Shown here piece after piece: positions 1 through 64,000 of a stretch of 64,000 nt of DNA (positions are counted from its first letter, which is position 1; every line of letters begins with the position of its first letter). The stretch spans positions 1-64,000 of IMG/VR virus record IMGVR_UViG_3300021440_000021, one strand, 5' to 3'. The position numbers and the translations under genes were made by a program. The stretch comes from a virus. A model generated the notes under the pieces. It did no database searches, was not told the origin of the DNA, and saw only the letters and a list, made by a program, of their open reading frames with translations.

Positions 1-19
1 CACGACGCTCTTCCGATCT
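1..19 (+). other. Illumina TruSeq adapter remnant
   Basis: The first 19 bases equal the 3' end of the Illumina universal adapter (ending GCTCTTCCGATCT). This is library sequence joined to the assembly, so the biological sequence begins near base 20 and the contig end is not a genome terminus. Confidence 0.95.
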
Positions 20-36
20 CTCGTGCCTCTGGCACT

Positions 37-417
37 ATGACTGAAGCTGCTTTTGTGTCCTTCGTCAAAGGACATTTAAGACGAGCTTCTCGTTGGTGGA
101 AGCCTATCTCAGACACACTAAAGAACGCAAGGTTACAACGAGGATTATACCGTTGTAATGTCTGCAAGCAAGAAGTAACAGCCTCTATCTTAATTGATAA
201 GAAGCGTGTAAAAAATATTATGGTTGATCATATCAATCCTGTAGTGGACCCCACAACTGGGTTCAGCGGATGGGATGATTTTATCAACAATCTTTTTTGT
301 GAACCTGAAAATTTACAAGCAATTTGTTATCATTGCCACAACGAAAAAACTAAGAATGAACGCAATTTGGCCAAAGAAGCCAAAGACAAAAGGAAAAACA
401 ATGAACCTTCAATTTAA
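37..417 (+). CDS. HNH endonuclease-like protein, possibly 5' truncated
   Basis: The 126-residue product has a CxxC pair (CNVC, about residues 40-43), a VDHINPV motif and a C-terminal CYHCH pair followed by Lys/Glu-rich sequence, the layout of a zinc-bound HNH nuclease fold. Phages use such proteins as free-standing nucleases or packaging accessories. The frame is open upstream to the adapter, and the residues before ATG37 (SRASGT) could be coding, so the true start may be lost. No Shine-Dalgarno (SD) site is visible for ATG37. The 3' end overlaps the next gene by 17 nt, indicating one operon. Confidence 0.75.
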   Translation: MTEAAFVSFVKGHLRRASRWWKPISDTLKNARLQRGLYRCNVCKQEVTASILIDKKRVKNIMVDHINPVVDPTTGFSGWDDFINNLFCEPENLQAICYHCHNEKTKNERNLAKEAKDKRKNNEPSI

Positions 418-658
418 TAAATTTGATGACATCAATCATCGTCCCCTCCGTATTTATAATCGTGCTGTAATGTTTCACAATCTTTATGAAGATCAGGGAA
501 AGTTTGTTGCCAGCGAATATGCTAATTCGTTCACTTCAGAAGAACGTTTAGAAATGGCTCAAATGACTGCTCTAGTTAAAAATCGTGGTGTTAAATTTGT
601 TAAAGCTCTTGTCACTAAAGGGGTGGACTTCGTTGATGACGAATACAGAGAAGCTTAA
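401..658 (+). CDS. Hypothetical protein, 85 aa
   Basis: An 85-residue soluble protein starting MNLQFNKFDDI. It begins inside the end of the HNH gene, and its own end overlaps the next start by 23 nt. ATG401 follows an AAAGGAAAA purine run, so it is preferred over the ATG 126 nt upstream, which lies within the HNH gene. It is mostly helical and charged. I do not recognise the family. Confidence 0.7.
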   Translation: MNLQFNKFDDINHRPLRIYNRAVMFHNLYEDQGKFVASEYANSFTSEERLEMAQMTALVKNRGVKFVKALVTKGVDFVDDEYREA

Positions 659-989
659 TGAGTGGGATCAACCTATTCTCATTTCTGCTAAACCTAATGG
701 TGGTCCTGCTGATTACTATGATTTTCCTTCCAATGCCAACACTTTAAATGATCTGTTGGAATATAAGGGGGATAAAGATTGGAAAGGGGATAGTTTCCAC
801 CTAGCTAATATTGTCAAAGCTGCTTGGAGGTGGGGTATTAAGTCTGGTGTAGACAAACCTTACGATGCTCGTAAGTTTATCTATTCTGGTGCCCGTCTCT
901 TATTGAAATATGCTGGTGTCGAAGAGACTCGTCGCACCTTACAGCAAATGCTTGATGATAAACAATTCAAGGAGAAATACAATAGTTAA
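636..989 (+). CDS. Hypothetical protein, DUF3310-like pattern
   Basis: A 117-residue protein. The stretch GDSFHLANIVKAAWRWG followed by KFIYSGARLLLKYAG resembles the pattern of phage DUF3310 'nucleotide kinase-like' proteins (hydrophobic-N-I-x-K-x-x-W-R, then a Tyr/Leu helix). The similarity is by eye only. The start overlaps the previous gene, consistent with translational coupling. Confidence 0.6.
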   Translation: MTNTEKLNEWDQPILISAKPNGGPADYYDFPSNANTLNDLLEYKGDKDWKGDSFHLANIVKAAWRWGIKSGVDKPYDARKFIYSGARLLLKYAGVEETRRTLQQMLDDKQFKEKYNS

Positions 990-1755
990 AATTCTCATCT
1001 TAGACATTGAGACAGCCCCTAAACTCTCTTATGTTTGGCGTTTCTGGAAAGAAAACATTTCAGCCAAGCAAGTTAAAGAGCATGGGCATATCATGTCTTT
1101 TGCAGCTAAGTGGTTAAACGAAGGGGTGATCTTCTATGAAGAAAACCGAAAAGAGAACGACAGAAAAATTATCAACAAGCTTTGTGAATTTTTAGACCAA
1201 GCTGATATTGTCGTAGCTCATAACGGTGAAGCGTTTGACCTTAGACAAATCAGGGCAAGGGCTGTGGTTCATGGTATCACCCCTCCCTCTCCTGTAAAGA
1301 TCGTTGACACGTTAAAGATTGCTCGTAATGAATTTGGATTTCCTTCCAACTCACTTGAATACCTCTCTGATGTCTTAAAGCTTAAGACTAAGAAAGGTGG
1401 ACATAAAAAGTTTCCGGGATTTGAGCTTTGGCTTGAATGTCTTCGTGGTAATGACGAAGCTTGGAGAGAGATGAAAGAATACAACATTCGAGACATCTTA
1501 GCTCTTGAAGAACTCTACCTTCGTCTTCGTCCTTGGGACACTAAGCATCCTAATATTGCTATTTACGAACCTGAAGCTCAGAGTGAGGTTGTATGCCCTA
1601 AATGTGGTAGTGTCCATGTTCAGTGGCGTGGCTTTGCCCACACCAGTGTAGGTAAGTTCCACCGTTATCAATGTAACAATTGTGGTGGCTGGGGGCGCAC
1701 CCGTTACAGCATTCTCAAAAAGAATGAAAACATTCTAACGAATGTTGTAAATTAA
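982..1755 (+). CDS. DnaQ-like 3'-5' exonuclease with C-terminal zinc ribbon; apparent AUA start
   Basis: The protein has an RNase H-fold exonuclease domain: Exo I LILDIET (D8 and E10), Exo II VVAHNGEAFDL, and an Exo III region with EYNIRDILALEEL. A C-terminal zinc ribbon follows (CPKCG then CNNCG). It probably trims DNA 3' ends or works in recombination or repair. A strong AAGGAG (969-974) sits 7 nt before ATA982, which would give MVKILILDIET. The nearest upstream ATG (955) has no SD and adds nine unconserved residues. The start is therefore AUA or a mutated ATG. Confidence 0.8.
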   Translation: MVKILILDIETAPKLSYVWRFWKENISAKQVKEHGHIMSFAAKWLNEGVIFYEENRKENDRKIINKLCEFLDQADIVVAHNGEAFDLRQIRARAVVHGITPPSPVKIVDTLKIARNEFGFPSNSLEYLSDVLKLKTKKGGHKKFPGFELWLECLRGNDEAWREMKEYNIRDILALEELYLRLRPWDTKHPNIAIYEPEAQSEVVCPKCGSVHVQWRGFAHTSVGKFHRYQCNNCGGWGRTRYSILKKNENILTNVVN

Positions 1756-1814
1756 TGGGCATCATCATTGTAATCGTATTGATTGCAATGTTGTTAAGAG
1801 GGATATTTCGTTGA
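1755..1814 (+). CDS. Single-span membrane micropeptide, 19 aa
   Basis: ATG1755 overlaps the exonuclease stop (TAATG). The 19 residues are almost entirely hydrophobic (MGIIIVIVLIAMLLRGIFR), enough for one transmembrane helix. The tight overlap on both sides argues for coupled translation. The function is unknown. Confidence 0.45.
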   Translation: MGIIIVIVLIAMLLRGIFR

Positions 1815-1975
1815 AAAAATATAAGAAACTGAACAACGTATTGCAAAGATATAACGGGCTTGTGGCCCGTTATAAAGGAGAGAGAAGCAAAGAAAATCAA
1901 GCTCTGCTTGAGGAAGCTTTTCAAGATTTGAGACAAGCAGCTAATGAGGTGCTGGACAATGAAAATCGAAGCTAA
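1811..1975 (+). CDS. Small charged helical protein, TTG start
   Basis: TTG1811 overlaps the stop of the membrane micropeptide (TTGA) and has an AAGAGGG ribosome site about 10 nt upstream. The 54-residue product is Lys/Glu/Leu-rich and predicted helical (contains NQALLEEAFQDLRQAANEVL). Its end overlaps thyX by 17 nt. It fills a gap that otherwise has no gene. No family was recognised. Confidence 0.5.
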   Translation: MKKYKKLNNVLQRYNGLVARYKGERSKENQALLEEAFQDLRQAANEVLDNENRS

Positions 1976-2621
1976 GTTAATTGCTCTCACTCAACCAATC
2001 ATCCCTGTCCCCTCCGATAACACGGAGGGGCTTATTGCCTACTGTGCTCGTGTTAGTAACCCGGCTAATCAAGATAACGAAGATGTAGAGAAGCTCCTGT
2101 CATATTGCATTAGAAATAAACATTGGTCTATTTTTGAAATGGCTAATGCCGTAGTGGAAGTGCAAGCCCCTAGAGACATCACTCGACAGCTTCTTCGTCA
2201 CAGAAGCTTCTCTTTTCAAGAGTTTAGTCAAAGGTATAGCTCTGACATTCAATTCACTGAAAGAGAGTTTAGACGCCAAGATAGAAAGAATAGACAAAAT
2301 TCTGTCGATGACCTCCCAGAGAATGTCCAAAATCTCTGTGATCATTACACAGCCTCTGTTATGAATAGTGCATCTTTTGCTTACGATGAAATGATTATCA
2401 ACAATGTAGCAAAAGAATGTGCAAGAGTGGTCCTTCCCGAAGGTCTAACTATGTCTCGTCTCTATGTCAATGGCACTCTACGCTCATGGATTCACTATCT
2501 TGAAATTAGAGATGATCCCGGAGTGACACAATGGGAACATGTCGTTATGGCCCGTAAAATTAAAGAAGTCTTGCTTCCTGCTTTTCCAATTATCTTAGGT
2601 ATGCTAGATGACAAAAACTAA
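1959..2621 (+). CDS. thyX: FAD-dependent thymidylate synthase ThyX
   Basis: ThyX makes dTMP from dUMP using methylene-tetrahydrofolate, FAD and NADPH. The diagnostic RHRxxSxxxxSxR motif is present at residues 80-92. The 220-residue length is normal for the family. ATG1959 with GAGG about 10 nt upstream gives the expected N-terminus; the longer in-frame start at 1944 lies in the preceding gene. It belongs to a nucleotide-supply cluster with MazG-like and NrdJ proteins. Confidence 0.95.
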   Translation: MKIEAKLIALTQPIIPVPSDNTEGLIAYCARVSNPANQDNEDVEKLLSYCIRNKHWSIFEMANAVVEVQAPRDITRQLLRHRSFSFQEFSQRYSSDIQFTEREFRRQDRKNRQNSVDDLPENVQNLCDHYTASVMNSASFAYDEMIINNVAKECARVVLPEGLTMSRLYVNGTLRSWIHYLEIRDDPGVTQWEHVVMARKIKEVLLPAFPIILGMLDDKN

Positions 2622-3144
2622 TGGACAATTTGAGAAAAGGCCCAGAGATTTCTATGTAACACCAGAGAAAGCCCTCTTACCTCTTCTCCCTCATCTACCA
2701 AAAGGGTTATCTTTTTGTGAGCCTTGTGCGGGAAATGGGGAATTAGTCAACATGTTGGAAGAACATCTAGAAGCTTCTTGCTTTCTCCCTTTAGATATTG
2801 AGCCACAAGTTGATTGGGTTGTAAAGGGAGATGCAGGGGTTTTGAATGAAGAACAACTTCTATTCTGTGAATGGATCATCACCAATCCTCCGTTCACTTG
2901 GTCTGTTCTAGCCCCACTGATGAAATTGTGGATTAGCCTACGTCCTACAGCACTGTTGCTTCCAGCAGATTTTATGCACAATAAGAGGTTTGCTCCATTT
3001 TTAAATGATTGCACAGACATCATTTCTATTGGACGGGTGAAATGGATTGAAGAAAGTAAAGCCACTGGCGTAGAAAACTATTGCTGGTACATTTTTAACA
3101 AAAACAACAAAGAGGCGACAAAGTTTTATGGCAGAGATTATTAG
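2608..3144 (+). CDS. DNA methyltransferase-like protein
   Basis: A 178-residue SAM-dependent methyltransferase fold. Motif I is EPCAGNGE (residues 38-45), the acidic motif II is LDIE, and motif IV is NPPF (93-96), typical of N6-adenine or N4-cytosine DNA methyltransferases. There is no visible separate target-recognition domain and no partner nuclease, so it is probably an orphan enzyme protecting or marking phage DNA. It overlaps thyX by 14 nt and the next gene by 17 nt. Confidence 0.75.
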   Translation: MTKTNGQFEKRPRDFYVTPEKALLPLLPHLPKGLSFCEPCAGNGELVNMLEEHLEASCFLPLDIEPQVDWVVKGDAGVLNEEQLLFCEWIITNPPFTWSVLAPLMKLWISLRPTALLLPADFMHNKRFAPFLNDCTDIISIGRVKWIEESKATGVENYCWYIFNKNNKEATKFYGRDY

Positions 3145-3343
3145 TTTAGGTAATCTAGATGATGAAGATGAGGAATATCAGCAGTTTTTAGAAGAACTTA
3201 GAGAGGATGTTATTCGAGCTGTCTTCATTGTAGAAAAGAAAGATGGTAATGTTTTTGTAGGCACAAACTCACGAGACAAACGGGATGTTGTCTATGATAT
3301 TTTTAGGCTGCAAGAATTTTGCAGAACGTTGGTAAATCAATGA
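3128..3343 (+). CDS. Hypothetical acidic protein, 71 aa
   Basis: A 71-residue protein with an acidic N-terminal half (NLDDEDEEYQQFLEELRED) and a C-terminal half that reads like a small beta/alpha unit. It overlaps both neighbours. No family was recognised. Confidence 0.65.
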   Translation: MAEIISLGNLDDEDEEYQQFLEELREDVIRAVFIVEKKDGNVFVGTNSRDKRDVVYDIFRLQEFCRTLVNQ

Positions 3344-3762
3344 GAAATTTAACAAGAGAAGATCAAGTAAGGGAGTTTATGAATGCTATGGGGCAAGAGA
3401 CAGAAGTGGCTGCCCCTTCTGCTGCATTGCTTGAGTTTAGATACACCCTTATTATTGAAGAGGTAAAAGAGCTTGGGGAAGAAATGGCTATTGCTATGGC
3501 AGAAAGCCATTTTAAAACTGGCTTATCCGCTAAGACAAAAAGTCGTTTGTTGAAAGAACTTGCTGATGTTCAATATGTTATTTCTGGACTAGCAGAAACT
3601 TTGGGACTACCTCTCCAAGAAGCTTTCAATCGTGTCCATGCTAGTAACATGAGTAAGCTTGGTGACGATGGTAAACCTGTATATCGTGCTGATGGTAAGG
3701 TTTTGAAGGGGGTTAATTATGTCCCACCTAATATGGAAGATTTATTCCCGGAGGAAGAATGA
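3340..3762 (+). CDS. MazG/PRA-PH-like nucleotide pyrophosphohydrolase
   Basis: A 140-residue all-alpha NTP pyrophosphatase-like protein. The EE-x-x-E helix (IIEEVKELGEE) and the later ELADVQYVISGLAETLG (ExxD metal site) match the MazG/phosphoribosyl-ATP pyrophosphohydrolase superfamily; the tail VPPNMEDLFPEEE is common in phage members. The likely role is clearing nucleotide or alarmone pools during phage DNA synthesis. ATG3340 overlaps the previous stop (ATGA) and is chosen over ATG3319. Confidence 0.8.
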   Translation: MRNLTREDQVREFMNAMGQETEVAAPSAALLEFRYTLIIEEVKELGEEMAIAMAESHFKTGLSAKTKSRLLKELADVQYVISGLAETLGLPLQEAFNRVHASNMSKLGDDGKPVYRADGKVLKGVNYVPPNMEDLFPEEE

Positions 3763-3806
3763 CCAAGTTTAAAACATTAAACAAGACAAACAGGTATTTT
3801 AAATGA
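3759..3806 (+). CDS. 15-codon leader micro-ORF before nrdJ
   Basis: ATG3759 overlaps the MazG-like stop (ATGA), follows GAGGAAG, and ends in TGA overlapping the nrdJ ATG (ATGA at 3803-3806). nrdJ itself has no good SD (ACAGGTATTTTAA precedes its ATG). The likely job of this small ORF is to deliver ribosomes to nrdJ by coupling; the peptide is Lys/Asn/Thr-rich and may have no function of its own. Confidence 0.45.
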   Translation: MTKFKTLNKTNRYFK

Positions 3807-5590
3807 CTGATTACGGGCCTACACTACCGATTTCACAAGAAATTCATCAAATGAAGTATAGAAGTAAAGGAGAAAGTTTTAAGGAGTCTATGATTAGGGT
3901 GGCAGATGCCCTAAAAGATGACGAAGAGCATTACAAAGCTCTTAAAGAAATTCTTCTTGATATGCGCTTTCTACCTGCTGGCCGTGTTCAGTCTGCTATT
4001 GGTTCTCCTCGTGTTGTAACAGCTTTCAACTGCTTTGTCAGCGACACTATTAAGGACTCTATGGAGTCTATTATGGCTGTAGCTACGCAAGCAGCAGAGA
4101 CTATGAGACTTGGTGGTGGCATTGGTTATGACTTCTCCACCCTACGACCTCGTGGTGCCCTTATCAAGAGCCTAGACACACGTTCTAGTGGGCCTATTGC
4201 CTTCATGGACATCTATGATGCCATCTGTAAGACTATTGCCTCTGCTGGCCATCGTAGAGGCGCTCAGATGGGTGTTCTTCGTGTTGATCACCCAGACATC
4301 GAGGAGTTTATTAGGGCAAAGACTAACAGTGATAGACTGACACAATTCAACATCTCTGTTGGCATCACTGATGAGTTTATGGATGCTGTATTAGAAAACA
4401 AGATGTTTGACCTTCGTTTTGAAGGGGTTGTCTATAAACGAGTGAGTGCTGTTGCTTTGTGGAATGAAATTCTTCGTTCTACATGGGATTGGGCTGAACC
4501 GGGGGTTCTCTTCTTAGACACGATTAATAAGAAGAATAACCTACATTATTGTGAGACCATTGCAGCCACGAATCCTTGTGGGGAACAGCCTCTTCCTCCT
4601 CATGGAGCCTGCCTCCTTGGTTCTATGAACCTAACCAAATACATCAATCCACATATTGTTAATAATGAAGATATTAATAGAGGATTTGATGAACAAGATG
4701 GCTGGGAATTTGACTATGGATTGTTTGTAGACGATGTTCGTCATATCGTCAGAGCAATGGATAATGTCATTGATGTTACAGTGTACCCACTAAAAGAACA
4801 AGAGAAGGAAGCTAAAAGCAAACGTCGTATGGGTCTTGGCCTCACAGGTGTGGCCAACACAGGAGAAATCCTTGGATATTCTTATGCCTCACCATCGTTT
4901 AAAAAATGGCTTGAAGAAGTTATGATGGTGTTTAGAGATGAAGTGTATTATGCCTCTATTGAACTGGCTAAAGAAAAAGGAGCTTTCCCCCTTTTTGACA
5001 CTGAGTTTTTAAATTCTGGTTTTGCTAAAACCCTGCCAGAAGACCTTCGTGATGCTATTCGTGTTCATGGCATTCGTAATAGTCATCTTCTTTCTATTGC
5101 CCCCACAGGAACTATTAGCTTATCTGCTGACAATATCTCTTCTGGTATTGAGCCTGTGTTCTCTCATGGCTACGACAGGACCATTCAAACATTTGATGGT
5201 CCTAAAGTTGAGCGTGTAGAAGATTATGCCTATCGTGTCTATGGAGTTAGGGGCAGAACTGCTGATGAAACCCCTGTGCAAGACCATGTAGCTGTCCTCA
5301 CCCTTGCTAGTAAATATATTGACTCAGCTTGTTCTAAAACTTGTAATGTTGGAGCCGATGTTACATGGGAGGAGTTTAAAGATGTCTATATGCAAGCTTG
5401 GCTTGGTGGGGCCTCTGGCTGCACTACATTTAGAGCAGCAGGTAAACGTTATGGCATTCTTAACGCCTCTGCTGTAGAAGATGTGGCTGTAGAGGAAGTT
5501 AAGGAGGAAGACACCTTCGTTGATGAAAAGGATGTCATTGGTGGTGCTTGCTATTTTGATGTTGCAACAGGAAGACGCCACTGTGAATAA
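3803..5590 (+). CDS. nrdJ: Adenosylcobalamin-dependent (class II) ribonucleotide reductase
   Basis: This 595-residue enzyme reduces ribonucleotides to deoxyribonucleotides. It has FNCFV (C77), LGGGIGYDFS, the catalytic N-x-C-x-E motif (N257, C259, E261 in NPCGEQP), APTGTIS, a CSKTCN segment and GCTTFRAAGKRYGIL. These features and the lack of a neighbouring nrdB point to a monomeric B12-dependent class II enzyme. The C-terminus GGACYF...RRHCE carries cysteines for re-reduction. It sits with thyX and a MazG-like gene in a nucleotide-metabolism operon. Confidence 0.92.
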   Translation: MTDYGPTLPISQEIHQMKYRSKGESFKESMIRVADALKDDEEHYKALKEILLDMRFLPAGRVQSAIGSPRVVTAFNCFVSDTIKDSMESIMAVATQAAETMRLGGGIGYDFSTLRPRGALIKSLDTRSSGPIAFMDIYDAICKTIASAGHRRGAQMGVLRVDHPDIEEFIRAKTNSDRLTQFNISVGITDEFMDAVLENKMFDLRFEGVVYKRVSAVALWNEILRSTWDWAEPGVLFLDTINKKNNLHYCETIAATNPCGEQPLPPHGACLLGSMNLTKYINPHIVNNEDINRGFDEQDGWEFDYGLFVDDVRHIVRAMDNVIDVTVYPLKEQEKEAKSKRRMGLGLTGVANTGEILGYSYASPSFKKWLEEVMMVFRDEVYYASIELAKEKGAFPLFDTEFLNSGFAKTLPEDLRDAIRVHGIRNSHLLSIAPTGTISLSADNISSGIEPVFSHGYDRTIQTFDGPKVERVEDYAYRVYGVRGRTADETPVQDHVAVLTLASKYIDSACSKTCNVGADVTWEEFKDVYMQAWLGGASGCTTFRAAGKRYGILNASAVEDVAVEEVKEEDTFVDEKDVIGGACYFDVATGRRHCE

Positions 5591-5605
5591 TTGTTGTGTG
5601 TCGTG

Positions 5606-5788
5606 ATGTCTTGGTACACAATTCAAGTGTTTGAAGATGATAAACGAAAAGAATCTTCTGTGCTTAATGTCTACGGAGAGCCTTTCGTCATTGAACATAA
5701 AACATTATTTGGTTTTGATTTAACACCTAAGAAAGAAACAGATGGAAAAACCGAGAGGAAAACGCATCACTCGTTACCGCAATTCTGA
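5606..5788 (+). CDS. Hypothetical protein, 60 aa
   Basis: A small protein beginning MSWYTIQVFEDD. ATG5606 is preferred; TTG5591, directly after the nrdJ stop, is an alternative. Its 3' end overlaps phoH by 47 nt in another frame. No family was recognised. Confidence 0.55.
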   Translation: MSWYTIQVFEDDKRKESSVLNVYGEPFVIEHKTLFGFDLTPKKETDGKTERKTHHSLPQF

Positions 5789-6434
5789 AGAAGAAGGAAT
5801 TGGACGAGTTGTAAGTTTGCAAGCCCTTAATGAAAATCAAAAGGCTTATATGAAAGCATTGAAATCTGCTGAACAGATTTTAGTGTTTGGTTTCTCTGGA
5901 ACTGGTAAGACATACATTGCAGCCACAGAAGCTGCCAACCTCTATTCACAAAAGAGAATTGATAAGATTGTAATTACCAGACCTAATGTTTCTGTAGGTA
6001 AAGACCTTGGTGCTCTTCCGGGAACGAAGGATGAGAAGTTTGCCCCTTGGGCTGCTCCTGTTCTAGATGTCTTGGAGGAGCACCTTGGTAAAGGTGTTGT
6101 AGAGACAGCTATCAAGAACGGAAATATTGAGATGGCTCCGTTGACAATGATGCGTGGCCGTTCATTCCATGATGCCTTCATCATCCTAGATGAAGCTCAA
6201 AACTGTTCCGTAGCAGAAATCAAAATGTTTATTACCAGAATTGGAGAAAATTGCAAGACGGTTATCAATGGTGACATTAAACAATCTGACATCAAAATGG
6301 AATCAGGACTTTCAAAGCTTCTGGAACTTGTTGAGAAACACAATCTTCCAGTTCCTGTCATCGAGTTTGGTGTTGACGACATTGTTCGTGGTGACTTGTG
6401 TAAGCAATGGATCATGGCCTTTGAAGGGCAATAG
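5742..6434 (+). CDS. phoH: PhoH-like ATPase
   Basis: A 230-residue P-loop protein with Walker A GFSGTGKT (residues 50-57), TRPNVSVGKDLGALPG and Walker B FIILDEAQN (DEAQ 151-154), the signature of PhoH family ATPases often carried by phages. These have been linked to RNA metabolism and phosphate stress; the phage role is unsettled. It is the last gene of this plus-strand block before a terminator. Confidence 0.9.
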   Translation: MEKPRGKRITRYRNSEEEGIGRVVSLQALNENQKAYMKALKSAEQILVFGFSGTGKTYIAATEAANLYSQKRIDKIVITRPNVSVGKDLGALPGTKDEKFAPWAAPVLDVLEEHLGKGVVETAIKNGNIEMAPLTMMRGRSFHDAFIILDEAQNCSVAEIKMFITRIGENCKTVINGDIKQSDIKMESGLSKLLELVEKHNLPVPVIEFGVDDIVRGDLCKQWIMAFEGQ

Positions 6435-6440
6435 ATAAAA

Positions 6441-6480
6441 AGAAAGGGGGCACAGACGTAATGTCTGGCCCCCTTTTTCA
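6441..6480. terminator. Bidirectional intrinsic terminator
   Basis: A stem of AAAGGGGGC/CAGAC against GTCTG/GCCCCCTTT encloses a short loop; T-runs lie on both sides. It lies exactly between the convergent phoH (plus) and the late operon end (minus), so it can stop transcription from both directions. Confidence 0.85.
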
Positions 6481-9400
6481 TTAGTTATTTTCAAATCTAC
6501 CCTTCATGAGCTTTTCATTCAGCTTCACCCACTCTTGGATTTGTTGAATCTCATAAAGAGACATATCTTCTACAGGATGGTTAATCCCCAAAGACTTCTT
6601 CGCTTCAATAATGTCATTAGGTGAAAGCACAGAGAGCTTGTTTCTCTGATATGCCAACCTATCTGCTTCGTCCCCAATCAACCCAGAATTAAGGCTGGTT
6701 TGAACCTCCGTCCTTGCATAACTGAGCATCTTATCAACCATCTTTGCCTTTTGTGTTTTAGACCCATTGATAAACATAGGGTCTGCAAGCATGGCTTTTG
6801 CTTTTCTGTCTAAGATGGGGAAGATGGCTCTATTGACAAAGTCATCATATTCAGGATCAGAAGTGAAGCTGTCCATCCTAAATGGAGGTTTATCCACCAT
6901 ACCTAATAGAGTGTTGATAGAAGTTCTTGTTTGTTCGTATGGGGTTCCAAGAGAAGCCATAACAGGATTACCAGATTTGATGTCCCCGTATTGAGTGGCA
7001 GACCTCTTTGGCTCACCAAACATACGTTTTCCATTTGCATCGGGTTGTCCAAGGATTAAGCTGAAGAAATTGTTTGTGTAACGAGAAGCTTGTTCGATAA
7101 CAGCATCAAGACCTTGAGCCTGTCGTTTATCAATAGCAGCCGTATTCACAACCCCTTTAGCATCCAGATAAGCCCCTGCAAGATCATTTAAAGGATCAAA
7201 AGGACGGGTTAAGCCACTGGCAATACCACCCAAACTCTCAACGACCTTACCAATCAAATCTGTAGCTACAGAACCATCTGTGTCTTCTTCAGTTTGCATA
7301 TATTGGCCAAGAGCCTTTACAAACTCAAAACTACCAGCATCTTTTAGCGCAGAGGGAACAGCAAGCTGTCTCCCAAGATCAAGCCAAACTTGCTTGTCCA
7401 AGGGTTCACCCTTAAACTTGGCAGCAAGCATACGCCCCATAATATTATAAAGACCCAGAGGAAACATGTTGTCCACACGTTGGACACTACCATCTGCATC
7501 TCGTTCTTCATACCACTGAAGACCTTCCTCCTGCTTTTTTGCCTCACGGATAGTGGTGAGGCCAAGTGCAGTGGAGCCAATAATGGCGCGAGACAGCTTC
7601 TCCCCAATATCTAATCCACGTTCACCAGCCATAATCTTAGAGACAGATTCTACAAGTCCAAAGGGACTGTGTCTCCAAGTGAAGGCCAACATACTATTTA
7701 CAAACTGACCGAAAGGCCAGATAAAGCCAACAGCAGCATTGTGAGAAAGTTCTTGAGACTGTTTTGCTAATTGAGTGATACCAAGATTTTTTCTCCAACC
7801 ACCCATTTTTCCAAATGTTTCGGAGAATGTGTCTTGTTGTAGCATTTTAGTGGCATGATCCCACATATCATCTGTAATCTCATGCACCATATTTTTATTT
7901 ACAACCTCATCAATACCCATACCAAGATGAAGTCTTGTTTGCTTATCAAGTTCACTTAATCCAGAGATAGCTTTTGTCATAACATCTTGAGCATGAACGA
8001 AGGAAATCTGTTGTGCTCTCTTCAGATAATGCTCTGTAGCCCTGATACCAACCCTTTCAGGGTTGACACCAAAATCTTTAGGACTTTTATTCATTTCCAC
8101 CCCTTGGAAGAAGTGGTGATGAATGTCTCTCTGAATATTCTTAGGGGCATTATCAACAAGATCACTAAACCCCTTCACTGTTGTAAACGGGTCTACAGCA
8201 ATCCTCGTCATATACTTCATGTTTTTCCAAAGGGCATTAGCCTGTCCAATAGAAAGGTCTCCACCTTCCATATTAAACATTCTTTTAGCCTTACCAAGCC
8301 CATAAAGAGAAGCCATTTGTAGAGCTTGAGAGGGCACCTTAATCGCCTGCATAACTCCCCAACCTTTGATGTTGGTAATAGATGTAGCAGGAGTGGAGAT
8401 CAAAGCCCTTTTCCAAACAGTTTGCCAATACTTTAAGGTTTCTTTGTCAACAGCCTCTTTCTCAATATTACCTCCAAGACCGTCTATAAGACCTTTGGAG
8501 GCTTGTTTATTTGAGATAGTTACGTTTTGGAAGGCGTCCATAAACTTAGAGGCATCAGACAGCCCCTTAAAGTTTTGGCCTGATTGACGGGCAACATGTG
8601 CAAAAACTTCGGTGACTTGAGAGAATGTAACTCCAAAAGGCTCAAAAGCGGTGTCAATTTCTTTTCTTGCTTCATCATCCATACCTTCTGCAAATCTAAC
8701 CAAACTTTCAGAGAAGCTATTGGCATCCTCTGCTCTAATATCTGCCCCATTTTTTTGAAGCATGGTGATAAAACTGTTTGGGTCATTTTTATTGGTGAAC
8801 CAATTGAACACAGCTTGACGAAGCTCTGGGTTCTTTGCCAGCTCTTCTCCATCATTGGCCATCTTAATCCAATCCACTTGATTTTGGATTAATTGTCTTT
8901 GGATGTCCTTAGCCACTTTCTTTCCAGCACTAGAAGCTCTAGCTTTTCTGGCAATGTTAATCTTCTCGCCAGCTCCTTCTAATCCAGTAGCACCCTTAAT
9001 AGGTTTAAAGTGGATGGAGGAGGGAATGGAAGCCAATCCCCCACCAAGCAATGTCCCAACAATATTTTCAGCATAGCTAAAATCGTGTTGAGCACCAGCT
9101 TCCATCATAGTGTTTTGATAAAGAACATCTTGGACAGATGATAAAGCAGCACTAGAAGCGAAGTTTAGGGCAAGAGCTTTTTTTGCACTAACTTTTGCAG
9201 CAGCTTTTACCACCTCTGCATTAGCTGTTTTAATGGCGGCTTTACTTGCCCCTTTAGCAGCAAGTTCTCCTGTAACATTTTTAACAGCTTGTTCAGCGAG
9301 AAGTTTAATCCCCTCTTTTGAAGCTGCTGTAGCAGCCCTGCTACTAAAAATCTTACCAATTCCAAAACCAATGTATGTAGTGGGGTCTGACACTAACCCA

Positions 9401-9903
9401 GAAACATAGTCTTTTGTGGCATTAAGAAAACCGCCAAAACCTTCGCTGGAAGCCGCATTACCAATCTGATCATAAAGCTTATATGCCTCTCCATATTTAA
9501 CCTTATCTTCGTCTTTAGCCCCATATACGTCGATTGCTTCCTTAGCTGTATAGGCAGCATTAGAATTAAACCAACGCATATGGGTCATATAAGCATCATA
9601 AGCCTCTTCGTCTGTCTTCACATCCGTGCGTCCATATGTAGGATCGGGCTTATTTGAGTAGATAGAGTCAGCAGTTGTAGACATGAAGTCACGAATGATC
9701 TTCACTTTGTTAGGGTCAGCTAAAACTTGTTCTTTAGTAAGGTAGTCAGTGGGAGCAGCTTGTTTTTTAGCTTCCAGATCAGCCATAACGAGGTTAATAG
9801 GATTAACTAATTTAGTTCCAGCAGTTTGAGTGGGTGCTGGGGCATTTGGTCTTTCAACCCCCAATAGTTTAAACGGGTCAGTTAAAGTTTGCCCCAATCC
9901 CAT
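6481..9903 (-). CDS. Large internal virion protein (1,140 aa)
   Basis: Position at the end of the late operon, great length and Ala-rich helical composition fit the DNA-ejection or internal core proteins of podoviruses (T7 gp16 position). The N-terminal 300 residues contain small-residue-rich hydrophobic segments (FGIGKIFSSRAATAAS and ALNFASSAALSSV), which could insert into membranes. No transglycosylase motif is seen here; that activity is in a separate gene at 11.6-12.4 kb. ATG9903 with GGAG 7 nt upstream is preferred over TTG9909. The assignment rests mainly on context. Confidence 0.7.
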   Translation of the reverse strand: MGLGQTLTDPFKLLGVERPNAPAPTQTAGTKLVNPINLVMADLEAKKQAAPTDYLTKEQVLADPNKVKIIRDFMSTTADSIYSNKPDPTYGRTDVKTDEEAYDAYMTHMRWFNSNAAYTAKEAIDVYGAKDEDKVKYGEAYKLYDQIGNAASSEGFGGFLNATKDYVSGLVSDPTTYIGFGIGKIFSSRAATAASKEGIKLLAEQAVKNVTGELAAKGASKAAIKTANAEVVKAAAKVSAKKALALNFASSAALSSVQDVLYQNTMMEAGAQHDFSYAENIVGTLLGGGLASIPSSIHFKPIKGATGLEGAGEKINIARKARASSAGKKVAKDIQRQLIQNQVDWIKMANDGEELAKNPELRQAVFNWFTNKNDPNSFITMLQKNGADIRAEDANSFSESLVRFAEGMDDEARKEIDTAFEPFGVTFSQVTEVFAHVARQSGQNFKGLSDASKFMDAFQNVTISNKQASKGLIDGLGGNIEKEAVDKETLKYWQTVWKRALISTPATSITNIKGWGVMQAIKVPSQALQMASLYGLGKAKRMFNMEGGDLSIGQANALWKNMKYMTRIAVDPFTTVKGFSDLVDNAPKNIQRDIHHHFFQGVEMNKSPKDFGVNPERVGIRATEHYLKRAQQISFVHAQDVMTKAISGLSELDKQTRLHLGMGIDEVVNKNMVHEITDDMWDHATKMLQQDTFSETFGKMGGWRKNLGITQLAKQSQELSHNAAVGFIWPFGQFVNSMLAFTWRHSPFGLVESVSKIMAGERGLDIGEKLSRAIIGSTALGLTTIREAKKQEEGLQWYEERDADGSVQRVDNMFPLGLYNIMGRMLAAKFKGEPLDKQVWLDLGRQLAVPSALKDAGSFEFVKALGQYMQTEEDTDGSVATDLIGKVVESLGGIASGLTRPFDPLNDLAGAYLDAKGVVNTAAIDKRQAQGLDAVIEQASRYTNNFFSLILGQPDANGKRMFGEPKRSATQYGDIKSGNPVMASLGTPYEQTRTSINTLLGMVDKPPFRMDSFTSDPEYDDFVNRAIFPILDRKAKAMLADPMFINGSKTQKAKMVDKMLSYARTEVQTSLNSGLIGDEADRLAYQRNKLSVLSPNDIIEAKKSLGINHPVEDMSLYEIQQIQEWVKLNEKLMKGRFENN

Positions 9904-9905
9904 TA

Positions 9906-11096
9906 TCAATCTCCATTAATCATTTTATCTCTAGCAGCAATACTAACTTGTCTAAGTTCTTCATTAGAGGTTGTGTATTCTTGCCCGTTATAGGTGTATG
10001 TGGAAGTACCATCCCCATTATCTTTCATATCACTAAAACCAACTTGTTCCAAGATTGACTTTACAGCCAGATCAAGTGGTTCAGTGGATGTAGGGGCATT
10101 ACCCGCAGCAGGCTCAGGAGGGGCTGCTACAGGGCCTGTAGGTGTTTCGGGTGGGGGAGCACCAGTCGAAGCATCATTGCCCTCTGTAGGCTCTCCTACG
10201 CTCTCTACGGACATACTAGATGGGTCAATGTTTAACCCCTTCGCCAAAGCAATGATGTATTTACTGTTTTCACCATACTTCTGAACCAAAACTTGGAAAG
10301 CTCTAACCTTGGCTTCTTGCTCTTGTTCAGGTGTGAGTGTAGAAACACCAGCTTCATTTTTGGTGGGGGTCATCAATTTTCTCTGCGCGTCCAACTCTTC
10401 ATTAAATTGCTTAGTGATCTGATCCAACTCAGAAGGTGTCGGAGGATCATCAGGAGCAACACTCTTAAGATAGTCAATATTAGGTGTTACAGAGCCACGA
10501 CCATAAGGATGATTAGGAACAACCTGATCCCCGTATTGAATAGCTTGTTCTGCTGTAAGGCCCGGAGCAACTTCTGTCGTAGCTAATTTAGCTCTGGCCT
10601 TGTCCATTTGGTTATAACCAAACATATTGGCCCAGATAGTGCCAGACGGGTTGTCCTTAAGCCCCTGCGGATCATTTTGAGCAGCAGTGACAATAGGAGA
10701 ATAGAGACGAGAGAAGAACGTAGCAAAATCTTCATCAGGGGCAGAAAAATCTTTACTGAGGTTATACGCGCTACGATAGAAATTTTCATCCATTGGGACG
10801 TTTACATCAGTAGAAAGCTTAACCACCTGATTATAGAAATCACCTAACCCAGCAGGGTCTTGATCAGCCTGTTGCATAATGATGTCTCTAGGAACACCAA
10901 GTTGTGCAAGCTTATTAGCCCATGTCACACTTTCGTTGACAGCAGCATCTACACGTCTTTTATTTTGAAGGCCTGTAGTTCTGGCCATTTCCACTTGTTT
11001 GTTGAAATAGTCTCTAGCTTCTTCGTCTCTAACATCAATTCTGTCATTCAGTGCATTAAAGAAACCTGTCGCAAAATTTGCAAACTCATTAGCCAT
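9906..11096 (-). CDS. Putative internal virion/structural protein (396 aa)
   Basis: A soluble helical N-terminal region (MANEFANFATGFFNAL) is followed by a Pro/Thr/Ala-rich low-complexity linker (about residues 295-340, many PPE and GPVAAPP units) and a small C-terminal module (YTYNGQEYTT). It overlaps the next upstream gene at ATGG and abuts the 1,140-aa protein. Late-operon context suggests a virion component; no enzyme motif was seen. Confidence 0.6.
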   Translation of the reverse strand: MANEFANFATGFFNALNDRIDVRDEEARDYFNKQVEMARTTGLQNKRRVDAAVNESVTWANKLAQLGVPRDIIMQQADQDPAGLGDFYNQVVKLSTDVNVPMDENFYRSAYNLSKDFSAPDEDFATFFSRLYSPIVTAAQNDPQGLKDNPSGTIWANMFGYNQMDKARAKLATTEVAPGLTAEQAIQYGDQVVPNHPYGRGSVTPNIDYLKSVAPDDPPTPSELDQITKQFNEELDAQRKLMTPTKNEAGVSTLTPEQEQEAKVRAFQVLVQKYGENSKYIIALAKGLNIDPSSMSVESVGEPTEGNDASTGAPPPETPTGPVAAPPEPAAGNAPTSTEPLDLAVKSILEQVGFSDMKDNGDGTSTYTYNGQEYTTSNEELRQVSIAARDKMINGD

Positions 11097-11626
11097 TACC
11101 CTCTCCTTTTAATTAATGGAGAAGGGGTGGGGGCTTCGGCTGCATCTTCTTGGGGAGTTTCTTGACCTTGATCAGCCATCTCTTGTTTAGCTTCCTGAAT
11201 GTCAAGTTTCTTTTTGTCAACAGGTGTAGACAGAGATTTCTTAATCAAGAATTTGATACGCTCTTTATCTCTCTTGGCAGCTTTTTCTTCTGCTGTAGGA
11301 CCATCATCTTCTCTAATATCAATGCCAAGAGCTTCTGCCAATGCTTTAATGTGTTCGTGTAGAACAGGGGAGATAAGCATTTTCACATCAACTGTGTGAA
11401 AGCCGTTCATGACACCGGCAGAAGTGAGGCTGTCAACGAGAAGGGATAGTGGAAATCCGTGTGATAGTGTGAACATCATATCATCCACAACATCAGGATT
11501 GTCCATCTTCTTGAAGTAGAACGCCAGAGCCTCTTCAGGTGTGTTGTATAGCGGGGGTTGTTGCCAAGGATTTCCACCAACCTCTTGAGTGAGAGACATT
11601 CCCGGAATAGGTGCTCTTAGTGCCAT
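11096..11626 (-). CDS. Hypothetical virion-associated protein (176 aa)
   Basis: Proteins starting MALRAPIPGMSLTxExGxxPWxxPP with an 'EEALAFYFKKM' helix recur in podovirus structural clusters. The C-terminal half is Lys/Glu/Ala-rich and probably disordered, ending in basic IKRRG. The function is unknown; a structural or assembly role is inferred from position. Confidence 0.6.
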   Translation of the reverse strand: MALRAPIPGMSLTQEVGGNPWQQPPLYNTPEEALAFYFKKMDNPDVVDDMMFTLSHGFPLSLLVDSLTSAGVMNGFHTVDVKMLISPVLHEHIKALAEALGIDIREDDGPTAEEKAAKRDKERIKFLIKKSLSTPVDKKKLDIQEAKQEMADQGQETPQEDAAEAPTPSPLIKRRG

Positions 11627-11629
11627 TAA

Positions 11630-12385
11630 TTACCTCACAGACGATGAATACATGTTATAATTTCTTTGGAAGCTTCTGATATATTCAGGCCCTGTGGTAT
11701 AACCATCAGAAGTCCCACCAGCCCTTGAAACAGGAACCCCACTAAACCAAACAGAAACAGCATCGTCTACCGTTCCATATTTAGCCGCAGCTTTTTTCAT
11801 ACGATCTAAGAAAATAGCATCTTGGATTTCAGGGGAGCTTAAAAACTCTTCTTCAGATACTTCTCGTCCTAAAGCAGCCTTACTCCACGAAGGAAGATTG
11901 CCCGGCATAATTTGATATGCACCTAAAGCACTCTCACCTTTGTATTGACCACTTGTGACGACAGGGCCACGGGCAGAATAATCACCACCAGAGCTTTCAA
12001 TATCTTTAATGGCCTGAGCAACATTCTCCCAATCCCCTTTGAAATTAACTGGTGTAATAGGTTTATCAGGAGCAAACGAAGAAGGTCTATCTCCTCGTCT
12101 AGCAATCAGCGGAGCAGCTTGTTCTTCTGTTGTAGTAGGTTTGCTCTCAGGGATAATAGGCTCAGAATAAACAGGCTCTGCATCTTTATATTTAGCTCTG
12201 ATTTCTTGAGCAGCTTGTTTAATCTGTCTTACCCATTCCACTGTTCTTTTAGGAGCATCTGATTTGATCAAGGCAGAAGGAGCAGCCCTTTGAGGGATGA
12301 AACCATTACTTACAGGTTTTTCTTTTTTAACAGGCTCTGTAAATAATTGCTCTCTAAGTTGGTCTAATGCGTCTTTATAGTCCAT
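11630..12385 (-). CDS. Virion lytic transglycosylase (SLT-like)
   Basis: After about 115 disordered, Pro/Lys-rich residues comes a soluble lytic transglycosylase-like domain: IESSGGDY with the catalytic Glu at about residue 130, then SALGAYQIM (153-160), and a C-terminal GYTTGPEYIRSFQRNY. Such domains cut peptidoglycan during genome entry. In T7 this activity sits inside gp16; here it is a separate protein next to the internal virion genes. Start ATG12385 has AGGA 6 nt upstream; ATG12400, overlapping the previous stop, is the alternative. Confidence 0.8.
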   Translation of the reverse strand: MDYKDALDQLREQLFTEPVKKEKPVSNGFIPQRAAPSALIKSDAPKRTVEWVRQIKQAAQEIRAKYKDAEPVYSEPIIPESKPTTTEEQAAPLIARRGDRPSSFAPDKPITPVNFKGDWENVAQAIKDIESSGGDYSARGPVVTSGQYKGESALGAYQIMPGNLPSWSKAALGREVSEEEFLSSPEIQDAIFLDRMKKAAAKYGTVDDAVSVWFSGVPVSRAGGTSDGYTTGPEYIRSFQRNYNMYSSSVR

Positions 12386-12396
12386 CTTAGTTCCTA

Positions 12397-13935
12397 TCAT
12401 TGATCAAAAATGCCGTCGAAAACTCGACCTGCAAAACCACTAACAGCCTGCCAAGCAGAGGCACTAGCACTATCTTTAGCCGCAATCTTTCCAACAACAA
12501 GTTCATGATTTCTCTGTTGAGCATTCTCACCTGCTTGGAAAGCAAACGTATAAGCGTCTTGCTCTCTAAGCATTAAGTTGTTATATGCTGCTGTAGTAAA
12601 ACCTGTAGCTGCTTGAGCATTTTGTCTGTTAGCTTCATTAATAGCTTCATTATTAGCTGTAGTAATTGCTCGTCTCCATGTAGCATTAGACTGATCAATA
12701 AGCAATCTATTAGCAGCATTGAATTGAGCACGAGCATCATTCATTTGCCTGTTAAACTGTCTGGTGTCATTAATCTCACCAGCATTGAACTGTCTCATTG
12801 TATTTTTCTGAGCAGCATTAAACGTAGCAACTTGAGTTTTTAAATTAGCAAAGAACTGATCTGTCTGGTTTTTACTTGTAGCATTGAACTGCTTAGTGGC
12901 ATTTTCAGCAGCAGCATCAGTGAACAACCCATTAATAATGGCTTGGCTCTTAAACAAATCATTTTGTTGATCTGCATCAAGATTTTTCAAATCCATTGTC
13001 AAGAATGATTGAGCATTCTGAAGACGGGCTTGTTGTCTATTGTCAAGATTTTTCATCTCAAATTGGGCAAACGTGCTGGCGTCTTGAGCAGCAATGTTAA
13101 TTGCGCTCTCCATTGCAGCCTGCGTTACAGCAGAGCCAGCCATAGACGAAGCACCAAGACCTCTGGCAGCCATAACAGCATCAGCCATACGCATAGCACC
13201 AGCAGCCCAAGCGGGTTTATTTCCCCCTTCAAACTGCTGCATCAGCTTGTTAAGTTGACCTTGCACTGTTGCATCATCAGAAGGTTGCCCTTGAGCAGCT
13301 TCAACTAAGCTGTGATCCTGCACTGTCCCATGTGTCACACTCATGCCTGAGACAGCATCTTGAATACCGGGGGTAACGTTTGCAGTCGTAACAGTATTGG
13401 CTGCTTTAGTAGTTGGAGCAGCCGCTGTAGCTGTAGTCCCTGTAGCAGCTACAATATTGGGACGATTTCCAACCTGACCACTATTCGGATTGATCAACTC
13501 ATTCTGACTAACATGTCCTTGTTGAACATTTACATTAGTGACATAGTCTGTGGGGTTGTCCAACATATTATTTGTTGTCTGCATCCCCGTAGAGTTCATG
13601 TTAGGTGCAGCGTAGTTAGTTACAACCTTACCTTCATCATTAGTAATCTGTGCACCAACTGCGGGAGCAGAAGCAGATTGTCTCAATTCTTCAGGGGTTA
13701 GACCACTTGTTGGTTTTATACCAGATTGAACATCTCCGCCTTCAGCAAAGCCTCGCTTCTCTTGCGAAGAAGCCACCATCATCTTTGCCTTATCTTCATA
13801 AGAAGCAAACTTCTGACTGTGAGCTGGGTCAGAACGAAGGAAGTTGGAAAACTGATCCATAGGACCATTAAATCCCATCTTCCTAGCTAAAATCTCAGTT
13901 TGCTGTTGGGTAAACCCACTAAACTGCTTTGTCAT
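12397..13935 (-). CDS. Internal virion protein with QFNA repeats (512 aa)
   Basis: The N-terminus has a DPAHSQKFASYEDKAK segment and a RGFAEGG motif shared with many podovirus virion proteins. The centre (about 85-210) is Thr/Ala/Asn-rich. Residues about 340-440 carry a repeating QFNA or TFNAAQ unit spaced about 11-13 residues apart, which would form a long amphipathic helix. It is probably a DNA-ejection or core protein; no catalytic motif was seen. Confidence 0.6.
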   Translation of the reverse strand: MTKQFSGFTQQQTEILARKMGFNGPMDQFSNFLRSDPAHSQKFASYEDKAKMMVASSQEKRGFAEGGDVQSGIKPTSGLTPEELRQSASAPAVGAQITNDEGKVVTNYAAPNMNSTGMQTTNNMLDNPTDYVTNVNVQQGHVSQNELINPNSGQVGNRPNIVAATGTTATAAAPTTKAANTVTTANVTPGIQDAVSGMSVTHGTVQDHSLVEAAQGQPSDDATVQGQLNKLMQQFEGGNKPAWAAGAMRMADAVMAARGLGASSMAGSAVTQAAMESAINIAAQDASTFAQFEMKNLDNRQQARLQNAQSFLTMDLKNLDADQQNDLFKSQAIINGLFTDAAAENATKQFNATSKNQTDQFFANLKTQVATFNAAQKNTMRQFNAGEINDTRQFNRQMNDARAQFNAANRLLIDQSNATWRRAITTANNEAINEANRQNAQAATGFTTAAYNNLMLREQDAYTFAFQAGENAQQRNHELVVGKIAAKDSASASAWQAVSGFAGRVFDGIFDQ

Positions 13936-13937
13936 GT

Positions 13938-14141
13938 TTACCCCTTCTTACACACTTCTAGCATAGCGACATCTAATGAATTAAGCCATTCCAAGAACAT
14001 TCTTGAGGCCCCTGTTGGATCAGGCATTTGTAATCTGTATTCTTGAAACACACTACAACTTGCCCCAATCATCACTCCTGCGGCGCAGGCGGTCAACAAG
14101 ATCGCTATCAGAAAGCCCGTTAACATTTCTTTTTTCTTCAT
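13938..14141 (-). CDS. Outer-membrane spanin lipoprotein (Rz1-like)
   Basis: The N-terminus MKKKEMLTGFLIAILLTAC is a lipoprotein signal with lipobox LTAC. The gene overlaps the i-spanin gene by 89 nt in another frame, the usual Rz/Rz1 layout. The mature part is about 50 residues. ATG14141 is preferred over GTG14153. It should pair with the i-spanin to fuse inner and outer membranes at lysis. Confidence 0.7.
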   Translation of the reverse strand: MKKKEMLTGFLIAILLTACAAGVMIGASCSVFQEYRLQMPDPTGASRMFLEWLNSLDVAMLEVCKKG

Positions 14142-14322
14142 GAACAGCTTCACGAGCTTTCTCCACTTTTTTAACGTCCTTTCGTAGAGCCTCTGTAGAG
14201 GCCTCTACAGCGCCTTCTCGTTTTTTGGCCCTACCATACATAAAAAGAGCAATCAGCCCTGCTAGGGCCATCCCAAGCCCTCCTAGGAGGTTTTTAATTA
14301 GAGATGGTAGGAAGTCCCACAT
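14053..14322 (-). CDS. Inner-membrane spanin (Rz-like)
   Basis: An 89-residue protein with one N-terminal transmembrane helix (LGGLGMALAGLIALFMYG), then a charged coiled-coil (AVEASTEALRKDVKKVEKA) and the C-terminal RLRRRSDDWGKL ending typical of phage i-spanins. It directly follows the holin (ATG/stop overlap) and contains the start of the o-spanin gene. Confidence 0.8.
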   Translation of the reverse strand: MWDFLPSLIKNLLGGLGMALAGLIALFMYGRAKKREGAVEASTEALRKDVKKVEKAREAVHEEKRNVNGLSDSDLVDRLRRRSDDWGKL

Positions 14323-14531
14323 TATGCTCTGTTCCTAGTCATATAACCAGCCGCAACCATAATAGCACCTTCAAGCCAAAACTGAAGATCGCCCATATAT
14401 TGTTCCATAGGGTTATCTGGCCAATAGATACTTAAAGTGGTTTTAACTACACCAATAATACCACCAGCAATGATAACAGCCCACAATTTTCTGGTAGGGG
14501 CCTTGGTAGGTTGATTTACGAGATTAGCCAT
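14322..14531 (-). CDS. Putative holin
   Basis: A 69-residue protein with two hydrophobic segments (LWAVIIAGGIIGVVKTTL and FWLEGAIMVAAGYM) and a short basic tail. It lies between endolysin and spanins. GGAGGG precedes the ATG. The size, topology and neighbours fit a small holin that times lysis by opening the inner membrane. Confidence 0.7.
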   Translation of the reverse strand: MANLVNQPTKAPTRKLWAVIIAGGIIGVVKTTLSIYWPDNPMEQYMGDLQFWLEGAIMVAAGYMTRNRA

Positions 14532-14558
14532 TTGAGGCCCTCCAAAAATTTATTTTTC

Positions 14559-14639
14559 TTTACCCCTTGACAAGAGGTAAAATTTGATTATATATACTTA
14601 GGGGTTAAAAAATCTTTAGCCCCGGTTAATATAATAACC
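14559..14639. promoter_or_regulatory. Palindrome plus hairpins between endolysin and holin
   Basis: A 23-nt imperfect palindrome (14559-14581, centre CTTGACAAG) contains a plus-strand TTGACA (14567-14572) with TATATA 16-18 nt downstream. A GGGG...CCCC hairpin (14601-14623) and GGTTA...TAACC hairpin (14624-14639) follow. On the minus strand TATATAAT could be a -10 for the lysis genes. It could therefore be an operator-controlled promoter, a processing site or an antisense promoter. Confidence 0.4.
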
Positions 14640-14643
14640 TATA

Positions 14644-15207
14644 TTATAATAATGCTTGTTCAAATGTCTTAGCATAGGATGCAATGGTCTGAGCTTTGTC
14701 TGTACCATTAACAATCCTACGAGCAGACACATAATCTGTTTTAGTAGGTGTTAGGTAATCACTAAGTTTTTTACGAGTGAACCAACCTTCAGTCATACCA
14801 AGAACAATGATCTTTGCAGCAGAAGCGGGGATTAAAGCTCTATCAGGGTAAGTGACAAAGTCTTCACCAAGCTTATCTTTAGCTTTCTTGTAATTGGCTT
14901 TACCTGTAATCTGGACAAACCCTCTACCACGATAGAGATAACCATCTCCATCTTTTGCAGGAGTGTTCCCAAGATTTAAAGCAAGCTGACCTGTATCGTA
15001 TTTATCAAAATACTTTACACCACCATATTCTGTAATGGGTTGCATAGTAGCTGCTGTCTCGTGATAAGCTGTAGCTAAGATGTAAGCTCTATGATTAAGA
15101 GGGAGATGAGACGTTGCATCAAGCAGTGTTCTCACTCCCTCTTTTTGTTTTTCAGACATGTGTGGGAAAAGAGGTGATAGTTTGGAAATGACTTTATCAT
15201 AATCCAT
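14644..15207 (-). CDS. Endolysin, GH19 (chitinase/lysozyme-like)
   Basis: A 187-residue glycoside hydrolase family 19-type endolysin with AYHETA (catalytic E50), a second acid near E60 (ITEYGG), LGNT and YRGRGFVQITGKANY (residues about 92-106). It hydrolyses the peptidoglycan glycan strand at lysis. ATG15207 has AAAGGG 8 nt upstream; ATG15258 or 15267 would add an amphipathic N-terminus with no SD. Holin and spanins follow directly. Confidence 0.85.
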   Translation of the reverse strand: MDYDKVISKLSPLFPHMSEKQKEGVRTLLDATSHLPLNHRAYILATAYHETAATMQPITEYGGVKYFDKYDTGQLALNLGNTPAKDGDGYLYRGRGFVQITGKANYKKAKDKLGEDFVTYPDRALIPASAAKIIVLGMTEGWFTRKKLSDYLTPTKTDYVSARRIVNGTDKAQTIASYAKTFEQALL

Positions 15208-15251
15208 TTTAGCTGCCCTTTTAAACAAACTTAAAAGTATTTCTAAGAATG

Positions 15252-15617
15252 TCATTTCTTTAACCATTTCTTAAGAACATAAGAAAGCCAAGTGATCTTT
15301 TTCTCTTTGTCGTAGTAAGGCTCTTTAGACCATTTACGATGATTGCAATCAATCCACCCTTTTCCCTTAACCCACAACATCATGTGTGTATGTTCAGGCC
15401 CCGGAGCTGTGTGGGTAAGCCACAATTCTGCATCACCATTCTTAATCATATTGCTCATCTCTTTTTCAGAGCCAGCAATAATCCACAGAACTGTCAGAAC
15501 ATAATCTTCACAATCACCTTTAAGGGGGCCTTCAGAAGATTTTAAAATTGTCCATTTATCTGTATTTTCTCGTAAATACACATATCGTTTGTTAAAATCA
15601 GACAGCGTTAGCTTCAA
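15252..15617 (-). CDS. Transglutaminase-like cysteine peptidase, putative
   Basis: Contains GDCEDYVLTVLW, HTHMMLWVKGKGWIDCN: a Cys, His and Asp in the order found in bacterial transglutaminase-like cysteine proteinases. Located between fibre and endolysin, it may act on cell-wall peptides. TTG15617 has AAAAGG 9 nt upstream and avoids a long overlap with the fibre gene; ATG15668 is an alternative start. Confidence 0.6.
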   Translation of the reverse strand: MKLTLSDFNKRYVYLRENTDKWTILKSSEGPLKGDCEDYVLTVLWIIAGSEKEMSNMIKNGDAELWLTHTAPGPEHTHMMLWVKGKGWIDCNHRKWSKEPYYDKEKKITWLSYVLKKWLKK

Positions 15618-17388
15618 GTGTTTTGACCTTTTCAGAGAGTTCTTGTACAGCTTTAACCAACATACCAATCAGACCTAATGTATCAACCCCAAGTGTGCCA
15701 TCTTCAAAAGTGATGAGAGCTTCAGGTGCCACATCTCTAATATTTTGAGCAATCACACCAAATCTAGCCCCTTTAGGACGAAGACCTTCAGGGTTTTTCC
15801 ACTCGTAATTAACAGGATTGATATTTTTAATCAACCCTAATACATCACCCATCGGTGTAATATTGTTTTTAAGTGTTTGGTCCGAAATAGGTGCAAATCT
15901 AGCATCACCTTTTTCACGAGTGATTACAGTGGTTATGCTAGAAGAAGTAGTACCACCAGCATTAATTTGAGCAACTGTTCCACCATCAAGCTGCATGAAA
16001 ATTGCAGAGCTTGCTTGAGTGTTACCAGCATCAGCCGCGATAACAATATCAGCAGCTTGTGTCATATATTGGAAATTTGATCCACCCCTATGACCTATTG
16101 AAGCTGATAAAGAGCCACTGCTATTGAAGTTGATAGCATGGTTATTAACACCTCCAACAGAAGCATCTGTATCATTCAGCGTAATTGTTGGTGAAGTGTT
16201 TGCCAGAGTGTAGCTGGAATCTTGAATGTAATATCTAGCATCACCTTTTTCACGAGTAATGACGGATGTAGCGTTAGGAGAAGATGTTCCGGCAGGTTCT
16301 ACACGACCAGCAGTTGCTCCATCAATTTGAAGGGTAATTACAGAGCTTGCTGCGGCATTTGCAGCATCAGCAGCAATAGTGACATTACCTTGCGCTGCAT
16401 ACAAGTTTAATACAGAACCCCCACTAAATCCAACCAATCCTTGTTGAAAACCAGAAGCATTAAAGTCCACCCTAGCTACAGAAGACAAACCGACAGAAGC
16501 ATCACTATCGTTAATGGTGAAAACAGGGGCTGTATTTTCTAAAGAGTAGTTAGTAGTAAATAAGTTTGTAGCCCCAAGTCTGGCGTATCTTGCATCACCT
16601 TTTTCTTGTGTAACAACCGATGTTGTGTTGGGGAGAGACGTTCCAGCAGGTTCAATTCTTCCGGCCAGTGTTCCATCCACCTTAAACTGAACCCCAGAAG
16701 ATGCAGTAAGGTTGTTAGCATCAGAAGAGATGATAACATCACTTTTATTTGCCACAACAGACATATCTATTGCGCTGTTAAATCCTACAAGGCCATTCTG
16801 AGCACCAGTCGCATTAAACTCCACTCTAGAGCTAGAAGACCCACCAACTGAGGCATCCGTATCATCAATAAGTAAAGACGGAACTGCATTAGAGATAGTC
16901 TGGTTAGCTGTAAAAGTATTAGATGTGGCAAGCTTTGGATAGTTTGTAGCTGTTTCAAGAGCCATTGTCCCAAGACCAAGATTGGTTCTGGCAGCAGATG
17001 CTGTAGAAGCACCAGTGCCACCATCCGCAACAGCAAGATCAGTGATACCCGTGATTGTCCCACCAGTGATTGTCGCAGCACTTGTTGTCAGAGCAGCAAC
17101 TGTAGCTGTGCCATCTAGCCACAAGCCTTTCCAACTAAGCAGAGCAGAACCTAAATCGTAGGTATTATCTGCTTTGGGGAACATGCCAGAGCCACTGATT
17201 GTAACTTCTTGAGCAGGGCCAAGTTTAGTAATCGGAGGACCACTAGCTGCTGTGCCATCATGAGCATGGCCTGTAGACGAATGGAAAGCCGCTACAATTG
17301 CATCAAACTCAGAGTCTAATACACCAGCATCAGCTACGTTACCATTAGCAATATTATTTCCTACGTCTTGTCTGGTGTATCCAGTCAT
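15598..17388 (-). CDS. Tail fibre/spike with S74 intramolecular chaperone
   Basis: A 596-residue fibre. The C-terminal about 100 residues form a peptidase S74 chaperone domain: SDQTLKNNI (the Ser-Lys dyad region), NYEW, FGVIAQNIRDVAPEAL and a final coiled coil (LVKAVQELSEKVKTLEANA). Three shaft repeats of about 95 residues each end with VITREKGDARY or close variants. The N-terminus MTGYTRQDVGNNIANGN is a virion-attachment type. The chaperone would trimerise the shaft and then cut itself off. Confidence 0.85.
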   Translation of the reverse strand: MTGYTRQDVGNNIANGNVADAGVLDSEFDAIVAAFHSSTGHAHDGTAASGPPITKLGPAQEVTISGSGMFPKADNTYDLGSALLSWKGLWLDGTATVAALTTSAATITGGTITGITDLAVADGGTGASTASAARTNLGLGTMALETATNYPKLATSNTFTANQTISNAVPSLLIDDTDASVGGSSSSRVEFNATGAQNGLVGFNSAIDMSVVANKSDVIISSDANNLTASSGVQFKVDGTLAGRIEPAGTSLPNTTSVVTQEKGDARYARLGATNLFTTNYSLENTAPVFTINDSDASVGLSSVARVDFNASGFQQGLVGFSGGSVLNLYAAQGNVTIAADAANAAASSVITLQIDGATAGRVEPAGTSSPNATSVITREKGDARYYIQDSSYTLANTSPTITLNDTDASVGGVNNHAINFNSSGSLSASIGHRGGSNFQYMTQAADIVIAADAGNTQASSAIFMQLDGGTVAQINAGGTTSSSITTVITREKGDARFAPISDQTLKNNITPMGDVLGLIKNINPVNYEWKNPEGLRPKGARFGVIAQNIRDVAPEALITFEDGTLGVDTLGLIGMLVKAVQELSEKVKTLEANAV

Positions 17389-17389
17389 T

Positions 17390-18949
17390 TTATCTCCTGT
17401 CGTTTTCTCTATATTCTAAAACAACTGTATCAAGACTAAAAGAAGGATTTAGACTATTATCTTCTATACTAAAAGATACAGTTTTACCAGCACCGATTAC
17501 ATGGGATTCATAAATATTATCCAATTGATCCCCATAAGTAAATGTCCCCCACAATGTAGTTGGACTTCCCCAAGTAAATATCCCACTAGAAGCATTGCTA
17601 ATTACAATCTGCGGAGGACTAATTGGGTTATAGTTGTCAATTTTGTAGTCATCATAATAAAAATTAATGTTGGCTGAAAAATCCCCAGATGTTTTTGTAT
17701 ACAAAGTCATCTTATATACAGTTTTTCTTTTCGTCGGATCAGTGATTGGCATGAAGGGGCTTTTATAAACAGCCTGAATAACTGCCCCATCTCTTGAGGA
17801 ACCATTCTCTGCTTTATAAATATAGCCATCATCATTAGCAAAGACTACAATCTCTCTGCCACTAGCATATCTACCATCTGCACAATAGGCTTTATATCCA
17901 ACCATTGTAGCCCATTGCATATCAGAACTATCTTGGTTAGAAAACTTAGTAGCTAAAAGCCCTTTTGATAAATCTGCTGTATTTGTGCTTACATATGAGA
18001 AGACACGATATTGAGCTTTCTCTCGTAGAACCAAGCTGCAAAATTCTGTAGCAGATGCAATAAAGGTTTTCATATCTTTTGCAATAGGTGCAGAAGCAAG
18101 TTCTAAACCAAAATCATCAATACGTTGAGAGGCGCTTAAATACCTGATACCATCAGGCCCCATGAAAACAATATCACCGCCAACTTCTTGAATAGTGTCT
18201 GTGAAGGGGCAACCTAAGTCACTTGTAATAGTGCCAAGATTAAAGTCAGAAGAAGTGTTGCCAGTAATGACCTTAATTGAGTTCTCTGTAAAGATGATTA
18301 ACTGATCACGAAAAACAATAAGTCCTGTAACGATGGAAGCAACATTGATGATACCGCCACCAGAAGCCGCAGACCAATCAAGTTCATTATACAATGAACT
18401 AAAAATCACCTTATTTTGGTTGGCGACAAAGATTGTACCATTCAAAACTGCTACGTGAGAAGCCCCAATCAAATCCGCAGGGAGAGCTAGTGTAGGAACA
18501 CCAGGGACAATCCATGAAAGGGTGTTAGTGGAATCATTAAATACAGCAGGACTATTGACACCATCAACAAACATAATCTTAGGTGTGCCATTGAAATTAA
18601 AATGAGCAGCCCTAGTTTTTGTTCCTAAAAGAGCCGCTGCCCCCAATGAAGACCAAGCAGCGCCAGAATTGATATAATATTCGGACTTATTTGAGCCGTT
18701 TTTTCGTACACAAACCACTTCATCCGCATTTGCTACATTAACCCCTAAGATAGCTCCACTTCCCGGAACTGAGCCAGCAATGTATTTTGTATAACCAAGA
18801 ATTTTTTTATACCCACCATCTTTGGCAGGTTCAAAGTTCTGAAGCATTGTGGCAGAGCCAACAGCATTCATCCCATGTTGCAAAGGACTTAAGTTGGAAA
18901 TAAGCCCGCCTCTAAACTCCACTGGGAAAATTTGTAATTGATCGGGCAT
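17390..18949 (-). CDS. Tail nozzle/stabilisation protein (T7 gp12-like position)
   Basis: A 519-residue, beta-rich protein whose start (FRGGLISNLSPLQHG, then NFEPAKDGGYKKILGYTKY) matches tubular-tail or stabilisation proteins of short-tailed phages. It lies immediately downstream of the gp11-like adaptor in the late operon. No enzymatic motif was seen. Confidence 0.75.
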   Translation of the reverse strand: MPDQLQIFPVEFRGGLISNLSPLQHGMNAVGSATMLQNFEPAKDGGYKKILGYTKYIAGSVPGSGAILGVNVANADEVVCVRKNGSNKSEYYINSGAAWSSLGAAALLGTKTRAAHFNFNGTPKIMFVDGVNSPAVFNDSTNTLSWIVPGVPTLALPADLIGASHVAVLNGTIFVANQNKVIFSSLYNELDWSAASGGGIINVASIVTGLIVFRDQLIIFTENSIKVITGNTSSDFNLGTITSDLGCPFTDTIQEVGGDIVFMGPDGIRYLSASQRIDDFGLELASAPIAKDMKTFIASATEFCSLVLREKAQYRVFSYVSTNTADLSKGLLATKFSNQDSSDMQWATMVGYKAYCADGRYASGREIVVFANDDGYIYKAENGSSRDGAVIQAVYKSPFMPITDPTKRKTVYKMTLYTKTSGDFSANINFYYDDYKIDNYNPISPPQIVISNASSGIFTWGSPTTLWGTFTYGDQLDNIYESHVIGAGKTVSFSIEDNSLNPSFSLDTVVLEYRENDRR

Positions 18950-18958
18950 ATTTATCTC

Positions 18959-19651
18959 TTATCTTTGGATAACGTGTGAACGTGCCTGTTCATAACGATT
19001 AATGAAAATGGTTCTCATATTTTTGATGCCATCTTCATATTTCTTTAACGAGAGGGCAGCAGAGTCCAAATCACCCCTAAACATATAAGCGTGATAAAGA
19101 GCACCATTTCTAATGACATGCCTGAAAGCATCTGGAACAGTGGGAATGTCTGTAGCAGCATCTAAATCAACAGGTAAACGATAATACTCGTAAGCAATAT
19201 TATAAGCCTTATCTGGTGCAGGGACAATTCCAAATTGCATATTAGGTGTTCTAAAAACTGTATCAGGCACACCTTTATACCCATTTGTTACATTGTATTC
19301 CTGATCCAGATAAGTAGAAAGATACTCTTCGTAACTGATGATTTTGAGCTTTGCTGTATTGCTACCAAGAGTTTCATCATACTTCACCCGAAAGCTGTCT
19401 AAATCAACTGTCTTCACATCATTAGGAAGTGAATATCTGGTTTGATCTACGACTAAAACTTCTTCTTGAAGAACGTGATTGAAAGGCCATTCAAACTGTT
19501 CATAGTTAATTCCTCTAATGGATTCATTAACAGCATCTTTCACTGTTGAATAAAACCCAATAGCTGTAGCAAATGTCGATTCAGTTAGTTCCACTTCATT
19601 CAATGTTCTATTAACATCGTTGACTAAGCCAAGAAAATTATATGTTGACAT
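18959..19651 (-). CDS. Tail adaptor/tubular protein A (T7 gp11-like)
   Basis: A 230-residue protein beginning with a helical segment (NFLGLVNDVNRTLNEVEL, then FATAIGFYSTVKDAVNESI), followed by beta-rich sequence (FEWPFNH, YSLPNDVKTVDLDSF) and helical AFRHVIRNGALYHAYMFRGD. This order is typical of T7-type tail tubular protein A or gatekeeper proteins joining portal and nozzle. The start overlaps the preceding stop. Confidence 0.8.
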   Translation of the reverse strand: MSTYNFLGLVNDVNRTLNEVELTESTFATAIGFYSTVKDAVNESIRGINYEQFEWPFNHVLQEEVLVVDQTRYSLPNDVKTVDLDSFRVKYDETLGSNTAKLKIISYEEYLSTYLDQEYNVTNGYKGVPDTVFRTPNMQFGIVPAPDKAYNIAYEYYRLPVDLDAATDIPTVPDAFRHVIRNGALYHAYMFRGDLDSAALSLKKYEDGIKNMRTIFINRYEQARSHVIQR

Positions 19652-19971
19652 TAGATTTCCTTCGCACTTAATCTGACACTACGTTCTACAATATTACCAT
19701 TTGAAAAAGTTGCTTGGCAAGAGATTTTATAATCTACATTCTGTGTTCCAGCCGAAAGGACAATTGTTGTCTTTGTTGCTGTAGCTGTAGTTGTAGTCAC
19801 TGTCAATCCATTCACTGTAGAAGCTGCTGTAACAGCAGTTTTGACACCATCAGCGTCATCAATAAACCACGAAGCTGCCGTCACCGTACCACCAGATGGC
19901 AGAAGTCTAGACCAATCAATCGTATAGTCTAATGTTTCATTTGGGTCTTTATTAGGCCATCTATAGCTCAT
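19651..19971 (-). CDS. Ig/fibre-like accessory protein (106 aa)
   Basis: Starts SYRWPNKDPNETLDYTIDWSRLL, a pattern recurrent in phage structural clusters, and continues as Thr/Val-rich beta strands (TVTTTTATATKTTIVL). It is probably a small beta-sandwich fibre or decoration component. Both ends overlap their neighbours. Confidence 0.65.
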   Translation of the reverse strand: MSYRWPNKDPNETLDYTIDWSRLLPSGGTVTAASWFIDDADGVKTAVTAASTVNGLTVTTTTATATKTTIVLSAGTQNVDYKISCQATFSNGNIVERSVRLSAKEI

Positions 19972-20975
19972 GATACCTTCATCTCTCTATTCTGGGCTTC
20001 TGGTGTAAAAACTCTGTTGATATTTGTAGCTTCTAACAAAACTGTCCTGTTTTGATTTTCCACCAGATATGTTCTATTATTTCTATCTTCCCAAAGGATG
20101 ATTGTCCGTAATTTACTAAAGGCAGAGGTATCCCAAAAATAAGATGAGACACCAAGGGCTGTAGATGTTCCGTAGGCTTGTCCAATATTTTCTAGAGGAG
20201 AAACCCCTAAAACTGTTGAACTGCCAGAAGCAGAGCCAACAGCATATACCAGAGATTTACCAACACCACTTACCAGAGATGTTCCAGAAGAACTCCCCAC
20301 AGCATAGACTAGAGAAATCCCCACACCATTTGCTGTTCCAACCCCAGAAGAGGCACCAACAGCAGATGCTGTAGATGCACCAACAGCAGATGCTGTAGAT
20401 GTTCCAGAAGCAGAGCCAACAGAACCACCACCCCCTGTAGAACCAACACCAGAGACAGTGGATGTGCCAGTAGCATTACCTACACCAGAGGCTGTTGAGA
20501 ATCCAACACCAGTAGCTACACCAGAACCACTTGCAGAGGCCACAGAAGAGGCCGTAGAGGCCCCTGTACCATTTGCACTACCTACACCAGTCGAAGAAGC
20601 TGTTGCGTTTGCTAGGGCCTTCCCAACGCCTGTAGCAGCCCCTGCCCCAGAAGAGCTTCCTGTGGAAGAGGCTGTAGAGAAACCTACACCTGTCGCAACA
20701 CCAGAACCAGAAGAGCTTCCAACACCAGCAACAGCAGCAAGGCCCACAGCAGAAGCTGAACCAGAACCACTAGCAGAGCCAACAGCCGAAACTGTTGAAA
20801 AGCCTACACCAGAAGCATTACCAACACCTGATGCAGAAGCTGTAGACGAAGCTGTAGAACTACCAACACCTGTTGCTGTTCCTACACCAGAAGCAGAGGC
20901 TACACCAGAAGCAGAAGCGGTGACAACAGCATCATCAGCAATAGGAGCAGAGGCAAGTGGGGAAAAACCTAACAT
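19968..20975 (-). CDS. Repetitive Ala/Ser/Gly/Val fibre-like protein (335 aa)
   Basis: Residues about 20-270 are built almost wholly from hexapeptide-like units such as SASGVG, TATGVG and SSTASA, so the DNA shows an 18-nt periodicity. A short globular C-terminus of about 65 residues (FWDTSAFSKLRTIILWEDRNNR) follows. Repeat length probably sets the length of an extended fibre, and slippage could change it. Role and partner are inferred from its fibre-cluster location. Confidence 0.6.
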   Translation of the reverse strand: MLGFSPLASAPIADDAVVTASASGVASASGVGTATGVGSSTASSTASASGVGNASGVGFSTVSAVGSASGSGSASAVGLAAVAGVGSSSGSGVATGVGFSTASSTGSSSGAGAATGVGKALANATASSTGVGSANGTGASTASSVASASGSGVATGVGFSTASGVGNATGTSTVSGVGSTGGGGSVGSASGTSTASAVGASTASAVGASSGVGTANGVGISLVYAVGSSSGTSLVSGVGKSLVYAVGSASGSSTVLGVSPLENIGQAYGTSTALGVSSYFWDTSAFSKLRTIILWEDRNNRTYLVENQNRTVLLEATNINRVFTPEAQNREMKVS

Positions 20976-20986
20976 GTAAAACCTCT

Positions 20987-21865
20987 TTAGAAAATAGCTG
21001 TGATCATAACAAAGCCATCACCACCTCGACCACCACGGCCACCAGAGACACCAACACCTCCTCCGCCACCACCACAGCCACGTCCGCCAGCACCACCAAC
21101 ACCACCAGCACCGCTGTTATTCGATCCACCACCAGAGCCGCCCGAAAATGTCATAGGCGTCCATAATGTAAAGCCATCAGCACCATTACCAAGTGTAGGT
21201 CCACCAGCAATAGTTGGACAAAGCCCAGCACCAGTGATGGCACCACCAAGGTTATCCGATGCTGTAGCTCCACCACCACCTGCACCACCAGAGACAAATG
21301 TAGCCGTTGCGCCCCATGTCACCGTCGCACCAACCGCAGACGAGCCACCTGCTGCTCCTGCTGCACCAATCAGCCCCATATACGAGCCAAGAGGCCCATA
21401 GATATTAGCTGTATATGCACCAGAAGCCGAACCTGCTGCACCACCTGTGCCAGAACTTGCCGCTGCACCACCGTTGCCACCTGTGGCCCCGATCAGTTGG
21501 TAAGATGTGCTGATGATGTCCCCAGTGATCTGGACAAGCGAAGTCGTCCCTGCAACCGCCGAACCACCACCAGAAACGTTACCATCCCCACCTCGACCCG
21601 CCATAACAAAAAGCACTTTTGGAAGATAGGCTGTAGCAATCAGAAGACGGGAAACAGCTCCCCCACCTCCACCACCGCCCCCGCCACCTGCCAAACCTGC
21701 TGTGCGGTTAAATCCACCGCCTCCACCACCACCCCCACCTACAGCGAGAATATCTAATGCTACAGCGCCTTCAGGAATTGCGTAATGCTGCCATTGCAGC
21801 GTGTTACCGGGAGGATCAAACCTAACGGTGTTTCCTGCCATCTGGGGGAATGCAAAAGGAATCAT
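20987..21865 (-). CDS. Glycine-rich adhesin-like protein, copy 1
   Basis: A 292-residue protein with many runs of 4-10 glycines (GGGGGGGGGF, GGGGGGGGGGAV) alternating with short variable segments. This recalls the polyglycine-II sandwich of T4-like gp38 adhesins that define receptor binding. It is paralogous to the next gene upstream: both start M-x-P-F-x-x-P, share FDP...G and GAVAL-x-ILAVGGGG, and end GDGFVMIT. It sits in a GC-rich stretch. Confidence 0.65.
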   Translation of the reverse strand: MIPFAFPQMAGNTVRFDPPGNTLQWQHYAIPEGAVALDILAVGGGGGGGGGFNRTAGLAGGGGGGGGGGAVSRLLIATAYLPKVLFVMAGRGGDGNVSGGGSAVAGTTSLVQITGDIISTSYQLIGATGGNGGAAASSGTGGAAGSASGAYTANIYGPLGSYMGLIGAAGAAGGSSAVGATVTWGATATFVSGGAGGGGATASDNLGGAITGAGLCPTIAGGPTLGNGADGFTLWTPMTFSGGSGGGSNNSGAGGVGGAGGRGCGGGGGGVGVSGGRGGRGGDGFVMITAIF

Positions 21866-22725
21866 TAGTAGATCACCGTTATCATAACAAAGCCATCACC
21901 ACCGCGTCCGCCAGCACCACCTGTTGTGCCAGCACCGCCTCCACCCCCGCCACAACCACGAGCACCATTTCCGCCCGCACCGCCGACGCCCGCGTTAGAC
22001 GAGCCGCCGCCAGACCCACCGCAAAACGTCGGAGGAGTCCACAATTCATAGCCCGCACCGCCGGGGTTTGAGCCTGCCGCACCACCATTGATCGTGGCGC
22101 AGATGCCTGATCCGGTAACGGTGCCGCCAGCAAAGTCAGCCGCGCTTGTGCCAGCTCCACCGCCACCGCCTGTTACGAACAGTGCCGATGCACCAAAAAC
22201 CACACCAGTACCAGCACCGCCCGCTACAGCACCACCAGCTCCTCCGGCAACACCCGCAAAGGCGATGAAATTACCAAGCGCGGTATATGCCCCACCAGAT
22301 GCAATAGCCCCAGCCGCTCCGGCTGCCCCAACAGCAGCAAGTGCACCTGTACCACCTGCACCACCACCGTTGGTCGTCAGTAGTTGCAAAGCCGCAGCAA
22401 CTGCACCTCCGGCAAGCTGCACAACGGATGCACCACCCGCTGTGCCTGCCGCACCGCCAACACCGGGAGAAATATAAAGCACCCGGCCCAATCGGGCGGT
22501 CGGCACCCACATGCGTGTGATGCTACCTGATCCGCCTCCACCTCCGCCACCACCATTACCAGAGGCCCGCGTGAAGCCTGCTCCACCACCGCCTCCACCA
22601 CCGACGGCAAGGATGGCAAGAGCAACAGCACCATCAGGAATGACGAAAGTTTGCCAGACGTTTGTCCCGACCGGATCAAAACGTCGTGTTTGGCCAGTTT
22701 CTTTTGGTAAGAAAAAAGGAAACAT
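21865..22725 (-). CDS. Glycine-rich adhesin-like protein, copy 2
   Basis: A 286-residue paralogue of the adjacent gene with the same architecture: N-terminal RFDPVG, AILAVGGGGGGG, Gly-run blocks, a CGGSGGGSSN block and C-terminal GGDGFVMITVIY. Tandem duplication with divergent loops suggests a receptor-binding repertoire or a heteromeric tip. GC content is much higher than in the replication genes. Confidence 0.65.
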   Translation of the reverse strand: MFPFFLPKETGQTRRFDPVGTNVWQTFVIPDGAVALAILAVGGGGGGGAGFTRASGNGGGGGGGGSGSITRMWVPTARLGRVLYISPGVGGAAGTAGGASVVQLAGGAVAAALQLLTTNGGGAGGTGALAAVGAAGAAGAIASGGAYTALGNFIAFAGVAGGAGGAVAGGAGTGVVFGASALFVTGGGGGAGTSAADFAGGTVTGSGICATINGGAAGSNPGGAGYELWTPPTFCGGSGGGSSNAGVGGAGGNGARGCGGGGGGAGTTGGAGGRGGDGFVMITVIY

Positions 22726-22928
22726 TAAATCAACCCCGGAACTAGGTATTCAACTCCCGTCAAAACCTCCATTTCATAAGGTTCCGGCAGTTCCATTGGA
22801 TTTCCATCTGCATCGACATAGGAAATTACCTGTGCCGTTACAATCTCAGTTGACGCCAACTCAATTTTTTGCCAGACGGTACTTTCAACACCATCGAGCC
22901 GCAACGTCATAGCAATATAAGTGGCCAT
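22725..22928 (-). CDS. Hypothetical protein, 67 aa
   Basis: A short protein (MATYIAMTLRLDG...) predicted mainly beta, overlapping both neighbours in the fibre cluster. Its function is unknown; a fibre accessory is possible. Confidence 0.6.
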   Translation of the reverse strand: MATYIAMTLRLDGVESTVWQKIELASTEIVTAQVISYVDADGNPMELPEPYEMEVLTGVEYLVPGLI

Positions 22929-23341
22929 TAGTATTTCCCTCCGATACCAGCAACGGTGTAGCCGCCTGCAACTGCCGTCCCAAGGACGACATAAATTCGA
23001 TAACCAGCGGCAAGCGCAATGTTCATCGGGATTTCAAAACCAGCAATAGCTGCGACTTCTGTGTTAGTCGTCGCTGGTAATGATAATTCGGCAATCAATG
23101 CGTTATTAGACGCCGTAGTGTTTGTTGCGCCGTTATTCAAGAAAACTCTCAAGACCGACGCAACGTTGGTGCCAAGAGGACGAACAATCAGTTTTTGCAA
23201 ATAACTACCATCTGTAGCATCTGCCGTAAAAACAAGGTTAACGGTGCCCGTGCCGTCCTTGGCGGTGTTTGCCGCCGTGATGCCCGCCGCCCATTCGTTC
23301 TGCGGGATTTGGGCGAAAATCGGGGTTGTATTTTGAACCAT
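22928..23341 (-). CDS. Hypothetical beta-rich structural protein, 137 aa
   Basis: An Ala/Thr/Val-rich protein with NLVFTADATDGSYLQKLIVRP and a C-terminal GYRIYVVLGTAVAGGYTV segment. Similar small proteins accompany fibre genes in phages. It is GC-rich relative to the genome and probably a capsid or fibre accessory. Confidence 0.55.
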   Translation of the reverse strand: MVQNTTPIFAQIPQNEWAAGITAANTAKDGTGTVNLVFTADATDGSYLQKLIVRPLGTNVASVLRVFLNNGATNTTASNNALIAELSLPATTNTEVAAIAGFEIPMNIALAAGYRIYVVLGTAVAGGYTVAGIGGKY

Positions 23342-23350
23342 TGTCCTACC

Positions 23351-23704
23351 TCAAAACAGGAATGAGTTGGTATTCAGCGCGATGTCCGTGCCGAAGATGT
23401 TCTGCGGCTGGATGTCCGCTGCCGCCGCCGTGACATAGACGGTCGCCGACCCTGACAGGCTGATTAGCGATCCAGTGCTGGATTGTTCCAGTGCCCGCGT
23501 CATGGTCGTGCCGGATGCGGTATAAACGCCCGTGCCGATCTCCCATGCCGTGCCGTCCTCGATCACATAGCGCACCTCGTCCTGATCAATCAGGCCCGCC
23601 GCCGCGAAGGTTTGGAAACCGGATGAGGCCGACCCAAGCGTGATTGTGCCAGTGCCCGTGGTTGCCGTGGTCATTTTTGCCCGGTTCACAAAAACCTTTG
23701 CCAT
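23351..23704 (-). CDS. Hypothetical fibre-module protein, 117 aa
   Basis: Contains [41 protein letters not shown], an arrangement shared by phage fibre or host-specificity modules. Base composition is strongly GC-rich, unlike the flanking late genes, which suggests a transferred module. Confidence 0.6.
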
Positions 23705-23709
23705 ATAAA

Positions 23710-24138
23710 TTAATCCTCAGTAACGGTTGACGCAGTAGTAAGTTGAGGTGCAACACCGTTAGAAACGGAAATATTAGGTGTAACCGTGCCACTATAAAGC
23801 AGCTTACCAGCACCACTCGACAACGTCCCCACAGCAAAGTGAGTGATTGTGGATGTACCAGCCGTACAAGTGGGGAAGACAATTGTAGCCGCAGGCGAAA
23901 CGCTTGCAGCGGTCACTGTCCAACCACCAGAAGTGCGAGCAACAGCTACACGAGCATAACTTGTATAAGCTGTTTCGTTAGTCGTTTGAGAGCCAGCCTC
24001 CCCCGGATCGGCTGTGTGTAAGGAGACATACAAGTTGGTCAGTGGGGAAGTGGCAGCGTTATCAGCAATGTTAGCAATTGCTGTCGCGTTGAAGATTAAC
24101 TTCAAGAAATCATTTTCAAATGTGTCGCCCTTAGACAT
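23710..24138 (-). CDS. Phage tail-associated protein, 142 aa
   Basis: Contains [28 protein letters not shown] and THFAVGT: the signature of a small beta-sandwich protein common near tail fibre genes of many phages. It lies just downstream of a terminator that ends the capsid transcript. Confidence 0.65.
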
Positions 24139-24149
24139 CTATTTTCCTT

Positions 24150-24190
24150 TGAGATAAAAAGAAGGGGCCACCACTGAAGGTGGCAGCCCC
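24150..24190 (-). terminator. Intrinsic terminator after the capsid-decoration gene
   Basis: On the minus strand a GGGGC/CCACC stem pairs with GGTGG/GCCCC and is followed by TTCTTTTTATCT. It lies right after the stop of the 24199-24657 gene, so it probably limits read-through from the highly expressed capsid genes into fibre genes. Confidence 0.75.
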
Positions 24191-24198
24191 AACTAAAA

Positions 24199-24657
24199 TT
24201 ACGAAGCGTCTTTGTTCACAACAATGGGTGTACGGGGCGTCTTATCGCCTTCCACCACAACCAGAACCACTCTCACTTTGCCATCAACACGGGTGGCAGT
24301 AGCACCAAGCAGGGTAACTTCACCACCACCAGCAGGCACAACAACCGGAATTGTAGCCGGAGTTGTAGCAGCCAGTGTCAGAGCCGCTGCTGTCGAGGCA
24401 AGTGTGCCTGTAACAGTTGTACCAGCAACTTGACCAACAACAGTGCCTGTACCTGTACCAGCAGTGATTTGCTGGACAGTCATAGCCAGAACCACTGTCC
24501 CAGCAGCCAACGTCATCAGGTTAATGGTGTCGGTAGCTGTGGTCATAGTACCATCAGTGGAAAAGTCAAAAGTAGTTTCAATTACACGGGCGAAAAGTTT
24601 ATCGCCAGCGTCCAGAACTTGCGTAGTATTACGCTTTGCGCTGTTAATAGTAGCCAT
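24199..24657 (-). CDS. Putative capsid decoration protein, 152 aa
   Basis: A Thr/Val/Ala-rich beta-type protein directly after the major capsid gene and before a strong terminator, the usual place for a head-decoration protein. It contains TVVLAMTVQQITAGTGTGTV and a charged C-terminus. Assignment is by position and composition, not by a specific motif. Confidence 0.6.
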   Translation of the reverse strand: MATINSAKRNTTQVLDAGDKLFARVIETTFDFSTDGTMTTATDTINLMTLAAGTVVLAMTVQQITAGTGTGTVVGQVAGTTVTGTLASTAAALTLAATTPATIPVVVPAGGGEVTLLGATATRVDGKVRVVLVVVEGDKTPRTPIVVNKDAS

Positions 24658-24677
24658 ATTCTATGTCCTTTCCTAGA

Positions 24678-25745
24678 TCAAGCCACGTTATACTTAGCAG
24701 TGATAAGAGCTTCAGGACGAAGAATCTTATGACCGTAAACGTGCATACCACGGACAACATCGGCAAAAGCTTCTTGCGAACGGAAAGTCTCAGTTTTAGT
24801 GATATTTTCCGCAGCAGCAACAGCCGAAGAATGGCCAGCGACGATCACGCCATAGTTCGAGTTTTGGCTGGTTGTACCCGTAGTAGTCGGGCCAGTGCCA
24901 ACACGCGGCAGCGAGTTCGATTGGTAAATGGTGAAGCCATGAATTTGCTTACCAATATTACCATTACGCAGAGCACCTTTTTCAGAAAAATCCGAATTGA
25001 TGAGACGCGAGTCTTCATCTTTCAGCATTTCAATGAACACCGGGTCCAGAACCAGCCAACGACCATTTTGGTCAACGTTTTGCACGTCGAGGTTACGAGC
25101 CATACGAGCAATGATGCCCAGAGGCGAAACCAGCGTTGTCGGTTTGGTTTGTTGACCGGGCATACGAGGAGCAACCGGGATCGAGTTATCACCACCACCA
25201 GACAGGAACGAACCGCTATTCAGTTTGTTGGAAGTCAGAAGTTCGTCGTTACCAGTTGTAGACAGGGCTTTAGTACCCGGAATATCGGTAGAGGCACGAA
25301 CAGTGTCAGCCGGGCTACCAACTGTGGATTGTTTAAAGCCACACATGTAACCAAGCGTTTCCGCATCAAACTGGTCTTTCAGACGGAAGCCAGCACGATC
25401 AGTGGCCATCGACATCCAGTTCACATGCGAGTGAGCCTGTTCAACGTCTTCAAGCATGAACGCAAATTCGTTGGCTTGGTCAATAACCAGAGTGAAGTCT
25501 TCATCGACCAAATCTTGCGGGGTGATAATTTTACCACGCGAATACGGACGAATGCTGATTTCCGGCTCTTTGATAATTTTAACGGTATCACCGAAAGAGG
25601 CAATTTCACCAAAGTAGTCCGTGTTCACAATAGCCTGAACCACCGAAGCCCGACGGAAGGCCAGTTGTGCTTTTTTAGAATAGACAATAGGCGAAAAAAC
25701 GCCATTAGGAAGGCTGGTATGCCCAGCCGCAGAACGAAAAGCCAT
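24678..25745 (-). CDS. Major capsid protein
   Basis: A 355-residue protein just after the scaffold gene, with an N-terminal arm (MAFRSAAGHTSLPNGVFSP), FGEIASFGDTVKI, FRLKDQFDAETLGYMCG and a C-terminal VYGHKILRPEALITAKYNVA ending. These are features of HK97-fold capsid proteins of phiEco32/T7-like podoviruses. A large antisense ORF over this gene is a codon-bias shadow. An SD-like AAAGGAAAC precedes the ATG. Confidence 0.88.
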   Translation of the reverse strand: MAFRSAAGHTSLPNGVFSPIVYSKKAQLAFRRASVVQAIVNTDYFGEIASFGDTVKIIKEPEISIRPYSRGKIITPQDLVDEDFTLVIDQANEFAFMLEDVEQAHSHVNWMSMATDRAGFRLKDQFDAETLGYMCGFKQSTVGSPADTVRASTDIPGTKALSTTGNDELLTSNKLNSGSFLSGGGDNSIPVAPRMPGQQTKPTTLVSPLGIIARMARNLDVQNVDQNGRWLVLDPVFIEMLKDEDSRLINSDFSEKGALRNGNIGKQIHGFTIYQSNSLPRVGTGPTTTGTTSQNSNYGVIVAGHSSAVAAAENITKTETFRSQEAFADVVRGMHVYGHKILRPEALITAKYNVA

Positions 25746-25933
25746 TAGTAGTTTCCTTTTGTTAATGGAGGATGTCTAGCATCCGATTAAAAAACGACCA
25801 TCAACACTTAAGGGCCTACGTTTTCTGGGGTGGTAAATGTTTGCAGCATCTACGGCCCATACTCTTTAGGGTAACTTAGTTGTTTATTTGTCTTTTAGGG
25901 GAGGAGGGGGCTTGCAACACCCCCTCGGCCTAA
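25746..25933. other. Intergenic region upstream of capsid
   Basis: About 188 nt without a gene. It contains a GGATG...CATCC small hairpin near the capsid start and a GAGGGGG...CCCCCTC hairpin at about 25900-25926, just past the scaffold stop, without a clear T-run. It may hold a capsid promoter or partial attenuator; I see no convincing sigma70 box. Confidence 0.4.
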
Positions 25934-26713
25934 TTAACGTGCCGCGCCAGAGAGGTCGTAAACGAATGTGCCATCACGCTGCGATTGAGCGATTGCGGCT
26001 TCATTCTTTTCATACTCTGCCATCGACATTTTTTGCACTTGCGACTCAGTGAAAGTTTTCTTTCCACTTCCATCAGCAGGTGCAGACGAGAGTTTATTTA
26101 CAACGGATTTAGCAGCTTCTTTAGTTGGGTTAATCTGATTTGCAACCATTTCTTTTTTGTAGGCACTCAATGCCCAAATAACATCTTCTGCTTCACCATC
26201 ATAAATAAGTTTTTGCATGGTTTGAGGCTGACTTTCAGCCCAATCATGAAACTCATCAGAAGCCGTAATATCTTCAAAATCGGGATGAGCCTTTTTGATA
26301 CGAGCTTCTTGTTTATTCTTTTCCAGTTCAAGACGGATTGCTTTCACGTCATCTTCTTTGGAACCAACCTGTTCATTTGCCAAAGCACGGATAATAGAAG
26401 CAGCTTGAGGGTTTTCTCTCGCCCATTTAGTGGCTTCCTCAACAGAGGAAATATTTAGTGTGGGCTTAGTTTTTGTCGATTTAAGGTCTTCAACCTCTTT
26501 CGTCAATCTCTTGAGATCATCCATCTGCTTTTGAGAAGTTCTACGAAGATCAGAGTAACGCTTTTTCCACGTCTCTTCATCTTTTGTTAAAACTTCTTCT
26601 CTAACAGGAACTTCTGTAGTTTCTGTTTCTAATTCCTCTGCTTGTTTACCCTCTAGAGCAGCAATTTCTTCTTCTAATCTAGAGACTGAACGAGGTGCAA
26701 TATAGTCGGTCAT
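25934..26713 (-). CDS. Capsid scaffolding protein
   Basis: A 259-residue acidic, coiled-coil-rich protein (RLEEEIAALEGKQAEELETE, then KRYSDLRRTSQKQMDDLKRL) ending in a short helical tail, located immediately before the major capsid gene. Size, composition and position fit the internal scaffold that directs procapsid assembly and then leaves. Confidence 0.8.
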   Translation of the reverse strand: MTDYIAPRSVSRLEEEIAALEGKQAEELETETTEVPVREEVLTKDEETWKKRYSDLRRTSQKQMDDLKRLTKEVEDLKSTKTKPTLNISSVEEATKWARENPQAASIIRALANEQVGSKEDDVKAIRLELEKNKQEARIKKAHPDFEDITASDEFHDWAESQPQTMQKLIYDGEAEDVIWALSAYKKEMVANQINPTKEAAKSVVNKLSSAPADGSGKKTFTESQVQKMSMAEYEKNEAAIAQSQRDGTFVYDLSGAAR

Positions 26714-26752
26714 ATGTTATCCTTTGGGGCCGCTTCTAGCGGGTGGCCATTG

Positions 26753-29700
26753 CTAATGTTTACGTCTTGTTACATAACCACCGTGAGCGAAGTTCTTTTT
26801 ATCGTTATCGCCTACAGCAGTTTTAGTTCCTTGAGAAAGAGATGAAGAAACAGATTGCGTTTTATTCGCATTCTCTCCGCCACCCGTGCTCACTGTGGGA
26901 CTTACTGTTGAATGGAACATACCATTAAATGCGTCCCTAATGCCTCCAAACAACCCAGAATGTTGTGTTGTATTAGTTGTGGACATTTTATCTTTTAAAG
27001 CTTGCAAGTCAGCTCTTTGTTGAGCTGAGAGAGGTGTACCATCTTTATTTGTTCCCCTAGAAAGCATTTCATCAAGAGCTTTAGGAACATTTCTGTTCAG
27101 GTAGTTTTGTCTTGCTTTTACAGCCAAACCACCGAATGGTACAAAAGCTCCAACAGCAGATTCAACACCCTTTTCTATACCACTGTCTTTACTTCTTGCA
27201 TAGTTTAAGAAGTCATCAGGCCCCCATTGATCCACTGAACCAGCAAGCCCTGTGGGGGTTTGAAATGTGCTTTTCTCGTGTAAAGGTTGATCAAAACCAT
27301 TAGGCCAAGGATTGGCTTTGGGTTGTTCCTCTTTTTTAGGTTGGTTTTGCTTACTCATCCAATAAGGCAATCCCGTTGCAGGATCAATATCATTGTCTGA
27401 GTGAACTTGCCACCCACCTTGACTGATTGTCCAAGGGGTTTGTGAATTAACACTACCACCCTTAGCCATTTTCACTGGGGCCTGAACTTGATCAGGAGCT
27501 TGAACCTGAGCATCGTGAGCTTGCAGCTCTTCAGGAGAAAAAGGTAAATCATCAGGGCCTTGTCCACCAATACGCCCTTGAGCGTTTAGTTTAGCCAGCC
27601 CTTCCTTTGCCTTGTTCACCATTTTTTCTACGTAATCTAGTCCAAGATAACGAACAACATCAGCAGGGAGAACGTATTCACCCTCTGAAAGCTTTGCATC
27701 TACATTATCTGCCACTTCGTTCGGTAAAGCACCCGGAGGAACTGGATTTGTATTTTGTGTGTTTTCCACGGAGCCTCCTTCGGCAAATCTTGGTTTAGTC
27801 AGGTCATATTTAGAACCTAGTTTAGAAATGTCCACCTCTATCCCATAGACAGGGAGATTTTCTGGGGGGTTAATTTTATTGAAGTAATCTGCTTTTAACT
27901 TACTAACAAAGTCAGCCCACGTACCCCCTTGTTCTACAAGAGTTCTTGCAGCCCCGACATCATAACCAGCCGAATAAAGAGCAGACATAACTCCTCTCTC
28001 TTCATCTGTAATAAAAGATGAATCAGACCACGGCCTCAAGGCTGCGTTTCTAAAAGCTCTATAAAGAAACTTCAACTCATATTTTGGGTTAGCCATTCCA
28101 AGACCAGCATCTTCTAACCCCGGAACTGTCCTAATATGATCCCAAAATTGCTGAGAATCTCTTGCACTACTTGGTGAGCTTTCTGTGTAGTTCATCTTTT
28201 TTTGAGAAATCTGAACATCATCACCAAATTCTTGCTTAAGCTCATCTAGATATTTCTTCAGAGATGTAACATAAGTTTGATAAAAACCAGATTTTGGGTT
28301 AAGAGCTTTAGCAATTTCAGAGGGACTATTTTTAAATCTTGCTTCTACGATTTTTTCAATCGGAGGAAACACCACCTTGTTGATACCAAGATCAGAAGCT
28401 TTTGCTAGAATAGCGTCTCCTAAGAGACGAACAGATTCTGAGATTTTAGTGATTGGTGGATTATTAAATGTTTTGTTTGGGGCTTTGTAAAGCGCAATCT
28501 GAACGCTTTCATCCAAACTTTTATAATAATTTGTCCAACTTAATTCTACCTCTGAATCATCCCATATTTCAGGAACATTTTCTTCATAAGCTTTTTTTAA
28601 TTTAAGTTTTAACTTATAAAAATTTTCCCAAACTTCTAGTGTAGAATTGGCTATATACTCTTTTAATGCAGCTAAATACTCATCTCTAAGAACTAAATTT
28701 TCAGGGGTGTTTTCAAATCTTTTATCACAAGTATAAATCACCCTTTCATATAAGCTCTTTTTAAGAGCTTTATCATAATCTATTTTTTTAGATGGTTTTT
28801 GCCATCCTTTTTGGACAAGATCAGATTGAAGTTCTTCTGGAAGAAGATAGGTTTCACCAGTAATAGCATCTTTTCTCACACTATAACGAGTATGAGCGAG
28901 TGTTCCGTTGTGATAGTGTTGATAATTAGCTTTAAATCTCGGATCACCTGTGTTATAGTCATTAGGAGAATTGATTGTAAGCTCTTGATAACTGATTTCT
29001 GGGTCTCGTAATCCAACCTCTTGTTGCCTTTGATATCGCTGATAACCTTGGCCAGAGGGGAGAATTTCATAACTAGAAGGATGGTCATTTAATTGATCAA
29101 TTATATCTTTTCTAGTGTATCTTTTAGCAGGATCAATTTCAATCCCTGTTGCATTCCATTCAGAAGTTCTAATTGTTGGATTATCATTCAATTCTTTTAA
29201 AAATTGACTACCCTTAATCCCATCTTTAGGAAACTCTAAACTATCAATAAATGGACGAAGAGGGGATTGAAAACTTAGATCAGGATGTGCCCATTCATTA
29301 TCTTCAAGGGGAGGACCACCATTATCTTCAAATTTCTTCTTTTTATAACGAGGAATTGGATCAGTTTTAGCTGATAACCCCAAATCATAAGGAAGATTCA
29401 TAAGTTGTGTTTTATAATCTTCAACACCATTTGCTTTATCAATTTGAGATTGAACATCTGCTAAAGCACCATCTAACTCTCTAGCTGTCCATGTATCATC
29501 AGAGAATGCGGGGAGATTTAAAGAACGTTCACTAGCTGTAAGGTTAGCTCTATCTGCTGTTAAATTAGCAAGAGCCTCTCCCTCATTTCTAGTATAGAGA
29601 TCGTAGTATCCCATCTCAGACGGTTTGTCAAATTTGGTAATAGCAAAAAGGTTTTCTAACGAAGATGCAAACTCTGGATATTGCTCTCTGAGTTGTAAAA

Positions 29701-30829
29701 CACTGTCTTCTACATTACTCTTATGATCTGCAATCCTACTAACCTCTGAGCGTAACTGCCCAAGAGTTTCACCATCCACTGTTGTAAAATTGTCGGGTTT
29801 ACCCTTAAACTCTTCAACTTGTTTCACAACATAATTGTAAGCTTTTTCGGCAGTGGACAAGTCATCTAAAGCTGTAAGGTAAGCTTTGCCATATAAATTA
29901 AGTTGACCATAAACTTTACCAACCTTTACAGAAAGATAATTTGGGCTTGTCCCACCCTCTCTTCCTTCAATCTTGTCGGCACCATGCTGCAATTCGTGCA
30001 ACACTGTTGCATCATCAGAAAGAGTTCTTGTGAAGATAGTTTCTGTGCTGGGGTCAAATGCTGCTTTATGACCTCTAGAGATTTGTAAATCGGCGGTAAG
30101 GTCTGTAGCAACATTAGCTTTCATCTCACCAAGGCCAGCCACTTTTTCATAAAGCTCTTTGTGTTTAAAAGCATCTTTAACAGGCCCAATAGCTACACCT
30201 GTAGGAGAAACATTTTCAGCAAAATGAATATAATCGGGGGAAGTTGTAAACTTACTGTCGTCAGTTTCCATAAGCCATCCAGATTTTGGATGCTCACTAG
30301 CCCCTGTTCGACGAAGAACTTCTTCTGGGGTAAACCCACTTCTTTTTAAATAATCTGCCTCTTTAGCCACTTTAGAGGGGGCAGAGAAGAAAACTCCAAG
30401 AGCATCTTCGTCTGCCTTAAACCCAGTTGTAGCTTTGGGGGCTACTGTAGCACCAGCAACATTAGCTACTGTTGTATTCAAATCACCAATAGTGCCTTTC
30501 CCCGTAACCATACGCTCAATAGGGTCATAGACACCATGAGCAAGAGCAGAGCCAGTTTTAGTGATAAAATTACCAACATCACTATTAATCCCACTCAAAG
30601 ATTGAGGTGTGGTAAACCAACTGCCAAAATCTTTAAGTTTTTCACCTGCGGCCTTGACGTAAGAGCCACGTTGTTCTGTTTTTTCTGGATAGATAGTATA
30701 AGTGGAGCCGTCAATAATTGACTTATAGGAACTACCACCATCATCTGTGAGACCAACAAAAGGGTCATTAGGCCCTGCATTAAGCGGGATGTTATTAGGG
30801 GAAATATCACTTAATGCTGTTACAGCCAT
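26753..30829 (-). CDS. Giant polyvalent-type protein with HExxH motif (1,358 aa)
   Basis: A multidomain protein between portal and scaffold. Around residue 270 LHELQHGADKIEGREGG gives an HExxH zinc-metallopeptidase-like site. Near residues 600-670 YQELTINSP...HYHNGTLAHTRY...EELQSDL matches the polyvalent-protein-associated (LPD) pattern. The C-terminal third has RFAEGGSV and LSEGEYVLPADVVRYLG, seen in podovirus virion proteins. It is probably packaged and delivered into the host. Several parts look disordered. Confidence 0.65.
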   Translation of the reverse strand: MAVTALSDISPNNIPLNAGPNDPFVGLTDDGGSSYKSIIDGSTYTIYPEKTEQRGSYVKAAGEKLKDFGSWFTTPQSLSGINSDVGNFITKTGSALAHGVYDPIERMVTGKGTIGDLNTTVANVAGATVAPKATTGFKADEDALGVFFSAPSKVAKEADYLKRSGFTPEEVLRRTGASEHPKSGWLMETDDSKFTTSPDYIHFAENVSPTGVAIGPVKDAFKHKELYEKVAGLGEMKANVATDLTADLQISRGHKAAFDPSTETIFTRTLSDDATVLHELQHGADKIEGREGGTSPNYLSVKVGKVYGQLNLYGKAYLTALDDLSTAEKAYNYVVKQVEEFKGKPDNFTTVDGETLGQLRSEVSRIADHKSNVEDSVLQLREQYPEFASSLENLFAITKFDKPSEMGYYDLYTRNEGEALANLTADRANLTASERSLNLPAFSDDTWTARELDGALADVQSQIDKANGVEDYKTQLMNLPYDLGLSAKTDPIPRYKKKKFEDNGGPPLEDNEWAHPDLSFQSPLRPFIDSLEFPKDGIKGSQFLKELNDNPTIRTSEWNATGIEIDPAKRYTRKDIIDQLNDHPSSYEILPSGQGYQRYQRQQEVGLRDPEISYQELTINSPNDYNTGDPRFKANYQHYHNGTLAHTRYSVRKDAITGETYLLPEELQSDLVQKGWQKPSKKIDYDKALKKSLYERVIYTCDKRFENTPENLVLRDEYLAALKEYIANSTLEVWENFYKLKLKLKKAYEENVPEIWDDSEVELSWTNYYKSLDESVQIALYKAPNKTFNNPPITKISESVRLLGDAILAKASDLGINKVVFPPIEKIVEARFKNSPSEIAKALNPKSGFYQTYVTSLKKYLDELKQEFGDDVQISQKKMNYTESSPSSARDSQQFWDHIRTVPGLEDAGLGMANPKYELKFLYRAFRNAALRPWSDSSFITDEERGVMSALYSAGYDVGAARTLVEQGGTWADFVSKLKADYFNKINPPENLPVYGIEVDISKLGSKYDLTKPRFAEGGSVENTQNTNPVPPGALPNEVADNVDAKLSEGEYVLPADVVRYLGLDYVEKMVNKAKEGLAKLNAQGRIGGQGPDDLPFSPEELQAHDAQVQAPDQVQAPVKMAKGGSVNSQTPWTISQGGWQVHSDNDIDPATGLPYWMSKQNQPKKEEQPKANPWPNGFDQPLHEKSTFQTPTGLAGSVDQWGPDDFLNYARSKDSGIEKGVESAVGAFVPFGGLAVKARQNYLNRNVPKALDEMLSRGTNKDGTPLSAQQRADLQALKDKMSTTNTTQHSGLFGGIRDAFNGMFHSTVSPTVSTGGGENANKTQSVSSSLSQGTKTAVGDNDKKNFAHGGYVTRRKH

Positions 30830-31030
30830 TTATTTTTCCAATGCGTTTATATCGTCCTTAAGTGTGAGGAGTTTACGAAGGGCTGTAATTTGCCCCTGAG
30901 CGCGATAAATCTCTTCCACTCGCATACTTTGCTCTAAAAGTCGTTGAACCTGAGAAATGCGTCCATTGATCATCTCAATGAACGCCTCATTAAAGCCCGG
31001 ACTGTTGACGAAACCTTTTAAACCGTTCAT
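30830..31030 (-). CDS. Small helical protein, 66 aa
   Basis: A charged helical protein (ISQVQRLLEQSMRVEEIYRAQGQITALRKLL) directly after the portal gene and overlapping its end. A head-completion or portal-accessory role is inferred from location only. Confidence 0.6.
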   Translation of the reverse strand: MNGLKGFVNSPGFNEAFIEMINGRISQVQRLLEQSMRVEEIYRAQGQITALRKLLTLKDDINALEK

Positions 31031-33090
31031 TGAACACCATTTGCGCTAAAACCGGGGGTGGAAGGAGCAGGGACAGAACCTGTGCCCATCATTCCACCAC
31101 CAGAGCCTTGTGTATCACCCACTTGGACCCCTGCCGGAGCCGGAGGACCACCTTGAGGGGACATTCCCGGAGGCATTTGAGTTTGTGGGCCAGTGGGAGG
31201 TTGGAAAGCTTTAAGCAATTCAGCTTGAATAGCAGCATCAGATAGAGAATTGGTCACTTTATCCTCATCAAGATCAAGCGATTTAGCAATTTCTCTTACA
31301 ATGATGTCCAATTTAGCAAACGGAGCAAGGATTGGATTAGAAACAATTCCAAGGAATTGCATCAAACGCTGACTTCTCACTTCATTCGCCATTAAACTCT
31401 CAGTTCCACGAGCACTAACTTCCAAATCCCCTTTAATTTCAGGGTCGAAGTCAAATTGCATGTTGAAAGCAAAGAAAGCTCTTCCTAACGGACCTAAAAG
31501 ATAGTCATCGAGGTTCTTTACAACTGTTCTGATTGAGCCATTAGCCGCATTCATCAGCATTGAGATGCCAGAAGCAGTTCTGCCCACCCCTTGAATGCCT
31601 GTTTGGCCATAAGAATACGAAGGTAATCCTGTGCTTTCGTCAGCCAAAACTCTAGCTTTGTCAAAAAGCATCAAATTCTGATTTGCCACATTTGGAAACT
31701 CTGTCCCAAAAATAGCTTGACCCGGAGCACCCGCTTGACGACGAAAAACTTTGCCCGGATGAATGTCTAACTCTTGACCCGGAACCAAATTTGTCTCATC
31801 AATTTCAAAAACAAGGTTGCCAGATAGTGCAGCATTATCTACAGCCATACGCATGAAGCCATTCATGAGTAATTGTGTATCTTCCATATTCTCTGCCACA
31901 CCAATTCCAAAGAAACTGTATGGGTTCATCTCATATGGAGCCGCGTAATAAGGGATACGAGCAGGTTGGAAGGGATTAATTACAAAACGAAGGATTTGAT
32001 TATTGCAAGTCCAAATGTTTGCACTAATCATATCATCGTCTTTGATACTCTTATCAACTACAATACCTTTATTACGAAGGTGTTCAGCCTCAATATACCC
32101 CCAATATTCCAGAACTTCCCACCTTTCCACATCAGGATTGGTGTTCCCATCCTCCATTTCAAATTCCCAATATTCTTTTACATACGAAGAGCCACTATCA
32201 ATGGCATCTTCAATAGCTTTGGGCTTGAAGAAAGGACGTTTATTCAAATCTTTGAGGTCTTTAAGAGACATCTTGTGTCTCTCCACCACATATTCCGCCT
32301 GATCCATATTCGCTGCGTCAGGGTCAGGATAGAAATTCCAAATGGAGACATGAGAAATAGTTGGAACAAGTTTTGTGACTGGTGTATAGACACCTTTATC
32401 ATCCCACTTGGGGTATTCTTTGTCTAAGGCCATAGGCCCTTTTAAAACACCTGTTCCAAATAGTGCACACTCAAAAGCTGAAGCTCTCAAATGTTTAGAT
32501 GCACCACTTTCCTCCAATTGATCTTGGATTTTCTTTTCCATCTTCTTCGCTGCAACATGTGCAGGATTGAATGTGACGGATGTGGCAGTTGTCCCCGGAC
32601 CAACTTGAAGCTTGCCTTGAATGGGAGCAAGCTTCTCGGCCATAGCGCCGAGGTTAAATTCTGTAGCTCCCGGAGGAAGCGGGGGGCCATCTTTCGTCCC
32701 AAAAGGAGACTTAAGAGGAGCTGCACCATCAGGAGTTTGAGGGTCAAAACTTACACTGTCGGATACACCTTCAGGAAGTTTCGTCTGATCAACCGAAATA
32801 GGAAAATCACCATTACCAAATAAAACCTCTACGATTTGACCATAGGCAGCCAACACTTTAGTTTTCGTAACTTTAACAAAAACCTTACTTTTCTCTTTAT
32901 CGCTAAACTGTGTAGTTGAGCTGTAGAGACCACGAAAGTTTCTGTAAGCATTTAGAAAACGCTCTTCATCAAGAAGTTTTTTTGTTCTAGCTCTTTCAAA
33001 TCTTTCACGAACGAATGCAACAGCTTCATCCATTGGCACTGTTTGAGTAGCATCAATGCCTTCATTTTCATAAGAAAGCTGATCGTCCAT
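31027..33090 (-). CDS. Portal protein
   Basis: A 687-residue protein following the large terminase. Central sequences such as VERWEVLEYWGYIEAEHL, PFQPARIPYYAAPYEMNPYSFFGIGVAENMEDTQ and GVGRTASGISMLMNAANGSI are portal-type, and a Pro/Gly/Gln-rich disordered tail ends the protein. It forms the dodecameric DNA channel at the head vertex. Confidence 0.85.
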   Translation of the reverse strand: MDDQLSYENEGIDATQTVPMDEAVAFVRERFERARTKKLLDEERFLNAYRNFRGLYSSTTQFSDKEKSKVFVKVTKTKVLAAYGQIVEVLFGNGDFPISVDQTKLPEGVSDSVSFDPQTPDGAAPLKSPFGTKDGPPLPPGATEFNLGAMAEKLAPIQGKLQVGPGTTATSVTFNPAHVAAKKMEKKIQDQLEESGASKHLRASAFECALFGTGVLKGPMALDKEYPKWDDKGVYTPVTKLVPTISHVSIWNFYPDPDAANMDQAEYVVERHKMSLKDLKDLNKRPFFKPKAIEDAIDSGSSYVKEYWEFEMEDGNTNPDVERWEVLEYWGYIEAEHLRNKGIVVDKSIKDDDMISANIWTCNNQILRFVINPFQPARIPYYAAPYEMNPYSFFGIGVAENMEDTQLLMNGFMRMAVDNAALSGNLVFEIDETNLVPGQELDIHPGKVFRRQAGAPGQAIFGTEFPNVANQNLMLFDKARVLADESTGLPSYSYGQTGIQGVGRTASGISMLMNAANGSIRTVVKNLDDYLLGPLGRAFFAFNMQFDFDPEIKGDLEVSARGTESLMANEVRSQRLMQFLGIVSNPILAPFAKLDIIVREIAKSLDLDEDKVTNSLSDAAIQAELLKAFQPPTGPQTQMPPGMSPQGGPPAPAGVQVGDTQGSGGGMMGTGSVPAPSTPGFSANGVQ

Positions 33091-33101
33091 TCATTATTCC
33101 T

Positions 33102-34649
33102 TTAATATCCAAAAACCAAATCTGCTGGTCTGTAATGTCTAGCTGTATCTGGATTTACATCCCAAGCTGTCGATCTAGGTCTTGACATAACACCATAACG
33201 AAGAGCATCGTAAATGTGGTCTTCACCCTTTGTGTTTACATCTTCTACGTTATTCACATCCAATTGTAAAACTGGGATTTGTGCAATTGTGTTAATGCAA
33301 TTAGAGAAGACAACCAATCTAGGCTCTTCTGTGTATTCATCTACTTGAAGGCGTCTGTGAACTTCGTTCTTACCCGCCACTCTAGCTCCACGACTACGAT
33401 CAGAAGGTCTCCAACGACATCCACGAGCAATCATCGTTTCCGCAATAGATGGACCTGTTTGCCCTCTTTGGTGCCAACAAGAACTATCAAGTACGCCATA
33501 AGTAATCGGGCCATCATCTTGTTCCATGTAAAGGATTGTGTCTGCGAGGTCTGTTGCCAACATTTTTGAAACGTAAAGCTCTCGGTAGACGACCAGTTGT
33601 TCCTCTGGTGTCACCGCAAACCATAAAACGGCTGAGTAAGAACTGTACCCAAAATCACAAGCCCTAAACCGTCTCCAAGAAACAGGAATCTCGTAAGGCT
33701 CAACAACATGAATTTGTCTGTTCCACTCTGGAAATGCAGACCCCTCAATAACATCCCAATCACCCTCTAAAAGTCTTTTTCTCTCTGCTTCCGGTAGGGA
33801 GAGCAGGTTAGCTTCGTATTCACCATTCTCGTAGAGATAGGGATTGTCCGAAAGACGAGAAGGGATGAAGCGTCTTTTAAACAGTGGTTCTCCCTCTCGT
33901 GTGTGGCCTTTTGGCCAACGAAGAGTTTCACCACTTTCAATATCTGTTGCCCAAAAAGCTTTATTCCAAGCTGAAGGGTCGATAAACATTTTCTTCACCC
34001 AATTATGACCAACGTTTCCGGGGTTGGTCGTAGCTCTCATATAGAGCTTTAAATCAGGTGCTGTAGTTCTAAGACGAGAACGCATGTAGTTCCATGCGTA
34101 AGGTGTGGGCCATTGTGTAAGTTCATCAAAAGCAATATAGTTAAAACTCTGCCCTTGGTATCTTGTAACGTCTTGGTCTCTTTCCAGATAAGACATCCAC
34201 AATGTGCCCCCAGAAGGGGTTTTCCACTCCATCTTCCGTTCAGACCACTTAATTCCGGGAATGGCTTTGGGGTAGAGTTCTTGGCTTTTCTGAACAAGTT
34301 CTCTAAGTTCTTCCGTTGTTCTACGAAGGATCAAACCACGAAACTGAGGATGATTAAGATCACGTAAAGCATCGGCCAAAATAGCGTATGACTTCCCACC
34401 ACCAGCACTCCCACCAAATAACACCTCTCTTTCAGAGGCTGCAAGAAAATCTGTTTGTGGACCTTTGTTGGGTTTGAAGATGATTTCTCTATCTTCTTCT
34501 ATTTCATTCACGAATTGATAATCGGGCACTTCCACAATTTGTGGTGCTTCTTTAACAACAGGTTTCTTTGTAGCCACAGGGGTGCGAACACGTTTGGTTC
34601 GTGGCCCTTTGGGGAAAGAGGCAAGTTTTGCCCGTTCTTCTTCGTTCAT
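33102..34649 (-). CDS. terL: Terminase large subunit
   Basis: A 515-residue packaging motor. Walker A is GGSAGGGKS (79-87), Walker B YIAFDE (D175, E176), a coupling TTNPGN follows, and the C-terminal RNase H-like nuclease has ACDFGYSSYS, GVLDSS and DHIYDALRYG acids. It translocates and cuts DNA at the portal. A short overlap with the next upstream gene shows operon coupling. Confidence 0.93.
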   Translation of the reverse strand: MNEEERAKLASFPKGPRTKRVRTPVATKKPVVKEAPQIVEVPDYQFVNEIEEDREIIFKPNKGPQTDFLAASEREVLFGGSAGGGKSYAILADALRDLNHPQFRGLILRRTTEELRELVQKSQELYPKAIPGIKWSERKMEWKTPSGGTLWMSYLERDQDVTRYQGQSFNYIAFDELTQWPTPYAWNYMRSRLRTTAPDLKLYMRATTNPGNVGHNWVKKMFIDPSAWNKAFWATDIESGETLRWPKGHTREGEPLFKRRFIPSRLSDNPYLYENGEYEANLLSLPEAERKRLLEGDWDVIEGSAFPEWNRQIHVVEPYEIPVSWRRFRACDFGYSSYSAVLWFAVTPEEQLVVYRELYVSKMLATDLADTILYMEQDDGPITYGVLDSSCWHQRGQTGPSIAETMIARGCRWRPSDRSRGARVAGKNEVHRRLQVDEYTEEPRLVVFSNCINTIAQIPVLQLDVNNVEDVNTKGEDHIYDALRYGVMSRPRSTAWDVNPDTARHYRPADLVFGY

Positions 34650-35032
34650 TATTTAGCCCCTAAAGTCTCCGTATAATATTCTAGAGCTTTACGTGTTTTT
34701 TCTGCTCTGGCTGTCCAATTCTTCAAAGCATTTGCAGAGGTTCTACGCATACGTTCAACCTCCACCCTTTTCTTCAATCCAACATGAGAGATGTATCTCC
34801 CCGTAACTTCAGAAAGCCATTCAGCTACATAACGATAGCTATAATGTTTTAAATGCTTCTTGGCGACAGCCAAAGCTTCCAGCTCAAACTCTACAGGAAT
34901 GAGCATTGAGTTATCTTCTGGATCAATCTGATAGCCAAACGGAATTGTTCTTGCTAAACGAGGAATTGCTCTCCAATTCTTTTTGTCTGCAAAGAGCAAA
35001 TTATCCTGTTCACTTATCGGGTGCTGTTCCAT
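34649..35032 (-). CDS. DNA-binding protein, putative small terminase or HTH
   Basis: A 127-residue protein with a helix-turn-helix-like segment (YSYRYVAEWLSEVTGRYISHVGLKKRV) and a following charged coiled coil. Its place directly before terL suggests a packaging partner, but the 118-aa protein further upstream is an equally good small-terminase candidate. Confidence 0.6.
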   Translation of the reverse strand: MEQHPISEQDNLLFADKKNWRAIPRLARTIPFGYQIDPEDNSMLIPVEFELEALAVAKKHLKHYSYRYVAEWLSEVTGRYISHVGLKKRVEVERMRRTSANALKNWTARAEKTRKALEYYTETLGAK

Positions 35033-35265
35033 CAGCTTCTCTTAGGTTGTTTTTTTCTATTCGTTTCTCTAGAAACAACCCTTAAATTAGAGGGAGAATT
35101 ATCTCTGGGTGAAAAATTTTTATGATCCACTTCTTTACCATCTCCTTTTCTAACCCTACCTGCTTTTTCCATAATAGCTCTAGCTTTATTACGAGCAGCT
35201 CTATCTTTTTTCCCTTTGGCCGTCCCTTGAGTGGCCAAATACTCTTTTCTATAATCTCTGGCCAT
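35032..35265 (-). CDS. Small HNH-like protein
   Basis: A 77-residue very basic protein with EVDHKNFSPRDNSPSNLRVVSRETNRKK, the H-N pattern of compact HNH-type phage nucleases (one His in VDHK, Asn in NLRVV). Lacking zinc-binding cysteines, it is a minimal version. HNH proteins beside terminases often assist packaging cleavage. It overlaps both neighbours by one base. Confidence 0.6.
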   Translation of the reverse strand: MARDYRKEYLATQGTAKGKKDRAARNKARAIMEKAGRVRKGDGKEVDHKNFSPRDNSPSNLRVVSRETNRKKQPKRS

Positions 35266-35621
35266 TACTCATCCTTAGCTGGGAGAATGAACAACCCATT
35301 GCTGTTAATGTCAATCTTCTCTGTCTTGGAGACACCAATACGGTCAAGAATGTCTTTAGCAGCAGCAAGCTTTTCTTTCACTCCCCATTGAGTGGGATCG
35401 TCTAGAACACCAACCAAACCTACAGCAGCTTTGGGACCAGAACGAGAAAGAAACTGTTTCGTTGCGTTAATAATCTCATCTTCGAGAGTTTTAACGATGG
35501 AAGAGGTGGGGTAGGTAGGGTGATAACCAGCAAGCTTTTTAGCAGCTACAAAGTCCCCATTAGCCTCTTCAAAAAGCACTTCGAGAAATAGTTTTTGTTG
35601 ATCTGTTAGAGGACGAGCCAT
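35265..35621 (-). CDS. Putative terminase small subunit
   Basis: A 118-residue helical protein: LTDQQKLFLEVLFEEANGDFVAAKKLAGYHP is the N-terminal HTH-type segment of many small terminases, followed by an oligomerisation helix and a short C-terminus. It would bind pac/cos DNA and load TerL. Confidence 0.7.
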   Translation of the reverse strand: MARPLTDQQKLFLEVLFEEANGDFVAAKKLAGYHPTYPTSSIVKTLEDEIINATKQFLSRSGPKAAVGLVGVLDDPTQWGVKEKLAAAKDILDRIGVSKTEKIDINSNGLFILPAKDE

Positions 35622-35630
35622 TTTATTTCC

Positions 35631-35696
35631 TTAGCACTTGCAATTGGCTTTGCCACAGGTTTTGCAAACCTTGGCTTTTTTAACGGGCTTTTTCAT
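35631..35696 (-). CDS. Zinc-knuckle-like micropeptide, 21 aa
   Basis: MKKPVKKAKVCKTCGKANCKC: a Lys-rich N-terminus followed by CxxC and CxC, able to bind one zinc. Its start overlaps the next upstream stop region, and it ends 9 nt before the small-terminase gene. Similar tiny CKTCG proteins occur in phage late operons; function unknown. Confidence 0.55.
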   Translation of the reverse strand: MKKPVKKAKVCKTCGKANCKC

Positions 35697-35887
35697 TATG
35701 CACCAACTTTCCTTTTCCCAGTTTTCCGATCTTGTTTCAGCTTAAAAAGACCTTCAGGAGAAAATACTCTTCCAGCAGTTCTAGGATCAGGCCCTCGCAT
35801 GGGCATTTTATCCCCATCCCCAGAAGCTTTTCTTTTATCGTAAGCGTTTAAGGCAGGGCGTCTCTTAGGTTGTGATTTAGAAGCCAT
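35696..35887 (-). CDS. Basic hypothetical protein, 63 aa
   Basis: Starts MASKSQPKRRPALNAYDKRK; very rich in Lys/Arg and Gly, probably disordered and nucleic-acid-binding. ATG35887 overlaps the previous stop; an upstream ATG35893 would add two residues. Function unknown. Confidence 0.6.
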   Translation of the reverse strand: MASKSQPKRRPALNAYDKRKASGDGDKMPMRGPDPRTAGRVFSPEGLFKLKQDRKTGKRKVGA

Positions 35888-36282
35888 TAACACTTCTTCC
35901 CTTTAACCATACCACCTTTGGCATATTGTTTGATTTTACCAACAACGGCCTTACCTTCCGTCACAGTTTTACCATCCATACCAGTGACGGAGCGTTTAGT
36001 TGCAGTGCCTGTGCCAACATTCCAATCAGCCTTGGCTCCAACACCAATCACATCACCTTTTCTATATCCCTTCATTGCGTCTTTAGCAACAGGAGATTTG
36101 GTGCTTTTTGTAGTCTTAACAGGGGCAGGACGAGTTTTAGGCTTCGGAGATGTTTTAGGAGCACCCCCATACGAAACACCAAGACTATATGTCGAACCAT
36201 CTTTACGCTTCATCGTCTTAGCGGCTTGAGGGCGACGAGCAGCAATCTCAGCGGCTGTCAATTGTTTTTCTTTTTGTGCCAT
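35887..36282 (-). CDS. Basic Lys/Thr-rich hypothetical protein, 131 aa
   Basis: A protein with a disordered Lys/Pro/Thr middle (APKTSPKPKTRPAPVKTTK) and C-terminal YAKGGMVKGKKC. The AKGGMVKG tail is reminiscent of FAEGG-type phage virion motifs. Second gene of the late operon; its function is unknown. Confidence 0.6.
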   Translation of the reverse strand: MAQKEKQLTAAEIAARRPQAAKTMKRKDGSTYSLGVSYGGAPKTSPKPKTRPAPVKTTKSTKSPVAKDAMKGYRKGDVIGVGAKADWNVGTGTATKRSVTGMDGKTVTEGKAVVGKIKQYAKGGMVKGKKC

Positions 36283-36482
36283 TAGTGTGTTCCAAATAAA
36301 TCAATTTTGAGTTGTTGTGCTGTGGCAGCAATGGCCCCAAGCGTGATGATTGCATAGATAATCCATCTACCAATTGAACCAAGAGATTGAGTGATACGTA
36401 AGAAGTCTTTCACTGCCTTGACTTCCTGTTCCGTCAACTCCTTTGGATCAATCAGAACAAGGTCTGGTTCGTGATCACTCAT
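36282..36482 (-). CDS. Single-span membrane protein, 66 aa
   Basis: An acidic N-terminal region (MSDHEPDLVLIDPKELTEQEVKAVKDF) precedes one transmembrane helix (WIIYAIITLGAIAATA). It is the first protein gene of the late operon, directly after the tRNA. Function unknown; a membrane-associated lysis or exclusion role is possible. Confidence 0.6.
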   Translation of the reverse strand: MSDHEPDLVLIDPKELTEQEVKAVKDFLRITQSLGSIGRWIIYAIITLGAIAATAQQLKIDLFGTH

Positions 36483-36501
36483 TGTTTTCCCCGAAAGATA
36501 G

Positions 36502-36575
36502 TGGTGCTGATTGTAGGAGTCGAACCCACGTCAGAGGACTACAAAACCACTGTTCTACCATTGAACTAAATCAGC
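36502..36575 (-). tRNA. tRNA-Thr(UGU)
   Basis: Minus strand. The acceptor GCTGATT pairs fully with AATCAGC, the D arm is GTTC...GAAC, the T arm GTGGG/TTCGACT/CCTAC, discriminator A and an encoded CCA. The anticodon loop TTTGTAG gives TGT. The anticodon stem (GTGGT against TCCTC) has two U-U mismatches, so function is likely but not certain. Immediately 5' lies the folded RNA at 36581-36692. Confidence 0.75.
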
Positions 36576-36580
36576 AATAT

Positions 36581-36692
36581 TGGTCAAGCTTTTACATGAT
36601 GTCACGAAACGAGCAAAAGCTCATCGACTTTTAATCGACTAGAAGAAAGCCGCTACGCAGCTCTCTTATGACACCATGTAAAAACCTGACCA
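36581..36692 (-). ncRNA. Candidate structured RNA, four-way junction
   Basis: Two arms of 24 nt (36581-36604 and 36669-36692) pair along their full length if transcribed from the minus strand, where the only three departures become G-U pairs; on the plus strand they would be A-C or C-A mismatches. The 64-nt interior holds three more minus-strand hairpins: an 8-bp stem with a CGUAG loop, a 6-bp stem with a UAAAA loop and a 6-bp stem with a UUUU loop. The 3' end is 5 nt from the tRNA-Thr 5' end, so both may be cut from one transcript. No known family was recognised. Confidence 0.6.
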
Positions 36693-36706
36693 TTTGGTCA
36701 ATAAAT

Positions 36707-36727
36707 AATGTTAACATGTTTAACATT
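36707..36727. promoter_or_regulatory. Operator-like palindrome near a minus-strand -10
   Basis: AATGTTAA and TTAACATT flank a 5-nt centre. On the minus strand TATAAT (complement of 36725-36730) touches the palindrome, so a repressor or activator here could control the late operon and the structured RNA. No good -35 is visible, which would fit an activator or a phage sigma factor. Confidence 0.4.
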
Positions 36728-37090
36728 ATAAAGCGCCTTCGGCGCTCCCTTCCTGTTACGTCGCTACATATTACATATACTAGATTATTCCTAATATATT
36801 AATTATGTTCGCTTCGCCTCCGTCTCCGCTCAGATAATATATTATATATATCAACCAAGGAAGGAAAGAGAAGAGATAAAATTCTTATCTCTCACTATAT
36901 ATACGTAAAAAAGGGCCTAAAAAAGACATCGGTTTTTAAACTATTTTACAAACCATTGATTTTAAACAAAACTATTTTCAGAAATTTTGTCCCCTCGTTT
37001 AAAATATCTATTGATCGGAGATCGTCGGAGCAAAGCTTTGCTCCTTCTCTTACGTAGAGCGCAACAAGTTGCGACGAAAAAAGAGGGGAA

Positions 37091-37120
37091 TTGACATTTA
37101 TCAATTGTGTAACCTATGCC
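37091..37120 (+). promoter_or_regulatory. Possible sigma70-type promoter
   Basis: TTGACA (37091-37096) is followed after 18 nt by TATGCC. The -35 is perfect but the -10 is weak (TAT only). It points toward the plus-strand small-gene block. Confidence 0.3.
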
Positions 37121-37405
37121 CTTGATTTATCAGAGGAAATGGCGGCTTATGGTTAACAGCTAAATAGCCTATTTTTTGGAAAAGGTGATATATATCAACA
37201 CCATAACCCCCCGTGGCCCATGCCCGGCCCCTTCCCGTCTGTCATGTTGGACAAAATTCCGTCATAACGGATGCAATGAGTTGAATACAACCCCCGCCCC
37301 CCATCATTCAACACTAAATCACCGGAAAATCAATCGTTCAATCATTCAACTAATATGCTACTAGGTAGTTTAATATTAAACCATACCCCCTATCCCCCTA
37401 TGGCT

Positions 37406-37428
37406 GATTGTTTAACGATTAAACAATC
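37406..37428. repeat. Perfect 10-bp inverted repeat
   Basis: GATTGTTTAA and TTAAACAATC flank CGA; the arms match without error. The symmetry, AT-richness and 3-nt centre resemble a dimeric regulator's operator rather than a terminator (no GC core or T-run). Confidence 0.5.
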
Positions 37429-37818
37429 TTCCATGTCACACACGCGCATAATGCGCGCGCGTGTTCCTTCTCACGAACGCGGGTTAATACACGACTCAAT
37501 GAATAGATATTCAATAACGCAAAGTGATTCTTATAAGCAATTCAATGGGTTAGCTGGTGATTCGTTCCATTGTCTAATCACGAGTTGTTTTGTCGTCTTG
37601 TATCCCTTTGATTTTATTGACGAATCTTTTTGCTTGCATTGTCCGAAAATTTGGCGCTATCTGGCTTCACCGAAACGGAAGGCCAGCGGGTGATGCCGCT
37701 AGGAACCGGAAGGCAAACAAGCAATCTCTTTCCTTTGATGCATGGCCTAGCTATGCAATGGGGTAACAAAAGAGATAAGGAGTCTGGACTAGGCCAGACA
37801 TTGAAAGGAGAAAGCGCA

Positions 37819-37977
37819 ATGCGCTACACTGTTTTTGAGTATCATTCCGGTGGTGTAGAGCAAGTCTTGAAAACGGATTGCCTTGATGAAGCAAAGGCGC
37901 GTTATAGCAAGTGCTATGCGAGTCAACGTGGGCAAGGTGGTGTTTGGTGCAACGTTGAAAAAAGATGGGTGGTCTAA
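37819..37977 (+). CDS. Hypothetical protein, 52 aa
   Basis: ATG37819 has AAAGGAG 8 nt upstream. The product starts MRYTVFEYHSGGVEQVL and ends VWCNVEKRWVV, a compact beta-type pattern. It overlaps the next gene by TAATG. Function unknown. Confidence 0.65.
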   Translation: MRYTVFEYHSGGVEQVLKTDCLDEAKARYSKCYASQRGQGGVWCNVEKRWVV

Positions 37978-38354
37978 TGGCTGTTCTATCCACTAAGGAT
38001 AAGATCAAGTTGCGTGTTTCTGCCGCTAAGGTGGAGCGTTGGAAAACGGAACGGTTGAAAGACCATGCTGACAATGCCATTCGGGGCACTACGTTCACGG
38101 CTTGGTCTTTCGGGCAGGAAAAGCCTGCTATGTCCTATCCTGACAAGGACACCATCGAGTCTGACAATGCCCATATGCGTTCAAGCTCTGACAAGCTTGC
38201 GCGGGATTTCAAAAGGTATAACGACACATTCGCGGATTATGCGAATGATCCTGCCCCATTGCCCAAGCCCAAGCCTATTTTTGTCACGCCTAGGGCAGAC
38301 TCTCCTTTCAAGGTCAATGGCCGCCGTCGCGTTGTGGTCATTGAACGGAAATAA
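37977..38354 (+). CDS. Hypothetical basic protein, 125 aa
   Basis: A charged helical protein (TKDKIKLRVSAAKVERWKTE) with a Pro-rich middle (PLPKPKPIFVTPR) and basic end (NGRRRVVVIERK). ATG37977 overlaps the upstream stop. The stop codon is directly followed by a GAAA-tetraloop hairpin. No family was recognised. Confidence 0.65.
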   Translation: MAVLSTKDKIKLRVSAAKVERWKTERLKDHADNAIRGTTFTAWSFGQEKPAMSYPDKDTIESDNAHMRSSSDKLARDFKRYNDTFADYANDPAPLPKPKPIFVTPRADSPFKVNGRRRVVVIERK

Positions 38355-38940
38355 TCAAGCCCGAAAGGGCTTGACATTCAAGCCGAATCACCTTAGATTC
38401 GGTTTCAGTGTCAAGCTTAGGTTTGGCGGCTCTTATACAAGCGCCCTATTGTCAAAGGGCTGTTACTTTACCGTTGCCTGTTGTCGTGGCATGGCGCAAG
38501 CTATGTCGGGCATAGATGGAACGGTGGGGAGAATAACAGTCTGACGGATAGGCCACACGCAAGCGGTGTTGACGCTTGCCTATGCTATCAAGCCCTTTCG
38601 GGCTTGTAAAACCGATAGCATGTGATTGACTGACAATCAATCTATGTGAAAGGGTTTGGCATAAGACGGGAGCCTGTCCCAAGAATCAGGCAAACAATCC
38701 GCATGTGTGAATGGCCAATGATTAGCCCGCACCATATGGTGAAGGGATTATTCCCGATAGTAATGGGCAATGCAATAGGCATTGTCTGGCGCAAAGGTTT
38801 GCAGCATATGGAACATTAGACAACAAGGCGCTAGGGATAGCGTCTCTAAGTCTTTTGTGGATTGAAGAAAGCTTAACGAGTCACCTAGCCTGATACCAAG
38901 ACACGAAAGCTAGGTGATTTGATTAATCTTTCTTGAAAGG
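38355..38940 (+). ncRNA. Hairpin-rich non-coding region, 585 nt
   Basis: No convincing protein gene. Stable hairpins seen: TCAAGCCC-GAAA-GGGCTTGA (38355-38374); CCGAATC/GATTCGG inside GCTTGACA/TGTCAAGC (38369-38416), which excludes the first; GCAAGCG/CGCTTGC (38559-38579); CAAGCCC-TTTC-GGGCTTG inside ATGCTATC/GATAGCAT (38582-38621); CACCATATGGTG (38730-38741); CAATGC/GCATTG (38768-38784); TCACCTAGC/GCTAGGTGA (38881-38917). It may be a set of small RNAs, a long 5' leader of the 38948 gene, or an origin. The orientation is inferred from the neighbours. Confidence 0.4.
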
Positions 38941-38947
38941 AAAAGAA

Positions 38948-39079
38948 ATGTTCTATAAAGAAATCACGGGCGGGGTGCGAGTCCGCGTCACCGAAGATCA
39001 ATGGGCTATTGACAGACATGACAAGGGTTATGTCCAGATCATTGCCCAGCCCGGCCTAACCATCTACAGGTTGATCTAA
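38948..39079 (+). CDS. Small hypothetical protein, 43 aa
   Basis: ATG38948 follows GAAAGGAAAAG. The peptide (MFYKEITGGVRVRVTEDQW...) ends with a hydrophobic-basic IIAQPGLTIYRLI segment. It follows the hairpin-rich region directly, so its expression may depend on that RNA. No family was recognised. Confidence 0.55.
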   Translation: MFYKEITGGVRVRVTEDQWAIDRHDKGYVQIIAQPGLTIYRLI

Positions 39080-39108
39080 CCACATCGAATCATGACAGGA
39101 AAAAAGAT

Positions 39109-39285
39109 ATGAAATGGTGCGTTGTCGTCGTATATAGGGACGGACGGGGGGAATCTTTACCTTTCCGTAGTGAAAAGGCTGCAATGAAAGTGGCTTTGAT
39201 TAAGCTCAATGTTGAGCTTAAAATGGCTTATGCTGGAATTGCTGAAATTGACTCTGTTGTCGTAAGACCCATGACTACTTGGTAA
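39109..39285 (+). CDS. Small hypothetical protein, 58 aa
   Basis: ATG39109 follows ACAGGAAAAAAG. Sequence MKWCVVVVYRDGRGESLPF, then an Ala/Lys/Leu helix (AAMKVALIKLNVELKMAYAGIA), gives a beta-alpha pattern reminiscent of small ferredoxin-like folds. Function unknown. Confidence 0.55.
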   Translation: MKWCVVVVYRDGRGESLPFRSEKAAMKVALIKLNVELKMAYAGIAEIDSVVVRPMTTW

Positions 39286-39359
39286 AACATAGCGGGCAGG
39301 ACATTAGCAATAGTGTCCTGTTAGATGTGTTTTTGCATCAATCAACAAGAGGAAATATC

Positions 39360-39914
39360 ATGGCTGTTAAAGCAGAAAAAAGCCTGTTTGTGCAGGCTGG
39401 TGACTTCTGGAATAAGCACGTCAAACTGGATAAAGAAGGGCTTGTCCTTTTGGACAAGACCATCCAACGTGTTGTCGAATATCGGGATTGGGACGCCTTG
39501 TCGCGTTTCATTTCCCGTGCTGGCATGGACAAACCCAAGGTAGCCCGTATTGTTCGCGCCGCTTTTGGTGACTCGCTCACCTATAAGACTGACACCAGCC
39601 ATAGCTCCGGCGGTGTCATCAAGATGAAATGGCCTGCTGACCAGAAATTTGTCCTTCTGAATAGCTATGCCCATGTGATGAAGGCTGTTGCAGAGGGCAA
39701 GGCTTTCAATGATGCGGGTTTGCAGAAGGCCATTAAACCCATCAAGAAGGAACCGAACAAAGACAAGGCCGAATTGCTTGCGGCATACAAAACCCGCGCC
39801 GAAAAATGGGCCAAGGAAAATGGCATCACCATTGGTGCCATGATTGCCGCATTGCAAGCCAAGCCCACGAATGAAGCGGGCAGCAATGGCATTGTCGTTC
39901 ATAAGGCTGCCTAA
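39360..39914 (+). CDS. Hypothetical early protein, 184 aa
   Basis: ATG39360 has AAGAGGA upstream; the longer frame to 39279 overlaps the previous gene. The product is helical and Lys/Ala-rich with a GGVIKMKWPADQKFVLLNSY core and a C-terminal EKWAKENGITIGAMIAALQ helix. More GC-rich than its neighbours. A strong terminator follows at 40020. Function unknown. Confidence 0.7.
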   Translation: MAVKAEKSLFVQAGDFWNKHVKLDKEGLVLLDKTIQRVVEYRDWDALSRFISRAGMDKPKVARIVRAAFGDSLTYKTDTSHSSGGVIKMKWPADQKFVLLNSYAHVMKAVAEGKAFNDAGLQKAIKPIKKEPNKDKAELLAAYKTRAEKWAKENGITIGAMIAALQAKPTNEAGSNGIVVHKAA

Positions 39915-40019
39915 TCCGCAGTCTTTTCTGGAATTAAGGGACATGTCCAGCGCAGAAATGCGGGTTAACCCCCTACAATACCACAACAAAGGATAGTGGA
40001 TATTGGGTAAAATCCGGCG

Positions 40020-40079
40020 GCCCTCTTTCTTAGGTTTGGTGCACCCTTGTTGCCGAAAGAAAGAGGGCTTTTTATTTTA
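40020..40079 (+). terminator. Intrinsic terminator
   Basis: GCCCTCTTTCTT (40020-40031) pairs with AAGAAAGAGGGC (40057-40068), followed directly by TTTTTATTTTA. A 12-bp perfect outer stem with an internal 25-nt loop. It ends the 39360-39914 transcript. Confidence 0.85.
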
Positions 40080-40159
40080 GGGTGTATTTATTAGAGGGTG
40101 GACAGAAGGAATAGGCATTGCATAAAACCGATTTATAACAGATTGGCAATCCAATGTCT

Positions 40160-40185
40160 AGCCCCCAGTGTAAAAGCTGGGGGCT
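40160..40185 (+). terminator. Strong GC hairpin, possible terminator
   Basis: AGCCCCCAG and CTGGGGGCT form nine perfect pairs around an 8-nt loop. No T-run follows, so it may be a processing or mRNA-stability element rather than a terminator. A smaller ATTGG/CCAAT hairpin lies just upstream at 40142-40155. Confidence 0.5.
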
Positions 40186-40228
40186 ATCTCACACCAAATT
40201 ATGACAGGGAAACACAAGAGGGAAGATT

Positions 40229-40288
40229 ATGTCTATTCGTTATGAAATTGTTGCTCGCCTTGTTATGATTGGATTGTATAATGCTTAG
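40229..40288 (+). CDS. Leader micro-ORF coupled to the first dipeptide-repeat ORF
   Basis: A 19-codon ORF (MSIRYEIVARL...) with a very good AGAGGGA site. Its stop overlaps the start of the 40281 ORF (ATGCTTAG), which has no SD of its own. It therefore probably loads ribosomes onto the repeat ORF. The peptide itself may be without function. Confidence 0.4.
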   Translation: MSIRYEIVARLVMIGLYNA

Positions 40289-40475
40289 AGGGAAGAAACA
40301 AAAAACTGTTAGGTCTAGGTCTAGGTCTAAGGCTTGGTCTAGGTCTTGGTCTGGGTCTGGGTCTTGGTCTTGGTCTGGGTCTGGGTCTTGGTCTAGGTCT
40401 GGGTTTGGGTTTGGGTCTTGGTCTGGGGCTAGGTTTTGGTCTTGGTCTGGGTCTTGGTCTGAGTCTGAGTCTTGA
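40281..40475 (+). CDS. Ser-Arg/Trp/Gly dipeptide-repeat protein 1
   Basis: 64 residues: basic head MLRGKKQKTVRS, then an almost continuous (S-x) dipeptide repeat where x is R, W or G (SRSKAWSRSWSGSGSWSWS...). It is encoded by a degenerate GGTCTx hexamer array. It is paralogous to 40917-41108, sharing the head M-x-R-G-K-x-Q-K-x-V-R-S-R-S. The conserved head and start codon exist only in this frame, which is why I prefer it to the Leu-Gly, Arg-Pro or Asp-Leu frames. SR-like composition suggests nucleic-acid binding; unproven. Confidence 0.5.
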   Translation: MLRGKKQKTVRSRSRSKAWSRSWSGSGSWSWSGSGSWSRSGFGFGSWSGARFWSWSGSWSESES

Positions 40476-40488
40476 TCTTGGTCTAGGT
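40311..40488 (+). repeat. GGTCTx hexanucleotide array 1
   Basis: About 30 degenerate 6-nt units (AGGTCT, TGGTCT, GGGTCT) in tandem. It is not a CRISPR: units are contiguous without spacers. It codes for the Ser-x repeat. Confidence 0.9.
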
Positions 40489-40549
40489 AAAACATAACAG
40501 AAACAAACATCAACAAACACAATAACGTGTCAAACAATGGAGAAACGGA

Positions 40550-40813
40550 ATGAAAATCCTGCAAACTGTAATTGAAGAAGAGAAAGAAGGCTTTCTGGCT
40601 TTGATGGGCCAAACCATCACTGTCTATTGCATGAATTACATTTACACTGGCAAACTTGTCGGTGTAAATTCTGATCAAATCAAATTGGAAAATGCAAAGA
40701 TTGTGTATGAAACGGGTTCATTCAATTCCAAAGAGTGGAAAACTACTGAGGCTTTCCCTAATGACATTTACCTGCGCCACAGTGCAATTGAGATGTACAC
40801 CATTCTGAAATAA
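40550..40813 (+). CDS. Hypothetical protein, possible Sm-like small barrel, 87 aa
   Basis: Sequence FLALMGQTITVYCMNYIYTGKLVGVNSDQIKLENAKIVYETG has the alternating hydrophobic pattern and G-K-L-V-G-V turn seen in small Sm/KOW-like barrels. GGAGAAACGG precedes ATG40550. It lies between the two repeat ORFs. A fold guess only. Confidence 0.65.
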   Translation: MKILQTVIEEEKEGFLALMGQTITVYCMNYIYTGKLVGVNSDQIKLENAKIVYETGSFNSKEWKTTEAFPNDIYLRHSAIEMYTILK

Positions 40814-40916
40814 AACTTGGGGTCAAATCTGCGGTAAGGGCCGTTTGTGTAAAAGCATTCTTCACAAACAAACTTGTTTGTGAATGTGACGGCCACCTTT
40901 TTATAAGGATAAAACA

Positions 40917-41108
40917 ATGCCTAGAGGAAAGAGACAAAAAATTGTTAGGTCTAGGTCTGGGTCTAAATCTAGGTCTTGGTCTAGGTCTGGGTCTGGGGCT
41001 TGGTCTAAATCTAGGTCTTGGTCTTGGTCTAGGCCTTGGTCTAAGTCTGAGTCTAGGTCTTGGTCTTGGTCTAGGTCTGAGTCTTGGTCTTGGTCTAGGT
41101 CTTGGTGA
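40917..41108 (+). CDS. Ser-Arg/Trp/Gly dipeptide-repeat protein 2
   Basis: 63 residues: MPRGKRQKIVRS head and a (S-x) repeat with R, W, G, K and E (SRSGSKSRSWSRSGSG...). A strong AAGGA lies 9 nt upstream. Paralogue of 40281-40475, separated by one unrelated gene. Trp and Arg alternate with Ser, giving a basic aromatic polymer that could bind nucleic acid or phase-separate; this is speculation. Confidence 0.55.
   Translation: MPRGKRQKIVRSRSGSKSRSWSRSGSGAWSKSRSWSWSRPWSKSESRSWSWSRSESWSWSRSW
40947..41106 (+). repeat. GGTCTx hexanucleotide array 2
   Basis: About 26 tandem degenerate GGTCTx units coding for the second Ser-x repeat. The first about 40 bases (from the start codon into the array) closely match array 1, showing duplication followed by independent repeat drift. 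Confidence 0.9.
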
Positions 41109-41123
41109 GAAGGAAAAGAAATT

Positions 41124-41468
41124 ATGAAACATCTAATCAAATTGTTGGCCTGTTGCTTGCCTTTGCAAGCACAAGCTGAAACATGCAAATGGAGTGGGAT
41201 GTATGTTGACATTTCACCTACGCAAGAGGGGAATGTATCGGTTCATTTTCATAATGAGCTAACCTCTTCGTGGGGAGATTCCCCCTTCTATTGCATTGTC
41301 ACGATTGATGGAGAAATCTTTCGTGCTGTAATCACAGCGGGAAATGGTGAAATTCCCGACAACATTCTCATTGAACACCCTGTTGGATGGCAAGCTATGC
41401 CGGAACAAATTGACGTGAAAGAGGGGGATGATGGCTATTTGCTTGTCACCCCCATTCTCCTTGGATGA
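41124..41468 (+). CDS. Secreted/periplasmic hypothetical protein, 114 aa
   Basis: Signal peptide MKHLIKLLACCLPLQAQA with probable cleavage before ETCKWSG. The mature part is beta-rich with two cysteines (CKWSG and FYCIV), which could form a disulfide. A GAGAAGGAAAAG site precedes the ATG. Exported phage proteins of this type may act in superinfection exclusion; unknown here. Confidence 0.7.
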   Translation: MKHLIKLLACCLPLQAQAETCKWSGMYVDISPTQEGNVSVHFHNELTSSWGDSPFYCIVTIDGEIFRAVITAGNGEIPDNILIEHPVGWQAMPEQIDVKEGDDGYLLVTPILLG

Positions 41469-41478
41469 CAGGAACAAA

Positions 41479-41544
41479 ATGATGACCGACACCAACAAAG
41501 ACGCCATCGCCGGGCTGATCGGCAAATGGGGGCATCCGAAATGA
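41479..41544 (+). CDS. Micro-ORF at start of GC-rich cassette, 21 aa
   Basis: Encodes MMTDTNKDAIAGLIGKWGHPK after ACAGGAACAAA. Its TGA overlaps the next 12-codon ORF (41541-41579, MSKVQEMHIGVA), which overlaps the 41576 gene in turn (ATGA chain). Low confidence that the peptides matter; the chain probably couples translation. Confidence 0.35.
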   Translation: MMTDTNKDAIAGLIGKWGHPK

Positions 41545-41575
41545 GCAAAGTGCAAGAAATGCACATTGGTGTCGC

Positions 41576-41797
41576 ATGACAGCCGAGGTCGTTAATCTCG
41601 AAACTGTCACGCGGCTTGACCTGCCCGCCGAAAGAATTTTGCAAGCGGCGCTGGCTGCTGGCTTAGAAAGCGCAATCGTCATTGGATACGACGCGGACGG
41701 CGATGAATACTTTGCATCGTCCTTGGCTGATGGCGGCGCTGTTATTTGGCTGCTTGAGCGCAGCAAGCTGCGGCTTTTGCGGATGGCAGACGAATGA
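41576..41797 (+). CDS. Conserved-looking hypothetical protein, 73 aa, GC-rich
   Basis: Contains LPAERILQAALAAGLESAIVIGYDADGDEYFASSLADGGAVIWLLERSKLRLL (shown only as a pattern: an alpha segment, then VVIG-type strand, 'FASSxADGG' turn and a final helix). This pattern recurs in alphaproteobacterial phages and prophages. Codon use is GC-rich, unlike its neighbours. ATGA overlaps on both sides, including a 13-codon ORF at 41794-41835. Confidence 0.65.
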   Translation: MTAEVVNLETVTRLDLPAERILQAALAAGLESAIVIGYDADGDEYFASSLADGGAVIWLLERSKLRLLRMADE

Positions 41798-41831
41798 TCA
41801 GAACCACCGAACAGATGCGCGAGGCCGGGGA

Positions 41832-42215
41832 ATGATGATTTTCGACCCGCCCCTGAACTCGCCGGAATACCGCGCAGCCCTACGAAAGCTGACCGGTGAA
41901 CCGACAGAACCGCGTCAGGATTGGCCCGTTGATCGGGGCGAACTGATTGCCCGGCACCGCGAGATTGCCAGCATGGCGAGAAAATGGGCCATCGAGAACG
42001 AAAACAAGGCGCGGGAACTGGAAATCCGCGACAACCTCGACGCTTCCAAGAAGCACGACGCTGCGGACGACTGGCTGATCGAGAACCGCAAGGAAATGGC
42101 GGCTGCGATCATCAAGCTGGTGGAGGCACTAGAATGGTATGATGACCCGTCAAGTCAAGGGGATGTTGCCCGCGCCGCCCTAGCTGCCGCAAAGGAGAAA
42201 ATCAATGACCGTTGA
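41832..42215 (+). CDS. Hypothetical helical protein, 127 aa, GC-rich
   Basis: ATG41832 overlaps a short upstream ORF (ATGA) and follows GAGGCCGGGG. The product begins MMIFDPPLNSPEYRAALRKLTG and continues as charged helices (ELIARHREIASMARKWAIEN). It ends the GC-rich cassette; the next gene returns to AT-rich codons. No family was recognised. Confidence 0.65.
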   Translation: MMIFDPPLNSPEYRAALRKLTGEPTEPRQDWPVDRGELIARHREIASMARKWAIENENKARELEIRDNLDASKKHDAADDWLIENRKEMAAAIIKLVEALEWYDDPSSQGDVARAALAAAKEKINDR

Positions 42216-42606
42216 TTGCACTAACCCCAACAAACTATGTCTTCGCGACATGACTGATGCCCAAATTGCCACTATTGTACGATATTTTATCCACAATAAG
42301 GTGGAGGAGTATATCGAGAATAAATGGTATACAGGTGATGAGATTTTGCCTGATAATATTTATCGTATAGCCCCAACCAAGCTTTCAGTCAATTGGGATC
42401 ATCTGGCCGATTGGGTAGTGTGTATTGCTTTAGATAGTAACGGGGCTGCATGGTGTTATGATTCTGTCCCCACTCTTAGTAAGACTAATTGGATTGGAGA
42501 TTGTATGGGGATGGGTTATAAGATTAATTTCCTGTCATCGTATCAGCGTGGTACATGCGATTGGAGAGAAAGTTTAGTCTTTCGCCCCGGAAAGGAACCA
42601 AAATGA
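42205..42606 (+). CDS. Hypothetical protein, 133 aa
   Basis: AAAGGAGA precedes ATG42205. A Cys/Trp-containing soluble protein (MTVDCTNPNKLCLRD, WCYDSVPTLS, CDWRESLVFRPG). No family was recognised. Ends one base into an 11-codon ORF whose sequence supplies the SD of the next gene. Confidence 0.65.
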   Translation: MTVDCTNPNKLCLRDMTDAQIATIVRYFIHNKVEEYIENKWYTGDEILPDNIYRIAPTKLSVNWDHLADWVVCIALDSNGAAWCYDSVPTLSKTNWIGDCMGMGYKINFLSSYQRGTCDWRESLVFRPGKEPK

Positions 42607-42627
42607 AGAAAGTTAAGGAGGTAAGTG

Positions 42628-42813
42628 ATGCGTGACTTTCTTACTAGCGGTCGGTTTGGATTTTTAGCCGGTTTTGTGTTGGGCTTGATCCCTATGTTTA
42701 TAGCAGGGATGTACCTAGAAAACGACCATTGGCATCTAGAACTCATTCAGCGGGGCCTAGCACAATACTGCCCTCTGACGGGTGAATGGGCTTGGAAGGG
42801 AGAATGCAAATGA
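42628..42813 (+). CDS. Small membrane protein, 61 aa
   Basis: One transmembrane helix (FGFLAGFVLGLIPMFIAGMYL) then a short soluble part ending LAQYCPLTGEWAWKGECK; the 'A-x-Y-x-P-x-TG-x-x-x-W' ending recurs in small phage membrane proteins. AAGGAGGT lies 5 nt before ATG42628. Confidence 0.65.
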   Translation: MRDFLTSGRFGFLAGFVLGLIPMFIAGMYLENDHWHLELIQRGLAQYCPLTGEWAWKGECK

Positions 42814-42950
42814 AAGATCAAAAGAAATGGGAATGGGATTTGTCCCGTTATGTTACAACTCTTGCCAAGCTTCGTATGCTGGAAGAGCGTTGGCCTCAAC
42901 ATAAAGTGATCTTCAAACACTTGAAAGAGGAAAGTGAAGCAGATGCTTAA
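42810..42950 (+). CDS. Small charged helical protein, 46 aa
   Basis: ATG42810 overlaps the previous stop (ATGA). The product MKDQKKWEWDLSRYVTTLAKL... is Lys/Glu/Trp-rich and helical. Its end overlaps the next gene by 8 nt. Function unknown. Confidence 0.5.
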   Translation: MKDQKKWEWDLSRYVTTLAKLRMLEERWPQHKVIFKHLKEESEADA

Positions 42951-43125
42951 AAAACCTCTTCCCCCCATCTTCTCTGTAAGACCGGGAACCAATTGCACAT
43001 TCATCACTATCTATGATGAAGACGAAGATAGAGTTGCAACCATCACCTTGAACGAAGACCAAGCATTGCAATTGATTGGTCAAATCTCCCAATCCATCTT
43101 GAAGGAATATACAAATGTTCGTTAA
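42943..43125 (+). CDS. Hypothetical protein, 60 aa
   Basis: Starts MLKKPLPPIFSVRPG and carries FITIYDEDEDRVATITLNEDQALQLIGQI, a beta-hairpin plus helix. ATG42943 chosen; GTG42934 is closer to the GAGG and remains possible. No family was recognised. Confidence 0.6.
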   Translation: MLKKPLPPIFSVRPGTNCTFITIYDEDEDRVATITLNEDQALQLIGQISQSILKEYTNVR

Positions 43126-43318
43126 ATGGGCCGATGCACAAAAAGCTGGTCGTTCTCCCCTTTGCCTTGGTCGCTCTGCTGAACGTAACAAACGTAAGCA
43201 AGAACGCACCAACACCAATCGTATCTATCGTGCTGAACTCCATCGTGAGAAAGTGAACAGCCGAGGTGATGCAAATGTGGTGCAAGAGAAGATTGCAGAG
43301 ATTAGCAAACGTAAATAG
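43115..43318 (+). CDS. Basic hypothetical protein, 67 aa
   Basis: Very rich in Arg/Lys/Asn (RSAERNKRKQERTNTNRIYRAEL), probably nucleic-acid-binding. Start ATG43115 has GAAGGAAT upstream and overlaps the previous gene. Followed by a hairpin terminator and then the tRNA cluster. Confidence 0.6.
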   Translation: MFVKWADAQKAGRSPLCLGRSAERNKRKQERTNTNRIYRAELHREKVNSRGDANVVQEKIAEISKRK

Positions 43319-43402
43319 GCCCGTAGACTTCATAGGAGGGCCGCTAGAGGGCCTTCTCTTGTTTTTAGCTACATGGGTAGCCTAAACACAATACAACGCT
43401 GT

Positions 43403-43424
43403 AGGGGGCCTTTTTAGGCCCCTT
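43403..43424 (+). terminator. GC hairpin before tRNA cluster
   Basis: GGGGCC (43405-43410) pairs with GGCCCC (43417-43422) around TTTTTA, extended by two weaker pairs. Followed by TTCCTG, so it is a weak terminator or a processing element ahead of the tRNAs. Confidence 0.45.
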
Positions 43425-43433
43425 CCTGTCATT

Positions 43434-43466
43434 GCCCCCTTGGTGGAATTGGTAGACACAACAGAT
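43434..43466 (+). pseudogene. 5' half of a split tRNA-Leu(UAA)
   Basis: GCCCCCT acceptor, TG, the Leu-type D arm (GTGGAATTGGTAGACAC) and ACAGA of the anticodon stem, ending at the first loop base T43466. The missing 3' half lies at 44044-44093 and pairs exactly. From base 43467 the HNH cassette begins. Confidence 0.85.
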
Positions 43467-43897
43467 CAACTATTTTTCCTCCTCCTCCAAGTTGGAGTTT
43501 GTGAGTGACAATTTGGGCAAAGCAATAGTAAATTAGTTTTAGAATTATTATTTCTATTACCATCTATGTGTTCGAGTTCTAAGACTAATGGTCGATGTAG
43601 CCATAAAGATAACCCACAAACTTCACAGCTATTTCCACGGTCTTTTATAAGTCTCTTTTTAATTGAGGACGGCTTCGTTAGTTCTTCGTAAGAAACAAGT
43701 TCTTTACCCCTATTATGAGACTGACCTAAAAAATGAGAGGTGTCTATATTGAACTTATCTAAGTTCTTAATCAAGTTGTTGTAATTTCCTCCTGCGGCAA
43801 CTAATCCCATTTGTCGCAAACAATCAGCATAACTATTACTATTTTCGACTATAATTTTTAAAATTTCTCTGGTCCATCTTGTATATTTACGTTTCAT
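43466..43897 (-). CDS. HNH homing-type endonuclease inserted in tRNA-Leu
   Basis: A 143-residue protein. The N-terminal half (ENSNSYADCLRQMGL, GGNYNNLIKNLDKFNIDTSHFLGQ) matches the DNA-binding part of many phage HNH proteins; the catalytic part has CEVCG, LEHIDGNRNN and LLLLCPNCHSQ. It is antisense to the tRNAs and its stop codon touches the tRNA-Leu 5' half. ATG43897 follows CAAGGTT; ATG43930 would start inside the tRNA. It likely cuts a tRNA-Leu anticodon-loop site to spread the cassette. Confidence 0.85.
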   Translation of the reverse strand: MKRKYTRWTREILKIIVENSNSYADCLRQMGLVAAGGNYNNLIKNLDKFNIDTSHFLGQSHNRGKELVSYEELTKPSSIKKRLIKDRGNSCEVCGLSLWLHRPLVLELEHIDGNRNNNSKTNLLLLCPNCHSQTPTWRRRKNS

Positions 43898-43901
43898 AAT
43901 A

Positions 43902-44022
43902 TAACCTTGCGTATATAATAGTGGAGGCATAGCCCAATTGGCAGAGGCATCCGGTTTAAACCCGGTAAAGTTAGGGTTCGAATCCCTATGCCTCTACCAT
44001 TATATACGTAGAAACAAGGTTA
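43902..44022 (+). repeat. Inverted repeats enclosing the inserted tRNA
   Basis: TAACCTTG + CGTATATAAT (43902-43919) pair with ATTATATACG (43999-44008) + CAAGGTTA (44015-44022). The repeats continue into the tRNA acceptor stem with one mismatch, so the precursor could form a rod of about 30 bp with the tRNA at its head. May mark the cassette's mobile unit or guide processing. Confidence 0.8.
43923..43999 (+). tRNA. tRNA with UAA anticodon (Leu-decoding, short variable loop)
   Basis: Acceptor GGAGGCA/TGCCTCT (one G-U), D arm GCC/GGC, anticodon stem CCGG/CCGG with loop TTTAAAC, T arm TAGGG/TTCGAAT/CCCTA, discriminator A and encoded CCA. By position the anticodon is UAA, reading UUA (Leu). Unlike normal tRNA-Leu it has a short variable region, so the charged amino acid is not certain. 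It lies inside the HNH cassette that splits the canonical tRNA-Leu(UAA). Confidence 0.8.
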
Positions 44023-44043
44023 AAAAAGACAAACAATTAAAAA

Positions 44044-44093
44044 TAAAATCTGTCGATTAATTCATGCCGGTTCGAGTCCGGCAGGGGGCACCA
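44044..44093 (+). pseudogene. 3' half of a split tRNA-Leu(UAA)
   Basis: TAAAA of the anticodon loop, TCTGT stem, a 13-nt variable arm, T arm GCCGG/TTCGAGT/CCGGC, acceptor AGGGGGC, discriminator A and CCA. ACAGA/TCTGT and GCCCCCT/AGGGGGC pair perfectly with the 5' half. The two halves together give only a 6-nt loop (one T short), so restoring a normal tRNA by simple splicing looks unlikely. Confidence 0.85.
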
Positions 44094-44104
44094 AGTTAGA
44101 TGTG
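44089..44104 (+). repeat. 16-bp direct repeat, copy 1 of 2
   Basis: CACCAAGTTAGATGTG, including the CCA end of the tRNA-Leu 3' half. An identical copy lies at 44297-44312, after the CCA of the tRNA-like element, suggesting duplication of a tRNA unit. Confidence 0.85.
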
Positions 44105-44122
44105 TAGACAGAAATTGAGATT

Positions 44123-44195
44123 CGTGGGGTAGCTCAGTTGGTAGAGCAGACGACCGATAATCGTCAGGTCTCAGGTTCAACACCTAACTCCACGA
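44123..44195 (+). tRNA. tRNA-Ile(GAU)-like, possibly degenerate
   Basis: Acceptor CGTGGGG/CTCCACG, TA, D arm GCTC...GAGC, perfect anticodon stem GACGA/TCGTC with loop CCGATAA (anticodon GAT). Oddities: C at position 33 instead of the near-universal U, one C-A mismatch in the T stem, T loop TTCAACA, and no encoded CCA. It may be decaying or unusually modified. Confidence 0.65.
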
Positions 44196-44209
44196 GCGAT
44201 GCAGGCCCG

Positions 44210-44301
44210 GTGAGGGGTAGAAAAGGCAGGGGGTGTGATGGTCACAACAACCAAAGCATGGACCCAATGCGCTCCGGGTGTAGAAAGACCCCCTCACACC
44301 A
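44210..44301 (+). ncRNA. tRNA-like element with CCA end
   Basis: GTGAGGGG (44210-44217) pairs perfectly with CCCCTCAC (44290-44297), followed by ACCA. Inside are TGTGA/TCACA, GCAT/ATGC and GGGT/ACCC hairpins, but no standard D or T loop. It is therefore a tRNA mimic or a heavily decayed tRNA. Its 3' end is followed by the second copy of the 16-bp repeat. Confidence 0.4.
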
Positions 44302-44312
44302 AGTTAGATGTG
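44297..44312 (+). repeat. 16-bp direct repeat, copy 2 of 2
   Basis: Identical to 44089-44104, 208 nt downstream. Confidence 0.85.
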
Positions 44313-44408
44313 AAGCGGTGAATGCTAAAGGTCATACCCGGCCTGAGTAACCGTAATTGAGGTCTCCACGGCAAGGAGTCTGGTGTGTCGAGTCGCACCC
44401 ACATCTAA
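44304..44408 (+). ncRNA. Folded RNA candidate closed by a 9-bp stem
   Basis: TTAGATGTG (44304-44312) pairs exactly with CACATCTAA (44400-44408). A GGTGTG/CGCACC hairpin with a TCGAGT loop near the 3' end and a CTCC/GGAG hairpin resemble T-arm and variable-arm pieces, but no full tRNA can be drawn. The element ends 26 nt before the next gene. Confidence 0.3.
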
Positions 44409-44433
44409 ATCATTAAGTAGAGAGGAAATAAAC

Positions 44434-44664
44434 ATGCCTTGTTATGAGCCACCAATGAGTTATGAAGAGCGTAGACGCTATAGCCCGGAAGGTTTAAATG
44501 AAAAAGAGTTAGAGGCTGTTCTTTGTGGTGTGCTCACCACTGTTGGTGCTGAAGTTTTTGATTATGTAAACTGGAAAGAAGTTGGTGTTCCTAAAGACTT
44601 TGCAGAAAACTGGTGGAAAGCCCATCAAAAGAAAGATGCAAAACGTAGAAAGAAAGAGAAGTGA
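44434..44664 (+). CDS. Conserved-type phage protein (MPCY family), 76 aa
   Basis: Starts MPCYEPPMSYEERRRY; small phage proteins with an MPCYxPP start, a 'LLCxxL' centre and an ENWWKAHQKKDAKRR end recur widely, function unknown. AGAGGA precedes ATG44434. It sits between tRNA genes. Confidence 0.7.
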   Translation: MPCYEPPMSYEERRRYSPEGLNEKELEAVLCGVLTTVGAEVFDYVNWKEVGVPKDFAENWWKAHQKKDAKRRKKEK

Positions 44665-44665
44665 A

Positions 44666-44749
44666 ATGTGGGAAATGTTTCAAATGTTTTGTGTTGGTTG
44701 GTTTATTGGTGATGTAGGGTTTCATCTAGCTAGATGGACTGGGTTTTAA
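44666..44749 (+). CDS. Small hydrophobic protein, 27 aa
   Basis: ATG44666 starts two bases after the previous stop with AAAGAGAAG upstream. MWEMFQMFCVGWFIGDVGFHLARWTGF is aromatic and hydrophobic and could sit in a membrane. Function unknown. Confidence 0.4.
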   Translation: MWEMFQMFCVGWFIGDVGFHLARWTGF

Positions 44750-44763
44750 GGGGAAGTTAATAT

Positions 44764-44840
44764 GCACCCGTAGCTCAACTGGAAAGAGCAAGAGATTTCT
44801 AATCTCTGGGTTGGGGGTTCGAGTCCCTCCGGGTGCTCCA
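44764..44840 (+). tRNA. tRNA-Arg(UCU)
   Basis: Complete cloverleaf: acceptor GCACCCG/CGGGTGC, D arm GCTC...GAGC, anticodon stem AGAGA/TCTCT with loop TTTCTAA (anticodon TCT), T arm with TTCGAGT, discriminator T and encoded CCA. Probably serves AGA/AGG codons, frequent in this AT-rich genome. Confidence 0.92.
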
Positions 44841-44856
44841 TCCATAGGAGAGTAAA

Positions 44857-45264
44857 ATGTATCTGCATGATTGGTCTTCTAAAGAAGACATGATGAAAGA
44901 TTTTGTAATTGAGAATTGGTGGGATAACAACCGAGATTTAACAGAAAAAGAAAAAGAAGAATTTAAAAATGTAAATGTTCTTTTGGCCAGTTATTCTTCT
45001 CAAAACTACTTAGGTGATGCTTTTGTATTATTCATAGATAAAGAAAATGGAAAACTATATGAGGTAAATGCTAGTCATTGTTCTTGCTATGGATTAGAAG
45101 AGAAATGGGAGCCAGAAGAAACAGATATTGAATCTCTTAAGCATCGTCTTGAGAAAGGTTCTCTTGGAGAAGAGGAATATTCAGGGAATATTTTTAAGAA
45201 AGAGCTTAGAGAAGTTCTGGAAAGACTTCAGACAAATGGTAAGTCTTTGGGGGATTATCTGTAA
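44857..45264 (+). CDS. Hypothetical protein, 135 aa, SLGDYL tail
   Basis: An acidic soluble protein: LLASYSSQNYLGDAFVLF, KLYEVNASHCSCYGLEEKWEPEET is a pattern shared by hypothetical proteins of many phages. It ends GKSLGDYL, close to the TSLEEYL tail of the small-protein cluster downstream, so it may be a distant member of that tagged set. AGGAGAG precedes the ATG. Confidence 0.7.
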   Translation: MYLHDWSSKEDMMKDFVIENWWDNNRDLTEKEKEEFKNVNVLLASYSSQNYLGDAFVLFIDKENGKLYEVNASHCSCYGLEEKWEPEETDIESLKHRLEKGSLGEEEYSGNIFKKELREVLERLQTNGKSLGDYL

Positions 45265-45290
45265 TATTTAGATAAGCAAAGGGGTGTAAA

Positions 45291-45449
45291 ATGTTTTGGG
45301 TAATCTTTGTAATTCTTCTTCTTTTGGTTTTTATTCCATTTTTCTATCTTCCGTTTTTGACTGTTCTTATTATTTTGATGCTAATTACTGTTTGTGCTTT
45401 TTTCGCACTTCTTATCTCGATGATTATCAAAGATGAAGACTTTTTTTGA
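45291..45449 (+). CDS. Small two-helix membrane protein, 52 aa
   Basis: ATG45291 follows AAGGGGTGTAAA. Almost all residues are hydrophobic (MFWVIFVILLLLVFIPFFYL then LTVLIILMLITVCAFFALLI), with a charged IIKDEDFF end. One or two transmembrane helices; function unknown. Confidence 0.55.
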   Translation: MFWVIFVILLLLVFIPFFYLPFLTVLIILMLITVCAFFALLISMIIKDEDFF

Positions 45450-45485
45450 TACGGTTAGGTATTCAGGAAAATATAAGAGGGTAGA

Positions 45486-45626
45486 ATGAGTGCAGATTGG
45501 TTTGACTACGTAAACAAGGCGAGGGAAAACAATGGGCCAATGGAAAGCAAAAAGCCTGAAAACGTACGGAGCTATTCAACTCCTGTGCGATCTGGATCAA
45601 AACCTCCATGTGGGGACGTGGATTAA
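45486..45626 (+). CDS. Hypothetical protein, 46 aa, overlaps next gene
   Basis: ATG45486 has a strong AGAGGG site. The product MSADWFDYVNKARENNGPMES... overlaps the 45532 gene by 95 nt in another frame. Both have good ribosome sites, so either may be the real gene or both are made. Confidence 0.4.
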   Translation: MSADWFDYVNKARENNGPMESKKPENVRSYSTPVRSGSKPPCGDVD

Positions 45627-45771
45627 TCATCCACATTATGGGAATGTTTGGCAATTGAATACAGGGCAGTTTATGCACGACAATCAAATTGCCTTCTACA
45701 ATGAAATTACAATACCTCCTGTGGTGGAGGTGATTGAACACATCATGTATTCAGGAGAAGAAAATGCGTAA
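45532..45771 (+). CDS. Hypothetical protein, 79 aa
   Basis: GCGAGGGAAAACA precedes ATG45532. Sequence MGQWKAKSLKTYGAIQLLCD, HPHYGNVWQLNTGQFMHDN and a hydrophobic C-terminal part suggest a small folded domain. Overlaps the next gene by 8 nt. No family was recognised. Confidence 0.6.
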   Translation: MGQWKAKSLKTYGAIQLLCDLDQNLHVGTWINHPHYGNVWQLNTGQFMHDNQIAFYNEITIPPVVEVIEHIMYSGEENA

Positions 45772-46030
45772 ATTATTTTTATCTGCGTCCCTGTCATTGT
45801 TTGCTCTTCCTCTCTATGCGGAAGGAGAAAATTGTGGCCCAACCCAAGCTGTAAAACAATTCTTTGAACAGCAGTTTGGAGAGAGGGTAGTCAATACTGG
45901 GGCTACCCCTGATGGTGTTTATGTATTTAGTTGGATTGAAAACCCTCAAACCAAAACCTTTACATTGCTTGTAACCAAAGGGGAAACCACTTGTGTTATT
46001 GGCGGGGGAAAACTTTTGGAGATGGGTTGA
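45764..46030 (+). CDS. Secreted hypothetical protein, 88 aa
   Basis: N-terminal signal peptide MRKLFLSASLSLFALPLYA, mature start EGENCGP. The remainder has two cysteines (ENCGP and TTCVI) and beta-rich sequence. AGGAG is 7 nt upstream of ATG45764. It ends TGATG with the first tagged gene. Confidence 0.65.
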   Translation: MRKLFLSASLSLFALPLYAEGENCGPTQAVKQFFEQQFGERVVNTGATPDGVYVFSWIENPQTKTFTLLVTKGETTCVIGGGKLLEMG

Positions 46031-46296
46031 TGAGCAATTTTAAAGTTGGGGATAGAGTGAGACGTAAACCTGAATACCAAAACGCCTTTGCTTGGACTTT
46101 TGTTTCTGAAAATTCGCGTAATGAGCCTTTTTCTGTTATTGGAGTCATTCAACGAAACCCGGCTGATAAGCCTCTTATAAAGTTAGTTATACCGGGGTTT
46201 ATTAGTTTTTTAGGGGGAGGCCTATCTTCATGGGACGAAGACTATTTTGAATTAGTCGAGGTAAAAGAGCTTACATCTCTAGAGGAGTATATGTGA
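46030..46296 (+). CDS. KOW/SH3-like small protein with C-terminal LTSLEEYM
   Basis: 88 residues; starts MSNFKVGDRVRRKPEYQ and ends KELTSLEEYM. The 'F-x-VGD-x-V-x-R-K' start is shared with 46296, 47249, 53627 and 55836 and resembles a small SH3/KOW-type barrel. The tail is shared with proteins of unrelated bodies. The stop overlaps the next start (ATGTGATG). Confidence 0.7.
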   Translation: MSNFKVGDRVRRKPEYQNAFAWTFVSENSRNEPFSVIGVIQRNPADKPLIKLVIPGFISFLGGGLSSWDEDYFELVEVKELTSLEEYM

Positions 46297-46526
46297 TGGT
46301 CAGATTTAACCCCGGTGATGTTGTTAGACGGAAAAAACAACATCAAACCTCTTCTTTTTGGGTTCATAATAGGCACATTGGAAGAGAAAGAGCAGGAGCA
46401 AATTTTGTAGTTTTAGGTCTTACAGATCAAGGCTTAATTCTACAAGGTGTTAATGGGGGATTTGAATCATCTTATTTTGAACTTGTTGATGAAAGAAAGA
46501 TCACTTCACTAGAGGATTATATGTAA
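46296..46526 (+). CDS. KOW/SH3-like small protein with C-terminal ITSLEDYM
   Basis: 76 residues; starts MVRFNPGDVVRRKKQHQTSSFWV and ends KITSLEDYM. Paralogue of the preceding gene. ATG46296 overlaps the previous stop; GTG46293 is an alternative. Its own TAA overlaps the next ATG (TAATG). Confidence 0.7.
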   Translation: MVRFNPGDVVRRKKQHQTSSFWVHNRHIGRERAGANFVVLGLTDQGLILQGVNGGFESSYFELVDERKITSLEDYM

Positions 46527-46918
46527 TGACTAAACGTCTTTTTGTCTATGGCACACTGAAACAAGGCTACAGCAACAATGTCCTTCTTCGTGGAGCTAAA
46601 TTTCTTGGTCCTGCAATCACCAAGAAAAATTATGTTCTTTTTAATTGTGGCTTCCCCAAGGCCGTGACCTTGTCTTTGGATAAGGAAGCTTACCCTATGC
46701 TTCCTGTCATTGGTGAGTTGTATGAAGTGGAAGACAATCACATTCGTTCTTGTGATCAGCTTGAAGGACATCCTGATTGGTATCGTCGTGATGTGATTGA
46801 AGCAACTTTGCTTGCCACGAATGAAACCTTTGACACCAATATTTATGAGATGAATGAGTGGGTGGGAAATCGTCTCACTTGTAAGGTTGTTAATGGGGCT
46901 TATGAATGGGATCGCTAA
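46526..46918 (+). CDS. Gamma-glutamylcyclotransferase-like (GGCT/AIG2) enzyme
   Basis: 130 residues with FVYGTLKQG (residues 6-14), GELYEV and DQLEGHPDWYRR containing the probable catalytic Glu. The family cyclises gamma-glutamyl amines and reverses gamma-glutamyl isopeptides, and it often accompanies amidoligases and glutamine amidotransferases in phage peptide-modification loci. Unlike its neighbours it lacks the TSLEEYM tail. Confidence 0.85.
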   Translation: MTKRLFVYGTLKQGYSNNVLLRGAKFLGPAITKKNYVLFNCGFPKAVTLSLDKEAYPMLPVIGELYEVEDNHIRSCDQLEGHPDWYRRDVIEATLLATNETFDTNIYEMNEWVGNRLTCKVVNGAYEWDR

Positions 46919-47160
46919 TTGGGCAGAAGTTTATTCTTGATCACGAAAGTATAAACAAAACAGAGTTTAACCCAGAAGCATTTGTAGCTTTTGAAACAGC
47001 TATGGCATTACAATTAGGTGTTAAACTCCCTGTTGTCTTTACTGTTAAACACTATTGGCCAGATAGCGAATATCCAATTCATAGTGATCTTCACTCATAC
47101 AAACTTTCTTGGTGTAAATTCTTATATAAAGATATAACATCTTTAGAAGAGTATTTATAA
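46906..47160 (+). CDS. Small protein with C-terminal ITSLEEYL
   Basis: 84 residues: MGSLIGQKFILDHESINKTE..., a body unlike the KOW-like or other tagged families, ending YKDITSLEEYL. Overlaps the GGCT gene by 13 nt. The ITSLEEYL end on this unrelated body is good evidence that the tail itself is selected. Confidence 0.65.
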   Translation: MGSLIGQKFILDHESINKTEFNPEAFVAFETAMALQLGVKLPVVFTVKHYWPDSEYPIHSDLHSYKLSWCKFLYKDITSLEEYL

Positions 47161-47248
47161 TATATTATATATAAGAGTCCTTAAGAGTATATAGGTAGAT
47201 TTTTGACCTTGTCAAGAGGGACATTGAAAATAAATTTATGAGGGTAAG
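47161..47248. promoter_or_regulatory. AT-rich spacer with CTTGTCAAGAGG element
   Basis: Contains TTGAC-CTT-GTCAA (palindrome, about 47204-47216). On the minus strand it forms TTGACA (47210-47215) with TATATA 16 nt away (47188-47193), a sigma70-like layout. The motif resembles those at 14559 and 53585. Confidence 0.4.
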
Positions 47249-47467
47249 ATGTTTAAGGTTGGAGATGTTGTCTTAAGAAGGCCTCAACACCAAGATTATT
47301 GGTGGGTACGTGCAAATGGACTATCTGAGTCTTCCCCAGAAAAACCAAAAATAATTAGTCGCGTAGTTGCTAATACTATATGTCTAATAGGTGTAAGAGA
47401 GAGTTGGGACAGTGTCAAATTTACCCTTGTTGAAAGAATTGTCACTTCACTAGATCAATACATGTAA
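47249..47467 (+). CDS. KOW/SH3-like small protein with C-terminal VTSLDQYM
   Basis: 72 residues; starts MFKVGDVVLRRPQHQDYWWV, ends RIVTSLDQYM. Nearest paralogues 53627 and 55836. GAGGG lies 6 nt upstream of ATG47249. The tail is encoded by codons (GATCAATAC) that do not form an SD, which argues against the tail being only a by-product of the next ribosome site. Confidence 0.7.
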   Translation: MFKVGDVVLRRPQHQDYWWVRANGLSESSPEKPKIISRVVANTICLIGVRESWDSVKFTLVERIVTSLDQYM

Positions 47468-47476
47468 GGAGAAATC

Positions 47477-48352
47477 ATGTCTGTATATATGCTTCGTCGT
47501 CGTAAACTTGGGCGCACCTCTTGCCGAGAGATTGCCCGTCTATCTGATAAGATTGATGGTGTTGTTCGTAATGATCAACAATTTCCTGCTGACCTTTCCA
47601 TGATTATTCGTTGGGGGACCACGAGTAATGTCCCTACGAATAATATTGTAAATACAGCAGAGGCTATTCATCGTGTTGGTGATAAGGCTGGATTTAGAAA
47701 TCTGCTGATGGATAATTTCTTTGAAGTTCAAGGTGGTCTTGGTTCTCCACTTTGTCCCATGACTTATTTAGAAATGCACAAACCACAACTTCTTTTGTGG
47801 ATGAGGGATGGAAAACAAATGGTTGTTCGACCTCGTGTCCACGCACAAGGCCGTCATGTTTACCTTGTCAACAATGAAGCAGAACTTAATGCAGCCATTG
47901 CTCGTTGTGGAGAGGGTTGGTATGCCTCTGAATATATCAACAAAGTGGCTGAATATCGTGTCACCTTCGTTCAAGGACGTGTTGCTTGGGTGGCCAAGAA
48001 AACTCCCGGTAATCCTCAAGATGTAGCTTGGAACGTAGCTCGTGGGGGACGCTTTGATAATGTTCGATTTGATAATTGGCCTTTGAAAGCAATTAAGATT
48101 AGCCGTGAAGCTTTCATGCTTTCTGGCTTAGATTTTGGTGCTGTTGATGTCATGGTTGATGCAGATGATCAGGCTTATGTACTTGAGATTAACTCAGCCC
48201 CATCTCAAACTTCCCCATATCGTCAAGAATGTATGGCCAAATGTTTTGACTATCTTATTGAGAATGGGAAAGAAACTATTCCTGTCATCCAACAACGTGG
48301 AAATTGGAAAAAGTTTATCCATCCGGCTTTGTCTAACGAAGCTTTAATGTAA
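47477..48352 (+). CDS. ATP-grasp ligase (RimK/YheC-like)
   Basis: 291 residues with an ATP-grasp core: KQMVVRPRVHAQGRHVYLV (nucleotide-binding Lys/Arg region), YASEYINKVAEYRVTFV, DFGAVDVMVDADDQAYVLEINSAPS (metal-binding Asp, Glu, Asn). ATP-grasp ligases join a carboxylate to an amine, often extending peptides. The gene heads the amidoligase module. AAGGAG precedes the ATG. Confidence 0.85.
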   Translation: MSVYMLRRRKLGRTSCREIARLSDKIDGVVRNDQQFPADLSMIIRWGTTSNVPTNNIVNTAEAIHRVGDKAGFRNLLMDNFFEVQGGLGSPLCPMTYLEMHKPQLLLWMRDGKQMVVRPRVHAQGRHVYLVNNEAELNAAIARCGEGWYASEYINKVAEYRVTFVQGRVAWVAKKTPGNPQDVAWNVARGGRFDNVRFDNWPLKAIKISREAFMLSGLDFGAVDVMVDADDQAYVLEINSAPSQTSPYRQECMAKCFDYLIENGKETIPVIQQRGNWKKFIHPALSNEALM

Positions 48353-48362
48353 GGAGAATTTT

Positions 48363-49229
48363 ATGCAACTCGCTGAAGTGGTGCCTTATTTTGGTGCTTT
48401 TGAAAAAGAGGCTAATGGTAGTAGAAGTGCGAATGCTTACATTGGTTTTTTGGCAAAAAAATCCGATAAAATCTTTTATAAAATGGTTGGTCCCGGCCCT
48501 TGTCATGGGGCTATACAGAAAGGCAATTATGTTTTTAATGATTTTAACCCGACAGACTTTGCCATTCTTTCTAAAATTCAAAACTTACGTGTCGAAAAAC
48601 CTGTAGCAGAGGGATACTTTGACTATCTGGTAAACAGAAGCCCTTTTAAAGAAGCTTTCCTAAATAAAGATACCAAAAATGGGAATGTTTGGGCTGTTCG
48701 CACTGACCTTCCTGCAAACCTTGTTGGGGCAGCTTTAATGGCCTCTCGCACTCCAACTGAAAACTATTTGGATTACATCCACAAACGTTTAGCGGTTTTC
48801 GAGGAGATTAAGTCCCTTGGGTTTAGTGAAAACTTTGCCTACATCTTCTCGTTTGTATATCAAAAAACAGATGGAAAGAAATATCAGTTTTCGTATGCTC
48901 CCTTGGCTTGTGGGCATTGCGTGTTCTCTTTTAACAAGCGTGGGGAAGACTATTTCCGTAATTTCATTAACAACACTCCCCCCAATCTCTCAAAAGAAAC
49001 CTTCTATGAGAATATGGGGTATTCACCCAACACGATTAACAATATTTGGGGAGGCTTTCCCGGAGATGCCTTCATGAATTGGTTGCAATGTGTTAAACCA
49101 ATTAAGGAAGTTGGCAAAAAAGACTTGAACATCTTTGCAAAAACAAAGAGTGTTACTTATTACTACGAGTCCAAAGAGGACTTTAAGAATGTCCTACAGC
49201 AAGTGGAGCGGAGAATTTTTGATGTCTAA
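48363..49229 (+). CDS. Hypothetical protein of the amidoligase module, 288 aa
   Basis: A soluble protein with FAEKEANGSRSANAY-like start (MQLAEVVPYFGAFEKE), ACGHCVFSF and a GFPGDAFMNW segment. I do not recognise the family. Tight spacing (10 nt after the ATP-grasp gene, 8-nt overlap with the amidotransferase) ties it to the same pathway. Confidence 0.7.
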   Translation: MQLAEVVPYFGAFEKEANGSRSANAYIGFLAKKSDKIFYKMVGPGPCHGAIQKGNYVFNDFNPTDFAILSKIQNLRVEKPVAEGYFDYLVNRSPFKEAFLNKDTKNGNVWAVRTDLPANLVGAALMASRTPTENYLDYIHKRLAVFEEIKSLGFSENFAYIFSFVYQKTDGKKYQFSYAPLACGHCVFSFNKRGEDYFRNFINNTPPNLSKETFYENMGYSPNTINNIWGGFPGDAFMNWLQCVKPIKEVGKKDLNIFAKTKSVTYYYESKEDFKNVLQQVERRIFDV

Positions 49230-49842
49230 GAAAGTTTTGATCGTAGGACTTCAAGACCACAATATGACCCGTATGTTTTTTGCAAACGGGTGGGAAGTTA
49301 CTTATGACACACTTGATCCTGATATTAGCCTCATTCAGTTCACTGGTGGGTCTGATGTTGACCCTTCTTACTATTAACAACAGAAGCATCCAGCCACACA
49401 ATCTAACCCAGAGAGAGACGCAAGAGAGGCTCAAATCTATCTTGAATATGTCAACAAGCTACCTATGGCTGGTATTTGTCGTGGTGGCCAATTTTTAAAT
49501 GTCATGAATGGTGGTTCTATGTGGCAACATGTCAATAACCACATTGGCAATCATATGGCTTTTGAAGTTCTCACCCAGAAAGAAATTATTGTCACATCTA
49601 CACACCATCAAATGATGGTTCCTACAGATGAGGCATTAGTTCTTATGACTGCTAGTAGGGCTACAGTGAGGCAAGGTGGGGGTAAGGCAGAACTTCTTGG
49701 GGAACGAGATGATGATGTTGAAGCTATCTATTACCCAAAGACAGAATGCCTTTGCTTCCAACCACATCCAGAATACTTTCAACCTAATCACCCATGTCAA
49801 ACGACATATTTTGATTATCTAAACACTTTCTTTGGTCTATAA
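49222..49842 (+). pseudogene. Class I glutamine amidotransferase, interrupted by in-frame TAA
   Basis: Both parts read in one frame: the first 51 codons (MSKKVLIVGLQ...FTGGSDVDPSYY), a TAA at 49375-49377, then QQKHPAT...GICRGGQFLNV (nucleophile Cys at codon 86) and a HPE motif (FQPHPEYF). The TGG-x-DV-x-P, GICRGGQ and PHPE motifs fit a peptidase C26/GATase1 enzyme. All catalytic residues lie beyond the TAA. Either a nonsense mutation, a sequencing or assembly error, or read-through. No SD precedes the next ATG (49465). Confidence 0.8.
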
Positions 49843-49853
49843 GGAGAACTAAT

Positions 49854-51236
49854 TTGTGCGGACTTGTTGGTGTAATGTCTAGACTTGTCTCGGAAGATGC
49901 TAAGAAAGCCTTCCATGACATGCTCTACCTTGATGTTCTTCGTGGAGAGGATAGCACTGGTGTAGCAGCTATCTCTAATTTACAATCTGATAAAATGGAA
50001 GTGGAGATGTTCAAATCTGTTGGCTCTACCACAGATTTGTTTGACAAGCATTCTAAGAACAAGAAATTTCGATCCCTTACCTATAAACCCGTGAGTATCT
50101 ACATCGGGCATAATAGGTTTGCTACACAAGGGGCAATCAACGAGGAAAGTGCTCATCCTTTTGAGTTTGAGAATGTTGTTGGAGCACACAATGGGACAGT
50201 CAATCAACATTCTATGAAAGATTTCAATGGGTATAAAGAACATAACATTGACTCCAAGATCATCTTTTCTCATCTATCTCACACCAGAGATATTAACACT
50301 ATTTGGAAAGATGCTGATGGTGCAATGGCTCTTGTTTATTTTGATAAGAACAACCATACACTAAATTTAATTCGTAATAAAGAACGTCCTCTTCACTTTG
50401 TCTACTCTAAAGATGATAAAACCTTGATGTGGGCATCTGAGTCTTGGATGTTGTGGGTTGCTGCTGGTCGTCAGAACATTGATCTTAATGATATTGTGGC
50501 TGTCAAACCCAACACTCTTTATACCTTTGAACTTACGAAAGAGGGGAAGGTTCAACATACTGAAACTGATGTAGCCCCTTTTACCCCAAAGCCCGTTCAG
50601 CATTTCCTCCCAAATTATTCTCAGCGTTCATCAAATTACTACGATGACTGGATGGAAGATTATGGTGGGGCAACTTACAATAAGCCTGCTGAAAAGAAAG
50701 AAAAGAACCACAGTAATTGTGCTGTAATTGTTACAGAGTTTCATGACAATCCCCGTGCCCCTCTGGCTATGGGTTTCTTGTCTGATGGCTCGCCAGTGAA
50801 AATTAACATTAGTTTGGCTAAATATTTAGAAGCCAAGCAAAGGGTTGAAGCAAAAGATGGGCAATGGTATTTCATTGTTCCAAAAGTCTATCGAACCTCA
50901 ATCATCCACACCAACAATGATGCCCCATATTGGTGTCATTGGGCTGATTGTCGTGTAGCTAAACTCAAACCTCATATGCAGATTGTCCGTCTTCCTAATA
51001 AGGGGTTTGTGTTTAAGTCCAAACAAGGGGTTAAAACAGCTTTTGCCCCTTGGTATGACGAAAAACTTTGCCTGACTGAAAATCGTTATAATGCCATCAC
51101 AGATTGTGGTTGTTATAATTGTAAAGAACGTCCGGTTTGGGCAGATAGAGAATCCCTACACTGGATTGATGCAGAGACATTCTTCTGCGATAGTTGTTTT
51201 GAACTTAACGATGTAAAAGCTGCGATTGCAAAATAA
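49854..51236 (+). CDS. Class II glutamine amidotransferase, TTG start
   Basis: 460 residues. TTG49854 places Cys at position 2 (MCGLVGVM), the required N-terminal nucleophile of Ntn-type glutaminases, with AAGGAGAA upstream. Further motifs: LRGEDSTG, IGHNRFATQG, AHNGTV. The C-terminal part has paired cysteines (CGCYNC, FFCDSC), possibly zinc-binding. It would supply ammonia or transfer gamma-glutamyl groups in the module. Confidence 0.88.
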   Translation: MCGLVGVMSRLVSEDAKKAFHDMLYLDVLRGEDSTGVAAISNLQSDKMEVEMFKSVGSTTDLFDKHSKNKKFRSLTYKPVSIYIGHNRFATQGAINEESAHPFEFENVVGAHNGTVNQHSMKDFNGYKEHNIDSKIIFSHLSHTRDINTIWKDADGAMALVYFDKNNHTLNLIRNKERPLHFVYSKDDKTLMWASESWMLWVAAGRQNIDLNDIVAVKPNTLYTFELTKEGKVQHTETDVAPFTPKPVQHFLPNYSQRSSNYYDDWMEDYGGATYNKPAEKKEKNHSNCAVIVTEFHDNPRAPLAMGFLSDGSPVKINISLAKYLEAKQRVEAKDGQWYFIVPKVYRTSIIHTNNDAPYWCHWADCRVAKLKPHMQIVRLPNKGFVFKSKQGVKTAFAPWYDEKLCLTENRYNAITDCGCYNCKERPVWADRESLHWIDAETFFCDSCFELNDVKAAIAK

Positions 51237-51246
51237 GGAGAGAATT

Positions 51247-52182
51247 ATGAAAATCAATGGTTATGACTTTAAAATTGGTGCTGATCCTGAGTTCTTTGTT
51301 AAACGCTTTGGGAAACTTCAAAGTGCATACAATCTTATCCCCGGAACAAAAGAGGCCCCTTACAAAGTGAGGGGTGGGGCAGTTCAGGTTGATGGCATGG
51401 CTCTGGAATTTAACATTGATCCTGCCGAGAATTACACCCAGTTTGAAGATAATATGAGTGTTGTCCTCGCTCAAATCACTTCAATGATCCCCGGCTATGA
51501 ATTGTTTGTTGAGCCTGTTGCCGATTTTGGTTTGGACTACATTCGCAAGCAACCGAAGGAAGCCTCTGAACTTGGATGTTCTCCTGATTTCAATGCTTAT
51601 ACCAAAGAAGCTAACCCACGTCCTGATGCTGACACCCCCTTCCGTACGGCATCTGGACACATTCACATTGGTTGGACCAATGGTGTAGATATTAATGATC
51701 CGGGTCACTTGGAAGCTTGCCGCACACTTACCAAAATGCTTGATCTTTATGTTGGTGCCCCCTCTCTTGTGTGGGATAATGATGATCGTCGTCGTTCTCT
51801 TTATGGTGCGGCAGGTGCCTTCCGTCCCAAGCACTATGGTATGGAATATCGTGTGCTTTCTAACAAGTGGATTAACAATCCGCTTCTTCGTAAGACGGTG
51901 TATTACAACACCATTGATGCAATCAAAAAGGCTTTTGACAATCCCGCAGCTTCTGAGGAACTTTTCTATGGGGCCTCTGTTCGTGACATCGTAAATAAAA
52001 AGGCAGATAATTGGATGTCTGCTCTTGCTTATATCTTTGATTATGCTGGTGTTACTAGCCCTAAGAAACGCCGCGAACAAACCGAGATTAAAATTGACCC
52101 CAACACCCTTGTCTATGCTGTGGGTGGTGGTGGCGGAGGAGGTGGCATCCGAGCCGCTGCTGGTGGGGCAGGGGCTGCTTAA
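51247..52182 (+). CDS. phiEco32-like COOH-NH2 ligase type 2 (amidoligase)
   Basis: 311 residues. GADPEFFV (11-18), VDGMALEF, GHIHIGW (137-143) and MEYRVLSNKW are motifs of the glutamine-synthetase-fold COOH-NH2 ligases named after phage phiEco32. They are expected to form an amide bond between a peptide carboxylate and an amine. The last 25 residues are Gly/Ala-rich (GGGGGGGGIRAAAGGAGAA). ATG51247 chosen for AAGGAGAG upstream. Confidence 0.88.
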   Translation: MKINGYDFKIGADPEFFVKRFGKLQSAYNLIPGTKEAPYKVRGGAVQVDGMALEFNIDPAENYTQFEDNMSVVLAQITSMIPGYELFVEPVADFGLDYIRKQPKEASELGCSPDFNAYTKEANPRPDADTPFRTASGHIHIGWTNGVDINDPGHLEACRTLTKMLDLYVGAPSLVWDNDDRRRSLYGAAGAFRPKHYGMEYRVLSNKWINNPLLRKTVYYNTIDAIKKAFDNPAASEELFYGASVRDIVNKKADNWMSALAYIFDYAGVTSPKKRREQTEIKIDPNTLVYAVGGGGGGGGIRAAAGGAGAA

Positions 52183-52184
52183 TC

Positions 52185-52748
52185 ATGTATTTTGATGATA
52201 TTGATTACGCAAATAAACGGTTGGGGGGAACTCTCGTTAGGACTAAAACGGGTGCCCCTTATATGGTAGCCAGTGTCTCTCAGATTGGAAGAGATATTGT
52301 TTGCATTGGCAACTTTCTAGGCAACCCAAAAGCAGAAGGAATTAACCTCTCTGAGATCGACCTCACTCCTGTTTCTTTGGGGTTTTTTAATGTTGGCGAG
52401 AAAATGTTTTTTGCTTGTCGTCGTCCTATGCGGAAAGATTGGAAGCAAGGGTTGTCTCCGCAAAATCTTCTGATCTATGGTGGGAGACTTGGAGAAATTG
52501 GATTTGAGCCTCTTATCCAACCTATTACGAACAACTATCCGAGGGTGGGAGAAGCCCTCAGTTTCCTTAGTAAAAAAGATAAAGCCTCTAGAGCTTTTTC
52601 TAGAGATTTTGGATTAAGTAAACGAGATGGTAGACTTATTATCTGCTATCGTAAATACGATGTTGGAGAAGTTAAAAGTGGAGAGTTTGTTCTCTCCCCT
52701 GACAAATTCTTCCTCCAACAACATCTGTCTGAAGCAGTAGGAACCTGA
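52185..52748 (+). CDS. Amidoligase-associated hypothetical protein, 187 aa
   Basis: Starts MYFDDIDYANKRLGGTLVRTKTGAPYMVASV; such proteins are seen next to phage amidoligases, function unknown. Mixed alpha/beta, basic. Lies 2 nt after one amidoligase gene and 1 nt before the other. Confidence 0.7.
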   Translation: MYFDDIDYANKRLGGTLVRTKTGAPYMVASVSQIGRDIVCIGNFLGNPKAEGINLSEIDLTPVSLGFFNVGEKMFFACRRPMRKDWKQGLSPQNLLIYGGRLGEIGFEPLIQPITNNYPRVGEALSFLSKKDKASRAFSRDFGLSKRDGRLIICYRKYDVGEVKSGEFVLSPDKFFLQQHLSEAVGT

Positions 52749-52749
52749 T

Positions 52750-53592
52750 ATGGAAATTAGAGACATTATCCCTTGTAAGAAAGAGACGGGCAACATTGGT
52801 GTTGAGATTGAGGTGGAAGCTGATAATCTTCCTCCGCGTGATCTTGTTGCCCGTTATTGGAAGGTGGATGCTGATGCCTCTCTTCGTGGTGAAAGCTGCG
52901 AGTTTGTATTGAAGAAGCCTCTGAATACTAGAGATTTGGATTTGGCTTTTGAAGAGCTGCAAGGAGCAATCAATTCTAGTGGGACACGTCTTCGCCCCAC
53001 TTATCGTGCTGGCATCCACGTACACATTAATGTGCAAGACCTTTCCCCTAAACAACTAATCACTTTCATCTCTTCATATTTTATGTTGGAAGAAGTGCTC
53101 CTGTCATATTGCGACAAATCTCGTATTGGGAATCACTTCTGTCTTCGTATGACTGATGCAAGCTATACATTGGACATGATTACACAAGCTGTCTTGGATT
53201 CAAACCTCAAACTTCTGGACACTGAAGACCTGCGCTATGCCAGCTTGAATATCACGAGCTTGTTCAAGTATGGTTCTATTGAGTTCCGTGCTTTAGAGTC
53301 CATGCTTGATTTCAAGAAGATTAAAATCTGGGCTGGTGTCTTGCAACATCTTAAAGAGTTTAGCAAGAAAATTACAAATCCCACAGATTTGTTGAATGAA
53401 GCCAGTGCCAGAGGCTTTGAGACCTTTGCTCGTGATCTCCTTGGCCCTTATTATGAGTTCTTTGGTCGTTATGCTACCGAGGAAAAAATTCGTGTTGGTA
53501 TTAGAAATATTCAATATGCTGTTTATTCCCGTAATTGGAGCGAGGTTAATAGAAATATCTTTGATAAAAATATTAACCTTTTCACCTCTTGA
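52750..53592 (+). CDS. Amidoligase (Amidoligase_2-like family)
   Basis: 280 residues. IGVEIEVE (16-23), KVDADASL (38-45), ESCEFV (48-53), GIHVHIN (88-94) and SIEFRAL (about 177-183) are the metal- and ATP-binding motifs of the glutamine-synthetase-like amidoligase fold. Together with the ATP-grasp, both amidotransferases, GGCT and the type 2 ligase it forms a peptide- or wall-modifying pathway. The substrate is unknown. Confidence 0.88.
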   Translation: MEIRDIIPCKKETGNIGVEIEVEADNLPPRDLVARYWKVDADASLRGESCEFVLKKPLNTRDLDLAFEELQGAINSSGTRLRPTYRAGIHVHINVQDLSPKQLITFISSYFMLEEVLLSYCDKSRIGNHFCLRMTDASYTLDMITQAVLDSNLKLLDTEDLRYASLNITSLFKYGSIEFRALESMLDFKKIKIWAGVLQHLKEFSKKITNPTDLLNEASARGFETFARDLLGPYYEFFGRYATEEKIRVGIRNIQYAVYSRNWSEVNRNIFDKNINLFTS

Positions 53593-53616
53593 CAAAGAGG
53601 ATAATCCCACTATATA
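53585..53616 (+). promoter_or_regulatory. Palindrome-embedded sigma70-like promoter
   Basis: CCTCTT-GACA-AAGAGG (53585-53600) contains TTGACA (53589-53594), with TATATA at 53611-53616 (16-nt spacing). It overlaps the amidoligase stop codon and lies just before the second tagged-protein block. A regulator bound to the palindrome would cover the -35. Transcripts would start very near the 53627 ATG. Confidence 0.45.
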
Positions 53617-53626
53617 GGAGATAAGG

Positions 53627-53863
53627 ATGTTTAAAGTTGGAGATAGAGTTTTACGGAAAAAAGAGCATCAAACAGATAGTTATTGGATAGATAATAAGTG
53701 GCGTATTGAGCTAGATTTGTGCGATTCAGCACAAGTTGTCGGTCTAAAAGATGAGTTAATTATGCTTAAACCAGCATTGGGGTGTTTCGAGAGAGGGTTT
53801 TCTGGGGAGAAGTTTGAGCTGTTTTACCACAAAAGTGTTACCTCTTTAGAAGAATATTTGTGA
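53627..53863 (+). CDS. KOW/SH3-like small protein with C-terminal VTSLEEYL
   Basis: 78 residues: MFKVGDRVLRKKEHQTDSYWID..., ending KSVTSLEEYL. Closest to the 47249 and 55836 proteins in body, and identical in tail logic. First gene of the right-hand tagged cluster. Confidence 0.7.
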   Translation: MFKVGDRVLRKKEHQTDSYWIDNKWRIELDLCDSAQVVGLKDELIMLKPALGCFERGFSGEKFELFYHKSVTSLEEYL

Positions 53864-53869
53864 GGGGCT

Positions 53870-54115
53870 ATGCTAGTAAGATTTAAACAACACCCAGAAA
53901 AATATATAAATGACATCTACCTTGGTTGGTTTAAGAGGTTTAAGGTTAAGATTGATACAATCTTTGAAGTGGTTACAGATAATGGACATAGTTATTATTT
54001 AACCGCAATAAGGGGTGCGCCCCCTTTACCTAATGGTGGTTGTGTTACATTTGATAAAGATGTGTGTGAAGAATTACCGATGAAAAACATCACAAGTTTA
54101 GATGAATATATGTAG
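53870..54115 (+). CDS. Tagged small protein, family B, C-terminal ITSLDEYM
   Basis: 81 residues: MLVRFKQHPEKYINDIYLGWFKRF... ending KNITSLDEYM. Paralogue of 54655-54897 (shared V-x-F-K, Y-x-N-x-I-Y-x-x-WF-x-R and SYY). The TAG stop shows that amber is used as a normal terminator in this phage. Confidence 0.7.
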   Translation: MLVRFKQHPEKYINDIYLGWFKRFKVKIDTIFEVVTDNGHSYYLTAIRGAPPLPNGGCVTFDKDVCEELPMKNITSLDEYM

Positions 54116-54123
54116 GGGGTAAA

Positions 54124-54432
54124 ATGGATCACAGAAAAGCAGCAGAGATTATTAAGTCTGAATGGTTTGACCATGAATGCTTTGAAAGTGCAAGGGAGGT
54201 GTTTGCAAATCCAGAGGATTTTGCTATTGAATGCCTTTCAAGCAGAGAAAATATTGACTATTTGACATGGGGAGATACTGAAGACTTACTAAATAGTGAA
54301 GGACTTTCTTATCACTTTGAGGAGTATTACGTGGAAGTACCTAGTGACCTTCAAGAAGAAAAAAAGGTCAGAGATTTGTTACAACATCTACTCTTTGACA
54401 ACAAGGTAACTAACTTGGAGAGATATATGTGA
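54124..54432 (+). CDS. Tagged small protein, family C, C-terminal VTNLERYM
   Basis: 102 acidic, helical residues: MDHRKAAEIIKSEWFDHECF... FAIECLSSRENIDYLTWGDTEDLL, ending NKVTNLERYM. Paralogue of 54903, 55214 and 55516 (shared N-terminal helix, 'FA-x-x-CL' and 'TW' motifs). Confidence 0.7.
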   Translation: MDHRKAAEIIKSEWFDHECFESAREVFANPEDFAIECLSSRENIDYLTWGDTEDLLNSEGLSYHFEEYYVEVPSDLQEEKKVRDLLQHLLFDNKVTNLERYM

Positions 54433-54671
54433 TGAAAGCTGGAACTATTGTAGAAGTTATTGATAATCCTAGGTGGCGGCGAAACAAACCTTTTTTACAG
54501 TTTAAAAAGGGGGAAAAAGTGCAATACTATCTCGTTTATGTTGGAATGGGGAGGTATTTTGGAGTGGAATTAACCCCAGACGGACGTAAAAAATCTTACC
54601 AGTATAATTTTTGGTCTGATGAGATCATGGGTGTGGGACATAAGGAGGTTGATCTTGCAAGTTATCTTTAA
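54432..54671 (+). CDS. Small protein with weak tail (EVDLASYL)
   Basis: 79 residues; starts MKAGTIVEVIDNPRWRR, beta-rich, ending HKEVDLASYL, a diverged form of the shared tail. ATG54432 overlaps the previous stop (TGATG). Its 3' end overlaps the next gene by 17 nt. Confidence 0.65.
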   Translation: MKAGTIVEVIDNPRWRRNKPFLQFKKGEKVQYYLVYVGMGRYFGVELTPDGRKKSYQYNFWSDEIMGVGHKEVDLASYL

Positions 54672-54897
54672 AGATGGAAATAACCCCTATACAAATAAGA
54701 TTTATCGTGACTGGTTTTCAAGAATGGGATTAAGCCTTGATATGATTTGGGATGTTGAAAGAGGTGTTGGAAGCTATTACATAGTAAAACCTTCAGACAA
54801 AAACATTCTTTTAGGGACAACTTCAGGTACAGCAGAAGTTAAAAAAGAGCTTTTCCAAATTTATATGCCAATCACCTCTTTAGAACAATATTTGTGA
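54655..54897 (+). CDS. Tagged small protein, family B, C-terminal ITSLEQYL, TTG start
   Basis: 80 residues ending MPITSLEQYL. TTG54655 has a perfect AAGGAGGT 5 nt upstream, and the resulting N-terminus (M-Q-VIFK) aligns with MLVRFK of the 53870 paralogue. The ATG at 54619 would lie within the previous gene and adds unconserved residues. Confidence 0.7.
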   Translation: MQVIFKDGNNPYTNKIYRDWFSRMGLSLDMIWDVERGVGSYYIVKPSDKNILLGTTSGTAEVKKELFQIYMPITSLEQYL

Positions 54898-54902
54898 GGA
54901 AA

Positions 54903-55214
54903 ATGGACCACAAAAAGATTGCAGATATTCTTAAGGCTAATTGGGCAAGTCATGATGCATTTAGGTTAACAAGGGGGTATTATAGATACCCCACAATTGA
55001 AAAATTTGCTCAAGATTGTCTTTCATGTCCGAAAAAACTTGATTACATGACTTGGGTAAAAGTACAATCTCTTGTAGAGGAAATTGCACCCAGTTTTTCT
55101 TCTTGGTGTCATATTTATTATGGTGGGGGTGTGGGCACACAAGCAGACATAACTAAAATCTTAGTTTTGCTTTCTTCCAAAAAAGAAGTGACTAGCCTAG
55201 AGGAGTATATGTGA
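54903..55214 (+). CDS. Tagged small protein, family C, C-terminal VTSLEEYM
   Basis: 103 residues: MDHKKIADILKANWASHDAF..., FAQDCLSCPKKLDYMTW, ending KEVTSLEEYM. Closest to 54124. TGAGGA precedes ATG54903. Its last codons (GAGGAGTATATG) also supply the SD of the next gene. Confidence 0.7.
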   Translation: MDHKKIADILKANWASHDAFRLTRGYYRYPTIEKFAQDCLSCPKKLDYMTWVKVQSLVEEIAPSFSSWCHIYYGGGVGTQADITKILVLLSSKKEVTSLEEYM

Positions 55215-55516
55215 TGGTTGATTTTCTTAAAGATGCTGCAAAGTTAAAAAATTATTGGAAGGATATTGGTTGTTATCGTAATACTAAAGATAACACACTT
55301 GAAGAATTTGCAATTAAATGTCTTAGAGATCATAGGTATGTGATAGAGGTCTTATGGTCCGATCTTTATTTTTATATAGATAATGAAGAGAGGAATTATA
55401 ATTTTAATGCCTTCTATAACGGTGTTTTAGGTAGACAGGGAGCAACTAATGTTCAAAAACTTTTTGAGGCAGCTTTAGCTCGACCTGACATCACATCTCT
55501 TGAGGAATATATGTAA
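55214..55516 (+). CDS. Tagged small protein, family C, C-terminal ITSLEEYM
   Basis: 100 residues: MVDFLKDAAKLKNYWKDIGCY..., FAIKCLRDHRYVIEVLWSDL, ending PDITSLEEYM. Pairs with 55516 as closest paralogue. ATG55214 overlaps the previous stop (TGATG). Confidence 0.7.
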   Translation: MVDFLKDAAKLKNYWKDIGCYRNTKDNTLEEFAIKCLRDHRYVIEVLWSDLYFYIDNEERNYNFNAFYNGVLGRQGATNVQKLFEAALARPDITSLEEYM

Positions 55517-55836
55517 TGTTAAACTTCTTTGAAGACGCTAAAAGACTCATTGCAAATTGGGATAAGGTTAGTCCTTATAAAAGGTTTGGGTGTGAACAAG
55601 AAGCTGAAGATAAAAATATAGCGATTTTTGCAAAAAAAGTTTTAGAAAACCCCAGAAAAATTATGGATGTTACGTGGGCTGATCTGAGAAATTCTCTTGA
55701 TTACACTGATGATGAGAATTATGACTTCAGCAATTTTTATAGAGAGTGTGATAAGACAAATAATGTTTTACATCTATTTCAGACAATTGCCAAATTAACT
55801 TCTAAAGAAGTTGTCAACTTAGAGGAATATATGTAA
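55516..55836 (+). CDS. Tagged small protein, family C, C-terminal VVNLEEYM
   Basis: 106 residues: MLNFFEDAKRLIANWDKVSPY..., FAKKVLENPRKIMDVTWADL, ending KEVVNLEEYM. Start and stop overlap neighbours (TAATG both sides). Confidence 0.7.
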   Translation: MLNFFEDAKRLIANWDKVSPYKRFGCEQEAEDKNIAIFAKKVLENPRKIMDVTWADLRNSLDYTDDENYDFSNFYRECDKTNNVLHLFQTIAKLTSKEVVNLEEYM

Positions 55837-56054
55837 TGTTTAAATTTTCTCCGGGAATGGTTGTTATAAGACAAAAACCTCATCGGATAGGCTTTTGGAA
55901 AGTGTCTGTGGGAGGAGACAATGTGGACAAACCTTTTGTCGTTAAAAGTTGTAACTATCAAAACTTATATCTTGAAGGGTCTTCTAGATGTTTTACCACA
56001 GACCTCTTTGACTTAGTCCCTCCTAAAATCACCTCATTAGAAGGTTATATGTAA
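55836..56054 (+). CDS. KOW/SH3-like small protein with C-terminal ITSLEGYM
   Basis: 72 residues: MFKFSPGMVVIRQKPHRIGFWKV..., ending PKITSLEGYM. Last gene of the tagged cluster; the primase-helicase follows 5 nt later. Confidence 0.7.
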   Translation: MFKFSPGMVVIRQKPHRIGFWKVSVGGDNVDKPFVVKSCNYQNLYLEGSSRCFTTDLFDLVPPKITSLEGYM

Positions 56055-56059
56055 AATAT

Positions 56060-57763
56060 ATGGGAATACAAATAGACGCACTACCACACAATTGTGGTAC
56101 AAGACAAGGACTTAAAGTCTTTGCACAAGAAGATGGCACAGTGGATGGGTATTGTTTTGCTTGTGCCACAAAAGTTAAACACCCTTATGGTGACGAAAGG
56201 AAGGTGGTAGACCTACCTAAACCAAAAGAAAAATCTCAACGAGAGATTGATGCTGAAATTGCAGAGGTTGATGGTTTTCCTGTTGTTGATGTGGCCTCTC
56301 GAAAGCTTAGAGCAGAGCTTTTAGATAAGTTTCACGCAAAGGTTTCAATGTCAGAAGCTGATGGTGTTACACCTACAGCCATCTATTGGCCAGTAACAAA
56401 AGCTGGAAAGCTCTCTGGCTACCACGTAAAAGTTTTAGACAAAAGTTGCCCACCATTTAACATTGGAGATACCAGAGATGCTGATCTTCTCAATTGGAAA
56501 GAAGCACGAGAAAGTGGCGCATATAAACTCATCGTAACAGAAGGTCCAGAAGATATGGCCTCTGTCTCTCGTATCTATGAGATGTATGGAGATGAGGCAT
56601 ATAGACCTGCTGTTGTATCTCTTCCTCATGGGGCTGCCTCTGCAAAAAAGGTGTTGGGTAAACACGCAGAAGATATTAGACGTTTATTTAAAGAGGTTGT
56701 TCTTTGTTTTGATAATGATGAAGCTGGTCAAACGGCTGTGAAGAAAGCAATGATTTCTCTTCCGTTTGCTAAGTCCGTCATTCTCCCGACTAAAGATGCT
56801 AACCAAGCTTTAATTGAGGGAAAAGCTAAGGCTGCCTATAACGCTCTCTCGTATCATGCTGAGACACCTAAGAATACAAGTTTGGTATTTGGAGAGTCTA
56901 TTCATGAACGAGCGAGAGAGCCTGCTAAGTTTGGTCAACTGTCTTGGCCCTTCCCCAAAATGAACCGAGCCACTCGTGGTATTAGATTGGGAGAAACTGT
57001 TTATATTGGTAGCGGTGTGAAGATGGGAAAGAGTGAGCTTAGAAATTCTCTAGCTGCCCATTTCATGAAAGATCATGGGATTAAAATTTTCATGGCTTCT
57101 CCTGAAGAAGCCAACGCCAAAACTTATAAACTCCTTGCAGGAAAATTAGAAGGTAAAATCTTCCATGATCCAGAGCAAGAGTTTGATTACGAAGCTTACG
57201 ACCGTGCCGGAGAGGTTCTAAAGTCTCAACTTGCCATGATCAATCTCTATCAACATATTGGTTGGGAATCTCTTCGTAAAGATATGGTGGCTGCTGCTGA
57301 ATGGGGCGCACAAGCTATGTTTATTGACCCCATTACCAACTTAACCAACGGCATTAATTCGGCAGAAGCTAACACAATGCTACAAGGTATTGCTCAAGAT
57401 GTTTCTGCTCTTGCCCTTGATCTTAATATTGTTGTGTTTATGTTCTGCCATTTGAAAGCTCCTGAAGGTGGAATTAGTGCAGATCAACGAGCAGCTAAGT
57501 ATAAACAAGGTAAGTATATTGGTTTAGGAAATTGCCCCCATGAAATGGGTGGTGATGTCAATTCCTCTCAATTTGCAGGGTCTAGAGCTATGATGAGATC
57601 AGCCAATCTTATGATTGGCCTTGAAGGAAATAAAGACCCCGATCTTCCTGAAGATATTCGTAACATGCGAGTTCTTCGTATTCTTGAAGATAGAGAGTTT
57701 GGACTTAGTGAGAAATTTCCTTTATATTGGAATAGAACAAATGGACAATTTACAGAAATTTAA
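56060..57763 (+). CDS. DNA primase-helicase (T7 gp4-like)
   Basis: 567 residues. N-terminal zinc motif (H10, C12, C32, C35), TOPRIM primase with TEGPEDM and FDNDEAGQ, then a RecA-type helicase with Walker A GSGVKMGKSE (about 315-325), Walker B AMFIDPITN and FMFCHLKAP. It unwinds the fork and makes primers. AAAATATATG is its start context, with only a weak ribosome site. Confidence 0.9.
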   Translation: MGIQIDALPHNCGTRQGLKVFAQEDGTVDGYCFACATKVKHPYGDERKVVDLPKPKEKSQREIDAEIAEVDGFPVVDVASRKLRAELLDKFHAKVSMSEADGVTPTAIYWPVTKAGKLSGYHVKVLDKSCPPFNIGDTRDADLLNWKEARESGAYKLIVTEGPEDMASVSRIYEMYGDEAYRPAVVSLPHGAASAKKVLGKHAEDIRRLFKEVVLCFDNDEAGQTAVKKAMISLPFAKSVILPTKDANQALIEGKAKAAYNALSYHAETPKNTSLVFGESIHERAREPAKFGQLSWPFPKMNRATRGIRLGETVYIGSGVKMGKSELRNSLAAHFMKDHGIKIFMASPEEANAKTYKLLAGKLEGKIFHDPEQEFDYEAYDRAGEVLKSQLAMINLYQHIGWESLRKDMVAAAEWGAQAMFIDPITNLTNGINSAEANTMLQGIAQDVSALALDLNIVVFMFCHLKAPEGGISADQRAAKYKQGKYIGLGNCPHEMGGDVNSSQFAGSRAMMRSANLMIGLEGNKDPDLPEDIRNMRVLRILEDREFGLSEKFPLYWNRTNGQFTEI

Positions 57764-58217
57764 TAGAGAGCTTGAAGAATTTTTTGTTTGCAATCGACGA
57801 CACTTGATCAATAAAATCTACCCCTATATCAAAAGTTATGATGTAGCAGAAGAAATTGTTCAAGATGCTTTTTTGAAAGCAATCACCAATCCAGAAGCTC
57901 TTAATCTTAAAAGAGGAACCTTGAAAACATGGCTAAACTCTATTTTATTCTCTACTTTATGGGATTACAAACGAAAAGCACGAAAAGAACACGTCCTCTT
58001 CTCTAACGAAGAGCCGTTAGACATTGGGGAGCACATAGAAGAGAAGATGTCTAGCCTTCTGTGTGAAGTTGTAAATGTTTTTCATCGTCGCATCCTATCT
58101 CTTAAATTTGAATACGGTTATTCGTATAAAGAGATTGCTGATCTGTTGAAAATCAACATTCATAACGTCAAGAAGATTGTGCAGAGATTTAAGAAAAGTT
58201 TTGTGTTGGAGGGATAG
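57741..58217 (+). CDS. ECF-type sigma factor
   Basis: 158 residues with sigma70 region 2 (DVAEEIVQDAFLKAI, then TLKTWLNSILFSTLWDYKRK) and region 4 helix-turn-helix (EYGYSYKEIADLLKINIHNVKKIVQRF). No region 1 or 3. phiEco32 uses such a factor to recruit host RNA polymerase to its late promoters, and the same role is inferred here because no phage RNA polymerase is visible. ATG57741 overlaps the primase-helicase end by 23 nt. Confidence 0.8.
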   Translation: MDNLQKFNRELEEFFVCNRRHLINKIYPYIKSYDVAEEIVQDAFLKAITNPEALNLKRGTLKTWLNSILFSTLWDYKRKARKEHVLFSNEEPLDIGEHIEEKMSSLLCEVVNVFHRRILSLKFEYGYSYKEIADLLKINIHNVKKIVQRFKKSFVLEG

Positions 58218-58224
58218 GTCGAAA

Positions 58225-58440
58225 ATGAAGCATATTTATCACCAAGATGGATATAACCCAATGGAATCTTATATCCTTGAGTCTATGTCAATGGAGATAG
58301 TAGGAGAGCTTGATGCATATTACGCAGAATATGTACTAAAAGTTTTCAGTTTAAAAACTGGAAGGCATACCATCTTGTTAGCCACTTATGTTTCTGTTGA
58401 AAACGGAAAACTTTACTTTAGTTGCCCGGAGAATTATTAA
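58225..58440 (+). CDS. Hypothetical protein, 71 aa
   Basis: Starts MKHIYHQDGYNPMESYIL; beta-rich (YYAEYVLKVFSLKTGRHTILLATYVSVENGKLYF). TTGGAGGG lies about 15 nt upstream. Follows the sigma gene closely. No family was recognised. Confidence 0.65.
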   Translation: MKHIYHQDGYNPMESYILESMSMEIVGELDAYYAEYVLKVFSLKTGRHTILLATYVSVENGKLYFSCPENY

Positions 58441-58442
58441 AA

Positions 58443-58643
58443 ATGTCTGACTATTGGTATGAAAATAAAAACTCTCTTCGCCCTGAAATGATGTTCATTA
58501 CAGATAGCAACGAGGTTGTTAAATTAGATCGCAGTGTCCCCGGAGATGCAACAAAATGGTATGTTGCAGATATTACTTCTAGGGGATGGTCTTACTTTGA
58601 TTCCACAATTGAAGCATCTGAATTAGCTTATAGGATTGAGTGA
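58443..58643 (+). CDS. Conserved-type phage protein, 66 aa
   Basis: Starts MSDYWYENKNSLRPEMMFI and has KLDRSVPGDATKWYVADI and DSTIEASEL, a combination familiar from hypothetical proteins of many podoviruses. CGGAG precedes it at 58428. Function unknown. Confidence 0.7.
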   Translation: MSDYWYENKNSLRPEMMFITDSNEVVKLDRSVPGDATKWYVADITSRGWSYFDSTIEASELAYRIE

Positions 58644-58822
58644 TGAGAACGACGAAAGATTCTAGGGAATTAACTTGCTTATTTGTTGATGATTTGCCTG
58701 ATGGTGGTTGTTTAGTTAGCACCCCTGATGGGGAAATGTCCACAAAAGATATGAATGGTGATAAACCATTTTACCTTAAGAATGGAAAAGAAATCTTTTA
58801 TCCGGGATGGGCTGAGTGGTAA
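58643..58822 (+). CDS. Hypothetical protein, 59 aa
   Basis: Starts MRTTKDSRELTCLFVDDLPDGG, ends FYPGWAEW. ATG58643 overlaps the previous stop (TGATG). Small beta-rich domain, unknown. Confidence 0.6.
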   Translation: MRTTKDSRELTCLFVDDLPDGGCLVSTPDGEMSTKDMNGDKPFYLKNGKEIFYPGWAEW

Positions 58823-60691
58823 ATGCCAGTATTTGATTGTGAAGGAGATAGCTTAACCCCAACTAAAATCCACTGCCTATCCTACGAAAATGAAGATGGT
58901 TCTGTTTCTTCCCTCACGTCATATGCTGATATGTCTGAATGGCTCCTCTCTCAATCAGAGTTAATCGGGCACAATATCATCCTCTTTGACATCCCTGTTT
59001 TAGAACGTATCCTAAATATCAAGATTAAAGCTAAGTTAATTGACACCTTAGCCCTTTCTTGGTATCTCTTCCCGGAGAGACAAAGGCATGGATTAGAATG
59101 GTGGGGAGTTGATCTTGGAATCCCTAAACCCCCAATTGCAGATTGGGAAAACCTTACAATAGAAGAATATATACATAGGTGTGAAGAAGATGTTAAAATT
59201 AATGGGTTGCTATGGAGAAAGCAACGGAGTTATCTGGATCAACTCTACCCGGATGTTTCTGGTAAACTTGATTCTAACTCTCTCCCTGATTGGAGACGTA
59301 TTGTCTCTTATCTCTCGTTTAAGCTAGATTGTGCGAGAGAGCAAGAGAGAAGTCGTTGGAAACTTGACAAAGATTGGTGTAAGGCTGTTTTAGAAAAGCT
59401 CTCATCAGAGCAACAGCCTCGCATTGACGCATTGAAAAGGGTTATGCCAAATGTCGTAAAGAAAACTATTAAACAATACCCTGCCAAACCTTTTAAGAAG
59501 GATGGCACATTGTCTGTTGAAGGAGTTAAGTGGCAAAAATATTTATCTGAGCAGGGCTTGACAAAAGACCATAAAGACCCTATATATATCTTAGATAAAG
59601 AAGAACCACCTAATCCAAATAGTCCAGAACAATTAAAAGATTGGTTGTTCTCATTAGGTTGGAAGCCAGAAACCTTTAAGTTTGTTAAGGAGGATGATGG
59701 ATCAGAACGTAAAATCCCTCAAATCAAAATACCTAATTCCCCTGATATTTGCCCTAGTGTTCTTGAACTTGCAGAGAAAGAGCCAGCGGTTAAAGAATTG
59801 GAGGAACTATCCATTGTTAGACACCGACTTGGTATTTTACAAGGATTTCTAGATAATGCTGATGAAGAAGGTTTTTTAAAAGCCCGCATTCAAGGCTTTA
59901 CCAACACCCTTCGTTTCAAACATACAGAGATTGTCAATCTTCCCGGTGTTGACAAACCTTATGGTAAAGAAGTGAGGGGATGTTTGGTCGCTCGTGATGG
60001 TTTTGAGGTGGTTGGGACTGATATGGTGTCACTAGAAAGCACCACTAAGAAACACTATATGTGGCCTCATGATCCAGAATATGTAGAAGAAATGTCTGTT
60101 CCGGGTTTTGACGAACATCTTGATCTTGCTGTTAAGGCGAAGGCTCTAACTAAAGATCAGATGGAAGCTCACAAAGCAAAGAAAGAAGATCATAGTAGGA
60201 TTAGAAAACAGTTTAAAGCTGTGAACTACTCCGGGATTTATGGGGTTGGTCCCCCTAAACTTGCCAGAGAATTGAAATCCACAGTTGCATTTGCCAAACA
60301 ACTGCTAAAGGCTTATTGGGACAGAAATTGGTCTGTTAAGAAAGTGGCTGAAGATTGTATTGTCAAAACTGTAAATGGTCAGAAATGGCTCTTCAATCCT
60401 GTATCTAAATTTTGGTATTCTCTTCGTAACGAAAAAGATAGATTTAGTACATTAAATCAAGGAACAGGTGTTTATTGCTTTGACAGTTTTGTTGGGGAAT
60501 GCAGAAAACGTAGACCACAAATCACTGCACAATTCCATGATGAGACAATTTCAGAGGTTAAGAAAGGGTTTGCAGATAAGTTGATTGCTCTTCAACGAGA
60601 AGCAATTAATGCTGTAAACGATAGACTTAAGTTAAACGTCAAGCTAGACATTGATAGTCATGTTGGCTATCGTTATTCGGACATTCACTAA
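58823..60691 (+). CDS. DNA polymerase, family A (T7 gp5-like)
   Basis: 622 residues. The N-terminal 3'-5' exonuclease has FDCEGDS (D5, E7) and LIGHNIILFDIPVLE. Polymerase motif A is VGTDMVSLES, motif B KQFKAVNYSGIYG, motif C HDE (572-574). No large fingers insertion is obvious. It replicates the phage genome with the primase-helicase and SSB-like protein encoded nearby. The ATG follows directly on the previous TAA. Confidence 0.92.
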   Translation: MPVFDCEGDSLTPTKIHCLSYENEDGSVSSLTSYADMSEWLLSQSELIGHNIILFDIPVLERILNIKIKAKLIDTLALSWYLFPERQRHGLEWWGVDLGIPKPPIADWENLTIEEYIHRCEEDVKINGLLWRKQRSYLDQLYPDVSGKLDSNSLPDWRRIVSYLSFKLDCAREQERSRWKLDKDWCKAVLEKLSSEQQPRIDALKRVMPNVVKKTIKQYPAKPFKKDGTLSVEGVKWQKYLSEQGLTKDHKDPIYILDKEEPPNPNSPEQLKDWLFSLGWKPETFKFVKEDDGSERKIPQIKIPNSPDICPSVLELAEKEPAVKELEELSIVRHRLGILQGFLDNADEEGFLKARIQGFTNTLRFKHTEIVNLPGVDKPYGKEVRGCLVARDGFEVVGTDMVSLESTTKKHYMWPHDPEYVEEMSVPGFDEHLDLAVKAKALTKDQMEAHKAKKEDHSRIRKQFKAVNYSGIYGVGPPKLARELKSTVAFAKQLLKAYWDRNWSVKKVAEDCIVKTVNGQKWLFNPVSKFWYSLRNEKDRFSTLNQGTGVYCFDSFVGECRKRRPQITAQFHDETISEVKKGFADKLIALQREAINAVNDRLKLNVKLDIDSHVGYRYSDIH

Positions 60692-60777
60692 TGGAATTTT
60701 TACTTGGAACTTTAGCACTCGTAGTAGTGCTTGGACTTATCTACACCGACTGGTTAGATGAAAATGATGATGTATAA
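60691..60777 (+). CDS. Single-span membrane micropeptide, 28 aa
   Basis: ATG60691 overlaps the polymerase stop (TAATG). MEFLLGTLALVVVLGLIYTDW then an acidic LDENDDV tail: one transmembrane helix with acidic end. Function unknown. Confidence 0.5.
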   Translation: MEFLLGTLALVVVLGLIYTDWLDENDDV

Positions 60778-60789
60778 AAAGGAAAACAA

Positions 60790-61518
60790 ATGTCATTAAA
60801 TGCAAGAACTTTACCCGTTGCACAAAGCAACAATTTTAAACGTCCTGATCCGCTTGAGGCAGGCACCTACCCGGCACGTCTTGTGCAAGTGGTTCTTATG
60901 GGGGTTCAGAAAGAACGCCCTTATATGGGAGAAGAGAAAGCTCCCCGTCTTCGTATTCGTCTCACTTATGAATTTCTTGACGAATTTCTTAAAGATGAAG
61001 ATGGCAATGATTTGGAAGACAAACCTCGCTGGCTTTCGGAAGAGCTTCCTTTCCTGTCATTGAAGGCTGATTTGGCCAAGAGCACTAAACGATATTATGC
61101 TCTCGACCCGGAAAGTCGCTCTGAAGGTGATTGGCTTCAGCTTCTTGGTGCCCCTTGTATGGTCACTGTAGTCACTGAGGCTTCTAAAAAGCCGGGAAGT
61201 GATGTTGTATATAACAATGTGGCCTCTGTCTCGTCTATGCGCCCTAAAGAGGCAGCTAAAGCACCTGACCTGAAAAACCCCTCTGTGGCATTTGATTTCT
61301 ATGCTCCCACGAAAGAGGCTTGGGAAGTTTTGCCTGAGTGGCTGCAAGAGAAGATTAAAGAGGCCGTAGACTTCGTAGGAAGCCCGCTAGAGGCCTTTCT
61401 CAATGGCAAGGCTAGTGGGGGTGCCAAAAAACCTAAAGCCCCTGTAGAGGCCCCTGTAGGCTCTCCTATGGATCATGAACGGAGTAAGCATCTAGAAGAT
61501 GACGAAATTCCTTGGTAA
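60790..61518 (+). CDS. Single-stranded DNA-binding-like protein
   Basis: 242 residues with a beta-rich core (APRLRIRLTYEFLDEFL, WLQLLGAPCMVTVV) and a flexible Pro/Ala-rich C-terminus ending EDDEIPW. An acidic tail with a final aromatic is the protein-interaction tail of phage and bacterial SSBs. It lies between polymerase and exonuclease genes, like T7 gp2.5 in function. Fold assigned by context and tail. Confidence 0.7.
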   Translation: MSLNARTLPVAQSNNFKRPDPLEAGTYPARLVQVVLMGVQKERPYMGEEKAPRLRIRLTYEFLDEFLKDEDGNDLEDKPRWLSEELPFLSLKADLAKSTKRYYALDPESRSEGDWLQLLGAPCMVTVVTEASKKPGSDVVYNNVASVSSMRPKEAAKAPDLKNPSVAFDFYAPTKEAWEVLPEWLQEKIKEAVDFVGSPLEAFLNGKASGGAKKPKAPVEAPVGSPMDHERSKHLEDDEIPW

Positions 61519-61576
61519 TCTGCCAGATGCTATAAATGAAGCAATCAGACTTACTTTTGAAGTAAGAGAAAGGTAG
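61499..61576 (+). CDS. Short overlapping ORF, 25 aa
   Basis: ATG61499 lies within the last codons of the SSB-like gene; the peptide MTKFLGNLPDAINEAIRLTFEVRER ends in TAG ten bases before the exonuclease ATG. It may couple translation of the two genes. Low confidence. Confidence 0.3.
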   Translation: MTKFLGNLPDAINEAIRLTFEVRER

Positions 61577-61585
61577 GAATACATC

Positions 61586-62971
61586 ATGCGACCGTTAATC
61601 GACGCTGATGTGCTTTAGCTTTTATACGAAATTGGCTTCTCGTCAGAACGTATGGAACCTAATGAGGAGGGCGAGCTTGTGCTCGTCCCTGCCTCTTGGG
61701 AATTTGCACAAGAACTATTTGATCAAAAGATCAAATTAATTTGCGATGAGGTGAGAGCAACAGAAAGCCCGTTGCTCTTCCTCACTAATACACCGCGTAT
61801 TAACAAACTAAGAAACAAAGAACGAAAAAGAAATGACGAACCTGAAAAGATTTATGTCGAAAATTTTAGGCATGAGGTGGCGAAAGAGAAAGAATACAAA
61901 GGCACACGTAAAGCAACCAAGCCTTTCCACTTCTACAACCTCCTCAACTATGTTCTTGCCAATTATGATGTTCATGTTGACGAGCAGGGGCTAGAAGCCG
62001 ATGATGCAATGTGTATATATCAAATTCAGATTGCTAAAGAGTATGGGGTAAAAGTCCCTTTTCATGGGGGGTATTTTCTTCTTGATTATGAAGACTGGCT
62101 AAAATACAATAAGACTACCTTTATCCAAGATAATAAAGGGTATCTAGTTAATGACACAGGGAAAGACCTTACAAGAAAAGTTTGGCTTCTCCACAGAGAG
62201 ATTATGGGCAATCCTGAAGGCTTTGTTGTAGATCATATAAATGGGAACACTTTAGACAATCGTAAATACAATCTGCGCATTTGTACTACCAAAGAGAACG
62301 TTCGAAACTCTAAACCACAAGAGGGTTCTTCTGCATATAAGGGGGTCTCTTGGGATGAGTCAAGAGGTAAATGGCTTGCGGGTATAAAAGTAGATCGTGA
62401 GCACATTTTCTTGGGAAGATACGATTTAGAACTAGATGCTGCCAAAGCATATGATGATGCCGCAGAAACTCATTTTGGGGTATATGCAAGGTTAAATCTA
62501 AAACCCCCTTATACCAAACCTTATAAAGAGACTATTATTTGTTCTAGAGACAAAGATGTTAGACAGTGTCCTCTTTGGCATTATAGTTGGGAATGTGGAA
62601 AACAAGCATCTGTTGGTCCTATTTTAGTAGAACCTCTTGGAGAATTAGTTCAAATTAATCCTAAGAAAATCTTTGGCACAGGTGCTAAGTTCTTTTACTA
62701 TCAACTTCTCGTTGGTGACACCGTAGATAATATTGGTGGTATCAAGGGGAAAGGACCAGCTTTTGCATTCAATCTCCTTAAAGACTGTGTATCAGAGAGA
62801 CAGTGTTATGAGTTTATCGCCCATGTCTATCTGCAACATCATGGAGATGAATGGAAGACTAAATTTAGAGAGCAGGCAGACCTGCTTTATATGATTAGAG
62901 AATTAGATGAGAAAGGAGAGAAAATTAAATGGAAGCCCCCGCAATTGGCAAAATCAGAGATATCTGGTTAA
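61586..62971 (+). pseudogene. 5'-3' exonuclease (T7 gp6-like) with in-frame TAG and HNH-AP2 insertion
   Basis: From ATG61586 (AGGTAGGA upstream) the frame reads MRPLIDADVL, then TAG (61616-61618), then LLYEIGFSSE and the rest of a FEN-type exonuclease: LEADDAM, KETIICSRDKDVRQ, VGDTVDNIGGIKGKGP. The stop lies in a GCTTTA-GCTTTT near-repeat; removing 6 nt would give DVLLYEIGF. A complete HNH (LLHREIM...VDHINGN...NLRICT) and AP2 (YKGVSW...KWLAGIKV...LGRYDLELDAAKAYDDAA) module, about codons 154-312, interrupts the exonuclease in frame. No SD precedes ATG61652. Confidence 0.8.
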
Positions 62972-63447
62972 TTTCAGACACACATTTTTTCCACAATAAT
63001 ATTATTAAATATTGCGACCGTCCATTTCACGATATTTATGAGATGAATGAGTATATGGTAGAAAAATGGAATTCTGTTGTAAAACCGGGAGATAAAGTTT
63101 ATCATCTTGGAGATGTCTATATGGGGGCTACAGAAGAACAGTTTAAGTCTTTTTGGCCCCGTCTAAATGGCCGTAAAAGATTAATTGTTGGAAACCATGA
63201 CGACATTAAGTTTCTGTCCAAAGGAAACTTCTTTGAAAAAATTATGATGTGGAGAGTTTTTCGTGATCATAATCTTCTCCTCACTCATGTTCCTATTCAT
63301 GAGAGTTCAATTCATGAGCGTATGGTCATAAATGGTGGTAAAAATGTTCATGGACACACGCATGATGGAGGTTCACCTAAAGGGCCTTATAAATCCGTTT
63401 GTGTAGAATTGATTAACTACACCCCAATTCATATCGAAGAGGTATAA
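62929..63447 (+). CDS. Metallophosphoesterase 1
   Basis: 172 residues with DTHFFHNN (DxH), GDVYMG (GD), GNHDD (GNHD), THVPIH and GHTHDGG: the complete calcineurin-like metallophosphoesterase motif set, in the short form typical of phage members. AAGGAGAG precedes ATG62929. Overlaps the exonuclease by 43 nt. Confidence 0.88.
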   Translation: MEAPAIGKIRDIWLISDTHFFHNNIIKYCDRPFHDIYEMNEYMVEKWNSVVKPGDKVYHLGDVYMGATEEQFKSFWPRLNGRKRLIVGNHDDIKFLSKGNFFEKIMMWRVFRDHNLLLTHVPIHESSIHERMVINGGKNVHGHTHDGGSPKGPYKSVCVELINYTPIHIEEV

Positions 63448-64000
63448 TGAACGAAAGAGTAAACAGATTTATTGGGGATATCCACGGAGATTTCCATTAT
63501 TATAAGCAAGTGTTGTTATCTGGTGTAGAATCCTCCGTTCAAGTGGGGGATTATGGCTTGGGTTTTAACAAATCTGTGGATGCAGAAATGTTGAAGTGGG
63601 CAGACGAGAATAGACAACATAAGTTCATTCGTGGAAATCATGATAATAAAACTGTGTGTCAAACTTTCCCTAATTACATTCCTGATGGATATTTTGATCA
63701 TCAAAATAAAATTCTGTATATTGGGGGTGCTTGGTCTATTGACTATTGGGCAAGGAAAGAGGGGATTAATTATTGGGCTGATGAAGAGTGTAGCACACAA
63801 ACCCTTTCTCAGATTATCTTGAATGCTGTTGATTTTAAGCCTCGTATTATCGTCTCTCATGATGCACCAGACTCCATTCCAACCGAGTTACAACTACATA
63901 ATCCCGCTTTTGGTGGACCTGTGAGGACGAGAACAGGGGCTTATCTAGAATTTCTTTTTTCTCGTTGGAAGCCTGAATTATGGATTTTTGGGCATTGGCA
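63447..64000 (+). CDS. Metallophosphoesterase 2 (3' end outside window)
   Basis: Starts MNERVNRFIGDIHGDFHYY with GDIHGD, VGDYG, RGNHDN, SHDAP and WIFGHWH: calcineurin-like phosphoesterase of the Ser/Thr-phosphatase-like type. ATG63447 overlaps the previous stop (TAATG). Truncated by the window end after the last His motif. A different subtype from the preceding gene. Confidence 0.85.
   Translation, partial: MNERVNRFIGDIHGDFHYYKQVLLSGVESSVQVGDYGLGFNKSVDAEMLKWADENRQHKFIRGNHDNKTVCQTFPNYIPDGYFDHQNKILYIGGAWSIDYWARKEGINYWADEECSTQTLSQIILNAVDFKPRIIVSHDAPDSIPTELQLHNPAFGGPVRTRTGAYLEFLFSRWKPELWIFGHW

Follow-up and report, generated by a model that had tools for sequence, protein, structure and literature searches.

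An HNH endonuclease gene and a complete tRNA-Leu(UAA) together interrupt a phage tRNA-Leu(UAA) gene in its anticodon loop

We report a viral class II tRNA-Leu(UAA) gene interrupted at 43465/44044, in its anticodon loop, by a 577-nt insert (43467..44043) that holds an HNH endonuclease gene in antisense and a complete class I tRNA-Leu(UAA). Coordinates refer to the window, the 64,000-nt stretch of DNA that was analysed, which is nearly all of a 64.6-kb virus record; the insert is 34.8% GC, compared to 42.2% for the window. The insert is probably a free-standing homing-endonuclease cassette whose targets are tRNA anticodon regions and which makes good the damage by supplying a cognate tRNA of its own. 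The same plan of break plus replacement occurs in phages and in bacteria, with Leu, Gln and His tRNAs, which suggests a route that selfish genes have taken repeatedly into tRNA genes without killing the carrier.

The 5' half of the broken gene (43434..43465, + strand) begins at 43434 with GCCCCCTTGGTGGAATTGGTAGACACAACAGA and comprises the acceptor strand GCCCCCT, the D-arm, and the 5' anticodon stem ACAGA. The gene resumes at 44044 (TAAAATCTGT...CGGTTCGAGTCCGGCAGGGGGCACCA), its 3' half (44044..44093, + strand) supplying the loop sequence TAAAA, the 3' anticodon stem TCTGT, a variable arm, the T-arm, the acceptor strand AGGGGGC, and ACCA. The halves pair at 7/7 positions of the acceptor stem and 5/5 of the anticodon stem, and the D-arm and T-arm consensus are both found. 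Run over the 64-kb window with introns allowed, ARAGORN calls a single split tRNA of 300-1000 nt, at 43434..44093, and makes no such call in 15 dinucleotide shuffles of the sequence; the split is non-random, and the initial annotation was right to recognize a single tRNA-Leu(UAA) divided in its anticodon loop. For both halves the most similar intact tRNAs carry leucine, and a tRNA-Leu(UAA) in locus L154 is the closest of them. Since the intact UAA relatives in L154, L073, and L259 have the anticodon loop CTTAAAA, a single loop base is absent at the window junction, as had also been proposed. The T at 43466 can be read either as loop base 32 or as the end of the HNH stop codon (TCA on the + strand, 43466-43468), and because it is common to the stop codon the left junction is ambiguous by 1-2 nt. 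An exact search for the 5' half in IMG/VR gave no match, and blastn of the region returned tRNA matches only.

The HNH gene occupies 43466..43897 on the − strand (coding 43469-43897, plus the stop codon, which abuts the 5' tRNA half); the likely start is the ATG at 43897, which gives a protein of 143 aa. An N-terminal helical module is followed by an HNH region with the pattern CxxC..H110..N122..CPNCH. The protein matches PHROG 10822 at 1.9e-40, a Pfam scan gave no match, and its AlphaFold model has a pLDDT of 89. The HNH and zinc residues H110, N122, H131, C91, C94, C127, and C130 are invariant across 42 relatives; the reading frame is a real gene whose catalytic and zinc residues are intact. 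The PHROG match, together with the ARAGORN and Rfam tRNA calls, bears out the contents first described for the insert. Searching by structure produced no PDB match at E <= 0.001. The best structural matches short of that cut-off were McrA for the whole chain, with poor superposition, and Cap5 and DotN for the HNH module; phmmer against PDB likewise gave no clear relative.

The carried tRNA (43923-43999, + strand), with anticodon UAA, is called by ARAGORN and scores 57.3 bits with Rfam; it has a short variable loop, discriminator A, and an encoded CCA. It is 77-85% identical to class I tRNA-Leu genes previously recorded in Felix O1-type and Enterococcus phages. Bacterial leucine tRNAs do not usually have a class I structure, which makes it uncertain that the carried tRNA is charged. 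UUA accounts for 19% of the Leu codons in this phage, and no Leu tRNA besides the broken and carried ones was seen in the window. The anticodon stem and loop flanks of the carried tRNA differ from those of the broken one. Relative to the intron-type target core GACTTAAAATC, the carried sequence GGTTTAAACCC differs at 4/11 positions, and the carried tRNA of a second locus, L023, at 2. The GACTTAAAATC core is kept in the tRNA-Leu(UAA) genes adjoining the HNH genes of the closest clade (L005-L007, L024, and L008), so it does not hold generally that the carried tRNA resists the enzyme.

The carried tRNA also lies within a hairpin in the HNH mRNA leader (43903..44021, − strand; arms 43903-43921 and 43998-44021), an inverted repeat around the antisense tRNA that pairs the HNH Shine-Dalgarno sequence CAAGG (-50.8 kcal/mol, z -6.1), which suggests that the two genes form a single unit. 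In L005 (2925-3010), L006 (451-536), and L007 (2930-3010) the HNH ribosome-binding site is likewise paired within a leader hairpin, whose stem contains TATAAATA and whose loop contains no tRNA; with TATAAATA, these three resemble the T4 late-promoter/hairpin switch of I-TevI. All four hairpins are reminiscent of the hairpin control under which I-TevI, segB, and mobE stand (PMC2988022).

Could the insert be an unrecognized intron, with splicing still joining the tRNA halves and the inserted tRNA merely additional? HNH relatives, which we took from IMG/VR, GTDB genomes, and GenBank phages, lend this some weight, as does the perfect pairing that both halves retain. Group I introns house about 17 other relatives, most of them at GACTT^AAAATC of tRNA-Leu(UAA), and the tabulated intron-borne relatives are at this site in 13/13 cases (group I-like introns of L015, L019, L022, L031, L033, L042, L045, L054, L062, L094, L186, L193, and L244). 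These 13 are mostly on phage contigs, with three in bacterial genome assemblies, and their HNH genes are found in both orientations; the L019 intron matches RF00028 at 33.9 bits (E 4.4e-5, below gathering). According to a review (PMC3984707), the phage introns observed up to 2014 were all in protein genes. However, only ∼70 nt of our insert lies outside the HNH gene and the tRNA, as compared to ∼190 nt for the smallest group I intron seen in a relative (L010), and one loop base is gone. Nor does Rfam match the insert to any group I or II intron at a threshold as loose as E <= 10, in keeping with the initial annotation; by the same search, the HNH gene is not inside a self-splicing intron or intein. 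We rejected the insert as an intron for want of any intron signature, and regard continued splicing as highly improbable. The accompanying statement that this is not the usual group I intron site holds only in part: the junction does fall 2-3 nt to the 5' side of GACTT^AAAATC, yet in the same loop, close HNH kin occupy precisely this position within group I introns, and the L023 sister element lies at it or within 1-2 bases.

Uninterrupted tRNA-Leu(UAA) genes, which the initial annotation had proposed looking for in sister phages, were found in two that we located through the ATP-grasp gene at 47477. L257 (76% identical) has an uninterrupted class I tRNA-Leu(UAA) that is syntenic with the window, lying in both between gene 43115 or its homologue on the one side and tRNA-Arg(UCU) next on the other; L259 has an intact class II tRNA-Leu(UAA) with the loop given above. 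The tRNAs of L257 and L259 are homologous and not identical to the broken one, and the search yielded no near-identical phage in which the site is empty.

We then define recurrence of the layout as an HNH gene enclosed between orphan 5' and 3' tRNA halves whose acceptor strands pair 7/7, and compare HNH loci with 928 control positions shifted by 1.1-1.4 kb. Such halves occur at 26/261 HNH loci versus 4/928 controls, and with a complete tRNA inside at 9/261 versus 0/928. The nine are the window, L023, L059, L287, L308, L306, L157, L180, and L150; L209, found by eye, makes a tenth. Identities of broken tRNAs were taken from the nearest intact tRNAs, because the anticodons ARAGORN assigns to split tRNAs (Phe, Stop, Ser, and others) are artefacts of loop reconstruction and were rejected; free rejoining of tRNA halves was uninformative, and L005 and L056 were discarded as chimaeras of two intact neighbours. 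Where the broken tRNA could be identified, the amino acid matches that of the carried tRNA in 8/8 cases, L209 included. A broken Leu is accompanied by a carried Leu in six (window, UAA; L023, UAA; L287, UAG; L059, CAG; L308, GAG; and L209, GAG, by eye), Gln by Gln in L306, and His by His in L157, whereas L180 (Gln inside) and L150 (Pro inside) give no clear match. In L150, an HNH gene and tRNA-Pro(UGG) at 2232-3096 lie in an apparent split class II tRNA, a possible mismatch of amino acids.

L023 is the closest parallel to the window, with an antisense HNH gene followed by a class I tRNA-Leu(UAA); both interrupt a class II tRNA-Leu(UAA), dividing its loop between CTTA and AAA. Layouts vary among the cases: the HNH gene is sense or antisense, and the tRNA may precede or follow it. 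On the HNH tree, the 10 break-plus-replacement rows require 10 label changes, i.e. they show no clustering, and this scatter points to repeated events or repeated survival rather than one frozen accident. A pattern search for an HNH C-terminus joined to a tRNA-Leu 5' half retrieved L087 (the same as L023), L094 (an intron case), and six chance matches.

It is conceivable that the HNH gene and the tRNA were inserted separately, by independent accidents, into a tRNA that was already dispensable, so that what remains is a pseudogene without any linked function. Phage tRNA arrays are hot spots of gene exchange, and several relatives retain a single remnant half (L024, L008, L132, and L154, which like L134 and L121 have only the 5' half left). 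Such accidents do not account for the absence of the layout from all 928 controls, the match in amino acid between broken and carried tRNAs, the embedding of the tRNA in the HNH leader hairpin, or the shared plan of L023 with its related class I tRNA, and we judge them improbable. In L121 (2400-3072), an old tRNA-Leu 5' half and the HNH gene are followed by a complete tRNA-Leu(CAG) with the same acceptor strand; judging from this arrangement, the tRNA there looks to have been restored through a partial duplication or a new 5' half.

The main rival to a selected replacement is passive co-conversion, in which the HNH enzyme cuts tRNA genes and the donor's neighbouring tRNA is carried along as an unselected passenger. 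That free-standing endonucleases co-convert flanking sequence is well established (review, PMC2988022). The neighbourhood of the family is moreover rich in leucine tRNAs: the nearest tRNA is Leu in 110/163 distinct HNH loci with a tRNA within 250 nt (67%), as compared to 94/622 of the more distant, background tRNAs, and Leu(UAA) is nearest in 30/163 versus 20/622 (p = 3.6e-10), so that most of the Leu/Leu matches are to be expected. Among the loci from bacterial genome assemblies in L175-L254, mainly of Actinomycetota, family HNH genes often directly adjoin tRNA-Leu(UAG). But a Leu-rich neighbourhood does not predict the Gln/Gln case of L306 or the His/His case of L157; a rough calculation from neighbourhood frequencies, with loci treated as independent, puts the eight matches together at ∼6e-5; and complete cognate tRNAs are kept while the broken halves decay. 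Hitch-hiking thus appears unlikely to us, if less so than either splicing or independent accidents. The homing element paying for its damage with its own tRNA, as suggested at the outset, gains support from the recurrence with Leu, Gln, and His tRNAs, from the controls, and from the uninterrupted genes of the sister phages. The association of the family with tRNA-Leu genes, its intron-borne kin at this loop, the leader hairpin around the tRNA, the want of an intron in the insert, and the use of UUA codons also speak for it.

Under the replacement reading, the cassette would have invaded a phage tRNA-Leu(UAA) gene at the anticodon loop. Where co-infecting phages have uninterrupted tRNA-Leu genes, the HNH protein would make a nick or cut in the anticodon-arm DNA, and repair of the break from the cassette-bearing genome would copy the cassette in. 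Insertion would destroy the resident tRNA, the halves presumably not being an intron-type splice substrate, and the carried class I tRNA-Leu(UAA) would supply the lost decoding function; we propose that carriers are for this reason not counter-selected. The sequences themselves show the anatomy, the intact nuclease motif, the recurrence, the match in amino acid, and the uninterrupted sister loci, whereas cleavage, homing, expression and charging of the carried tRNA, and death of the broken tRNA are what we infer. We propose as a class the same-amino-acid rescue cassette, consisting of orphan halves with 7/7 pairing and, inside them, an HNH gene and a cognate tRNA; this layout is found in the window, L023, L059, L287, L308, L306, L157, and, by eye, L209.

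A stronger reading is that this widespread family acts as a natural cleave-and-rescue drive, moving through the tRNA genes of phages and also of prophages or bacteria: HNH enzymes would destroy tRNA genes at the anticodon while linked to a cleavage-resistant tRNA for the same amino acid, leaving the host cassette-dependent, and would alternate this with RNA-level rescue by group I introns. We hold this tentatively, at somewhat less than an even chance. In synthetic cleave-and-rescue drives, which are engineered and CRISPR based, a nuclease inactivates a gene and a linked recoded copy rescues it. The likeness of the window cassette to these is an analogy of working, with no evolutionary relation.

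Among natural systems, we found no description, in openly licensed PMC papers, of an HNH gene and cognate tRNA splitting a tRNA gene. The free-standing homing endonuclease gene segB, of the GIY-YIG type, belongs to the T4/T6 tRNA region (Brok-Volchanskaya 2008, cited in PMC2988022; PMC13096335). Like the window cassette, it is a free-standing endonuclease gene in a phage tRNA cluster whose product cuts within tRNA genes; SegB drives inheritance or amplification of the tRNA region, and a hairpin over its ribosome-binding site controls translation. It differs in that the window protein is HNH and has no GIY-YIG domain, and in that segB lies between tRNA-Arg and tRNA-Ile genes, with no account found of a tRNA being split by it and replaced by another for the same amino acid. 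Group I introns are described from cyanobacterial tRNA-Leu(UAA), along with an endonuclease for the tRNA-fMet anticodon region (Bonocora & Shub 2001; both cited in PMC3984707). Intron-encoded anticodon-loop endonucleases share the target region of the window, and close HNH kin are encoded in group I introns at U34/A35 of tRNA-Leu(UAA); but these systems restore the tRNA by RNA splicing, whereas the window has no intron and a second gene restores function, if anything does. In its inferred working, tRNA-region homing, the window element is like SegB and like the intron-encoded anticodon-loop endonucleases, but with neither a GIY-YIG domain nor an intron it falls outside what defines either, and we class it as a new variety of free-standing HNH homing cassette.

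Insertions of mobA and mobE split T4 gene 60/39 and Aeh1 nrdA (PMC2988022), and there too an HNH gene is inserted at a functionally critical place of a host gene. In those cases the protein halves reassemble, which the split tRNA of the window is not known to do, a whole replacement copy being carried instead. For the integrase of Cluster J mycobacteriophages, the tRNA-Leu anticodon loop is the left end of attB (PMC3706429). Such integrases resemble the window cassette in targeting a tRNA anticodon loop while tRNA function is preserved; they are site-specific recombinases, in contrast to a nuclease cassette with an entire, different tRNA. As a rule, integrases that use tRNA att sites restore the 3' end alone.

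If the replacement reading is true, homing endonucleases would have a third means of inhabiting an important gene, the carrying of a whole replacement for it, besides self-splicing introns or inteins and tolerated gene splits. The replacement reading would also help explain why phage tRNA arrays are rich in HNH genes, in duplicate and odd (class I) leucine tRNAs, and in tRNA fragments, and would provide a natural counterpart to engineered drives that is testable in ordinary laboratory phages.

Two further features of the window may be recorded. At 44302-44411 is a tRNA-like fold with a 9-bp stem, TTAGATGTG/CACATCTAA (-40.3 kcal/mol, z -3.1), called by neither ARAGORN nor Rfam; a second copy of its arm sequence comes directly after the broken tRNA's CCA (44089-44107 versus 44297-44315). 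At 40199-41212 are low-complexity repeats; translated, their frames give runs of PRPRPR or DQDQDL.
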